Source: Chloroflexota bacterium (GTDB taxonomy: Bacteria; Chloroflexota; Limnocylindria; P2-11E). From it: a stretch of 39,847 bases of DNA. The notes below the pieces were generated by a model that was given only the letters and a program-made list of their open reading frames with translations, had not been told where the DNA came from and did no database searches. Location of the stretch: assembly GCA_005881885.1 (NCBI GenBank), contig VBDX01000151.1, positions 1 through 39,847 on the forward strand, read 5' to 3'. The translations under genes and the position numbers were made by a program. This document shows positions 1 to 39,847 of this stretch, one piece after another; the stretch's first letter is position 1, and each line of letters starts with the position of its first letter.

Positions 1-715
1 GTGCGTAGGCGAGGAGCTCGCGCACGCTCGAGACCACACCGCCGACAGGGGTCGTCGCGCGCGGGAAGGCCCACGGGCGGGCGACGCGTGGCTGCTCGTC
101 AACGATCACGTGCCCGATCGCGACGCGGTGCGTGATCGCCTCGTCGGCGTTGAAGCAGCTCCTCGACATCCCGAGCGGGATGAACAGCAGCTCGCGAACC
201 GCCGCTTCGTAGGTCTTCCCGGTCGCGATCTCGATGAGCCGGCCGAGAACTGCGAAGCTCGAGTTCGAGTAGTGCCAGACCTCGCCGATCGGCGTCAGCT
301 GCTCGAGGTCGGCCATCGCCGCGACGTACCGCGCGAGGGCGTCGTCGCCCTTGCCGAAGTCCGCGAAGCAGTCGCCGAGCCAGCCGCCGGTGTGCGTGAC
401 GAGATGACGAAGGGTCGCGCGCTTCGCGGCGTCCTCGTCGCGCAAGCGGAACTCCGGCAGGTAGCGGCGGACCGGTGCGTCGAGATCGAGCGCGCCACGT
501 TCGACGAGGCGCATGACGACCGTCGCCGTGATCGTCTTCGTGATCGACGCGATCTGAAAGAGCGTGTCGCCGTCCACCGGAAGAGGGTGTTCGAGATTCG
601 TCACGCCGTACGCCGCGATGTCCTCGTCGCCGTCGTGGAGAATGCCGATCGCGACTCCGGGAACGTGGTAGCGGGCCATCCCGTCGCGCACCAGCTTCTC
701 GAGCTCCGGTCGCAC
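1..715 (-). CDS. Serine hydrolase, beta-lactamase/penicillin-binding-protein fold (partial, C-terminus beyond window)
   Basis: Translating the minus strand from the first in-frame start (GTG at 715, after an in-frame stop near 751) gives 238 residues that run off the window edge. SITK at residues 57-60 is the SxxK nucleophile motif and YSN at 149-151 is the second catalytic motif of class C beta-lactamases, esterases and DD-peptidases. Flanking text (VPGVAIGILHDG, THTGGWLGD, SNSSFAVLGRLIE) is typical of the Beta-lactamase Pfam family. No signal peptide follows this start, so the protein is probably cytoplasmic, although a different start could change that. The third motif (KTG/HTG-like) and C-terminus lie outside the window. 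Substrate is unknown: esterase, D-aminopeptidase or beta-lactamase activity are all possible. It follows the FecR gene on the same strand with a 20 bp gap. Confidence 0.85.
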   Translation of the reverse strand, partial: MRPELEKLVRDGMARYHVPGVAIGILHDGDEDIAAYGVTNLEHPLPVDGDTLFQIASITKTITATVVMRLVERGALDLDAPVRRYLPEFRLRDEDAAKRATLRHLVTHTGGWLGDCFADFGKGDDALARYVAAMADLEQLTPIGEVWHYSNSSFAVLGRLIEIATGKTYEAAVRELLFIPLGMSRSCFNADEAITHRVAIGHVIVDEQPRVARPWAFPRATTPVGGVVSSVRELLAYA

Positions 716-735
716 GCGCGAATTGTTGCGCGCGC

Positions 736-2175
736 TTAGGGCGGCGTCACTCCGCTAACGAACAAGCACCCGTTACGGAAGGAGACCTGCTTCACCAGGA
801 ACGGGATGGTGCCCGAAATGGCGCCGGTGCTTGTATCGGCGAGGCCGCGGACCGCGTCTAGGAGCCCGGGCGGCAGCGGATCGGCCGATAGACGCGAGAC
901 GCGCATGGTGAACTTGTCGCCGACCGGCCCGCCGATCACGTCGGCGCTCGCGTTTACGGTGATGAACTGCGTCGCGGCTTTCGCGGTCCAGTGGATGCCG
1001 CCGCCGTCGATGATGATTTTCGCGTCGTTCAGCGTCACGCCCTGGGCCGTCGGTGCGTTCGCAGCGATGGACTGGTTGAGCTCGGCCTCCGTGTAGATCA
1101 CCGAGACCGGGATCCCGCGGTTATCGCGGGCGAACGTCCGCACCGCCTCGAGCCGCGTGTCGAGCGTCCCGCTCGCGAAGGTGCGGCCCGGCGCGGTCGC
1201 CGCGCACACGCTGTTCACGAGCGTCATGTCCTCGAATGGCGAAAGCGAGAGGGACGGTCCGCCGGTGAGGGTGATACCGCTCCGGATCAGATCATTCGCG
1301 CTGATGGTGCGCGAGATCGCGCGCAGGGCGCTCCGCGCGGTCCCGACGAAGGCCTCGACCGTGATCGTGGCGCCGAGCGGGGTTCCCGAGGTGAGGAACA
1401 GGCCCCATCGGCCGGGTGCCGGATCGCGGACGATGATCTTGGTCGACGTCGCGACGCAGCCGAAGACCTCGGCTTTGCTCCCGGCGGGCCCGCACGTCGC
1501 GCCGGTCGGCGCGACCGCCAAGAAGCCGAGGCCGAGCGAGCCGGTGATCTCGAGGCGCGGCGACGGCGAGATCGGCGTGACGTTCGCGGGCGCGGGCGCG
1601 CCCTCGGCGATGGTCACCTGCGTGCCTGCCGGCACGGCAACGGTGCCGCCGGCGGTGGCGGTCACCTGCAGGGTGCCGTCGTCGACCTGATATGTGGTCT
1701 GCGTACCGCCTGTGGGGAGCTGCTGCACCAGAGTGAGGAACGCCGTGCCGCGCACGACCGCGGTCGTGCTCGGTGTTTTGATCTCGAACTTCGAGTCAGG
1801 CGTCTTGAGCTTCTGAACCGACGACCATGACCGCCCAAGGGTCTGCTCGATCGTGACTTGGATCCCGTCGCTCGGCAGCCGGTTGAGCGCGATGACCTTC
1901 ACCTGCGAGCCGGGGTCGACCGACAGGGACGAGGCGTCGAAGAACGTCAGGACTGCGCGGCCGTCGACGTTGGCGCGGACGAGGTCGCCGGTCGCGTAGA
2001 TCTCGCCGTCGAGTGCGGGCGCGAATGCCGCGCCGGCGCGCGATCCGTCGATCGTGGTGTTGAGGATCGCGAGCGTCGCCGCGTTGGTCGCGGGCGTGCC
2101 GGGGCCGCCACGGGGGAAGTAGAGGAACGCCCCCACACCGCCGACGATGAGCAACAGGATGACGAGGACCTTCAT
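736..2175 (-). CDS. FecR-domain protein with N-terminal membrane anchor
   Basis: 479 residues from the ATG at 2175. The frame is open further upstream, but that extension (to 2307) overlaps the GNAT gene and lacks family character, whereas MKVLVILLLIVGGVGAFLYF is a clean N-terminal hydrophobic anchor. Residues of roughly 50-180 form a FecR-type beta domain: DGRAVLTFFDASSLSVDPGS, then TPSTTAVVRGTAFLT, the usual 'condition the charge, forbid the unanchored' pattern of this family. The C-terminal half (about 200-479) is Thr/Ala-rich and unrecognised; residues ILxGxIPFLVKQVSF near the end may be a lipid- or ligand-binding beta repeat. Such proteins are usually exported and face the outside of the membrane. 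No sigma factor or TonB receptor, the classical FecR partners, is adjacent, so a FecI/FecR signalling role is not supported here. Confidence 0.75.
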   Translation of the reverse strand: MKVLVILLLIVGGVGAFLYFPRGGPGTPATNAATLAILNTTIDGSRAGAAFAPALDGEIYATGDLVRANVDGRAVLTFFDASSLSVDPGSQVKVIALNRLPSDGIQVTIEQTLGRSWSSVQKLKTPDSKFEIKTPSTTAVVRGTAFLTLVQQLPTGGTQTTYQVDDGTLQVTATAGGTVAVPAGTQVTIAEGAPAPANVTPISPSPRLEITGSLGLGFLAVAPTGATCGPAGSKAEVFGCVATSTKIIVRDPAPGRWGLFLTSGTPLGATITVEAFVGTARSALRAISRTISANDLIRSGITLTGGPSLSLSPFEDMTLVNSVCAATAPGRTFASGTLDTRLEAVRTFARDNRGIPVSVIYTEAELNQSIAANAPTAQGVTLNDAKIIIDGGGIHWTAKAATQFITVNASADVIGGPVGDKFTMRVSRLSADPLPPGLLDAVRGLADTSTGAISGTIPFLVKQVSFRNGCLFVSGVTPP

Positions 2176-2239
2176 CACGCGACCTTGGACCGTCACGAAG
2201 GCTAGGAGACACGCGCTCGCACACGGTCGCAGGCGGGTC

Positions 2240-2776
2240 TCAGCCGCTTCGCTCCCATTGGTCGCGCAGCACCTCGCCGAGCCAGCGGTCTTTCCACTTG
2301 CCTTCACGGAAGTTCTGTTCGCGACGGATGCCGACGGTGCGGTAGCCGTTACGTTCGAGGGCCTTGCGGCTCGCGACGTTCTCGGTGTCGACCTCGGTCA
2401 TGAGCTTATGGAGATTGAGCTCGCGGAACGCGTATCGCGTACGGATCTTCATCGCCTCGGTCGCGTAGCCCTTTCCCCAGCTGTCCTTCTCGCCGATGAT
2501 GATGCCGGTCATCGCGTTGGCGTCGAGCCAGTTGATGAGGTGAATTCCGGTGGCGCCGATCGCTTTCCCCTGCGCGTCGATCATCCACCACACGTCGTCC
2601 TTGGACTCGCCGATCTTCTTCAGGAACTCCTGCTCCTGATAGAGCGCGACCGCCATCCGGCGGTTGAGGTATCGAGTGACTTCGGTGTCCGCGAACCAAC
2701 GCACGAAATGGTCGGCGTCCTCCTCCCTACCCGGACGGAGTGTCACGTGCGCGCCCTTCAAAAGCGGTCCGAACAT
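2240..2776 (-). CDS. GNAT-family N-acetyltransferase, RimJ/RimL type
   Basis: 178 residues, normal for a RimL-like single GNAT domain. It opens LKGAHVTLRPGREEDADHF, the standard first strand of RimJ/RimL proteins. The acetyl-CoA loop lies around residues 90-105 (GEKDSWGKGYATEAM, the Q/RxxGxG/A motif with GKGYATEA). The C-terminal signature ENVASRKALERNGYRTVG is the conserved helix-strand that closes the CoA site. It probably acetylates a protein N-terminus, an amino sugar or a small amine; the substrate cannot be read from sequence. It lies 64 bp upstream of the FecR gene on the same strand and is divergent from the decayed metallo-hydrolase at 2821. Confidence 0.88.
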   Translation of the reverse strand: MFGPLLKGAHVTLRPGREEDADHFVRWFADTEVTRYLNRRMAVALYQEQEFLKKIGESKDDVWWMIDAQGKAIGATGIHLINWLDANAMTGIIIGEKDSWGKGYATEAMKIRTRYAFRELNLHKLMTEVDTENVASRKALERNGYRTVGIRREQNFREGKWKDRWLGEVLRDQWERSG

Positions 2777-2820
2777 CGGAGCGGCCAGAATAGCCGCACA
2801 TCAACCTTGTGAGGTCGCGC

Positions 2821-3145
2821 ATGGAGCTCGCATTCCTCGGCGGCGCGACCACCGTTACGGGATCGCAGTTCCTTCTCGAGACCGGAGACACACGCGCACC
2901 TCGTCGCGAGCGGCTTCCACGGCTCGATTTACGCGACCGCGGGGACGAACGATCTCGCGGGACTGGTCCTCCTGGACGCGGCCAAGCTGCAGACCGAGTT
3001 CGCGAAGCGCGCGGTGCGACGCGAGCGCCATCACCATCATTTGCCTCGCGACGCGGAAGCCGAGCTTCACGCGTCCGGGCCCGAGGTGACCACCGAGATC
3101 GACGAGCCGCTCTACACCGAGGCGGCGCGAGCGGGTGAGGCTGGA
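2821..3145 (+). pseudogene. Remnant of an RNase J/CPSF-like metallo-beta-lactamase (beta-CASP) hydrolase gene
   Basis: The frame from ATG 2821 reads MELAFLGGATTVTGSQFLLE, a near-perfect start of the MBL 'RNA-specificity' exonuclease family. After ETGD (about 2889) the homology moves to the +1 frame: THAHLVASGFHGSIYATAGT, then LAGLVLLDAAKLQTEFAKRA and finally EPLYTEA at about 3105-3125. In intact relatives ETGD is followed by about 30 residues before LTHAHxDHxGRLP, and HAH is followed by DHxG before the LVxxGFxGPIYAT segment. Here both segments are missing, so there are at least two deletion scars, one of which shifts the frame. Homology stops at LYTEA and the reading runs into the convergent kinase gene. 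Metal ligands HxHxDH are incomplete and the beta-CASP and C-terminal domains are absent. A non-functional relic is the best reading; a sequencing or assembly error could explain one scar but not all. Confidence 0.75.
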
Positions 3146-3703
3146 CTAGGAAGAGGGCGGATCGGTGTCCGCCGTGCGCTCGAAGCCGTCGAGGACGGCC
3201 GTCACGGTCTCGTCGATCGTCATCCGCGAGCTGTCGAGGACGAGCCAACCGGCGTCTCCTGAGAGCAGGCTCGGATGGAGGTTCTTGATGACCGGTACGA
3301 GCAGCGCGGGATCGAACGGCTTGTCCTTCCGGCGTGAGTTCCGCTCGAGCGCGATCTCCAGGGAAGGGGCGAGCAGAACCTTTCTAAGGGCGCGGTCGCC
3401 GAGAGCCCGCTCGTAGACCTCCAGACCCCAGCGGGGCACCACGTCGTCGATGACAACAATGAAGCCCTCATCGGAGTAGCGCGCCGCCATCGTCGCGGCC
3501 ATGTCCCAGGAAAGCCGGAACTGCAGCTTCGTTTCGGCCGTGAATGGAACGAGGGGATTCCCGCGGCCGCTGACGACGAACTCTCGTAGCTCGTCGACGG
3601 GAATGTGCACAGCGCGCGAAAAACGTGCGCAGAGGGCTCGCGCGACGCTCGTCTTACCCGCGCCAGGCACCCCGCTTATCAGCCATACGCTTCCCGACTT
3701 CAT
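3146..3703 (-). CDS. P-loop NTPase, small-molecule kinase-like (AAA_33/zeta-like)
   Basis: 185 residues. The N-terminus VWLISGVPGAGKTSVARAL carries a Walker A motif (GVPGAGKTS, residues 10-18). IPVDELREF at about 34-42 is the usual substrate-side Asp after strand 2, and FIVVIDDVVP at about 80-89 resembles a Walker B strand. RNSRRKDKPFD near 120-130 is an Arg-rich lid. This pattern is shared by shikimate/gluconate-type kinases, chloramphenicol phosphotransferase and AAA_33 proteins, so phosphorylation of a small metabolite or antibiotic is plausible but the substrate is unknown. Its ATG overlaps the stop of the HTH regulator gene by 4 bp (3700-3703), so the two are translationally coupled. Confidence 0.8.
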   Translation of the reverse strand: MKSGSVWLISGVPGAGKTSVARALCARFSRAVHIPVDELREFVVSGRGNPLVPFTAETKLQFRLSWDMAATMAARYSDEGFIVVIDDVVPRWGLEVYERALGDRALRKVLLAPSLEIALERNSRRKDKPFDPALLVPVIKNLHPSLLSGDAGWLVLDSSRMTIDETVTAVLDGFERTADTDPPSS

Positions 3704-5211
3704 GCCACGGGACGCTGCGTGAGCGCCGCGGAGAGCAGGACCTCATCACCGCGCCGATCGCCGACGTCGAGCTTTGCACGGATACGCGTGAGATGAACGC
3801 GTAGGGTGTTCGGCGAGACGCCGAGGCGCTCGGCGAGGGAGGCGCGGTCGAGCCGTTTCCCCTCGCGCGACAGGAGCTCCATCTCGCGCAGGATCCCGAG
3901 CTCCCGCCAGGTGAGACCCACGGTCCGCAGATAGAAAGTGGCCTCATCGAGGGCGGAGGAGCCGACCGCCGCCGCGCTGTCCGTCTTGGCACGCCGCAGC
4001 ACCGCCTCGGCGCGCGCGCGAATCTTGCGCGCGAGCTCGCGCGCCGCTGGATCGCGCTCGGCCGAGCGGCCCAGCCACGAGGCGACTTCGGGCAGGTAGT
4101 ACGCGAACCCCTCGCCACCGCGCGCGCCGATGTCGCGCACCAGGCCCGCAGCGCGGGACGCACCGCCGCCGCGCACGAGGGTCTCCCGCCAGTAGGCCGC
4201 GTGCACCGCGGCGCCGAGCGCCCAGTGCGCCATGCCGCGAGCCTCGTACTCATTCGCGGCCTCGTCGAGCATCCGCACGCCGCCACGCGGATCGCCCTTC
4301 TGCGCGCGGACGATCGCGCGCACGTTGTTGCGGAACTGCTCGTCCTCCGGATAACCGGTCGGGGCGCGCGTGAGGATCCGGTCGGCGACGTCCGTCTCGC
4401 CCCGCAGGAGCGCGAGGTGCGCGTGATCTTCCGCCGCGCCGGTCGCACTCTGCCGCGCGAGCCGGTCGCCGTCGGCGATCTCGCCCCGCTCCATCCGCGC
4501 TCGGGCGAGGCAGAGGCAGGTGTACCGCCAGACCGACGAACCGACGGCACGCAATCCGGCCTCGGCTTTGGTGAATTGATCCACCGCCCGATCGATCCGG
4601 CCCGCGGCCCAATCCACGAAGCCGCCGGTGTACGTCGCCCACGCGGCCTCCCACGGATCGTTCACCCGAGACGCGTTGCGGATGGTGGCCTCCGCGGCGG
4701 TGGCCGCGTCGACGTAGTCCCCGGAGTGTGAGAGCAGATGCGCGAGCTGGCGCTGCACGCGCGTCGCGACGAGATCCCGGGACCGTCCCTTCGGGGCCCC
4801 CTGCAGCGCGTCCTCGCAGCGCCGCGCGCGGGTGAGCGCCTGGCTGATCTCGTTCTGGGCGGTGAGGACGATCGACGCCCCGAGATGCATCTCCGCGAGG
4901 AGAAAGGGGTCGGACGCCGCGTTCTGCGCGGCGATCCGCTCGAGCCGCGGCGAGTCGGGCCGGCGGACGAGGTAATAAGAAAGGTGAAGCAGATCCACGG
5001 CGACGCGCGCCTCGAGGAGCGGATCGCGGATCTGCGGCAGGACCTCGTTGAGCTCCGCCCAGGCGAGGTCAAAGGATTCGAAGTACTTCAGGCAGCGCGC
5101 ACGCAGGACACGCCGCTCCAGGGTCTGCCGCCCGCTGGATAGACCGGGGAGAAGCCGCTCCGCGTCAGCGCGCGAGAGCGGCGCGAGCGCCTGCTCTCGC
5201 AGGGAAGGCAC
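3700..5211 (-). CDS. TPR-like regulator with C-terminal LuxR-type helix-turn-helix
   Basis: 503 residues starting GTG at 5211. Residues 1 to about 400 are Ala/Arg/Leu-rich paired helices (for example WAELNEVLPQIRDPLLEARV and GRIDRAVDQFTKAEAGLRAV), looking like tetratricopeptide repeats. The C-terminus (about 425-495) contains LTWRELGILREMELL and then LAERLGVSPNTLRVHLTRI, a LuxR/GerE-like helix-turn-helix whose recognition helix is SPNTLRVHLTRIRAKL. No ATPase (P-loop) domain of the MalT/LAL type is present, so this looks like a LAL regulator reduced to its sensor and DNA-binding parts. The signal is unknown. The downstream kinase-like gene overlaps by 4 bp, so the regulator and kinase are made together. 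Confidence 0.75.
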   Translation of the reverse strand: MPSLREQALAPLSRADAERLLPGLSSGRQTLERRVLRARCLKYFESFDLAWAELNEVLPQIRDPLLEARVAVDLLHLSYYLVRRPDSPRLERIAAQNAASDPFLLAEMHLGASIVLTAQNEISQALTRARRCEDALQGAPKGRSRDLVATRVQRQLAHLLSHSGDYVDAATAAEATIRNASRVNDPWEAAWATYTGGFVDWAAGRIDRAVDQFTKAEAGLRAVGSSVWRYTCLCLARARMERGEIADGDRLARQSATGAAEDHAHLALLRGETDVADRILTRAPTGYPEDEQFRNNVRAIVRAQKGDPRGGVRMLDEAANEYEARGMAHWALGAAVHAAYWRETLVRGGGASRAAGLVRDIGARGGEGFAYYLPEVASWLGRSAERDPAARELARKIRARAEAVLRRAKTDSAAAVGSSALDEATFYLRTVGLTWRELGILREMELLSREGKRLDRASLAERLGVSPNTLRVHLTRIRAKLDVGDRRGDEVLLSAALTQRPVA

Positions 5212-5255
5212 GGATGTATTACGCCATGACTAGGACTTGAGTTCCGGACGGTCGG

Positions 5256-5726
5256 CTAGACGGTCGGCGGGAATGCCGCCGAAAGCTCGCTCGTGTGCCC
5301 GTGCGAATGGTCCGCCTGGTATGCACCGAAATGGCCAGCGTCAACCTCACCCCATGCGGAGTGCACGGCGGCCCTGGCCGCCACTCCGGGACGCTGGAGC
5401 AGGTGGATGATGCGCGAATGCGCCGCCGAAAGCCGGCGCGAAAGCTCCATAGGGTCGCGCTCATTGTTCCGGCGCTGCGCCGCCACGGCGTCCTGGTCGT
5501 AGGACGCGACCTGTGGTCTCTCCTCGTCGACGCAGCGCTGCACGCGGTCGGCGAAGATCTCCGCCGCGTCAGCCACGTGCCCGATGATCTCGAGGGCCGT
5601 CCACTGATCGAATTTCGCCGCGCGAAGTCGATCGGGCGGGACGGTCCGCACGATGCGGGCGATCGTCGCCGCGTCGTCCGCCAGTGAGAAGGCCTTGTCT
5701 TCGTCGTACCTGAGACGTTCGGTCAT
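5256..5726 (-). CDS. DinB-family four-helix protein
   Basis: 156 residues from ATG 5726, which is preceded by GGAGCAGAAC as ribosome-binding site. An upstream in-frame extension to 5873 is Arg/Pro-rich and was not used. KFDQWTALEIIGHVADAAEI at about 38-57 is the first metal-binding helix of DinB/YfiT-like proteins (His of GHVAD). ADHSHGHTSEL near the C-terminus gives the HxxxH-like pair that completes the metal site in the family. ASYDQDAVAAQRRNN matches the conserved linker region of DinB_2 proteins. Members are metal-dependent thiol or amine transferases or of unknown function. It sits 44 bp upstream of the HTH regulator gene on the same strand and could share a transcript. Confidence 0.78.
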   Translation of the reverse strand: MTERLRYDEDKAFSLADDAATIARIVRTVPPDRLRAAKFDQWTALEIIGHVADAAEIFADRVQRCVDEERPQVASYDQDAVAAQRRNNERDPMELSRRLSAAHSRIIHLLQRPGVAARAAVHSAWGEVDAGHFGAYQADHSHGHTSELSAAFPPTV

Positions 5727-5844
5727 GTTCTGCTCCGCAACGATGATCGCAAACCTCGAGTATCTCGTCTCACTCGTTAGACCGACCCGCTGATGAGGTT
5801 CAGGAGCTTTCTGCCCCGCTCGACGCGGGTCGGCTCCGGCAGGC

Positions 5845-7200
5845 TCACGCCGGGTATGGGGCTCGCGGCACAAGTCTGCCGCGTCCCGGCCGGCCCACCA
5901 CCGTCCCGCGGTCGAAGACCACGTCGCCGCGCGAAAGGACGATCTCCGGCCAGCCGGTCACGTCCCATCCTTCATACGGGTCGTAGTCACAGGCCGAGTG
6001 CAGCTCGGTGGCACGCACGACTCGTCGGGCGCCCGGATCGAACACCACGACGTCCGCGTCCGAGCCCACAGCAAGCGCGCCCTTGCGCGGGTACATGCCC
6101 GCGATCCGTGCGGGTGCGGCCGCGAGAACCTCCACGAGCCGCGAGAGGGTGAGCCGGCCCTTCGCCACGCCCTCCGAATAGAGCATCGGCAGGAGCGTCT
6201 CGAGATTCGAAACGCCGGGTGGGATCCGATCGAAGGTGACCCCAGGCGCGAGCTTCTCCGCGCGCGGGCGCGGGATGTGGTCGGTTCCGACGGTCTCGAG
6301 CGTGCCGTCGGTGAGCGCCGTCCACACCGCGGCGACGTCTTCGGCCTCGCGCAGCGGTGGCTGGCCGACCCAGAGCGCGGCATCAGGACGGCCGAACCGC
6401 TCGCGCGTCAGGTAGAGGTAGAGCGGCCGCGTTTCCCCGTGCACGCGATGGCTCGCGGCGCGGCCTTCGCGGAGCGCAGCGAGCGCGCCGCGCGACGAAA
6501 GATGCACAAGATAGATCGCGATGCCGGTCTCGCGCGCGTGTATGACCGCCGCGCGGACGGCGATCTCCTCTGCCTCGGGCGGCCGGCTTTGGGGGAACCA
6601 TTCGACCCCGACCCGGCCGGCGGCATGCAGCTCGGCCGTGCGTTTCGCGATCAGCGCGTGATCCTCGGCGTGGACGGCGACGAGCGCTCCGGCCTCGGCC
6701 GCCGCGCGATAGACGGTCAGGTACTCGGCGGTCCGAGCTGCGAAGCCCGGCGAGACCATGAAGACCTTGAGGCCGGCATGGCCCTCGCGCACGAGGCCCG
6801 GGATCTCGGCGCGCGCGGCCGGAGTTGGATCGGTCACGACGACGTGGAACGCGAAGTCCGCGACGGCGCGGGTCGCGTCGCGGAGGCCGCGCTCGATTCC
6901 GGCGCGAAGCGAGCCATTCTCCTGATAGACCATAGAGACGACCGTCGTGACGCCGCCCGCCACGGCGGCGCGCGTGCCGTGCTCGAAATCGTCGAGCGGC
7001 TGCCAGGTCGGCGTCGAGGCGAGGTGCGTATGCAGGTCGACGCATCCGGGCAACAGGAGCTTTCCGCGGGCGTCGATCTCGCGATCGGCTGGTCCGACCG
7101 CGCCGATGGACGTGATCCGACCGCCCGCGATCGCGAGGTCCGCGCGCGCGTTACCGTCCGGCGTGACGACGGTACCGCCGCGGATCGCGACGTCGGTCAG
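5845..7200 (-). CDS. Dihydropyrimidinase/hydantoinase-like cyclic amidohydrolase, CTG start
   Basis: 451 residues if translation starts at CTG 7200. The frame contains TDVAIRGGTVVTPDG and then GKLLLPGCVDLHTHLAS, the N-terminal beta domain and metal-binding HxH of this family; a start at ATG 7053 would remove them. CTG 7200 has a strong GAGGAGG Shine-Dalgarno 7 nt upstream, inside the prfA 3' end, and overlaps the prfA stop as CTGA. No ATG, GTG or TTG lies in frame nearby. Other signatures: carbamylated-lysine segment GLKVFMVSPG, VAVHAEDHALI, IYLVHLSSRGAL and VGTDHIP (last metal Asp). The family opens cyclic ureides and amides such as dihydropyrimidines, hydantoins and allantoin using a binuclear metal centre in the cytoplasm. 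Substrate cannot be fixed; no other pyrimidine- or purine-degradation genes are nearby. Confidence 0.85.
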   Translation of the reverse strand: MTDVAIRGGTVVTPDGNARADLAIAGGRITSIGAVGPADREIDARGKLLLPGCVDLHTHLASTPTWQPLDDFEHGTRAAVAGGVTTVVSMVYQENGSLRAGIERGLRDATRAVADFAFHVVVTDPTPAARAEIPGLVREGHAGLKVFMVSPGFAARTAEYLTVYRAAAEAGALVAVHAEDHALIAKRTAELHAAGRVGVEWFPQSRPPEAEEIAVRAAVIHARETGIAIYLVHLSSRGALAALREGRAASHRVHGETRPLYLYLTRERFGRPDAALWVGQPPLREAEDVAAVWTALTDGTLETVGTDHIPRPRAEKLAPGVTFDRIPPGVSNLETLLPMLYSEGVAKGRLTLSRLVEVLAAAPARIAGMYPRKGALAVGSDADVVVFDPGARRVVRATELHSACDYDPYEGWDVTGWPEIVLSRGDVVFDRGTVVGRPGRGRLVPRAPYPA

Positions 7201-8297
7201 TCGCCGTCCTCCTCGAGCGTCGACAGCCGGTCGGCCTCGTCCTGGGCCGCGAGCGCGTCGATGAGGTCATCGATGTCGCCGTCCATCCGGCGTTCGATAT
7301 TCGAGATGTTGTAGCCCAGGCGCCGGTCCGTGATGCGATCCTGCGGATAGTTGTAGGTACGCATCTTCTCGGCGCGCTCACCTCTGCCGATCTGCGCCCG
7401 CCGCGCCGTGGACTCCTCGGCTTCGCGTTCTTCCTGCGCGCGTGCCAGCAAACGCGCGCGAAGTACGGCCATGGCCTTCGCTTTGTTCTTGAGCTGGCTC
7501 CGCTCGTCCTGGCAGGTCACGACCTCACCCGTGGGGAGGTGGGTGATGCGCACCGCGGAGTCGGTGGTGTTGACGCCCTGGCCGCCGTGGCCGCCGGCGC
7601 GATAGACGTCGATCTTGAGATCCTCGTCGTTGATGACGAGGTCCGTCTCCTCGGCCTCCGGGAGGACGGCCACCGTCGCCGTGGAGGTGTGGATGCGGCC
7701 CTGCGCCTCGGTCGCCGGCACGCGCTGCACGCGATGGACACCCGATTCGAACTTGAGCTTCGAATAGGCGCCCTTTCCGGCGACGCGAAAGATGACCTCC
7801 TTGAAGCCACTCTTCTCGGACCGGCTCGCGGAGAGCTCCTCAGTCTTCCAGCGGTGTCGCTCGGCGTAGCGCAAATACATCTTGTAGAGATCGCCCGCGA
7901 ACAGCGCCGCCTCTTCCCCACCCTCGCCCGCCCGTAGCTCCACGATGACGTTCTTCTCATCGAGCGGATCGCGCGGCACAAGCTGCGAGCGCAGGCGCGT
8001 GCCGAGCTTGGTGACCTGGTCCGTCGCCTGCGCGATCTCCTCGCGCGCGAGGTCGCGCAGATCGGCGTCGTCACCGTTCACCAGCTCGCGCGCGTCAGCG
8101 AGCCGCTTCTCAGCGGCGCGCAGCGAACGCACCGTGTCGACCACCGGCTCGAGGGCGGCGAACTCCTGCCCGACGCTCCGGAGGCGCGAGGGATCGGACG
8201 TCGTCGCGGGATCGGAGAGCGAGCGGCCGAGCTCGTCGTAGCGCTCCTCGACCTTGTTGAGGCGTTTGCGCAGTCCGGCCGTCAGCGTATCGGTCAT
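7197..8297 (-). CDS. prfA: Peptide chain release factor 1
   Basis: 366 residues, the usual RF1 length. Release factor 1 reads UAA and UAG in the ribosomal A site and triggers peptidyl-tRNA hydrolysis. The codon-reading PxT motif is RVPATEAQGRIHTS (PAT, the RF1 form; RF2 has SPF). The catalytic GGQ lies in AGGHGGQGVNTTDSAVRITH. The N-terminal helical domain (1 to about 100) and C-terminal MRTYNYPQDRITDRRLGYN are also typical. ATG 8297 overlaps the DUF1385 stop (8294-8296). The downstream gene overlaps the prfA stop by 4 bp. In many bacteria the next gene is prmC, which methylates the GGQ glutamine; here it is an amidohydrolase. Confidence 0.97.
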   Translation of the reverse strand: MTDTLTAGLRKRLNKVEERYDELGRSLSDPATTSDPSRLRSVGQEFAALEPVVDTVRSLRAAEKRLADARELVNGDDADLRDLAREEIAQATDQVTKLGTRLRSQLVPRDPLDEKNVIVELRAGEGGEEAALFAGDLYKMYLRYAERHRWKTEELSASRSEKSGFKEVIFRVAGKGAYSKLKFESGVHRVQRVPATEAQGRIHTSTATVAVLPEAEETDLVINDEDLKIDVYRAGGHGGQGVNTTDSAVRITHLPTGEVVTCQDERSQLKNKAKAMAVLRARLLARAQEEREAEESTARRAQIGRGERAEKMRTYNYPQDRITDRRLGYNISNIERRMDGDIDDLIDALAAQDEADRLSTLEEDGD

Positions 8298-9187
8298 GCC
8301 GCGGCCTCGGCCTCGCGGTCGCCGGCGATGGCCTCTTCGAGCGAGGCGACGGCGACCTCGATCATCCGCTCGTCAGGACGGCGCGTGGTGATCCGCTGCA
8401 GCAACAGCCCCGGCGCGATGAGGACGCGCATGAGCGGCAGCCGCTCGTGCGCCGCGCCGAGTCGCAGCACCTCGTACGAGATCGAGGCCACCGGGATGAC
8501 CAGCAGCAGCCGCGCTACGAGATCGACCAGGAGGTTGACCCGCGGCAGAAATGCGAAGAGCGCGATCGCCACGACAGCGACGAACAAGAGGAACGCCGTG
8601 CCGCACCGCGGATGTGCGGTTGGGTACGGTGCGATGCGCTCGGCCACGAGCGGATCGCCGTGCTCGAACGCATGGATGGTCATGTGCTCGGCGCCGTGAT
8701 AGGCGAACACCCGCCGGACGTCTGGCATGAACGAGATGGCGATGAGATAACCGATGAGAAGGACCAGGCGGATCACGCCCTCGGTGATATTCAGCAACAC
8801 CGAGCTCGGCATCGCGGCACGCGCCAGATTGGTCGCCACATACGGGACCCCGATGAAGAGGACGAGCGCGGCGAAGAGCGCAAGTCCGATAACGACGTTA
8901 TTGCCGCCGGTGCTCGACTGCTCGCCCTCGAGTTGCACCTCCGCCGATCGCATCAGCATGCGGAGTCCGTAGCTCAGCGACTCCCACAACACCACGATCC
9001 CGCGCACGAACGGCAGCCGCGCGACGCGCGAGCGCAGCAGGGGCGAGCGCAGCGGCTCGCGATACCGGTAGATGTCGCCGTTCGGCCGGCGGCAGGCGAG
9101 CGCGACGGTCCGTCGCCCGCGGATCATCACGCCCTCGATGACCGCCTGTCCCCCATAGGCCGTCGGCTGCGGCTTCTTCTCGCTCAC
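8294..9187 (-). CDS. DUF1385 family integral membrane protein
   Basis: 297 residues from GTG 9187, which overlaps the tdk stop as GTGA; a longer start at 9232 would lie inside tdk and adds no family sequence. Family hallmarks are all present: [15 protein letters not shown] near the N-terminus, [18 protein letters not shown] in the middle and [16 protein letters not shown] soon after. About four to five hydrophobic segments are visible (for example [33 protein letters not shown] and a pair after HPRCG). The conserved His/Glu/Cys cluster suggests a metal site at the membrane surface. The function of DUF1385 is unknown, but the gene is commonly found between tdk/rpmE and prfA, as here. Confidence 0.92.
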
Positions 9188-9783
9188 GCTTCGACCGCCG
9201 TCCGGCGCGGCACCTCGTGGCAACCACGACACCGCGCCTCGTAGGCCTCTTGCGCCCCGATCACGATGATCGGCTCGTCGAAGAACGCCGGTACGCCGTT
9301 CACGATCCGCTGCGTCCTCGTTGCCGCCTCGCCGCAGACGACGCAGATCGCCTCGAGCTTGTCGACACGCTCCGCCAGCGCGAGCAGTAGCGGGACCCAG
9401 CCGAAGGGCTCGCCGCGGAAGTCGAGGTCGAGGCCCGCGCAGATCACGCGACGACCGCTCACCACGAGCGAGCGGACCACGTCGACGATGCCCGACTCGA
9501 AGAACTGCACCTCGTCGATCCCGACGACGCTCGTCTCCGGCTCGACCGATCGCGAGATATCCGCGCTCGAGCGCACCGGGCGCGCGACGAACGAATCGCC
9601 GTCGTGCGAACGGACGAGCGCGTTCCCGAAGCGGTCGTCGATCGCCGGCTTGAAGACCTGGACCGCGCGACGCGCGATGATCGCGCGCTTGACGCGTCTG
9701 ATGAGCTCTTCGCTCTTCCCGCTGAACATCGAACCGACGATGACCTCGAGACCGGCATGCCCGCCAGTCGGGATGTTCGGCAC
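9184..9783 (-). CDS. tdk: Thymidine kinase (type II)
   Basis: 199 residues. Catalyses ATP-dependent phosphorylation of thymidine to dTMP in the salvage pathway. Walker A is [11 protein letters not shown] (about residues 17-27). GIDEVQFFE near 88-96 is the Walker B-like region with the catalytic Glu, and [12 protein letters not shown] at about 115-126 is the conserved loop. The structural zinc is bound by CVVCGEA and CRGCHE (two CxxC pairs). [14 protein letters not shown] is the lasso loop covering the nucleoside. The start is GTG 9783, directly adjoining the rpmE stop (TAG then GTG). Confidence 0.96.
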
Positions 9784-10029
9784 CTAACGGTGCGGGGCGG
9801 CCTCCGCGGTCGCGGACGGCGCCGCCGGTTCTTTCTTCGCGTACCGCTTGGTGAAGCGTTCGACGCGACCCTGCACGTCGAGGATGTGCTGCGTCCCGGT
9901 GTAGAACGGATGGCAGCCCGCGCAGACCTCCACGTGGAGCTCCGGTTTGGTGGACCCCGTCGTGTACGAGCGTCCGCAGGCGCAGATGATCTTCGCCTGC
10001 ATGTACTTGGGATGGATCTTTTCTTTCAT
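9784..10029 (-). CDS. rpmE: 50S ribosomal protein L31, zinc-binding type, with C-terminal tail
   Basis: 81 residues starting [19 protein letters not shown]. Four cysteines C16, C18, C36 and C39 make this the zinc-containing (C+) L31. [20 protein letters not shown] and VERFTKRY are diagnostic of the family. L31 sits in the central protuberance and forms a bridge between the ribosomal subunits. The core normally ends near residue 70; here an Ala/Pro/Glu tail ([17 protein letters not shown]) is added. The gene is 10 bp downstream of rpmA and adjoins tdk. Confidence 0.96.
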
Positions 10030-10039
10030 GACCTGACCT

Positions 10040-10294
10040 CTAGCTTGCGACGACGCTCACGCGCCGGCGATCGTCGCGTGCGGGCTTGAACTCCACGGTC
10101 CCCGCAATGAGCGCGAAGAGCGTGTGATCCTTGCCGACGCCGACGTTGTTTCCTGGGAGAACACGCGTGCCGCGCTGGCGAACGATGATCGCCCCAGCGT
10201 CGACGCGCGCGCCCGCGTATTCCTTCACGCCGAGTCGCTGCCCGGCGCTGTCTCGTCCGTTGCGGGTCGAACCCGCGCCTTTCTTGTGTGCCAT
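10040..10294 (-). CDS. rpmA: 50S ribosomal protein L27
   Basis: 84 residues starting [20 protein letters not shown], the standard bacterial L27 N-terminus that reaches the peptidyl-transferase centre. [20 protein letters not shown] and [20 protein letters not shown] are conserved core motifs. There is no Firmicutes-type cleavable leader before AHKK. The gene is 6 bp downstream of rplU and 10 bp upstream of rpmE, so all three belong to one transcript. The Obg GTPase gene that often follows rpmA is absent here. Confidence 0.97.
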
Positions 10295-10300
10295 TTCCCT

Positions 10301-10612
10301 CTATGCCTCGATCTTCGTGATTCGGAGCGTCGTCTCGTCTTGACGGTGGCCACGCGTCTTCCGCGACCTGGTCTTGTTCTTGTATTTGAACACGCGGATC
10401 TTCGGGCCTCTTCCATGCCGGACGATCTCCGCCAACACTTTGGCGTCGCTGACGAAGGGTGTCCCGGCACGTACGCGAACGCCGTCGGCGACGAGCAGCA
10501 CCTGGTCGAAGGTCACCGTATCCCCGGGATCCGCCTTGCGGCGATCGACGGTGATCTGGGCGCCTTCCTCGACCCGGTAGCTCTTGGTGCCGTTTCGGAC
10601 GACCGCGTACAC
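10301..10612 (-). CDS. rplU: 50S ribosomal protein L21
   Basis: 103 residues, the exact usual length, from GTG 10612 (protein starts with YAVVRNGTKSYRVEEGAQIT after the initiator). A GGAGAGG purine block lies about 10 nt upstream. VLLVADGVRVRAGTPFVSDA and KIRVFKYKNKTRSRKTRGHR (rRNA-binding, KYKxKxxxRxxxGHRQ signature) are diagnostic. L21 binds 23S rRNA and is first in the leftward rplU-rpmA-rpmE-tdk-DUF1385-prfA operon. A much longer frame extends upstream to 11785, but it only crosses the terminator and the antisense frame of another gene. Confidence 0.96.
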   Translation of the reverse strand: MYAVVRNGTKSYRVEEGAQITVDRRKADPGDTVTFDQVLLVADGVRVRAGTPFVSDAKVLAEIVRHGRGPKIRVFKYKNKTRSRKTRGHRQDETTLRITKIEA

Positions 10613-10667
10613 GGACTTGGTGACCTCTCCGAACAGAAAAAGTCGCCGCGCATCACGCGCGACGTAA

Positions 10668-10707
10668 GAAAAGTATACCGGACGGCCGTCCTGACGACGG
10701 CCGTCCG
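10668..10707 (-). terminator. Intrinsic terminator between the 10720-11937 gene and rplU, overlapping a possible -10
   Basis: A perfect 12 bp stem (arms CGGACGGCCGTC at 10679-10690 and GACGGCCGTCCG at 10696-10707, 5 nt loop) is followed in the leftward direction by GTATACTTTTCTTAC, a U-rich tail. It lies 13 bp past the stop of the upstream gene and should separate it from the ribosomal operon. The tail contains TATACT (10677-10672), a good -10 box about 60 nt ahead of rplU, but there is no clear -35; the expected position falls in the hairpin. Confidence 0.75.
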
Positions 10708-10719
10708 CTCTGTCGCTCG

Positions 10720-11937
10720 CTAGGCCGGAGCGGGTTCCCGCATCGTCGCGGGAGCCCCCGCAAGCCGCATCTCGTACGTGACGATCGCGAGCAGCGCCGA
10801 GAGGCCCATGATCGGCGCGGTGAAGGCCACAGGGTGAGAGAACGCCGCTGAGCCGGCGCTCGTGCCGACGAAGATCAGGACCGCGATGAATGACGCAGCT
10901 CCGACGTTGAGGCCCCAGAAGATGACGTGATCGGCCCAGGGCCACACACGCGGGCGTTCGGCCAAGAGCGTCAGGAGCGCGCCGAACAGCACGTTCGTCG
11001 AGAGGCCCACGAACATCGTGTGATTGAGCGCGTTGAGGAAGCCCGGAGGGATCTTCGAGAAGTCCCCCTGGGCCGCGATGCTCATCTGCACGAGCGTGAC
11101 CAGGAGCACCAGTCCAAGGACCATGAACGGGATAGCGATCGCGGCATGGCGTGCTCCAGTCGGAGCGCCCCAGGCCGCTCCCAGAACGCGGCCGCCAAGG
11201 CGGACGGCGACCATGACGATGCCGGCGACCTGGAGAACGTTCGATACGAGCAGGAACGGCTGGACGTTCGCCAGGAATCCGATCGCGAGCGTGAGCCCAG
11301 CGAGGAAAAGAAGCCAGGACTGGATCTCGCCGCCCCTCGTTCGCCCCCCGCCGGGGTTCAAGATCCACTCCGCAACGCCGGCCGCGACGAGGATCAGGTA
11401 CCCGCCGACCTGCGCGGACGCGTGCGCGCCGATAAGGACGCTGTTCTGCTCGTTGAGGTTGTTGGTCGCGTAGAGGATCTGGACAATGACGCCCAGCGTC
11501 GAGCCGATGACGAGAGTCGTCAGACCGAGCACGACGGAGAGCTTCGGGTTGCTGACCCGGCCGTAGCCTTCGGACGTCGTTCGCTGGACGACCCACCACC
11601 ACCAGCCGACGATGACCGCGAGCTCGATCGCGCCGAAGATCGCGCGCGCGTAGAAGTTGCCTGACCAGAACGCCAGGACGTACGCGGCCGTCGCCAGAGC
11701 GCTCAGGAGAACGTTCCGCGTGATTGTCGTGCCGTTTCCTCCGAAGAGCGCGATCGCGATCCCGAAGACGCCCATCGTGATCCATCCGAGTGTCCCCGAG
11801 TGAAGATGGGTGAGAAGCGTGTTGCGATCAATGTCGCCGAAGATCTTGGTTGCGTTCGTGAGGCCGAGCAATGCAGTGAGCGCGAAGATGCCGAGCCCGT
11901 ACTGGAAGGCGCGCGTGGCGCCTGCTGGATAGGTCAT
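10720..11937 (-). CDS. Multi-pass membrane protein resembling cbb3/NOR-type heme-copper oxidase subunit I
   Basis: 405 residues with about 12 hydrophobic segments; GGGAGGG lies 5 nt before ATG 11937. The N-terminal part TLLTHLHSGTLGWITMGVFG resembles the low-spin heme His region of cbb3 and nitric-oxide-reductase subunit I-like proteins ('HxHxGxLGW'). Further membrane histidines occur in LIGAHASAQVGGYLILVAAG and FLNALNHTMFVGLSTNVLFG. I see no HPEVY-type motif or HH pair that would form a copper B site, so a full oxidase is unlikely; heme binding without oxygen reduction is an inference. A Trp run (GWWWWVV) sits at about 110. It is 24 bp downstream of a metallo-hydrolase gene and ends in a terminator. 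Confidence 0.65.
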   Translation of the reverse strand: MTYPAGATRAFQYGLGIFALTALLGLTNATKIFGDIDRNTLLTHLHSGTLGWITMGVFGIAIALFGGNGTTITRNVLLSALATAAYVLAFWSGNFYARAIFGAIELAVIVGWWWWVVQRTTSEGYGRVSNPKLSVVLGLTTLVIGSTLGVIVQILYATNNLNEQNSVLIGAHASAQVGGYLILVAAGVAEWILNPGGGRTRGGEIQSWLLFLAGLTLAIGFLANVQPFLLVSNVLQVAGIVMVAVRLGGRVLGAAWGAPTGARHAAIAIPFMVLGLVLLVTLVQMSIAAQGDFSKIPPGFLNALNHTMFVGLSTNVLFGALLTLLAERPRVWPWADHVIFWGLNVGAASFIAVLIFVGTSAGSAAFSHPVAFTAPIMGLSALLAIVTYEMRLAGAPATMREPAPA

Positions 11938-11961
11938 GAGTCCCTCCCTCGCCGCGTGAGG

Positions 11962-12603
11962 TTAGCGCGCGCGAGAGTCGAGTGCGACGACCTGCACGTT
12001 CTCCGGCAATGAACCGCGCGTGACCGAGAGCTTCGGAACCGGCGTGAGCTCCTTGACCCCAAGCTCGTGTAAAAGCCGGTCGAACGGTCTGTCCTTCTTC
12101 TTGTCGTCCGGGTCGTACGACATCGGCACGACCACCTTGGGCTCGAGCTGGTGGATGACCTCGGCGGCCTTCGCCGCGGTCAGGTTGACCTCCGCGCCGG
12201 AGATCGGCACCAGGACGATGTCGACGTCGCCGAGCCGCTCGAGATCCGCGGCCGGGAGCTCGTGGCCGAGATCTCCAAGATGGCAGACCACCAGATCGTC
12301 GAGGCGTATCGCGAAGACCGTGTTCCGTCCGCGCGCCGTGCCCTTCTCGTCGTCGTGGTATGCGGCAATGCCGGTGACGAGCACCTCGCGCACCTCGTAT
12401 TCGCCGGGCCCGCGGAGCACTACCGGCTCGCCAGCGACGGACTTGAGACTCGAATGCCCCGGGTGGTCGTGCGAGATGGTGACGATCGCAGCCTCGGTCT
12501 TTGGGATGGCGTGACCAGATTTGGGGTCGGGCGGGTCGGTCAGCACGACCCCTTCGCGGCCGCGCATGCGAAAACACGCGTGGCCGAGCCAGGTGAGGTC
12601 CAT
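11962..12603 (-). CDS. Metallo-beta-lactamase-fold hydrolase (UlaG/COG2220-like)
   Basis: 213 residues from ATG 12603, chosen because MDLTWLGHACFRMRG is the standard start of this family; the 34 residues upstream are not conserved-looking. TISHDHPGHSS at about 41-51 is the metal motif, but the family HxHxDH reads H-D-H-P-G-H here, so the usual Asp is Gly. VCHLGDLGHELPAADLERLG at about 105-124 is the second metal region (GDLGH) and VPISGAEVNLTAAKAAEVI is the following conserved loop. VVVPMSYD supplies the region of the last His in relatives but has Ser-Tyr-Asp. Substrate is unknown. A TATTCT box 11 nt before ATG with no Shine-Dalgarno suggests a very short leader. It is divergent from the sigma factor gene. 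Confidence 0.82.
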   Translation of the reverse strand: MDLTWLGHACFRMRGREGVVLTDPPDPKSGHAIPKTEAAIVTISHDHPGHSSLKSVAGEPVVLRGPGEYEVREVLVTGIAAYHDDEKGTARGRNTVFAIRLDDLVVCHLGDLGHELPAADLERLGDVDIVLVPISGAEVNLTAAKAAEVIHQLEPKVVVPMSYDPDDKKKDRPFDRLLHELGVKELTPVPKLSVTRGSLPENVQVVALDSRAR

Positions 12604-12655
12604 GGAGTGGGCCGAGAATACGCGAAACACCGCGCCGGACCACCGGGTAGAGCGA

Positions 12656-13252
12656 GTGACCGGGCGAGGTCCTGGCCGTGTAACGGAGGCTCGGCTGACC
12701 GGCACCGACCAGGACGTCGTACGGGCGTGCCTCGCCGGTGACGCCGACGCCTACGCGACCCTCGTCGAACGATACGGAGGCCGCGTCTACAACATCGCAC
12801 TTCGGATCACGGGCGACGCCGACGCGGCAAACGACTGCGCTCAGGAGGCATTTATCCGCGCCTATCGCGCGCTCCATCAATACGACCCCGCGCTCCCGTT
12901 GGGGCCGTGGCTCTATCGCATCACCACGAACGCCAGCTTGAATCACGTCCGTCGCTGGCATGCGCACGAGGCGCCCGTCGACGAGCTGCCGGAGTCGCCC
13001 GAAGAACAGGACGCCGGACCTGAGGCCACGGCGCTGCGGCGCGAGGAGCTCGGCGAGGTGGTCGCGGCCATGGCGGAGCTGCCGGCGGCCTACCGCGCCG
13101 CGCTGACGCTCCGGCACATGCAGCAGCTCTCGTATCAAGAGGTGGCGGACGCGCTCGATATCCCCCTCGGTACCGTCAAGACGCACTTGCACCGCGCGCG
13201 GGCGGCGCTCAGGGTGCGCCTCGCGGCACGGTCGAAGGGGAGGTCCGCGTGA
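12656..13252 (+). CDS. Sigma-70 family (ECF-like) RNA polymerase sigma factor
   Basis: 198 residues from GTG 12656. Region 2 is YATLVERYGGRVYNIALRIT plus CAQEAFIRAYRAL (core binding and -10 recognition); region 4 is LSYQEVADALDIPLGTVKTH plus LHRARAALR (the -35 helix-turn-helix). These are the only two conserved regions, which places it in the ECF group, length about right. The start is uncertain: CTG at 12695 has GGAGG 5 nt upstream and would give the common ECF opening (xTGTDQDVVRACLAGD); GTG 12656 is the nearest conventional start but has no good ribosome-binding site. The stop overlaps the next gene by 4 bp (GTGA), and that gene is a membrane protein that may be its regulator. Confidence 0.92.
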   Translation: MTGRGPGRVTEARLTGTDQDVVRACLAGDADAYATLVERYGGRVYNIALRITGDADAANDCAQEAFIRAYRALHQYDPALPLGPWLYRITTNASLNHVRRWHAHEAPVDELPESPEEQDAGPEATALRREELGEVVAAMAELPAAYRAALTLRHMQQLSYQEVADALDIPLGTVKTHLHRARAALRVRLAARSKGRSA

Positions 13253-13641
13253 GCCGATACGCGCCGTCCGATCTCGAGCCCGCGGAGAGGGCCATCCATC
13301 AGGTGCTCTCGGCGGTCGCGCCGCAGGCGCTCCCGCTCGGGTTCCGCGACGCGGTCATGCGACGCGTCGCCGCGCGCGAAGGCGTCGCGTGGGAATGGAT
13401 CGTCGCGGGGGTGCTTGCGCTGCCGTCGGTCGCATTCCTCGTCTACCAGGTCGTGACGCACGGCGACGAGTTCACCACGGCGCTGAACAACGTGATGACC
13501 GCGGCGTCGGCGGAGAGCGCGGACGCGTTCTTCTTCGTCGACGGCACGACGGTCCTCGCGCTTGCGATCCTCGGCATTGCCAGCCTCATGGCCGCGCACG
13601 CGTCGATCGTCGCTCCGCTGCGGCACTCCACGAGTCGATGA
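13249..13641 (+). CDS. Small membrane protein coupled to the sigma factor; candidate anti-sigma factor
   Basis: 130 residues, GTG start overlapping the sigma stop. The N-terminal 45 residues (MSRYAPSDLEPAERAIHQVL, then ALPLGFRDAVMRRVAARE) are soluble and helical, similar in layout to an anti-sigma N-terminal domain. Two hydrophobic segments follow: WIVAGVLALPSVAFLVYQVV and VLALAILGIASLMAAHASIV. There is no HxxxCxxC zinc motif of the ZAS type. The position directly after the sigma gene with translational coupling supports an anti-sigma role, but this is inference only. The stop overlaps the next gene as ATGA. Confidence 0.7.
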   Translation: MSRYAPSDLEPAERAIHQVLSAVAPQALPLGFRDAVMRRVAAREGVAWEWIVAGVLALPSVAFLVYQVVTHGDEFTTALNNVMTAASAESADAFFFVDGTTVLALAILGIASLMAAHASIVAPLRHSTSR

Positions 13642-14426
13642 AGCAGCGCGAGGCGATGCTCGTCCTCGCCGCGGTCGTGCTCGCCGTCGGCGTCTCCGCG
13701 ATCCTGCTCGCCAGCTCGCTCGCGAGCACGCAGAGCGCGTCGAGTCAGAGACCGGGGATCTTCTTCAGCCCGCGCAACAGCCCGCCGCCAGCGCGTTCGG
13801 TGATCGAGGCGCAGCGCGACCTGCCGGCGCCCCTTCAGCCGATCCTCCCGGTACAGCGCGGACTCACGGACACGGCACGGGACGCGGCAGGTTACCTGCT
13901 GATCCTGCTCGGCACGTCGGCGGCACTCGTCCTGGCGCGCGATCAGGTGGTGAGCACGTATCGCGCATCGCTCGGGGGGTGGCGCGTTCAGCTCCGCGTT
14001 CTCGGCAGCGGCCTCGCGGTCATCGGCGTCGGCGCGTCGGCCGCCGCGCTCGCCTGGATCGTGTTCCTGGGATCGGTATCAACGTTCCGCAACGGGGGTT
14101 TCATCGGTGTGCCAGCCGCGCTGCAGGTGGGCCTCGCGGCGTTCAGCGTGGCGATCGTCGTCGCCGGCCTCGCTGCGCTGGTCGGGTTCGCCGCGGCATC
14201 CTGGGTGCTCGGCGACGCGCTCTTTCGGATCAGGGGGCTGCGCCGTTATGGCGAAAGAGTCCCGACGCCTCTCATCGCCCTCTTAGGCGCGACCCTTATC
14301 TATATCGCATGGCAGCTTCCATATCTGGGCGCTTTCGCGGTGGTCGCTGCCCTCGCGTATGCGCTAGGGGCCGTCGTGACGGCGCGACTCGCGCATTCCG
14401 CCGACGCGCAAGTCGCGCGGCAATAA
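13638..14426 (+). CDS. Polytopic membrane protein, third gene of the sigma operon
   Basis: 262 residues from ATG 13638, which overlaps the previous stop by 4 bp. A first hydrophobic segment (MLVLAAVVLAVGVSAILLAS) is followed by a Ser/Pro-rich extracytoplasmic stretch of about 60 residues (QRPGIFFSPRNSPPPARS), then at least four more membrane segments (GYLLILLGTSAALVLARD, LAVIGVGASAAALAWIVFLG, LQVGLAAFSVAIVVAGLAAL and the C-terminal pair). No family is recognised. Its coupling to a sigma factor suggests a sensor or a regulated envelope protein. The 172 bp that follow contain the promoter of the efflux operon. Confidence 0.7.
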   Translation: MKQREAMLVLAAVVLAVGVSAILLASSLASTQSASSQRPGIFFSPRNSPPPARSVIEAQRDLPAPLQPILPVQRGLTDTARDAAGYLLILLGTSAALVLARDQVVSTYRASLGGWRVQLRVLGSGLAVIGVGASAAALAWIVFLGSVSTFRNGGFIGVPAALQVGLAAFSVAIVVAGLAALVGFAAASWVLGDALFRIRGLRRYGERVPTPLIALLGATLIYIAWQLPYLGAFAVVAALAYALGAVVTARLAHSADAQVARQ

Positions 14427-14507
14427 CAGAGCACCGAGAGAGTGGCTTCATGACTGTATCGACCGCGGCCCGCGGATCGAGCGTGGCGAACGACACGTTC
14501 AGAACGC

Positions 14508-14535
14508 TTGACCCTTGTCGGGCCACGGATATACT
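14508..14535 (+). promoter_or_regulatory. Sigma-70-type promoter of the efflux operon
   Basis: TTGACC (14508-14513), a 16 bp spacer and TATACT (14530-14535) lie 64 bp before the GTG start at 14599. AGGAG about 10 nt before that GTG is the ribosome-binding site. Matches to consensus are 5 of 6 in both boxes. Confidence 0.65.
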
Positions 14536-14598
14536 TCGGAAGCCGAACTATTTGGAACCCGAACTTATTAGTCAGGGCGATCGCAGGAGAAATGGATC

Positions 14599-16482
14599 GT
14601 GACCGTGTTCAGAGGCGTCCTCACCACCTGGCCCGGGCGGTTGGTCGCCGTCGCCCTCGTGGTGGCGGTCGGTGGGGGTGCGCTGCTCGCGTCGCGTGCC
14701 AACTCGCAGCCGCCGAAGCAGGAGCTGCGGACGCAGGCGGTGACGAAGGGATCGGTCACGCAATCGGTCGCGGTCTCGGGATCGGTGGCCGCGTCTGGGC
14801 AGACGAAGCTCGCCTTCAAGACGAATGGCAGGGTCTCGGCGCTCTACGTCGCTGTCGGCCAGCAGGTGACCGCCGGTCAGGCGCTCGCGACCATCGATGC
14901 GACCGATCTTCAGAATGCGTTGCAGCAGGCGCAGCAGAACCTGAAGAGTGCCCAGCTCAGCTACCAGAAGACGGTCCAGTCCGCGGGCGACGCACAGCGC
15001 ACTCTCGAGCAGACCCAGCAGTCCACGCAGAATGACATCGCGACCGCGCAACAGAATCTCGCAAAGCTAAAAACGAACTACACGACCGCGAAGGGCAACG
15101 CGCTTTCCTTCGGCCCGACGATCTACACCGATCTCGGAAGCTTCCAGGGGAACCTCGCCACGCTCAAGACATCGGTCGACGTGGTGCTGAACGACATCGA
15201 CAACGCTTTCCGTTCAGGGAACCTGGGATTGAATGAGCAGAACGATGTCAAGAGCGCGCAGAACTCGATGAACAGCGCTTACTCACCGCTCTCGAGCGCG
15301 CAGACGCTCGCGGACAGCGTCCTCAAACCGAGCATCGACGACCTCCAGCGCGCGCTGGACAACATCGGCGCCGCGATCGCCGAGTTCGACGCGGCCCTCG
15401 CGACCGGTTCTGACACCAGCCGCGCGAGCGCAGATTTCCAGCGGGCGATGTCCGAGTACAGCCTCGCCTCGAGTCGGCTGTCGGGCGCCATCGACAGCGT
15501 GAACACGCCGCTTGGGTCGATCGCGAGCAACGTGAGCGCGGCGCAGGCCAGCCTCAACACCGCCAACACGCGGACCGACACGAACCTGGCGAAGACGCGC
15601 ACCGATCTCGCCACGGTCCTCACGTCGGTCACGAGCGAGCAGCAGCTCGCGAGCGCGACGAAGAGCAAGATCAGCCAGGCGGGCACCGCCCTCCAGACCG
15701 TGAACGACGCCGTCACCGGGTCCATCGCGAATGCCCAGGCCAACATCGACGCGGCGGTGCTGCGCGCCCAGCAAAGCGTCCAATCGGCGCAGACGGCCGT
15801 CGCCAATCAGCCGCTCAACATCGCGACCGCGCAGACCAACGTCGACAACGCCGCCACGGCGGTGCAGACGGCACAGGCCAATCTCGACGCGGCGACGCTC
15901 ACGGCGCCGTCGAGCGGAGTGGTCGCCTCGATCGCGTCGGCCGTCGGCGAGAACGCGGCGAGTCCTCTGCTCGTGCTCGCGAACACGAGTGCGCTCGTGC
16001 TGCACGGAACGGCCGGTGAAGCTGACGTCGCCAAGCTGAAGCTCGGGCTCGTCGCAAACGTGACCGTCGACGCGGTCGGGTCGGGGACCCGGATGACCGG
16101 CAGGATCACCTCGCTCGATCCCGTCGCGACGATCCAGCAGGGTGTGCCTGTCTACGGCGTCGATGTGACGATCGACCTGCCGAACGCGTCGGTGAAGCCG
16201 GGTATGACCGGCACCGCAAACGTGATCATCGCGAGCCGGCAGGGCGTCCTCGTCGTGCCGAACCTCGCGATCCGCAGCGCTACAGGCCGCCGCTACGTGC
16301 AGATCCTGAAGGACGGCGAAGCCGTCGACACGGACGTCACCTTCGGCATCGCCAACGACACTGTCACCGAGGTCACGAACGGGCTCGCCGAAGGCGATCT
16401 CGTCGTCCTGCCGCAGTCGCGCTCGACCGCGACCGCGCGGCCGGGTGGGGGGTTCGGCGGCCCACAGGTCATCGGTCGGTGA
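14599..16482 (+). CDS. Periplasmic-adaptor/HlyD-family efflux subunit (MacA-like) with very long coiled coil
   Basis: 627 residues from GTG 14599. An N-terminal anchor ([20 protein letters not shown]) is followed by the first half of the lipoyl domain ([20 protein letters not shown], then [20 protein letters not shown]). About residues 100-430 are Gln/Ala/Asn-rich heptads ([20 protein letters not shown] and many more) that form an unusually long hairpin, where MacA has about 100. The second lipoyl half and beta barrel follow ([54 protein letters not shown]). The C-terminus is Gly-rich. Adaptors carry substrate from the ABC pump across the envelope. It is coupled by a 4 bp overlap to the ATPase gene. 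Confidence 0.88.
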
Positions 16483-17219
16483 ACGAGAGCGTCGTCCAGC
16501 TCCGCGGAATCGCGAAGACCTACCACATCGGGCGGGATATCACCGTGAACGCGCTGCGCGGGGTCGACCTCGACGTCCGCGCCGGAGAGTTCCTCGCGAT
16601 CATGGGACCGTCCGGTTCAGGAAAGTCCACGCTGATGAACGTCCTCGGATGTCTGGACGTCGCCGACGCCGGGACCTACGTTCTCGCCGGCGAGAACGTC
16701 GGCAAGCTCTCCGACGACCAGCTCGCCGCGATCCGCAACAAGCACGTCGGGTTCGTCTTCCAGACCTTCAACCTGCTCTCCCGGCTGAACGCGATCGAGA
16801 ACGTCGAGCTGCCGCTCATCTACGGCGGCGATCGACGCGCGCGCAGACAGCGCGCCCTCGCGGCGCTCGAGCAGGTGGGCCTCGGCGATCGCATCCACCA
16901 CCGTCCGAGCGAGCTTTCGGGTGGACAGCAGCAGCGCGTTGCCATCGCACGGGCCCTGCTGAACGATCCCTCGATGATCCTCGCCGACGAGCCGACCGGG
17001 AACCTCGACTCGCGATCCAGCGCGGAGATCCTCGCGATCTTCCAGCGCCTGAACGAGACGGGCAAGACGGTCGTCATGGTCACCCACGAGCCCGACGTGG
17101 CCGCGCACTGCAAGCGAATCGTGCGCATGCGCGACGGCATCGTGGCGCGCGACGAGCTCGTTCCGCATCCGCGCCGCGCGGAGGACGAGATCGCGGCCGG
17201 CATCGGTGCCGCCGAGTGA
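16479..17219 (+). CDS. ABC transporter ATP-binding protein, MacB/LolD class
   Basis: 246 residues from GTG 16479, overlapping the adaptor stop (GTGA). Walker A is [13 protein letters not shown] (about residues 47-59), the Q-loop is [14 protein letters not shown], the ABC signature is [15 protein letters not shown], Walker B is [13 protein letters not shown] and the switch His is [30 protein letters not shown] and the DEPTGNLDS form place it in the lipoprotein/macrolide (LolD/MacB/FtsE) class. It hydrolyses ATP at the cytoplasmic face to drive the permease encoded next. Confidence 0.96.
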
Positions 17220-18487
17220 AGCTCTACGACTCGTTCCGCTCGGCGCTGCAATCGCTCGTCGTCAACAAGCTGCGCTCCGCGCTGACCATGCTCGGTGTGA
17301 TCATCGGCGTCGCCGCCGTCATCGCGATGGTCTCCGTGGGGAACGGTGCATCCGCGAGCGTGCAGGCCACGATCCTGAACCTCGGCTCGAATCTCGTGAC
17401 CGTGCAGCCGCAGTTCGGCAACGATCAGGGGCTGAAGGGCGCGGGGACGCAGGCGCAGAACCTCACGCTCGATGACATGCGGTCCATCCAGAACCAGCTA
17501 GGCGCCAGTATCGCGGCCACGGAAGCGGAGCAGGGGACCGGCCGCTGGCAGGTGACCGCGGCCGGCCAGAACTGGAACACCCAGGTCACGGGCGTGACCG
17601 AGGACTACCCGACCGTGCGGGACTGGAAGCTCGATAGCGGCGAGTTCTTCACGACGAGCGACCTGAACCTCAACGCGCAAGTCGCGATCCTGGGCACCAC
17701 CACCGCCCAAAACCTCTTCGGCGACGGCGACGCGGTCGGGCAGACCATCCAGCTGCGGCAGGTCTTCGGCGGCGACCGGAGCGGCGGACGCGCCCGGATC
17801 CTCAACTTCCGGGTCGTGGGCGTGCTGACGACGAAGGGCAGCACGTTCGGTTTCAGCCGCGACGACCAGATCCTCGTGCCGCTGACGACGGCGCAGCACG
17901 TGCTCACCGGCAGGCTCAACATCGTGAACGCGATCGTCATCAAGGCGACGTCGTCGGACACGATGGACGCCACGACCAGCGACGTGAACAACATCCTCCT
18001 GCAGCGGCATAACATCTCCGATCCCGCGAGCGCCGACTTCACGGTGACGAATCAGAACGACACGCTCGCGGCGCTCTCCTCGGTGACCGGCACGTTCACG
18101 TTGCTACTCGGGGCGATCGGCGGGATCTCTCTGCTCGTCGGAGGGATCGGGATCATGAACATCATGCTCGTCTCGGTGAACGAGCGGACGCGTGAGATCG
18201 GCATCCGCAAGGCCGTCGGCGCACGGCGCGGCGACATCCTCACTCAGTTCCTCATCGAGGCGGTCGCGCTCACCGGCCTCGGAGGCGTGCTCGGCATCCT
18301 CCTTGGCTGGGCGATCACCGAGGTCGTCCATCGGATCCCGCAAGCGGCGAACCTGCCGCTTCTCATCACCAGCGGCACCGTGATCATCGCGGTCGGTGTG
18401 TCCGTCGTGATCGGCATCGTCTTCGGGCTCTACCCGGCGATGCGCGCCGCTCGCCTCCACCCGATCGAAGCGCTGAGATACGAGTAG
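17216..18487 (+). CDS. ABC transporter permease, MacB/FtsX family
   Basis: 423 residues from GTG 17216, overlapping the ATPase stop by 4 bp. The N-terminal helix region [20 protein letters not shown] is diagnostic for MacB permeases. A large extracytoplasmic domain (about 45-290) includes [20 protein letters not shown], a MacB_PCD motif. Three C-terminal helices follow, including [40 protein letters not shown] (the coupling segment), and [20 protein letters not shown] with the family's final [10 protein letters not shown]. With the adaptor it forms a tripartite-like mechanotransmission exporter. In an organism lacking a classical outer membrane the substrate may simply be released outside. 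Substrate unknown. Confidence 0.93.
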
Positions 18488-18509
18488 TAGCGACCAAGGG
18501 AGAACAAGA

Positions 18510-19070
18510 ATGAAGAGCACGCACATCGTGATCGGAGTCGTCGCCGCGCTGGCCTTAGCCGGCGGCGGATTCGCCGCCGGCATGACCTACGAGAAGACGC
18601 AGACGCCAAGCACCCCTGTAGGCGCGGCGCAAACGACAACCGGCCGGAGCGTGGGGGGTCGTCAGGTCATCGGTGGCGCCGGCGGGAGCGGTGCGTTCGC
18701 CGGACAGGTCCCGATCATCGGGCGGGTCCTCGCGGTAAACGACGGCTCGATCACCGTGGCCGCGGTCGAGCGCGGGCAGGGACAGCAGACCGCAGGCGCT
18801 TCGCCGACGACGACCTCGCAGATCGTGCTCGTCGGCACGAGCACGCGGATCGTGAAGACGACCGAGACCGACGTGAAGCTCGCAGACCTCAAGGTGAACG
18901 ATCAGGTGACCGTCGTCGGGACGGCCGATACCACCGGGATCGTGTCCGCGACGGCCATCGTGGTCGGCGGGACGAACGTGCTTGGGCAGCTCTTCGGTTC
19001 GCAGACCGGCAATCCCGGTGGATTCGGCGGGCGTCCCGGAGCGAGCGCGAGCCCTACCGCGAAGCCATAG
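18510..19070 (+). CDS. Exported DUF5666-like protein
   Basis: 186 residues, with AAGGGAGAAC before ATG 18510. The N-terminus MKSTHIVIGVVAALALAGGG is a signal peptide or membrane anchor. Residues of about 70-150 form an OB-like beta domain: IIGRVLAVNDGSITVAAVE, then SQIVLVGTSTRIVKTTETD and LADLKVNDQVTVVGTADTTG, the pattern of DUF5666 repeats. The C-terminus is Gly/Ser/Ala-rich like the end of the adaptor (compare GGxQVIG in both proteins). The gene is 22 bp downstream of the permease in the same operon and is plausibly an accessory or reporter of efflux-driven envelope change; no function is established. Confidence 0.75.
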   Translation: MKSTHIVIGVVAALALAGGGFAAGMTYEKTQTPSTPVGAAQTTTGRSVGGRQVIGGAGGSGAFAGQVPIIGRVLAVNDGSITVAAVERGQGQQTAGASPTTTSQIVLVGTSTRIVKTTETDVKLADLKVNDQVTVVGTADTTGIVSATAIVVGGTNVLGQLFGSQTGNPGGFGGRPGASASPTAKP

Positions 19071-19077
19071 TCATGGT

Positions 19078-20019
19078 GTGAGGCCCGTCGTCGCGGCCGG
19101 TCCGTCGCATTTTGGCGACGAGCACCGGCCGTGGCTGGAGATGCTGAAGGCGATCGGCGCGTCTCCGCATGGCCTTCGCCTTCCGGACGGCGCGGAGCTT
19201 TCTTCGATCTTCGCGCGGCTCGCCATCGATCAGGCGGACGCCGCCGAGATCATCGCGGCTTGGCCAACGCCGACGAAGGATCCGGACATCTGGTGGCTGC
19301 TCGAGCGCGCGTACCACGCACTCGTGAGCGACCTCGGCGGGATCGAGCCACTCCGATGGCCCAACTTACCACCGGCGTTCGGCACGACAGGCCGCTTCTT
19401 CTACGTGTACCTCTTCCTCGCGGCGCTCGGCGACGTGCGCGACTGGCACGAACGGCGGGGTATACCGGACGATGTCTCCTGGACGACCCTCGCCGATCTC
19501 GGACGCAATCTCACACGCGACCGGTGCCTGCTCGGCGACGGCGGACTTCGGACAAGTGCGTGGCTGACGTTGCACTTCCGCGGAGTGATCTACGCGCTCG
19601 GCCGGCTCCAGTTCAATCTCTCGCGATTCCAGGGAAGTCCCGCGCTCGGCATCCACATCCCCGAAACTGGTCCGCTGTCGCCGGAGGCGTGTGATGCGTC
19701 GCTCAGCTGGGCACGGGAATTCTTTCCGGCGCATTTTCCCGAAACCCCGTGGCGAGTCGGCGTGTGCTACTCATGGCTCCTCGACGATCAGCTCGCGGAG
19801 TACCTCGACGAGGGCTCCAACATCGTTCGCTTCCAGCGACGCTTTCAGATCGTCGGCGACGGCTCCGACGGTGACGCGGACATTCTGCGATTCGTGTTCA
19901 AGCGGATCGCGCCGGACATCGACGAGCTCCCGCAGCGAACCACGTTGGAGCGCGCGATCGTCGCGCACCTGCGCGCCGGAAGGCACTGGCGCAATCGCAC
20001 CGGCTGGCTCCGGCTGTAA
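19078..20019 (+). CDS. Two-domain GNAT-like N-acyltransferase (NAT_N/GNAT_C family)
   Basis: 313 residues from GTG 19078, 7 bp after the previous stop; a longer frame start at 18982 overlaps the exported protein and is not used. The N-terminal half matches the acyltransferase N-domain (PDIWWLLERAYHALVSDLGG, then FFYVYLFLAALGDVRDWHER). The C-terminal half has the GNAT_C hallmarks: TSAWLTLHFRGVIYALGRLQ, HIPETGPLSPEACDASL and VCYSWLLDDQLAEYLDEGSN, ending with VRFQRRFQIVGDG. I know this family from Actinobacteria and Bacilli; no substrate is established. It may be the last gene of the efflux transcript and is convergent with argS at 20030 (10 bp gap). Confidence 0.82.
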   Translation: MRPVVAAGPSHFGDEHRPWLEMLKAIGASPHGLRLPDGAELSSIFARLAIDQADAAEIIAAWPTPTKDPDIWWLLERAYHALVSDLGGIEPLRWPNLPPAFGTTGRFFYVYLFLAALGDVRDWHERRGIPDDVSWTTLADLGRNLTRDRCLLGDGGLRTSAWLTLHFRGVIYALGRLQFNLSRFQGSPALGIHIPETGPLSPEACDASLSWAREFFPAHFPETPWRVGVCYSWLLDDQLAEYLDEGSNIVRFQRRFQIVGDGSDGDADILRFVFKRIAPDIDELPQRTTLERAIVAHLRAGRHWRNRTGWLRL

Positions 20020-20029
20020 GGAGCCGCAG

Positions 20030-21697
20030 TCACATCTTGTCGGGGGAATTGACTCCGAGCAGTCCGAGCGTCTGACGGAGCGCGACCTGGACGGCCTGCA
20101 CGAGACGTAGGCGCGCCTTCGAACGCGGCGCGTCCGCCTCGTCTACGACGCGGTGATCGCGGTAGAAGCCATGGAACGCGCCGGCCAGCTCGAGCGCGTA
20201 CGTGGTGAGCTGATGGACACCATAGTGCTGGCGGATGTCGTCGACGAGCTCCGGCAGGCGGAGCGCCAACCGCACGAGGTCGAGCTCACCCTTCTCGGTC
20301 AGGAGCGCAACGTCACCGCCGTCGGAAGTGATGCCGCGCTCCGCGGCGGTGCGTAGGATGCTTGCGATCCGCGCGTGCGCGTACTGGACGTAATAGACCG
20401 GGTTCTCATTTGATTGCTGGACGGCCAGCTCCAGGTCGAAGTCGAGCTGGCGATCGGCGCTCGACTGCAGGAAGAAGTAGCGGGTCGCGTCCTTGCCGAC
20501 GGCCTCGATGACATCCTCGAGCAGGAGAAACTGGCCGGAGCGCTTGGCCATGCGCTTCAGGACGCCCTCGTGCAGGAAGCGCACGTACTGGTAGAGAACG
20601 ACCTCGAACTTGTCGAGCAGCCCCAGTGCCTTCATCGCGGCACGCATCTGGATCAGGTGGTAGTGGGTGTTCGAGCCCCAGATGTCGATCTTCTTGTCGA
20701 AGCCGCGCTCGCGTAGCGACTGCACGTGGTACGCGATGTCCTTGCCGAGGTAACCGGGGTCGCCGTTCGACCGAACGAGGACCCACCCTTCCTTGTCGTC
20801 GACCGCCTCGGTCGCCTGAAGCCAGACCGCGCCGTCCTTCTCATACACCTTTCCAAGCTTCCGCAGCTCGGCGAGCGTCTTCTCGAAATAGCCCGACCGC
20901 ATCATCTCGGCCTGCGAGAACCAGGTGTCGTAGTGAATGCCAAGCATTGCGGTCACGCGCCGGGCCTCGCGCAGGACCCACTCGACACCCTCGGGGGCGA
21001 AACGCTTCGCCTGTGCCTCGAGCGGGAGCTTCATCCACTTGTCGCCGTCGCGCGCCTTGATCTCCGCGGCGATGTCCTTCACGTACTCCGCCGGGTAGGC
21101 GTCCTCGGGAACTTCGATGTCTTCGCCGTGAAGCTGCCGGTAGCGGATCGCGATGGACCGCCCGAACGTGTCGAACTGCGTCCCGGTGTCCTCGACGTAG
21201 TACTCGCGCTCGACCGCCGCGCCCACGAACTCGAGCACCGACGAGAGCACGTCACCGAGCGGCCCGCCGCGAGCGTTCGCGACCGTGAGAGGTCCGGTCG
21301 GATTCGCGGATACGAACTCGACCTGCATGCGCTTGCCGGCGAGCGCCTTCGAACGGCCGAACTCCGCCCCGGCTCGCGCGATTTCGTCGACCTGAGCGGC
21401 CAGCCATTTCTCGTCGAGCCGCACGTTCACGAAGCCGCTCAGGTCTTCGACCGCGGCGATCGGGGGAGCGACGCGCACCCGCTCGCGGATCGCCTTGGCG
21501 ATATCGCGCGGGGACATCCGCGCCTGTCTCGCCAGCCTCAGCGCGATGTTCGAGGCGTAGTCGCCGTGCTCCGGATTGCCGGGACGCACCACCTCGATCG
21601 GTACGCCATCGACCTTGGGCCACCCGAGCTCGGTCGAAGCGCGGGCAAGGCCATCTTTGATCGCGGCGGCGATGTCGTCGCGGAGGAGCGTGGTCAC
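20030..21697 (-). CDS. argS: Arginyl-tRNA synthetase with divergent HIGH motif
   Basis: 555 residues, normal length. N-terminal tRNA-binding domain: VRPGNPEHGDYASNIALRLA. Catalytic class I core: VEFVSANPTGPLTVANARGG at about 105-125. The usual HVGHARG (HIGH) reads TVANARG here, so both histidines are replaced. EREYYVEDTGTQFDTFGRSI, LVRSNGDPGYLGKDIAYHV and IWGSNTHYHLIQMRAAMKAL are strongly conserved. The KMSKS-like loop is LKRMAKRSGQFLLLEDVI (M-A-K-R). The C-terminal DALR anticodon domain contains NPVYYVQYAHARIASIL and LELAGAFHGFYRDHRVVD. It attaches arginine to tRNA-Arg. It is the last gene of a leftward run after the MFS gene (28 bp gap) and the only arginyl synthetase candidate in the window. 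Confidence 0.95.
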   Translation of the reverse strand: MTTLLRDDIAAAIKDGLARASTELGWPKVDGVPIEVVRPGNPEHGDYASNIALRLARQARMSPRDIAKAIRERVRVAPPIAAVEDLSGFVNVRLDEKWLAAQVDEIARAGAEFGRSKALAGKRMQVEFVSANPTGPLTVANARGGPLGDVLSSVLEFVGAAVEREYYVEDTGTQFDTFGRSIAIRYRQLHGEDIEVPEDAYPAEYVKDIAAEIKARDGDKWMKLPLEAQAKRFAPEGVEWVLREARRVTAMLGIHYDTWFSQAEMMRSGYFEKTLAELRKLGKVYEKDGAVWLQATEAVDDKEGWVLVRSNGDPGYLGKDIAYHVQSLRERGFDKKIDIWGSNTHYHLIQMRAAMKALGLLDKFEVVLYQYVRFLHEGVLKRMAKRSGQFLLLEDVIEAVGKDATRYFFLQSSADRQLDFDLELAVQQSNENPVYYVQYAHARIASILRTAAERGITSDGGDVALLTEKGELDLVRLALRLPELVDDIRQHYGVHQLTTYALELAGAFHGFYRDHRVVDEADAPRSKARLRLVQAVQVALRQTLGLLGVNSPDKM

Positions 21698-21725
21698 GGG
21701 CCCGAGTCTGGGACTGCGAGCGGCA

Positions 21726-22961
21726 TCACGCGAATGTCACGCCACGGTCAACGTCACCACTCGGCGCGTGCCGCGCGAACAGCCGCCAGGTGAGGAGCGC
21801 CGCGAAACCGTATGCGACCACGAGCGTGACGATGTTCGCCGTGAAGCCTCCCGGGCCGAGCTGCGCCCGGATCGCGCCCGAAAGGATCGCGCCGACCGCG
21901 TTCGCGGCGCTCCAGGCGAGCGCGAAGACCGCGTTCGCCCCCGCGCGCTCCGCCGGCGTGAACGACGAGAGCTGGAAGGCATTCACGGTCCCGCTCGCGC
22001 CGAACATGAGAAAGTGCCGCGCCGCGAGAGCGGCGACCGCGATGGGAAGCGCGCCGGTGAAGGCCGCGACGAGCGCGAAGGGTAATGACAGCGTCTCCAC
22101 GAGAACGACGGACGGGATCGCGCCAATGCGCGCGGCCACGAATCGCCCGTGGAGGAGCGCCCCGATGCTGCCGGCCACCGCCAGCACCCCGAGCAACAGC
22201 CCGAGGGCCGAGAACGGAACGCCGTAACGGTCAGCGAAGAACAGGTTGAGAAACGGAAGGAAGCTACCTGCGCCAAAGCCGAAGAGCACCTCGATGATGA
22301 TGAAGCGGCGGACGAGATCGTTGCGCGTCGGCGCCTCGAGCGTGTGCCGACCGACGGGGATCGCGCGGATCGCGAGGACCGGAGCGATCGAAGCGGCAGC
22401 GATGATGCCGCCGCTCGCGACGAGGGCTCGCAGCACGAGCGCGTCATCCGGTCGGGCGCCGAGCAGCGCGGACACCGGCGTCGCGAGAGCACCAGCGATC
22501 ACGCTCGAAAGGAACGCGGCCGTGGTGCCGAGCGCGATCTGCTGACCGAAGCGCGTGGCACGCCGCGCGGCCACGGTCGCGTCCGCGAGGAGGGCGGCAC
22601 CCGACGAGCTTGCGATGATCCCGCCGAAGCCGACGAGCATCGCGGACCCCAAGAGCGGGAAGAGGGCGCTTGAGACGAGGATCCCAAAGATTCCGACGCC
22701 GGTGACGGTGCCCCCCAGGAGGATCGCGGCACGGCGCGAACGCCCCCGCGTGAAGACCGCGGCTGGGAGTGCCCCAGCAACGACGCCGATCGCCTGCGCT
22801 CCAGCGAGCAGGCCGATCGCGAACTCGTCGAAGCCCAGGGCCCGGTAGAGAAAGTTCAGATAGAAGGAGGCGACGCCGAGCCCAAAGCTGCCCAGCGCCG
22901 CCGCGACCAGATAGAGGACGGCGTCGCGCCGCCCCAGCGCTGCCGCTTGGCCTCGCCCCAT
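21726..22961 (-). CDS. Major facilitator superfamily transporter
   Basis: 411 residues with 12 probable hydrophobic segments. The start has VLYLVAAALGSFGLGVASFY and the first MFS loop GFDEFAIGLLAGAQAIGVVA. The motif A-like loop between helices 2 and 3 is FTRGRSRRAAILLGGTVTGV. The second half repeats the pattern (GVPFSALGLLLGVLAVAGSI then LLHGRFVAARIGAIPSVV). HFLMFGASGTVNAFQLSSFT and PAERAGANAVFALAWSAANA at helices 10-11 are typical of drug/sugar-type MFS proteins. Substrate is unknown. Gaps of 9 bp to the HtrA gene upstream and 28 bp to argS downstream suggest one transcript. Confidence 0.88.
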   Translation of the reverse strand: MGRGQAAALGRRDAVLYLVAAALGSFGLGVASFYLNFLYRALGFDEFAIGLLAGAQAIGVVAGALPAAVFTRGRSRRAAILLGGTVTGVGIFGILVSSALFPLLGSAMLVGFGGIIASSSGAALLADATVAARRATRFGQQIALGTTAAFLSSVIAGALATPVSALLGARPDDALVLRALVASGGIIAAASIAPVLAIRAIPVGRHTLEAPTRNDLVRRFIIIEVLFGFGAGSFLPFLNLFFADRYGVPFSALGLLLGVLAVAGSIGALLHGRFVAARIGAIPSVVLVETLSLPFALVAAFTGALPIAVAALAARHFLMFGASGTVNAFQLSSFTPAERAGANAVFALAWSAANAVGAILSGAIRAQLGPGGFTANIVTLVVAYGFAALLTWRLFARHAPSGDVDRGVTFA

Positions 22962-22970
22962 CAGGGGCCC

Positions 22971-24056
22971 CTATCCCTGGGGCTGGCCGAGCGTCACATC
23001 TACGGCCTGCTCTCTGCCGTCGCGAATCAGTGCGAGCTTGACCTTGTCGCCGGGCCGGAACTTCACCATGAGGCTCTGGAGCGGATGCTGCGGGTCGATC
23101 AGCTGGTCGTTGACCTTGGTGATGATGTCATTGACCCGAATCCCCGCCTGCGTCGCGGGCGAGCCGGGTACGACCTGCGTCACGATGATCCCGGTCGTCC
23201 CGGCCGGCAGTCCGACCTGTGCCGCCTGGCGCGCCGAGAGCTGCGTGTACTGGACCCCGATGAAGCCGCGGACGACTTTGCCGTTCTTGATGAGCTCGTC
23301 CGCGATCTGCCGCACGGTGTTGCTGGAGATCGCGAAGCCAAGGCCACTCGCGTTGCTCGCGACCAGCGTGTTCACGCCGATGACCTGATGCGTCGCGGCC
23401 CAGATGAGCGGCCCTCCCGAGTTACCTTCGTTGATGGCGGCGTCTGTTTGCACAAGGTCCTCGAGGAAGATGGACTGCGTTTCAGCGACGCGTCGGCCCT
23501 TCGCCGAGACGATCCCCGCGGTCACGGTGTTCTGGAACTCGCCAAGCGGGCTTCCGATGGCGACGACCGTCGATCCCACCGGCACCGTGTCGCTGTCGCC
23601 AAGCATCGCGGCCTTGAGATTTTGCGCGCTGACTTGCAGGACCGCGAGGTCCGTCAGCTGATCGCGTCCGACGAGCTTCGCGTCCACCTTACGGTTGTCG
23701 GAGAAGACGACATCGAAGGCCGCGCCTGGACCCGCGTCGCGGACGTTCTCGACGACGTGGTTGTTGGTGACGATGTAGCCGCGGCTCGCGTCGACGATGA
23801 ACCCCGAGCCGCTCGACTGAGGTTGGCCGTTCGAAAGCTTGTTGATGACCGTGACGACCGAGGGCAGCAGATCCTGGACGACCGCGACGACCGGGTCAAC
23901 GTTTGCGCCGATACCAAGTGCGCTCGTCGAAGGGGATGGCAGTGGAAGCGCGCTCGCCAGCGGGGCCGGGGTCGGTGACTCGGCGGCTTGAGGGATGACG
24001 CAGGAGGCGGCGGCGAAGGCGAGGAGAAAAGTGGCGACAACGGTGCGGACGCTCAC
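22971..24056 (-). CDS. HtrA/DegP-type serine protease lipoprotein with one PDZ domain
   Basis: 361 residues. Residues 1-19 (MSVRTVVATFLLAFAAASC) end in a lipobox (AAASC), so the mature protein is probably a lipid-anchored extracytoplasmic protease. Trypsin-like catalytic triad: His in RGYIVTNNHVVENV, Asp in LTDLAVLQVSAQNLKA and Ser in INEGNSGGPLIWA. A single PDZ domain covers about residues 260-355 (IIVTQVVPGSPATQAGIRVN, then IITKVNDQLID). HtrA proteins degrade or refold damaged envelope proteins. It lies 7 bp downstream of the GH57 gene and 9 bp upstream of the MFS gene. Confidence 0.93.
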   Translation of the reverse strand: MSVRTVVATFLLAFAAASCVIPQAAESPTPAPLASALPLPSPSTSALGIGANVDPVVAVVQDLLPSVVTVINKLSNGQPQSSGSGFIVDASRGYIVTNNHVVENVRDAGPGAAFDVVFSDNRKVDAKLVGRDQLTDLAVLQVSAQNLKAAMLGDSDTVPVGSTVVAIGSPLGEFQNTVTAGIVSAKGRRVAETQSIFLEDLVQTDAAINEGNSGGPLIWAATHQVIGVNTLVASNASGLGFAISSNTVRQIADELIKNGKVVRGFIGVQYTQLSARQAAQVGLPAGTTGIIVTQVVPGSPATQAGIRVNDIITKVNDQLIDPQHPLQSLMVKFRPGDKVKLALIRDGREQAVDVTLGQPQG

Positions 24057-24063
24057 GCCGCGG

Positions 24064-26229
24064 TTACCTCCGCGGCACGCGTGTTGTTTCCACCGCCGCG
24101 CCGGCCGCCGCCTTGCGACGCCGCGCCGTCGGCCGCACCGCCTCGGGCTCGACCATCTGTCCGACCGCGGTGGCGCGGATCTCGAGGTCGACGTGCGCGT
24201 CCGGCTCGATCGTCACGTTCCAGCTCGATGCGATCTCGAGCTCCTGATAGACGCGCTCGAAGCCCTGTTCCGAGTTCGTGATCGAGTAGATCGGGCGCGT
24301 GGTGATCTCGCAAGGCGGATCGATCGCAAATGCGATGTCGAAGTGCTTGGACTCCGAGTGCACGGCGATCTCGGTCACATGCCGCACATCGATCGGCTTG
24401 CCCGCCGTGGTCTTTCGCGTCCCGACCGTGATCACGTCGGCGGAGTTTTGCTCCGACAGGAGTCCCACGTTCGTCGCGCTCGTGAATTGCAGAGAGATCG
24501 CCTGTTCGCCGTCGTTGCGCAACCGATAGCGCACTCCCGCGGCGAGTCCCTCGTCCGCGATCCGTATGTCTTTGCGGATGCCGAACCCGGGCACGCTCGT
24601 CAGCGCGCGCGCCGGCGGCTCGAGGATGAGGCTCACGGTCCTGGCTTCGCGCTGTGGTGTGAGCTGGTAGTGGTAGCCGTGCAGGATGACCGGCTCGGCC
24701 TTCCCGACGCGGAAGCTGTCCTGGAAGAACGCGCGTCGCGCTACGTCGTACTCGAGGAGCTTCGAGAGCCCACGCTCTCGAGCGCGCACAGTGTCGTGGA
24801 TCGATTTCGTTTCCTTCTCGGCGGCTTTGCCGACGAGCACCTTGCCCGCCTTCTCGGCGCGGCGAAGGGCCTCGTGCTCGGCCTCGGGACGGCGCGCGAG
24901 CGTATCCACGAGATTCGTCGCCGATGCGTAGATGTCCCATTCGACCACCGCGCCGCCCTGGACATGAACGAACACCGCTCCTGCGTTGCCGCGGAAGATG
25001 TACTCGTCGTAGCCGTCGACGTCGTAATCGCGCTGCTCCCCCGCCGCGGTGCGGCGCTCGGAGAGGATCCGCTCCGCCTTCAGGAGTGACGCGTAGGCGT
25101 CCGCGCGCAGGTGCGGGAAGTAGATGCCGCCGAAGACGCCGTGCCAGTACACGTCGTTGGCCTGCGCGCGCCAGAGGTTTTGTTGTGCTTGGCGAACCTC
25201 TTGCGACGCGTCGAGGATGCTGCGCCGCGCGAGCTCCTCGCTGACGATCAGCATCCGCTTGTGCAAGCCGTTCGACTCGGGGTACTTCGCGAAGAAGTTT
25301 CGCCAGAGTGGTGCGGTCACGAGTCCCGCAAGTTCGTCACCGAGCTTGTTGCGCGCCTGCTGATAGCGGCGCGCGGCGTTCGCCTCGAGCGCCCACTCCG
25401 CCATCTCGGGGTACGAGCCGCCAGGGATGTAGATGCGGCGAGCGGGCTTTTGAAAGATCCACGCGTCCTCGAGCGTGACGGTCTGCAGGAAATCGGCCTG
25501 GGCGATCGCGGTGAAGAATTGTTCAAGCCACCCGTCCTTGTGCACGCGCTGGTAGGTGCCAGGCCACGCGCCGAACTTCTCGCCGTCATCCGCGTACACG
25601 ACGAGGCGCGCGCCCTCGTCGGCCCGCGCGCGCAGCTCCTTCATCGTCTGCCCGACGTCGCGGAACGGGATCAGGTAGCGGAGCTTCATGCTGCCAGGGA
25701 ACACGATCACGGGGAGCCCTTGATCCTCGGTGACGTACGATTCGCCGAGCTCCTGCGGACGCAGTCCCGCCTGGAGGAAATGCTCGTCGTCGAGGACCGT
25801 GTACGCGACGCCAGCCTCGGCGAGCAGCGAGGGAAGGTGCGGTTCCCACACGCGCTCGGTCAACCATGCGCCCAGCGGCCGCTGACCGAAGATCGCGTGA
25901 ACCCTATCGGACAAGGCACGGATTTGACCGACGCCGTCCCGGCGCGGCACACCGACGAGGACGGGCTCGTAATAGCCGCCGGAGAGAAGCTCGATCTGTC
26001 CGCGTCGCACCAGGTCGGCGAGATCTCCGATCACGTCCGGGCGGTTCGCCTCGAGCCAGTCCAGGAGCGGACCGGAGAAGTGAAGGCTTGCCTTCACCTC
26101 CGGGTGGCGGTAAAGCGTCGCCACGAGCGGCGCATACGCGCGCTCGGTCACCTCTTGAAAGACTGACGGGAAGTTTCCGGCGGGCTGGTGCTGGTGGAAA
26201 ACCAACGCCAATCGCACTCGATCGGCCAC
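24064..26229 (-). CDS. GH57 alpha-amylase/4-alpha-glucanotransferase with DUF1925-DUF1926 domains
   Basis: 721 residues, GTG start at 26229. The catalytic (beta/alpha)7 barrel has the five GH57 motifs: HQHQP near residue 13, the GGYYEPVLVG segment, the nucleophile Glu in AWLTERVWEPHL (about 120-131), the acid/base Asp in VVYADDGEKFGAWPGT and the last motif in YIPGGSYPEMAEWAL. The DUF1925 (FFAKYPESNGLHKRMLIVSE) and DUF1926 (SLILEPPARALTSVPGFGIR) domains match the Thermococcus-type 4-alpha-glucanotransferase group, which transfers maltooligosaccharides between alpha-1,4-glucans. No signal peptide, so it is cytoplasmic. The C-terminus is Arg/Ala-rich. It leads the leftward run with htrA, MFS and argS. 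No Shine-Dalgarno is visible and a promoter lies immediately upstream. Confidence 0.93.
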   Translation of the reverse strand: MADRVRLALVFHQHQPAGNFPSVFQEVTERAYAPLVATLYRHPEVKASLHFSGPLLDWLEANRPDVIGDLADLVRRGQIELLSGGYYEPVLVGVPRRDGVGQIRALSDRVHAIFGQRPLGAWLTERVWEPHLPSLLAEAGVAYTVLDDEHFLQAGLRPQELGESYVTEDQGLPVIVFPGSMKLRYLIPFRDVGQTMKELRARADEGARLVVYADDGEKFGAWPGTYQRVHKDGWLEQFFTAIAQADFLQTVTLEDAWIFQKPARRIYIPGGSYPEMAEWALEANAARRYQQARNKLGDELAGLVTAPLWRNFFAKYPESNGLHKRMLIVSEELARRSILDASQEVRQAQQNLWRAQANDVYWHGVFGGIYFPHLRADAYASLLKAERILSERRTAAGEQRDYDVDGYDEYIFRGNAGAVFVHVQGGAVVEWDIYASATNLVDTLARRPEAEHEALRRAEKAGKVLVGKAAEKETKSIHDTVRARERGLSKLLEYDVARRAFFQDSFRVGKAEPVILHGYHYQLTPQREARTVSLILEPPARALTSVPGFGIRKDIRIADEGLAAGVRYRLRNDGEQAISLQFTSATNVGLLSEQNSADVITVGTRKTTAGKPIDVRHVTEIAVHSESKHFDIAFAIDPPCEITTRPIYSITNSEQGFERVYQELEIASSWNVTIEPDAHVDLEIRATAVGQMVEPEAVRPTARRRKAAAGAAVETTRVPRR

Positions 26230-26238
26230 TAACGACGC

Positions 26239-26298
26239 ATTTTACCAAAAATGGCTTCTGCGTACGCTCTGCGTACAAAATGGCCGCCGGCATGTCAA
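26239..26298 (-). promoter_or_regulatory. Promoter region of the GH57-htrA-MFS-argS run, with palindromic candidate operator
   Basis: In the leftward direction an extended -10 box TGGTAAAAT (TAAAAT at 26244-26239) ends 9 nt before the GTG start, so the transcript would be leaderless or nearly so. Farther up is TTGACA (26298-26293), which has only a weak TACGCA at 17 bp spacing. Between them sits a perfect inverted repeat, GTACGC-3 nt-GCGTAC (26262-26276), a plausible regulator site. No factor is known. Confidence 0.5.
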
Positions 26299-26341
26299 CG
26301 AACTCGACAAGTGGACGTTGTGTGAGTGAGGCTTGGAGCGA

Positions 26342-27013
26342 ATGTTCGGTCGCCTGGTGATGTACGCGGCGCTCCTGACCGCGCTCGGGATCGTGGTCGT
26401 TAGCGCGTGCACGCCACAGCGAGAGTCCGCCCCCTCGCCGACTCTGGTGTCTCCGTCACCGTCCGCTTCGCGCTCACCGACGCCGACGGCGGCCCCGGCA
26501 GCGACCCTCACCGCCCGACCGTCCGCGCCCTCGACCAGCCCCGCCAGCCCGGGCTCATCCCCCGCGGCCGCCTGCCCGCGGGTCACCGGGGGTGGCTCGT
26601 CAAACCAAGCGCAGCTCGTCGCGGTCCGGGTCGCGCACCAGGCGGGTTTTGATCGCCTCGTGTTCGAGTTCGGCCCGAGTACGGCACCGGGCCCGTTCGG
26701 GATGCCGGCCTACATCGTCGAAGCGGCAAGCTCCCTCTCCGGTCCGAGCGGGCAGCCGGTGACGATCGCGGGGAGCGCGATCTTCGGGACACGCTTCCAG
26801 AACGCGTCGACGATGACCCCGAGCGGCACGCCAAGCTACACCGGGAGCACCGACATGAAGCCGAGCACACCGCTCATCAAACAGGTGCGCCTGGTGGAGG
26901 ACTTCGAGCGCGTGCTGGTCTGGGGCACGGGACTCGACCACCTCGCATGTCCAAAAGTGAGCGAGCTTGCAGGCCCCTACCGCGTGGTCTTGGATTTCCC
27001 GACCCCACCCTGA
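26342..27013 (+). CDS. AMIN-like domain lipoprotein
   Basis: 223 residues from ATG 26342 (GGAG sits just upstream; TTG 26333 is an alternative). Residues of about 6-25 (LVMYAALLTALGIVVVSAC) end in a Cys that can be lipidated. A Pro/Ser/Thr-rich linker of about 55 residues (SPSPSASRSPTPTAAPAATL) follows, resembling a cell-surface spacer. The C-terminal domain (about 85-222) resembles the AMIN-like fold: VRVAHQAGFDRLVFEFGPST, IVEAASSLSGPSGQPVTIAG, KQVRLVEDFERVLVWGTGLD and the final PYRVVLDF. These domains bind envelope components or cell wall in relatives. It is divergent from the GH57 gene and 44 bp upstream of the L25 gene. Confidence 0.78.
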   Translation: MFGRLVMYAALLTALGIVVVSACTPQRESAPSPTLVSPSPSASRSPTPTAAPAATLTARPSAPSTSPASPGSSPAAACPRVTGGGSSNQAQLVAVRVAHQAGFDRLVFEFGPSTAPGPFGMPAYIVEAASSLSGPSGQPVTIAGSAIFGTRFQNASTMTPSGTPSYTGSTDMKPSTPLIKQVRLVEDFERVLVWGTGLDHLACPKVSELAGPYRVVLDFPTPP

Positions 27014-27019
27014 GATAAT
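26990..27019 (+). promoter_or_regulatory. Candidate promoter of the L25 gene
   Basis: TTGGAT (26990-26995), an 18 bp spacer and GATAAT (27014-27019), overlapping the 3' end of the lipoprotein gene. GAGGGGAG at about 27041-27048 supplies a ribosome-binding site before TTG 27058. Boxes match consensus at 4 and 5 of 6 positions. Confidence 0.4.
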
Positions 27020-27057
27020 TCAGGTTCCGGATACGTACTTGAGGGGAGCGTCCCGCC

Positions 27058-27834
27058 TTGGCTGAAGCGCAAAAACTGAGCGTCCGCCCGCGTGCCGTCC
27101 TTGGCAAGAAGGTGAATGCCCTACGCCGCAAGGGCGTGCTCCCGGGCGTCCTTTTCGGCGGCCGCGCCGATTCAACGCCGGTCGAGACAGACCTTCACAC
27201 CTTCGAGCTCTCGTACCGCCGCTGGGGCAATACGACGCTCCTCGCGCTCACCGGGCTTGACGGCGGGGAGGTCCCGGCGCTGGTCTATGACGTCAGCCGC
27301 GATCCGGTGAGCGGCCGGATGCTCCACGTCGACTTCGCGCGCGTGTCACTCACCGAGAAAACGCATGCGGATGTCCCTCTCCACTTCGTCAACGAATCGC
27401 CCGCCGTGCGCACGCTCGGCGCGGTGCTTCTCCATGCGCGCTCCGAGGTGAACGTCGAGGCGTTCCCCCAGGACATGCCGCGCGCGATCGAGGTCGACCT
27501 CTCCGGTCTGCTGGAGATCGACGACGCGATCTTCGTCCGCGACCTCAAGGTCGACGCGACGACGCTGCGGATCACCAACGACCCAGACGAGCTCGTCGTG
27601 AAGGCGGTCCCGGTCAAGGTCGAGGAAGAGCCGAAGGCTGCCGAGGTTGCCGCGCCCGTCGAGGGCGAGATCCCGGCGGAAGGCGGGGCCGAAGAGGGTG
27701 CCGCGCCAGCGGCCGGTGCCGAAGCGGGGAAGCCCGGCGCACCCGCCGCGGCGAAGGGTGGCGCACCAGCGGCCGAAGGCGCCGCGAAGGGCGCACCGCC
27801 GAAGGCACCGGCGGGAGGCGCGAAGAAGGCCTAG
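27058..27834 (+). CDS. rplY: 50S ribosomal protein L25 (CTC/TL5 form) with long Ala/Gly/Pro/Lys tail
   Basis: 258 residues, TTG start with GAGGGGAG about 9 nt upstream. The N-terminal L25 domain (1 to about 90) begins AEAQKLSVRPRAVLGKKVNA and has RKGVLPGVLFGG and VETDLHTFELSYR; the CTC/TL5 C-terminal beta domain (about 91-180) includes VSGRMLHVDFARVSLTEKTH, NVEAFPQDMPRAIEVDLSGL and RITNDPDELVVKAV. It binds 5S rRNA in the central protuberance. The last 70 residues are a low-complexity tail (AAEVAAPVEGEIPAEGGAEE and AKGGAPAAEGAAKGAPPK-type repeats), acidic then basic, ending KKA. The stop overlaps the convergent GH57 stop (CTAG). Confidence 0.95.
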   Translation: MAEAQKLSVRPRAVLGKKVNALRRKGVLPGVLFGGRADSTPVETDLHTFELSYRRWGNTTLLALTGLDGGEVPALVYDVSRDPVSGRMLHVDFARVSLTEKTHADVPLHFVNESPAVRTLGAVLLHARSEVNVEAFPQDMPRAIEVDLSGLLEIDDAIFVRDLKVDATTLRITNDPDELVVKAVPVKVEEEPKAAEVAAPVEGEIPAEGGAEEGAAPAAGAEAGKPGAPAAAKGGAPAAEGAAKGAPPKAPAGGAKKA

Positions 27835-29450
27835 CCGCCGTAATCGGCTAGCGACGCGTCCGGGAATGGATTGTCTGCGCGCTCGAGGCTTCGCATCTCC
27901 ACCTCGTCCTCAATTGCATCTCCGCTGCGCGCGAGCGCGACCGCCCGACGGAAACGCTGCGCGTGCGCGCGGAAACGCTCGACGGCGTAGTCCGCGGCCT
28001 GCCCCGTGGTGACGAGAAATGGCCAGTCGCTGGACTCGGCGAGCAGGAGCTCGCGCACAGCCTGCCGCGCGGCGCGTTCGCGGAACGGGTCGTCGCGTGG
28101 CGGCGATGCGCGGAGCTGCTCCAGCTCGCGCGCCAGACGCTCGAGCTCATCCCACATCCACGCCGTTGCCTCGTTGCGCCAAGTCGAGTGATCGTTGTTC
28201 TTGCCCCACGAGCCCTCGGCCAGCGCGACGCGCTCGCCCGGCGGCTCACGGTCGAGGTATTCGGCGGCGGTCGCGACGCGAACACCGGACTCGCTCATCT
28301 GGCGGAGCACGAGGCCGAGCCAGTCCACTCCTTCGAACCACCAGTGGCCGAAGAGCTCACTGTCGAACGTGACCGCGAGGAGAGGGTCGCGTCCATCAGC
28401 ATCGCGCCGCGCCAGCTCATCGTTCACGACCTTGACGAAATGGCTCGCGTGCTCGCGAACGCGCTCGCCCGCGCGCCCTGGCGAATACAAGTCCTTCTCC
28501 CCGAGCCCGAGCTGGACAGAGGTCACGCGCCAGTAGCGCAGACCGCTGCGGTCGTCCTTGCGGTGGAACTCGCGGTACTGCGGATCGCCGGGGTAGCCCA
28601 TCATCGCCGACCAGACCTGGCCGGAGACGCGATCGTGTCGCGCGATGGCGACGACGTCTGAGTCACTGACGTAATAAGGGCGTAGCAGGTCCACATCGGT
28701 TCGCGCGGGCGCGCTCGCGACCGCAACGCGCGCCTCGTGCGGGGCGTGGCGTCGAAGCTCGCTCTGCCCGCGGCGGCGGGCGATCTCAGCAGCAGCCCGC
28801 GCGTGACCGGGCAACAGCGCCGCATCGGTGAAGAAGTGCGTGATCCCGTTTTCCTCGAGCGCGTTCTCGAGACCCGGTGCATACGCGCATTCGGGGAGCC
28901 AGATCCCGCTCGGCTCAAGCCCGAGAAGCCGGCGCGACGAGCGGCGCCCGATGCGGAGCTGCGCGTGGACCGACGCAGAGTCCAGGAGCGGAAGGTAGCC
29001 GTGCGTCGCCGCGGAGGTGAGGATCTCCACGTGCCCGCTACGCGCGAGATCGGCGAACGCGCCGACAAGGTCGCGCCCGAAGCGGTGCAGGTACGCATCG
29101 CGGAGCCGCCGGTACGACGCGAGATAGAAGTCGGCGAGCGCCGCGCGCCCGGTGTCGTCGGCATCGACGAAACGTCGCACGTCTCGCTCGGCTCGCCGGA
29201 CCTGGTCGTCGATGTACTCGAGGTTGCGAACGTCCACGTCGTGATCCGCGAGCTGCTCGAGCAGCACCGGCGTCAGCCCGATGACCATCCGATAGTGGAC
29301 GCCCGCCTCGCGCAGGTCGTGGAGAAGGACGAGGAGCGGAAGATAGGTCCCGAGCACGGCCTCGTGGATCCACTCCTCGCCATGCGGCCACCGTCCGGCC
29401 CCGCGGCAATACGGCAGGTGCGAGTGCAGGGCGAGAACAAAGGTTCCCAC
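27831..29450 (-). CDS. GH57/DUF1957 1,4-alpha-glucan branching enzyme
   Basis: 539 residues from GTG 29450 (GTG 29468 is an alternative; the frame is open further but not family-like). Opens FVLALHSHLPYCRGAGRWPH, the first GH57 branching-enzyme motif. The nucleophile Glu lies in SGIWLPECAYAPGLENAL at about 190-207. The acid/base Asp lies in LAVTFDSELFGHWWFEGVDW at about 335-355, the FxxELFGHWWxEG motif of this subgroup. ALAEGSWGKNNDHSTWRNEA and DWPFLVTTGQAADYAVERF mark the C-terminal domain (DUF1957). It moves a glucan segment to an alpha-1,6 branch, as in glycogen building, unlike the transferase at 24064. No classical GlgB, GlgA or GlgC is in the window. Confidence 0.92.
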   Translation of the reverse strand: MGTFVLALHSHLPYCRGAGRWPHGEEWIHEAVLGTYLPLLVLLHDLREAGVHYRMVIGLTPVLLEQLADHDVDVRNLEYIDDQVRRAERDVRRFVDADDTGRAALADFYLASYRRLRDAYLHRFGRDLVGAFADLARSGHVEILTSAATHGYLPLLDSASVHAQLRIGRRSSRRLLGLEPSGIWLPECAYAPGLENALEENGITHFFTDAALLPGHARAAAEIARRRGQSELRRHAPHEARVAVASAPARTDVDLLRPYYVSDSDVVAIARHDRVSGQVWSAMMGYPGDPQYREFHRKDDRSGLRYWRVTSVQLGLGEKDLYSPGRAGERVREHASHFVKVVNDELARRDADGRDPLLAVTFDSELFGHWWFEGVDWLGLVLRQMSESGVRVATAAEYLDREPPGERVALAEGSWGKNNDHSTWRNEATAWMWDELERLARELEQLRASPPRDDPFRERAARQAVRELLLAESSDWPFLVTTGQAADYAVERFRAHAQRFRRAVALARSGDAIEDEVEMRSLERADNPFPDASLADYGG

Positions 29451-29613
29451 TCCCGCATTCTGTGGCACGGGGCGGTCGTGGCCATGTTGTGTCGGGTTCG
29501 TTGCCTGTTCGCGAGGTGCAGGCCCTAACCCGGCGTAACTTGTGGCCTCGACGATGCAGCGCCTGCTCGGTGGGCTAGTAGGCACAGTTAGGCCCAAAGA
29601 AGAGAGGGTTCAT

Positions 29614-30372
29614 ATGCCCGCGCCTGTCACTGATCTGGGCACTGCGCTCATCACGGGCGTCACCGCCGGCCTGGTGACGCTCATCGCAGCGCTTCCCGCG
29701 ATCCTCGGCGCCATCGTTCTCCTCGTCCTCGGCTGGATCATCGCCGGCATCGTCGGCGGCTTGATCGCCCGAGGGCTTCGCGCAATCAAAGTCGACGCGA
29801 TGGCCGACCGCGCCGGCGTCACCGCCTTCCTGCGCCGCGCACAAGTCAAGGCCGATGCGGCCGGGGTCATCGCCGGCGTCGCGAAGTGGTACATCCGGCT
29901 CATCTTCGTGCTCATGGCGGCGAACGCCGTCGGCCTCACCGCAGTCAGCACGGTGGTGAATCAGGTCCTCGGGTTCATCCCGAATCTGATCGTGGCCGTC
30001 TTTATCCTCGCCGCATTCTCGTGGCTCGCTTCGCTGGCGCGCAACGTCGTCAGCGGCGTCTCGATGCCCAACGCGAAGACCCTCGGCATGCTCGCGTACG
30101 GGGCCACGTTCGGCTTCGGCGTCATTGCCGCGGCGACGCAGATCGGCGTCGCAGCGCCACTTGTCGAGGTCCTCTTCGCGGGGATCGTCCTCGGTCTCGC
30201 GCTCGCGTTCGGCCTAGCCTTCGGACTGGGCGGGCGCGACGAGGCCGCCCAGATGTGGCGCGGGCTGCGCGGCTCGGTCCGCGAGGTCGCTTCGAGTCCG
30301 GCTCCGACGCCGATGGAGCGTCACGGAGACGGCCGTCCCTTCGAGCGCTCGGAGGCATCGCTCCGGAGGTAA
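29614..30372 (+). CDS. MscS-like TM-helix membrane protein lacking the channel domain
   Basis: 252 residues from ATG 29614 (AGAGAGGG 6 nt upstream). Two long hydrophobic blocks carry repeated TM_helix motifs: ILGAIVLLVLGWIIAGIVGG with LRAIKVDAMADRAGVTAFLR and, later, FIPNLIVAVFILAAFSWLAS with GVSMPNAKTLGMLAYGATFG. LGLALAFGLAFGLGGRDEAA is the pore-helix-like glycine-rich segment seen in MscS-type proteins of the 'conserved TM helix' family. The C-terminus is short and polar; the beta domain and cytoplasmic vestibule of MscS are absent. A small-conductance mechanosensitive or solute pore is possible, not shown. It is followed by a hairpin at 30396. Confidence 0.8.
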   Translation: MPAPVTDLGTALITGVTAGLVTLIAALPAILGAIVLLVLGWIIAGIVGGLIARGLRAIKVDAMADRAGVTAFLRRAQVKADAAGVIAGVAKWYIRLIFVLMAANAVGLTAVSTVVNQVLGFIPNLIVAVFILAAFSWLASLARNVVSGVSMPNAKTLGMLAYGATFGFGVIAAATQIGVAAPLVEVLFAGIVLGLALAFGLAFGLGGRDEAAQMWRGLRGSVREVASSPAPTPMERHGDGRPFERSEASLRR

Positions 30373-30395
30373 CCCACATTCATCCGCGTCGCTAT

Positions 30396-30432
30396 GGCCG
30401 CCAGTCTCGAATCACGAACGAGGCTGGCGGCC
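30396..30432 (+). terminator. Hairpin terminator after the TM-helix protein gene
   Basis: Arms 30396-30409 (GGCCGCCAGTCTCG) and 30419-30432 (CGAGGCTGGCGGCC) pair over 14 bp with one U-G wobble; the loop is 9 nt. TCTTCGTC follows, a weak U-tract. It separates the previous gene from the promoter at 30469. Confidence 0.6.
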
Positions 30433-30468
30433 TCTTCGTCGCGTGATGATGGCGCGCTGCCAGCCAAA

Positions 30469-30497
30469 TTGACCGCCCCTTTGGGCGCGGGTAGGCT
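30469..30497 (+). promoter_or_regulatory. Promoter of the trehalose/maltose-type ABC-treT operon
   Basis: TTGACC (30469-30474), a 17 bp spacer and TAGGCT (30492-30497). Transcription would start near 30504, giving a leader of about 90 nt before ATG 30597. GAGGAGG at about 30583-30589 is the ribosome-binding site. Confidence 0.6.
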
Positions 30498-30529
30498 CGG
30501 CCACAGGTAGCCGCGCTCGCGGCAAGCCA

Positions 30530-30553
30530 TCTGCTGCACGGCACGTCAGCAGA
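30530..30553 (+). promoter_or_regulatory. Inverted repeat in the ABC operon leader
   Basis: TCTGCTG (30530-30536) and CAGCAGA (30547-30553) flank a 10 nt loop, downstream of the promoter and upstream of the start codon. It could be a leader hairpin or an operator for a sugar regulator; nothing else supports either reading. Confidence 0.35.
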
Positions 30554-30596
30554 CTCCGCCGCGACCTGGGCGAGGCGTCCGCAGAGGAGGCATGCC

Positions 30597-31886
30597 ATGT
30601 TGCGATCCACGCGGTCCATAGCCATCGTCGCGCTCGTCGCCCTCTTGGTGGCGACCGCATGTTCGTCGGGCGGGAATGCGCCTGGGACGGCGGCAGCCGG
30701 CAGCACGATCAACGTGATGTCGCTCTGGGGCGGGAGCGAACAGGACTCCTTCCAGAAGGTGCTCGACGCGTTCAAGACGAAGACGGGCGTCACCGCGAAG
30801 TACGAGTCGGTCCGTGCGGACTACGCGACGACGCTGCAGACGCGCATCTCCGGCGGTAACCCGCCGGATGTGGCGATCATCCCGGGCATCGGGTTCCTGC
30901 GCCAGTTCGCGAAGCAGGGCTCGCTCAAGAAGGTCGCCGACCTCGGGATCGACGTGAACTCGCTCAAGTCGAACTACCCGCCCGGCATCCTCGAGATCGG
31001 CCAGGTCGACGGAACTCAATACGCGCTCATGGTGAAGTTCAACAGCAAGAGCACGTTCTGGTACCGGCCCGACAAGTTCAAGACGCTAGGCGTGCAGACG
31101 CCGGCCGATTGGAACGCGCTCACCAAGGTCCTCGGCGACATCAAGGCGAAGGGTCAGGCCCCGCTCGGGCTGGGCGCGGGCGACTCGTGGACGCTCACCG
31201 ATTGGTTCGAGAGCATTTACGTCCGACAGGCTGGTCCCGAGAAGTACGACCAGCTCTTCAGCGGCAAGCTGCCCTGGACCGATTCGTCCGTGGCGACGGC
31301 GGTCGACACGATGAAGCAAGCGCTGAAGGACGATTACGTCGCCGGCGGGATCACCGCTGCTCTCGGCCGTAACTTCACTGACGGGATCGGCCAGGCGTTC
31401 AGCGCCAACCCGCAGGCAGTCATGTACTACGAGGGCGGGTTCGTGGGCGGCATCGCCACCGGTCAGACCAACACCGCACTCAAGGTCGGCGAATCGATCG
31501 ACTGGTTCGACTTCCCGGCCATCAACAACAACAAGTCCGTCACCATCGGCGGCGACGTCATCGCCGCGTTCACCACGAAGCCGGGCGTCAAGGAATTCCT
31601 CCAGTACATGACGACCTCCGACGCTGGCTCGGTCTGGGCCGGCACCGGCGCCGTCATTTCGCCGGTGAAGGCCGTCCCCGCCAGCGCCTACCCGAACGAC
31701 CTCGCCAAGCGAGAAGCCGCGCAGGTCGCGAATGCGCCAGCCGTCCGCTTCGACGGCTCCGACCTTCTGCCGTCGGGGGGTGGCGACGACATGGGCGCAG
31801 CTCTTCAGGACGCGCTCCGTGGCAAGACCGTCGACTGGGCCAAGTTCGAGACCTCGATACAAGCCAAGTGGAAAGCGGAGAAGTAG
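30597..31886 (+). CDS. Sugar ABC transporter substrate-binding lipoprotein
   Basis: 429 residues. Signal peptide SIAIVALVALLVATACSSGG ends in a lipobox (ATAC). Residues of about 35-400 fit the extracellular solute-binding family 1: INVMSLWGGSEQDSFQKVLD at the start of the mature domain, ISGGNPPDVAIIPGIGFLRQ, and YALMVKFNSKSTFWYRPDKF. PADWNALTKVLGDIKAKGQA and MYYEGGFVGGIATGQTN follow. It is similar in layout to AglE/ThuE-type binding proteins for alpha-glucosides and trehalose. The ligand is inferred to be trehalose, maltose or another alpha-glucoside because treT closes the operon. A hairpin follows the gene at 31905. Confidence 0.9.
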   Translation: MLRSTRSIAIVALVALLVATACSSGGNAPGTAAAGSTINVMSLWGGSEQDSFQKVLDAFKTKTGVTAKYESVRADYATTLQTRISGGNPPDVAIIPGIGFLRQFAKQGSLKKVADLGIDVNSLKSNYPPGILEIGQVDGTQYALMVKFNSKSTFWYRPDKFKTLGVQTPADWNALTKVLGDIKAKGQAPLGLGAGDSWTLTDWFESIYVRQAGPEKYDQLFSGKLPWTDSSVATAVDTMKQALKDDYVAGGITAALGRNFTDGIGQAFSANPQAVMYYEGGFVGGIATGQTNTALKVGESIDWFDFPAINNNKSVTIGGDVIAAFTTKPGVKEFLQYMTTSDAGSVWAGTGAVISPVKAVPASAYPNDLAKREAAQVANAPAVRFDGSDLLPSGGGDDMGAALQDALRGKTVDWAKFETSIQAKWKAEK

Positions 31887-31904
31887 GCTCGGACTGAATC
31901 CATA

Positions 31905-31932
31905 GAGCGGACGGGCGAAGGCCCGTCCGCTC
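31905..31932 (+). terminator. Strong intercistronic hairpin after the binding-protein gene
   Basis: A perfect 12 bp stem (GAGCGGACGGGC and GCCCGTCCGCTC) closes a GAAG tetraloop. No U-tract follows (next bases are CGATAACG), so it is more likely a 3'-end stabiliser or partial terminator that gives more binding protein than permease, as known for sugar ABC operons. The permease start is 20 nt farther on. Confidence 0.6.
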
Positions 31933-31951
31933 CGATAACGAACGGAGTCAG

Positions 31952-32926
31952 ATGGGGATCGCTCCTACACCAGGGATACCGCAAGCTATCCCCGCACGCG
32001 CGGGCCTTTCCGCTGTGCGCAGCGCACGCGGCCCGGAGAAGCCAAACTACCTAGGCGCGATCCTCTTCCTCCTGCCCGCGGCCGTCCTGCTCCTCGTCTT
32101 CCTGCTTTATCCGGCGATCTACACCCTCCTGCTCAGCTTCAATCGGGGCCGAAACGGCGTCTTCTCCGAGTGGGTCGGCCTTGACAACTACGTGCGCCTC
32201 TTCAGCGATCCGGACTTCATCAACTTCACGACGTTCCCGCCCTCCGGAGCGCTCTGGAACAACGTGCTCTGGATCGTCTTCTATACGAGCATCGTCATCT
32301 TCCTGGGCCTCATCATCGCGGTCGTCGCGGCACGTGTGCGCTACGAATCGATCATCAAAGCCATCGTCTTCATTCCCATGGCGATCTCGGCGACGGCCTT
32401 AGCGGTCATCTGGAAATTCGTCTACTCACCCGACGCCAACATCGGACTGATCAACGCCATCCTGGGGAACTTCGGGCTGGGTCCGGTGGCCTGGCTGGGC
32501 GACGAGCACATCGTCAACTTCGCGCTCATCGCCGTCGGTATCTGGGGATCGGTCGGTTTCGCGACGGTGATCCTTTCGGCGGCGGTGAAGAGCATCCCCG
32601 CCGAGGTCATCGAATCGGCGCGCGTCGAAGGGGCGAACGAACGCCAGGTCTTCTTCCGCATGATCCTGCCGATGGTCAGCCTGCCGATATCGGTCCTGGG
32701 GGTGACCCTCGTCGTCAACGTCATCAAGCTCTTCGATCTGATCTACATCATGACCGCTGGCGGACCGGGGAAGGCAAGCCGGGTGATCGCGTTCGTGATG
32801 TACCAGCAGGCCTTCCAGGCCGGGCAGTACGGCTACGGCGCGGCGGTGGTGGTCGTCATGCTCGTCTTGCTCATCCCGATCATGGTCTTCAACGTCCGGC
32901 GGTTCCGGACCGGAGCCGTCACGTGA
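31952..32926 (+). CDS. Sugar ABC transporter permease, MalF-like
   Basis: 324 residues from ATG 31952 (AACGGAGTCAG upstream). About six hydrophobic segments, the first being LGAILFLLPAAVLLLVFLLY. ESARVEGANERQVFFRMIL with the following P is the EAA loop that contacts the ATPase. VNVIKLFDLIYIMTAGGPGK is a hallmark of MalF-type permeases for disaccharides. The short pre-helix leader (MGIAPTPGIPQAIPARAGLS) is unusual. The gene overlaps the next one as GTGA and both form the membrane channel. No ATPase gene is nearby. Confidence 0.95.
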   Translation: MGIAPTPGIPQAIPARAGLSAVRSARGPEKPNYLGAILFLLPAAVLLLVFLLYPAIYTLLLSFNRGRNGVFSEWVGLDNYVRLFSDPDFINFTTFPPSGALWNNVLWIVFYTSIVIFLGLIIAVVAARVRYESIIKAIVFIPMAISATALAVIWKFVYSPDANIGLINAILGNFGLGPVAWLGDEHIVNFALIAVGIWGSVGFATVILSAAVKSIPAEVIESARVEGANERQVFFRMILPMVSLPISVLGVTLVVNVIKLFDLIYIMTAGGPGKASRVIAFVMYQQAFQAGQYGYGAAVVVVMLVLLIPIMVFNVRRFRTGAVT

Positions 32927-33819
32927 GCGTCCTCGCCGAACCGATGGCCGGCTCGCGCCCCCGGACGCCCGCGGGGCGCGTGGTCGCAACGCTCAACCGT
33001 TCCGTCATCCACGTCGCGCTCGGCCTCATCGGACTCATCTGGCTCGTCCCGACGCTCGGGCTCCTGGTGACGTCGTTCCGGCCGCGCTCCGACATCCAGG
33101 CAACCGGGTGGTGGGACATCTTCCAGCTGCATCTCACGCTCGACAACTACCGTCAGGTGCTCGAGGCACAGGGGATGCTCCAGGCCTTCGTGAACACGGT
33201 CTTCATCGCGGTGCCCTCGACGATCCTGCCGCTCGCGATCTGCGCCCTCGCCGCGTACGCCTTCTCGTGGGTCCGCTTCCCGTTCCGCGACACGCTCTTC
33301 CTCATCGTCGTGGCATTCCTTCTCGTTCCCGTACAGGTCGCGTTCATCCCGCTCCTCACGACGTCTCGCGATCTGGTGCCGGATCTCCAGCTCACGCGCG
33401 GCTACGTCGCGGTCTGGCTCGCGCACACGGCGTTCGCGCTTCCGTTCGGGATCTTCCTGCTGCGGAATTTCTTCATCACGCTGCCACCCGACATGATCGA
33501 GGCCGCGCGGATCGACGGCGCCTCGGACTTCCGGGTCTTCAGCACCATCGTGGTACCGGTGTCGGTCCCGGCGATCGCCGCATATGGGATCTTCCAGTTC
33601 CTCTGGGTCTGGAACGACCTGCTCATGGCCCTGGTGTTCGTGCAGGACTCGAGCAAGTTCCCGATGACACGGGCGATCCAGAACCTGCTCAGCCAATACG
33701 GCACCGAATGGCACCTCCTTGCGGCGGGCGCCTTCCTCTTGATGATCGTTCCACTGATCGTCTTCTTCAGCCTGCAGCGCTACTTCGTCCAGGGCCTCCT
33801 CGCCGGCTCGATCAAATAG
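32923..33819 (+). CDS. Sugar ABC transporter permease, MalG-like
   Basis: 298 residues from GTG 32923, overlapping the MalF-like stop by 4 bp. Six probable helices: VIHVALGLIGLIWLVPTLGL at the start, TILPLAICALAAYAFSWVRF next. The EAA loop EAARIDGASDFRVFSTIVVP is complete and ends with the conserved Pro. FQFLWVWNDLLMALVFV is a MalG-family motif. It pairs with the MalF-like protein. A 23 bp gap leads to the treT start. Confidence 0.95.
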   Translation: MSVLAEPMAGSRPRTPAGRVVATLNRSVIHVALGLIGLIWLVPTLGLLVTSFRPRSDIQATGWWDIFQLHLTLDNYRQVLEAQGMLQAFVNTVFIAVPSTILPLAICALAAYAFSWVRFPFRDTLFLIVVAFLLVPVQVAFIPLLTTSRDLVPDLQLTRGYVAVWLAHTAFALPFGIFLLRNFFITLPPDMIEAARIDGASDFRVFSTIVVPVSVPAIAAYGIFQFLWVWNDLLMALVFVQDSSKFPMTRAIQNLLSQYGTEWHLLAAGAFLLMIVPLIVFFSLQRYFVQGLLAGSIK

Positions 33820-33842
33820 CGCAGCACGCAGGGCTAAGAGGC

Positions 33843-35093
33843 TTGCACCCCGTTCCGATCGCCACCACGAAGCGACTCGCGGACTACGCGGCGATCATCG
33901 GCGACAGGCGGTACGAAGAGCTGCGCGCCCTCGCGAAAGCCGCGGCCGGCCGCAGCATGCTGCACATCAATGCCACCGCCTACGGCGGCGGCGTCGCGGA
34001 GATCCTCCAGAACCTGGTGCCGCTGCTGCGCGATGCGGGCGTCGACGCGCACTGGGCGGTACTCGACGCCCCACCCGCCTTCTACGACATCACCAAGAAG
34101 ATCCATAACGCACTCCAGGGGATGGAGCTCGACCTGTCCGAACAGGAAAAGGAGCTCTTCCAAGAGGTCGCGCGGGAGAACGCCGCGCAGCTCACGGATG
34201 CCGACGTCATCCTCGCTCACGATCCGCAGGCGGTCGCACTGCGCCATTTCGCGAAGGATCCGCGTCGCGCCACGTGGGTGTGGCGCTGCCACATCGATCT
34301 CACGACCGCGCATCAGCCGGTCTGGTCGTTCCTCCGGCCCTTCGTCGAGGAGCACGATGCCTCCATCTGGACGATGCCCGAGTTCGTGCGCCCGGACCTC
34401 AAGCAGAAGGTCCTGATTCAGGCGCCGACGATCGATCCGTTGTCGCTCAAAAACCAGGACATGCCGGTCAGCGCGGCGCGTGCGATCGTGCGGAGGTGGG
34501 GCCTCGACATCGAGCGACCGATCCTCGTGCAGGTCTCGCGCTTCGATCCATGGAAAGACCCTCTCGGCGTGATCGACGCCTATCGGCTCGTGAAGGTCGA
34601 GGTCCCCGGCGTGCAGCTCGTGATGATCGGCTCGCTCGCAGACGACGACCCCGAGGGCCAGGAATACCTCGACCGAACGCGCGCGCACGCGCACGGCGAT
34701 CCCGACGTGTTCCTCTTCACGAACCTCGATGGCGTGAAGGACCAGGAGGTCAACGCGTTCCAGCGGGCCGCGACGGTCGTCGTCCAGAAGTCACTCCGCG
34801 AGGGCTTCGGCCTCGTCGTCGCGGAGGCACTCTGGAAAGGCGTGCCGGTCGTCGCTGGGAAGGTCGGCGGAATCGTCATCCAGATCCAGGACGAGGTGTC
34901 TGGTTTCCTGGTCACGAGCGTCGAGGAGGCCGCGAAATGCACCCTTGAGCTCCTGAAGGATCCGGCGCTCCGCCGGGGCATGGCGGACGCGGGCCGCGAA
35001 CGGGTGCGGGACAAGTTCCTCATCACCCGCGACCTTCGCGATCAGCTTGACCTCGTGTCGTCACTGGCCGCGCCGACCGGACGAGCCTCGTAG
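33843..35093 (+). CDS. treT: Trehalose synthase TreT (glycosyltransferase family 4)
   Basis: 416 residues from TTG 33843; AGGG lies 9 nt upstream and no better in-frame start exists. N-terminal domain: SMLHINATAYGGGVAEILQN, the nucleotide-sugar-binding opening of TreT, with FYDITKKIHNALQG and VILAHDPQAVALRHFAKDP. C-terminal Rossmann domain: ILVQVSRFDPWKDPLGVIDA and the donor-site signature QKSLREGFGLVVAEALWKG (EGFGLxxxEA). TreT reversibly forms trehalose from NDP-glucose and glucose; in Thermococcus and some bacteria it follows a trehalose/maltose importer, exactly the order seen here. The product could be used for synthesis or, in the reverse direction, for trehalose breakdown after uptake. 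Confidence 0.93.
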   Translation: MHPVPIATTKRLADYAAIIGDRRYEELRALAKAAAGRSMLHINATAYGGGVAEILQNLVPLLRDAGVDAHWAVLDAPPAFYDITKKIHNALQGMELDLSEQEKELFQEVARENAAQLTDADVILAHDPQAVALRHFAKDPRRATWVWRCHIDLTTAHQPVWSFLRPFVEEHDASIWTMPEFVRPDLKQKVLIQAPTIDPLSLKNQDMPVSAARAIVRRWGLDIERPILVQVSRFDPWKDPLGVIDAYRLVKVEVPGVQLVMIGSLADDDPEGQEYLDRTRAHAHGDPDVFLFTNLDGVKDQEVNAFQRAATVVVQKSLREGFGLVVAEALWKGVPVVAGKVGGIVIQIQDEVSGFLVTSVEEAAKCTLELLKDPALRRGMADAGRERVRDKFLITRDLRDQLDLVSSLAAPTGRAS

Positions 35094-35097
35094 CTTT

Positions 35098-35994
35098 CTA
35101 GCGGCTCGGATCCCGCCATCGGATCGCGCGCCCCAGGCGTTTCAGTGGACGTTCGCTGCGCTCAGCGGCGTAGCCGGTGACGATCTGCTCGAGGTCGTGA
35201 CCCTTCGGAAGACCCGCCTCGTGGAGATACCAGTGGTGCTCCGTGATCCAGAGGTAGAGGTCCGCCTCGGTGCGGTGGGGGAAATCGCGTAACGCGTCGG
35301 CGTGTCGGATCGCCTCGACGGTCGGCAGGTACACGCGGTCGTACCAGCTCGCGACGGCCTCGTCGTACGCGATCTCGCGCTTCTTCTCGATCCCCAAGTA
35401 CCACCGGTGCGTCGAGATGTGCTCGAGCAGCTTCTCGTACTGCCCAGGAAGCGTGAGCTCGATGCGAGCGTCGGGTCGGAGCTCCCCGATCCGCGTCGCG
35501 GCGTAGAAGGCGAGCATATCCGTGTTGCGTATCCAATCGAGGAGGTCCTCGACCGAGGTGATCGGCGCCGGCGATGCGACCTCGATCACACGAGCATCGA
35601 CGAACACCTGGCCGCGCTCTCGTGCGACCGAGACGCGGTGGTTGCCGTCCTTCACGAAGTAGATCTCGCCGATCTTGTACAGCTCGATGGGCGGCAGCTC
35701 CACGCCCTCGAGGTGCGCGAGGTCGATGCTCTCCCAGCGGTCCCGAGTGCGGAGCTGCCGCGGCAGGAAGGCTCGGTCGAAATCGCGGTAACGACCGACA
35801 CTGCCGACGATCTGATCGATGGCCACCTCGCGCATGCCGCCCTCACGCCGCGCGTGCGCGCGAAGCTGCTTGCGGACCTCCTCAAACGCGAGGAGCGCGT
35901 TGTCGGCACGCACGAGCCAGCTCCCGAGCTGGCGCCAGAACGCCTTTCGCCGGGCGCGCTGAAAGTCAGCGTGAGCGGTGCTACGAGCGAGCAT
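35098..35994 (-). CDS. DUF4032 protein with ParB/Srx-like N-terminal domain
   Basis: 298 residues. The N-terminal half has the ParB-type signature LYKIGEIYFVKDGNHRVSVA (the GNHR loop with catalytic or nucleotide-binding residues) preceded by a region (AIDQIVGSVGRYRDFDRAFL) similar to other ParB-like enzymes. The C-terminal half has TEADLYLWITEHHWYLHE, the conserved core of DUF4032. I recognise the family from Chloroflexota and Actinobacteria; its function is not known. The N-terminal fold can bind or hydrolyse nucleoside triphosphates or act as a nuclease in relatives. The start overlaps the end of the phosphoesterase gene by 14 bp, so the two are translated together. Confidence 0.83.
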   Translation of the reverse strand: MLARSTAHADFQRARRKAFWRQLGSWLVRADNALLAFEEVRKQLRAHARREGGMREVAIDQIVGSVGRYRDFDRAFLPRQLRTRDRWESIDLAHLEGVELPPIELYKIGEIYFVKDGNHRVSVARERGQVFVDARVIEVASPAPITSVEDLLDWIRNTDMLAFYAATRIGELRPDARIELTLPGQYEKLLEHISTHRWYLGIEKKREIAYDEAVASWYDRVYLPTVEAIRHADALRDFPHRTEADLYLWITEHHWYLHEAGLPKGHDLEQIVTGYAAERSERPLKRLGRAIRWRDPSR

Positions 35995-36613
35995 CGAGAT
36001 CGATCTCGCGGGCGCCGAACGCGTTCACCACGATCGTGTCATGGAACTCGGTTCGGGTAACGGTCCGCGCGTCATAGACGTGGGAGTGGCCATGCAGGTG
36101 ATACCGCGGTCTGAACGTGCGCAAGAACCAGCGGAGCGCTTCGAATCCCCGGTGCGCATGGTCGGGGAGGTCATGGATGCCGCGGGGCGGGGCGTGCGTC
36201 ACGAGCACGTCGAGATAGCGGCCGCGCCTCGCCTTGTTCGCGAGGAGCGACGGGATCATCCCGAGGATGGCGAGCCACATGTCGCCCTCGCTGAGCTGGT
36301 ACGGCCCGTCGCTGTACCGGCGTGACCCGCCGAGCCCTGCCACGAGCAGGCCGTTGACGGCGACGGTGCGTCCGTGGAGATCGATGCCCCGCCACCAGTC
36401 GCCGATGGTCGGATCGTCCAGCAGCTGCGGCGGCACGTCATGGTTTCCATGCACGGCGTAGAGCGGAACGGAGAGCTCCGTCGCAACGAAGTCCAGATAG
36501 TCGTAGGGCAGGTCGCCGCAGCCGAGGACCAGGTCCACCCGCCCGAACCGCTGGCGCGCGGTCGGTGCGTGCACGGCTTCGTCGACGACGTCGCTGAGAG
36601 CGAGGATGCGCAC
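35981..36613 (-). CDS. Calcineurin-like metallophosphoesterase lacking the first His
   Basis: 210 residues from GTG 36613, chosen because RILALSDVVDEAVHAPTARQ starts the fold; an upstream frame to 36712 overlaps the start of the Rieske gene on the other strand. Metal motifs: LGCGDLPYDY (GD), VHGNHDVPP (GNHD), VTHAPPRG and HLHGHSHVYD (GHxH). The first motif, normally DxH, is DVV (SDVVDE), so one metal ligand is missing; I recall this SDxVD form from Icc-related proteins in high-GC bacteria. Substrate unknown: phosphodiesters or cyclic nucleotides are typical. The gene is divergent from the Rieske oxygenase (38 bp apart). Confidence 0.88.
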   Translation of the reverse strand: MRILALSDVVDEAVHAPTARQRFGRVDLVLGCGDLPYDYLDFVATELSVPLYAVHGNHDVPPQLLDDPTIGDWWRGIDLHGRTVAVNGLLVAGLGGSRRYSDGPYQLSEGDMWLAILGMIPSLLANKARRGRYLDVLVTHAPPRGIHDLPDHAHRGFEALRWFLRTFRPRYHLHGHSHVYDARTVTRTEFHDTIVVNAFGAREIDLDARS

Positions 36614-36651
36614 GTGTCCAGTCTCGCATCGCTCGATAGCATCGCCCCGAG

Positions 36652-37746
36652 ATGAGCGACGCGGTCTTCGAGATCGACCCGGATATCCGCCTTGCCCGGA
36701 CCCTGCCGGCACGGGTGTACTCGGATCCAGACCTCTTCCGGGCGCAGCGCGACAGCGTGTTCGCGCGCACGTGGCAGTACGCCGCCCACGACGACCTCGT
36801 GAAGGTGCCGGGACAGGTATTCCCGTTCACGCTCCTGCCCGGCGCCCTCGATGAGCCGCTGGTCTTGACGCGCGACTTGAGCGACCAGATCCGCTGCCTC
36901 TCGAACGTGTGTACGCACCGCGGCACCGTGGTCGTCGAGGGCGCGGGACACGAGCAGCAGCTTCGCTGCCGCTACCACGGGCGGCGTTTCACGCTCGACG
37001 GGCGTTTCCACTCGATGCCTGAGTTCGAGGAAACAAAGGACTTTCCATCGCCGGCCGACGATCTGCCGCAGGTCGGGCTCGGCGCCTGGGAGCGGTTCCT
37101 CATGGTCTCGCTCGCGCCCGCCATGCCGTTCGAGGAGGCGGTCGCGCCGATGCGCGCGCGTCTCGCCGGACTTCCGTTCAATGCGCTCGTCTACGACGCG
37201 GCGGGGGCCCGCGAGTACCTCGTGAACGCGAACTGGGCGCTCTACATGGATAACTATCTCGAGGGGTTCCACATCCCGTACGTGCACTCGAGCCTCGCCG
37301 CCACGCTCGATTACGGCGAGTACGCGGTCGAGCTGGAGCGGTATCTGGTGCTGCAGCTTGCGATCGCGAAACCGGGTGAGGCGGCCTTCGCGCTGCCGCC
37401 GTCGCATCGCGACCACGCCCGGTCGATCGGCGCGTATTACTTCTGGATCTTTCCGACGACGATGTTCAATATCTATCCCTGGGGCGTCTCGGTGAATGTG
37501 GTTACCCCGCTCGCGGTCGACCGCACGCGCGTCTCGTTCCTGCCGTTCGTGTGGGACGGAGCGAAGCGTGAGACAGGCGCGGGCGCCGGGCTCGACCGCG
37601 TCGAGCGTGAAGATGAGGCGATCGTCGAGGCGGTGCAGCGGGGCGTGCGCTCGCGCCTGTACGAACGCGGACGGTACTCACCCGCGCGAGAAGGCGGCGT
37701 TCACCATTTCCACCGGTTGCTCGCGGAGTTCATGCAGAGCCGCTGA
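36652..37746 (+). CDS. Rieske [2Fe-2S] ring-hydroxylating/N-demethylating oxygenase alpha subunit
   Basis: 364 residues. Rieske cluster ligands: LSNVCTHRGTVVVEGAGH and LRCRYHGRRFTLDGRF (CxH...CxxH with the normal 17-residue spacing). Mononuclear iron site: NWALYMDNYLEGFHIPYVHS (DNYxEGxHxPxxH, the two His) and an Asp-rich helix EREDEAIVEAVQRGVRSRLY near the C-terminus (third ligand). WKHVARRWQYA-like opening (FARTWQYAAHDDLVKVPGQV) is standard. The YHSxL loop (YVHSSLAATLDYGEYAV) is as in choline monooxygenase and carnitine or betaine oxygenases. It needs an electron donor; no reductase or ferredoxin gene is adjacent. A strong terminator follows at 37753. Confidence 0.92.
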   Translation: MSDAVFEIDPDIRLARTLPARVYSDPDLFRAQRDSVFARTWQYAAHDDLVKVPGQVFPFTLLPGALDEPLVLTRDLSDQIRCLSNVCTHRGTVVVEGAGHEQQLRCRYHGRRFTLDGRFHSMPEFEETKDFPSPADDLPQVGLGAWERFLMVSLAPAMPFEEAVAPMRARLAGLPFNALVYDAAGAREYLVNANWALYMDNYLEGFHIPYVHSSLAATLDYGEYAVELERYLVLQLAIAKPGEAAFALPPSHRDHARSIGAYYFWIFPTTMFNIYPWGVSVNVVTPLAVDRTRVSFLPFVWDGAKRETGAGAGLDRVEREDEAIVEAVQRGVRSRLYERGRYSPAREGGVHHFHRLLAEFMQSR

Positions 37747-37752
37747 GCAGCA

Positions 37753-37783
37753 AGACGCCGCGCGGAGTGTCCGCGCGGCGTCT
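37753..37783 (+). terminator. Hairpin terminator after the Rieske oxygenase gene
   Basis: A perfect 14 bp stem (arms AGACGCCGCGCGGA and TCCGCGCGGCGTCT) with a 3 nt GTG loop starts 7 nt after the stop codon. The tail CGTGATG is not U-rich, so rho-independent efficiency is uncertain. Confidence 0.6.
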
Positions 37784-38121
37784 CGTGATGCGGGGGGCTC
37801 CGCTCAGTCGTCGCGGTGTTCGAATCCCTCGGCGTTCGACGTGCCGTCCGTGAGGAGCTTGGCCGCGCCGTCGACGGTGTAACTCGGTCGGACCAGGGGC
37901 AGCGTGACCCTGCCCGGAACGCTGAAAGTCGTCCGGCGCTCAAGCACGAGAGGCGCGGCGCCAGTGGATCACCCGAAAGGGTGGGAGCGGGCAGCGTGGG
38001 CCACATGTGGAGGAACTCGCACCCGTCGTGAAGGACCTCGCGGGGTCCTGACACCTCTTCGAGACGGGAGCCACTGCCGACTGGGTGATGGCCGCGAGCA
38101 TCGAAAGAATTTCACTTGATC
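37784..38121. other. Intergenic stretch, no confident gene
   Basis: About 340 bp between two strong hairpins. It holds a CACCC-GAAA-GGGTG tetraloop hairpin (37968-37981 region) and an AGGACC-GGTCCT hairpin near 38028-38045, plus the broken minus-strand frame described separately. No tRNA fold could be assembled and no rightward promoter is convincing. Confidence 0.4.
37804..38054 (-). pseudogene. Possible small-protein gene broken by a frameshift
   Basis: From GTG 38054 one frame reads VSGPREVLHDGCEFLHMWPT and LPAPTLSGDPLAP with GC-rich third positions, then deteriorates. Near 37965 a second frame takes over and reads LVLERRTTFSVPGRVTLPLV, then SYTVDGAAKLLTDGTS and ends EGFEHRDD at 37804, again with good codon bias. 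Joining both gives about 90 residues. GTG 37947 would allow the second part to be a separate 47-residue protein. There is no good ribosome-binding site or recognised family, so this could be a real frameshifted gene, a sequencing error or chance. Confidence 0.3.
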
Positions 38122-38172
38122 GCGCTGGGCCGTGGCTGGTGGGTGGGTTGGAGCCGCGGCCCAGCGCTTTTT
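38122..38172 (+). terminator. Intrinsic terminator with G-tract loop
   Basis: Left arm 38122-38137 (GCGCTGGGCCGTGGCT) pairs with right arm 38152-38167 (AGCCGCGGCCCAGCGC) over 16 bp with one U-G wobble, followed at once by TTTTT (38168-38172). The 14 nt loop is GGTGGGTGGGTTGG, four G-tracts that could fold as a two-layer G-quadruplex. The U-tract direction is rightward, but no rightward coding gene lies between the Rieske terminator and this hairpin. Confidence 0.75.
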
Positions 38173-38321
38173 CTCCTTCGGTCCAGCTCGAATGGCCGGC
38201 CGTGCTCACGATCGGCAAACCTTCCCTTCATCGGACGCCCCGCGACCCTGCCGGCGCGCTACAGGAGATCCGCTTCCGTGGGCGGGTGACGCGGATTTGA
38301 CGGCGCCCCATCCGCGCCGCG

Positions 38322-39434
38322 ATGCTGAGCGACGGTGGGGAGCCCCAACTGAGCGAGCCGAGGCCCGGGAAGTCCTTCCGCGCCGCTGGCGATCGCATCG
38401 TTCGTCAAGAATCAGCGGCTCCGTCCGTCGTGACACGACTCCTCGGCGCGCCGATGACCGCCGCGCGCGCGGTAACGAGCGATGAGGACGCGTGGGCCGT
38501 GCGGCTGGCCGCGCTCGCGACCCTGGCTCAGTACGACGGTCTCGCGATCGTCGTCGACGACCCGGTCGGAGTGTCGCGCACACACAACGTGATGGGCGAC
38601 CCGCTCGCCGATCCCGTGATACGCGCCCTGGTCGACGAGACGAGACGAAGCGCCGCCACCGCGCGGATGCCCGCCGCCGTGCCGCTCGCCGATGGACGGG
38701 CCGCCGATGTGCTTCTGGCGGCTCCGCTCGTCGTGACCGAGGGTTCCGGCGGGGTGCTGATCGCGTTCCGTGTCGGCCGCTCATTCACGGCGGCCGACGC
38801 CGTGAATGCCTACGGCGTCGCCGAGCTTCTCGCGCTGGAGCTTGCGCGCGCACACGACCGGCGTCGCGATGACGCGGACCGTCGCCAGGCGCTCACCCTC
38901 TACGAGCTCGGACGCCTCGCGATCTTCGGCGAAGACATCGAGGCGACGTTGCACGCAGCCGTGACCGTCCTCGCGAACACCGTCGATCACGACGTCGCGC
39001 ATCTCTGGATCTCGCTCTCGGACGGATCGCTCGAGCTCCGCGCGGCGCAACCGCAGCTCGTGCCGGCGCTCGACGTCGTCCGACCGCGAGATCACGGTGT
39101 GCTCTCGGAGGTCCTCGTCCAGCGCCGGGTCGTGAAGGTTGAAGAGGCGATGCCAGTCGCATGGATGCCAGCCGATGCGCGGTCGCTTCTCGTCGCGCCG
39201 CTCATCGACCGGGGCCGACCACTCGGGCTGCTCGTTCTCGGTCGCGAGCGCGAGCCGTATGGACCCGAGGACGTGGAGTTCGCGGGAGTTGCCGCAAGCT
39301 TCATCGCGCGCTTGGTCGCCGCAACGGCCACAGACGTACGCGAGCGATTCCGCGAAGGGGTTCTGTCGCCGCCCATCGCGGAGTGGCCCGACGAGGTAGA
39401 GGTGCTCGAGGAGCTGAGCTCGCCAGGGAGCTGA
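38322..39434 (+). CDS. Tandem GAF-domain protein
   Basis: 370 residues from ATG 38322 (GTG 38430 and ATG 38454 are alternatives; no start has a clear Shine-Dalgarno, and the first 36 residues look poorly conserved). The first GAF-like unit spans about 50-165: YDGLAIVVDDPVGVSRTHNV, AADVLLAAPLVVTEGSGGVL, AYGVAELLALELARAHDRRR. A linker helix (DADRRQALTLYELGRLAIF) leads to the second GAF domain (about 205-345): LHAAVTVLANTVDHDVAHLW, ARSLLVAPLIDRGRPLGLLV, GPEDVEFAGVAASFIARLVA. GAF domains bind small ligands or chromophores. No kinase, cyclase or phosphatase output domain is attached, so it may act on a partner protein. It ends 2 bp from the convergent gene at 39437. Confidence 0.82.
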   Translation: MLSDGGEPQLSEPRPGKSFRAAGDRIVRQESAAPSVVTRLLGAPMTAARAVTSDEDAWAVRLAALATLAQYDGLAIVVDDPVGVSRTHNVMGDPLADPVIRALVDETRRSAATARMPAAVPLADGRAADVLLAAPLVVTEGSGGVLIAFRVGRSFTAADAVNAYGVAELLALELARAHDRRRDDADRRQALTLYELGRLAIFGEDIEATLHAAVTVLANTVDHDVAHLWISLSDGSLELRAAQPQLVPALDVVRPRDHGVLSEVLVQRRVVKVEEAMPVAWMPADARSLLVAPLIDRGRPLGLLVLGREREPYGPEDVEFAGVAASFIARLVAATATDVRERFREGVLSPPIAEWPDEVEVLEELSSPGS

Positions 39435-39436
39435 GC

Positions 39437-39847
39437 TCAGCGCTCCGCCTCGAACTCCCAATCGTCGACCACCGGAGCACCAGCGACAGTCAGCTCGAGC
39501 CGGACCCGGTAGCGGCCGGTCGCCAGCGGCCTTGACGGCACGATCGCGACGTAGTCGCGCTCGTAGATCTGAGGGACGGCATAGCTCGTCACCTCGGTTC
39601 CGCTCGCGTCCGTCACTTTCGCGGAGATCAGATCAACCATCGGCGCGTTCGCGAATAGGACCATGACCGGGTAGCCGACCGGACGCGCCGCACCCGACGG
39701 CAGAACGTCAGGCGACTCTTCACCGGACCACGAGCCGGAGACGCGCTGGCCCGGAGCGGGCGAACGCACCCGATCGGGGGCAGACGATCCGAAGTCGTAC
39801 ACGAGAACACCGACGGTCTCGATCCGTCCGGCGATCTCGGCGTGACC
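39437..39847 (-). CDS. C-terminal fragment of a secreted CAP/SCP-like or Ig-like protein (partial, N-terminus beyond window)
   Basis: 136 residues; the frame is open to the window edge, so the gene starts outside. The visible part is beta-rich: a segment HAEIAGRIETVGVLVYDFGS at the edge, then Pro-rich PAPGQRVSGSWSGEESPDVL and a final Ig-like domain (YPVMVLFANAPMVDLISAKV, ATGRYRVRLELTVAGAPVVD). The arrangement 'VGVxVYDF...P+xY' and the closing beta-sandwich domain resemble the C-termini of CAP-domain (cysteine-rich secretory/SCP) proteins of high-GC bacteria. The CAP domain itself is not visible, so the assignment is tentative. Confidence 0.5.
   Translation of the reverse strand, partial: GHAEIAGRIETVGVLVYDFGSSAPDRVRSPAPGQRVSGSWSGEESPDVLPSGAARPVGYPVMVLFANAPMVDLISAKVTDASGTEVTSYAVPQIYERDYVAIVPSRPLATGRYRVRLELTVAGAPVVDDWEFEAER

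Follow-up and report, generated by a model that had tools for sequence, protein, structure and literature searches.

Probable deletion scar with a surviving putative intrinsic terminator between a Rieske gene and a GAF-domain gene in a Chloroflexota genome

The DNA analysed here, called the window, is a stretch of 39,847 nucleotides from a Chloroflexota bacterium (contig VBDX01000151.1). Towards its right end a Rieske gene is separated from a GAF-domain gene by an interval (37747-38321) which holds two hairpins and several short matches to genes that are intact in related genomes (Table 1). An earlier note had seen no rightward gene ahead of the second hairpin and had suggested that the hairpin could end a small non-coding RNA. 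There is indeed no intact gene, but relics of genes are found on both strands. The hairpin ascribed to the Rieske gene itself is present as described, with arms at 37753-37766 and 37770-37783; it is also found, with one mismatch, in the related genome G003 (locus L069).

Table 1. Features found between the Rieske and GAF-domain genes, with their positions in the window.
Feature	Position	Strand	Evidence and remarks
Perfect 14-bp hairpin, no T-run	37753-37783	+	Behind Rieske (36652-37746), in what was ancestrally the gap between convergent Rieske (+) and DUF4331 (-)
Relic: DUF4331 C-terminus and stop codon	37804-37908	-	tblastn match 37807-37908, 39.7 bits (at most 25.8 in 500 shuffles); 87.8% DNA identity to G003
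Relic: spacer between DUF4331 operon and LLM gene (former divergent promoter region)	37913-37978		85.5% identity to G003 L068
Relic: F420-dependent LLM oxidoreductase, last 18 codons and TGA	37995-38051	+	RGPHVEELAPVVKDLAGS at 37995-38048, then TGA; tblastn 37.7 bits (at most 26.2 in 500 shuffles); orthologues in G004, G006, G010
Putative intrinsic terminator	38122-38172	+	16-pair stem, loop GGTGGGTGGGTTGG, TTTTT; identical to G003 at 47 of 51 positions
Relic: CvpA start codon and tail, frameshifted, stop lost	38192-38260	+	C-terminus LPFIGRPATLPAR at 38221-38259; tblastn 30.8 bits (at most 24.3 in 500 shuffles); also matched at DNA level in G003 and G006

A DNA search with 37786-38180 over 61 genomes, the window's own (G000) and 60 relatives, gave matches in nine of them, the own genome included. 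The matches were scattered in separate blocks over different contigs, as if the region were a mosaic, and reading the loci showed that they are gene ends. The relative G004 (L067) has, one after the other, Rieske (+), DUF4331 (-), spacer, LLM oxidoreductase (+) and CvpA (+), and the relics in the window have the same order and strands. The gene names come from profile matches of the intact relatives, which are PF14224 (Pfam, E 5.8e-137) for DUF4331, PF00296 luciferase-like monooxygenase (Pfam) together with TIGR03621 F420-dependent LLM class oxidoreductase (NCBIfam) for LLM, and Colicin_V/CvpA PF02674 (E 3.1e-8) for CvpA. The relics are thus collinear with genes intact in relatives, and their protein matches lie above chance. 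It should be noted that a permissive blastn control reached E<=1e-5 in 6 of 200 shuffles, the best being 9.2e-7; because of this the DNA match of the LLM relic to G004 (4.7e-8) is only modestly beyond chance and the protein-level tblastn matches were relied on. The match of the spacer to G003 (E 8.8e-13) is beyond chance, and its weaker collinear match to G004 (37913-37973, E 0.003, taken alone within chance) covers L067 2165-2226, just short of the LLM start at L067 2245. The junction bases at about 37979-37994, aligned locally to eight loci, gave nothing beyond short gapped scores.

The distribution of the three genes was followed in the own genome and in the relatives. In G000 CvpA has no match at E<=0.001, the relic is the only match to DUF4331, and LLM finds no protein closer than 42% identity, whereas the whole orthologues in G001, G002 and G010 reach 74-78% and a partial orthologue in G006 reaches 86%. 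Judged from these searches the three genes are lost and have not moved elsewhere in the genome. G003, which like G000 is a draft genome of many contigs, has lost LLM and kept CvpA and DUF4331; the latter lies in two parts on separate contigs, which we infer to be one gene. Two signatures of deletion are seen: four shared nucleotides, GCCG, at the CvpA junction, and the loss from the DUF4331 relic of a 42-nt stretch which G003 has between two CCCTCG repeats. Taken together, the comparison makes it very probable that deletions between the Rieske and GAF-domain genes left 37786-38260 as a scar in which the ends of three lost genes remain.

The same interval (window 37747-38321; L065, L066, L067, L070, L071) is a hotspot of gene turnover in the genus. 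It contains DUF4331, LLM and CvpA in G004, CvpA and genes that we take to be transporter-like in G008 and G009, and almost nothing in G001 and G010. In the latter two the Rieske and GAF genes are only about 100-120 nt apart, and gene loss in the interval is therefore recurrent. In G008 the string RVFSGT followed by a stop (L065 about 3030-3060, minus strand) lies ahead of CvpA and resembles, by eye and without a control, the tail relic of LLM; it looks like an independent loss of LLM. Beyond GAF on the right, a minus-strand gene at 39437-39847 of the window has a relative with 72% DNA identity that sits between CvpA and GAF in G006 (L072), so that the gene order has changed here too.

The second hairpin was found as the earlier note had described it, a 16-bp stem with a G-rich loop and a TTTTT tail, and it looks like a genuine intrinsic terminator. 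The arms (38122-38137 and 38152-38167) form 16 pairs, of which 13 are G-C and one is G-T; the loop occupies 38138-38151, and TTTTTC follows directly 3'. The GC-rich stem-loop and the U-run immediately 3' of it are thus on the same strand. No other T-run-tailed stem of at least 10 pairs occurs on either strand of the whole window, and among 20 Markov-shuffled windows two had one such site. The hairpin stands 70 nt past the stop codon of the LLM relic and 19 nt ahead of the start codon of the CvpA relic. The GC-rich stem, the T-run at once behind it and the site past a stop codon are those of textbook intrinsic (Rho-independent) terminators, with the difference that the gene once served by this hairpin is gone. 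The usual textbook terminator has a stem shorter than 16 pairs and a loop shorter than the 14-nt G-rich one found here.

Among 28 genomes of the family the hairpin was found in G000 and G003 only; the other family genomes gave nothing beyond short matches close to chance (best E 0.004). When a collection of genome contigs was scanned for the hairpin pattern, the single match was VBIL01000125.1 (MAG Chloroflexi bacterium CF_129), taken as G003's own contig, and a scan of viral contigs gave zero matches. The upper 14 pairs and the T-run are unchanged between the two genomes. G003 differs at the two lowest positions of the left arm and at two loop bases, so the stem is retained in this one relative with its lowest two pairs altered and zero compensatory changes. 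The retention of upper stem and T-run agrees with a working terminator. At four-fold sites the two genomes are identical in 75.6% of 193 sites in the Rieske gene and 76.8% of 224 sites in the GAF gene, and a binomial test of the hairpin (47/51) against 0.76 gave P 0.003, a post hoc value from a test set up after the alignment had been inspected; the flank 38048-38121 (62 of 74 identical) was not significant (P 0.07). With a post hoc test, and with identities of 80-88% between the two genomes in other non-coding or relic pieces too, the conservation of the hairpin is weak evidence of selection.

The gap between LLM and CvpA is 140 nt in the window and 29 nt and 31 nt in G004 and G006, which both are without the hairpin. 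The segment with the hairpin thus adds about 100 nt and is present in only 2 of the 28 family genomes, a limited spread which counts against the reading as an inherited terminator. The approximately 70 nt at 38052-38121 are 86% identical to G003, are without a match in other relatives and occur only together with the hairpin. The frame 38055-38186 is uninterrupted in G000 and also in G003. It was not called a gene: a search with the peptide matched well only G003 (E 3.9e-18), the next-best match had an E of 0.005 and no family was found, and by eye the differences between the two genomes are mostly nonsynonymous.

The earlier note had further proposed that a quadruplex in the loop competes with the stem or strengthens it. 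With the quadruplex option of ViennaRNA a two-layer quadruplex is predicted in the window's loop, which has the four G-tracts needed for at least two layers (-41.3 kcal/mol vs -37.6 without it). It is predicted to stack atop the stem at the cost of one closing pair and would hardly compete with it. The structure is thus energetically allowed in this genome, but the capacity to form it is not conserved: the loop of G003, GGTGGGTGGGTCAG, has lost the fourth GG and no quadruplex is predicted there, which weakens the idea even if the two loops agree at 12 of 14 bases. The G-rich pattern GGNGGGNGGGNNGG has 17 matches in the genome vs 8 for the reversed control; the loop motif is therefore not rare, which says nothing on function. 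Among the titles and opening parts of abstracts in the open-licence literature searched, none describes a quadruplex in the loop of an intrinsic terminator. A function of the quadruplex is unsupported by conservation, and the G-rich loop is probably incidental.

The proposed small RNA gene is not borne out by the analysis, because the DNA in question is made up of collinear relics of DUF4331, LLM and CvpA, has no excess structure and matches no Rfam family above chance. The fold of 37786-38121 has a z of -0.32 (34 of 100 shuffles were as good) and with the hairpin included -1.15 (15 of 100). At gathering scores Rfam had zero family matches in the whole window; at E up to 10 five matches were obtained in 37740-38330, with E values from 3 to 8.2, all at chance level and far below gathering scores. 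A c-di-GMP-I-GGC match at the low threshold was rejected, being below its gathering score and spanning a long insertion in the alignment. The string GCCACTG was considered by eye as a cobalamin-type box and dropped because the low-threshold search gave no cobalamin family. The two 5' hairpins pointed out as parts of the RNA do exist in the sequence, but they are codons or a deletion junction and are not conserved. AGGACC-GGTCCT is made up of the LLM codons KDLAGS plus the stop, and in G004, G006 and G010 at most 3 of its 6 pairs (by eye) are left, so that it cannot form. CACCC-GAAA-GGGTG spans the junction of the spacer-LLM deletion and is absent in the nearest relative; at this site the sequence of G003 jumps straight to the LLM stop region.

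A small non-coding RNA might still end at the hairpin; it may have arisen when deletion joined the leftover LLM promoter to the LLM terminator, and would then be about 200 nt long. The terminator survives, and so does the spacer that once preceded the LLM start, and pseudogenes of Mycobacterium leprae are reported to be transcribed via missing terminators or leftover promoters (PMC2753549), which keeps an orphan transcript alive as an explanation. As in that organism, relics lie here between live genes and signals may have survived, with the difference that here only gene ends remain. Against such an RNA stand the Rfam and folding results, the origin of the internal hairpins, and a scan for promoters of the sigma-70 type which found no promoter-like site in 36500-39847. 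We regard it as quite improbable, and there is a slimmer chance still for its more specific form, in which deletion of the LLM body joined promoter and terminator into a newly born orphan RNA of about 200 nt whose loop would form the two-layer quadruplex here but not in the sister genome.

The hairpin could also be an attenuator in the leader of CvpA, with the loop quadruplex as its potassium-sensitive part. It lies about 20 nt ahead of the CvpA start both in G003 and in the relic, a match of 132 nt in the DNA search of the genomes is kept at 89%, and a quadruplex is predicted in the loop of this genome; in G003, which has no LLM gene ahead, it stands directly before CvpA and could act in this way there. 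In G003, however, whose CvpA is intact, no quadruplex is predicted, and in the window's own genome CvpA is dead. No strong antiterminator pairing was seen by eye, and in G004 and G006 CvpA follows LLM at only 29-31 nt without the hairpin. Of the explanations considered we find this one the least credible. The hairpin at 38122-38172 is in all likelihood an ordinary intrinsic terminator which has survived in a scar of gene decay, termination and the transcript served being read from its form and position.

The ancestor had, between Rieske and GAF, DUF4331 reading leftward and LLM oxidoreductase and CvpA reading rightward. As the comparison shows, each of the three genes has since lost most of its length by a deletion of its own in this lineage, and their ends were left. 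The hairpin, as its position in both genomes shows, already stood between LLM and CvpA in the ancestor common to G003, where its role was presumably to stop the transcription of LLM. At present it would most likely halt read-through from Rieske, or from a leftover LLM promoter, before the GAF gene.

With this reading a false small-RNA candidate is removed, and deletion scars in GC-rich genomes are seen to be able to mimic structured RNA regions. Should the orphan RNA nevertheless be real, it would offer a dated case in which a collapsed gene gave rise to a small RNA. The interval between Rieske and GAF illustrates clearly, on a small scale, how genes are lost step by step and turned over in closely related genomes.
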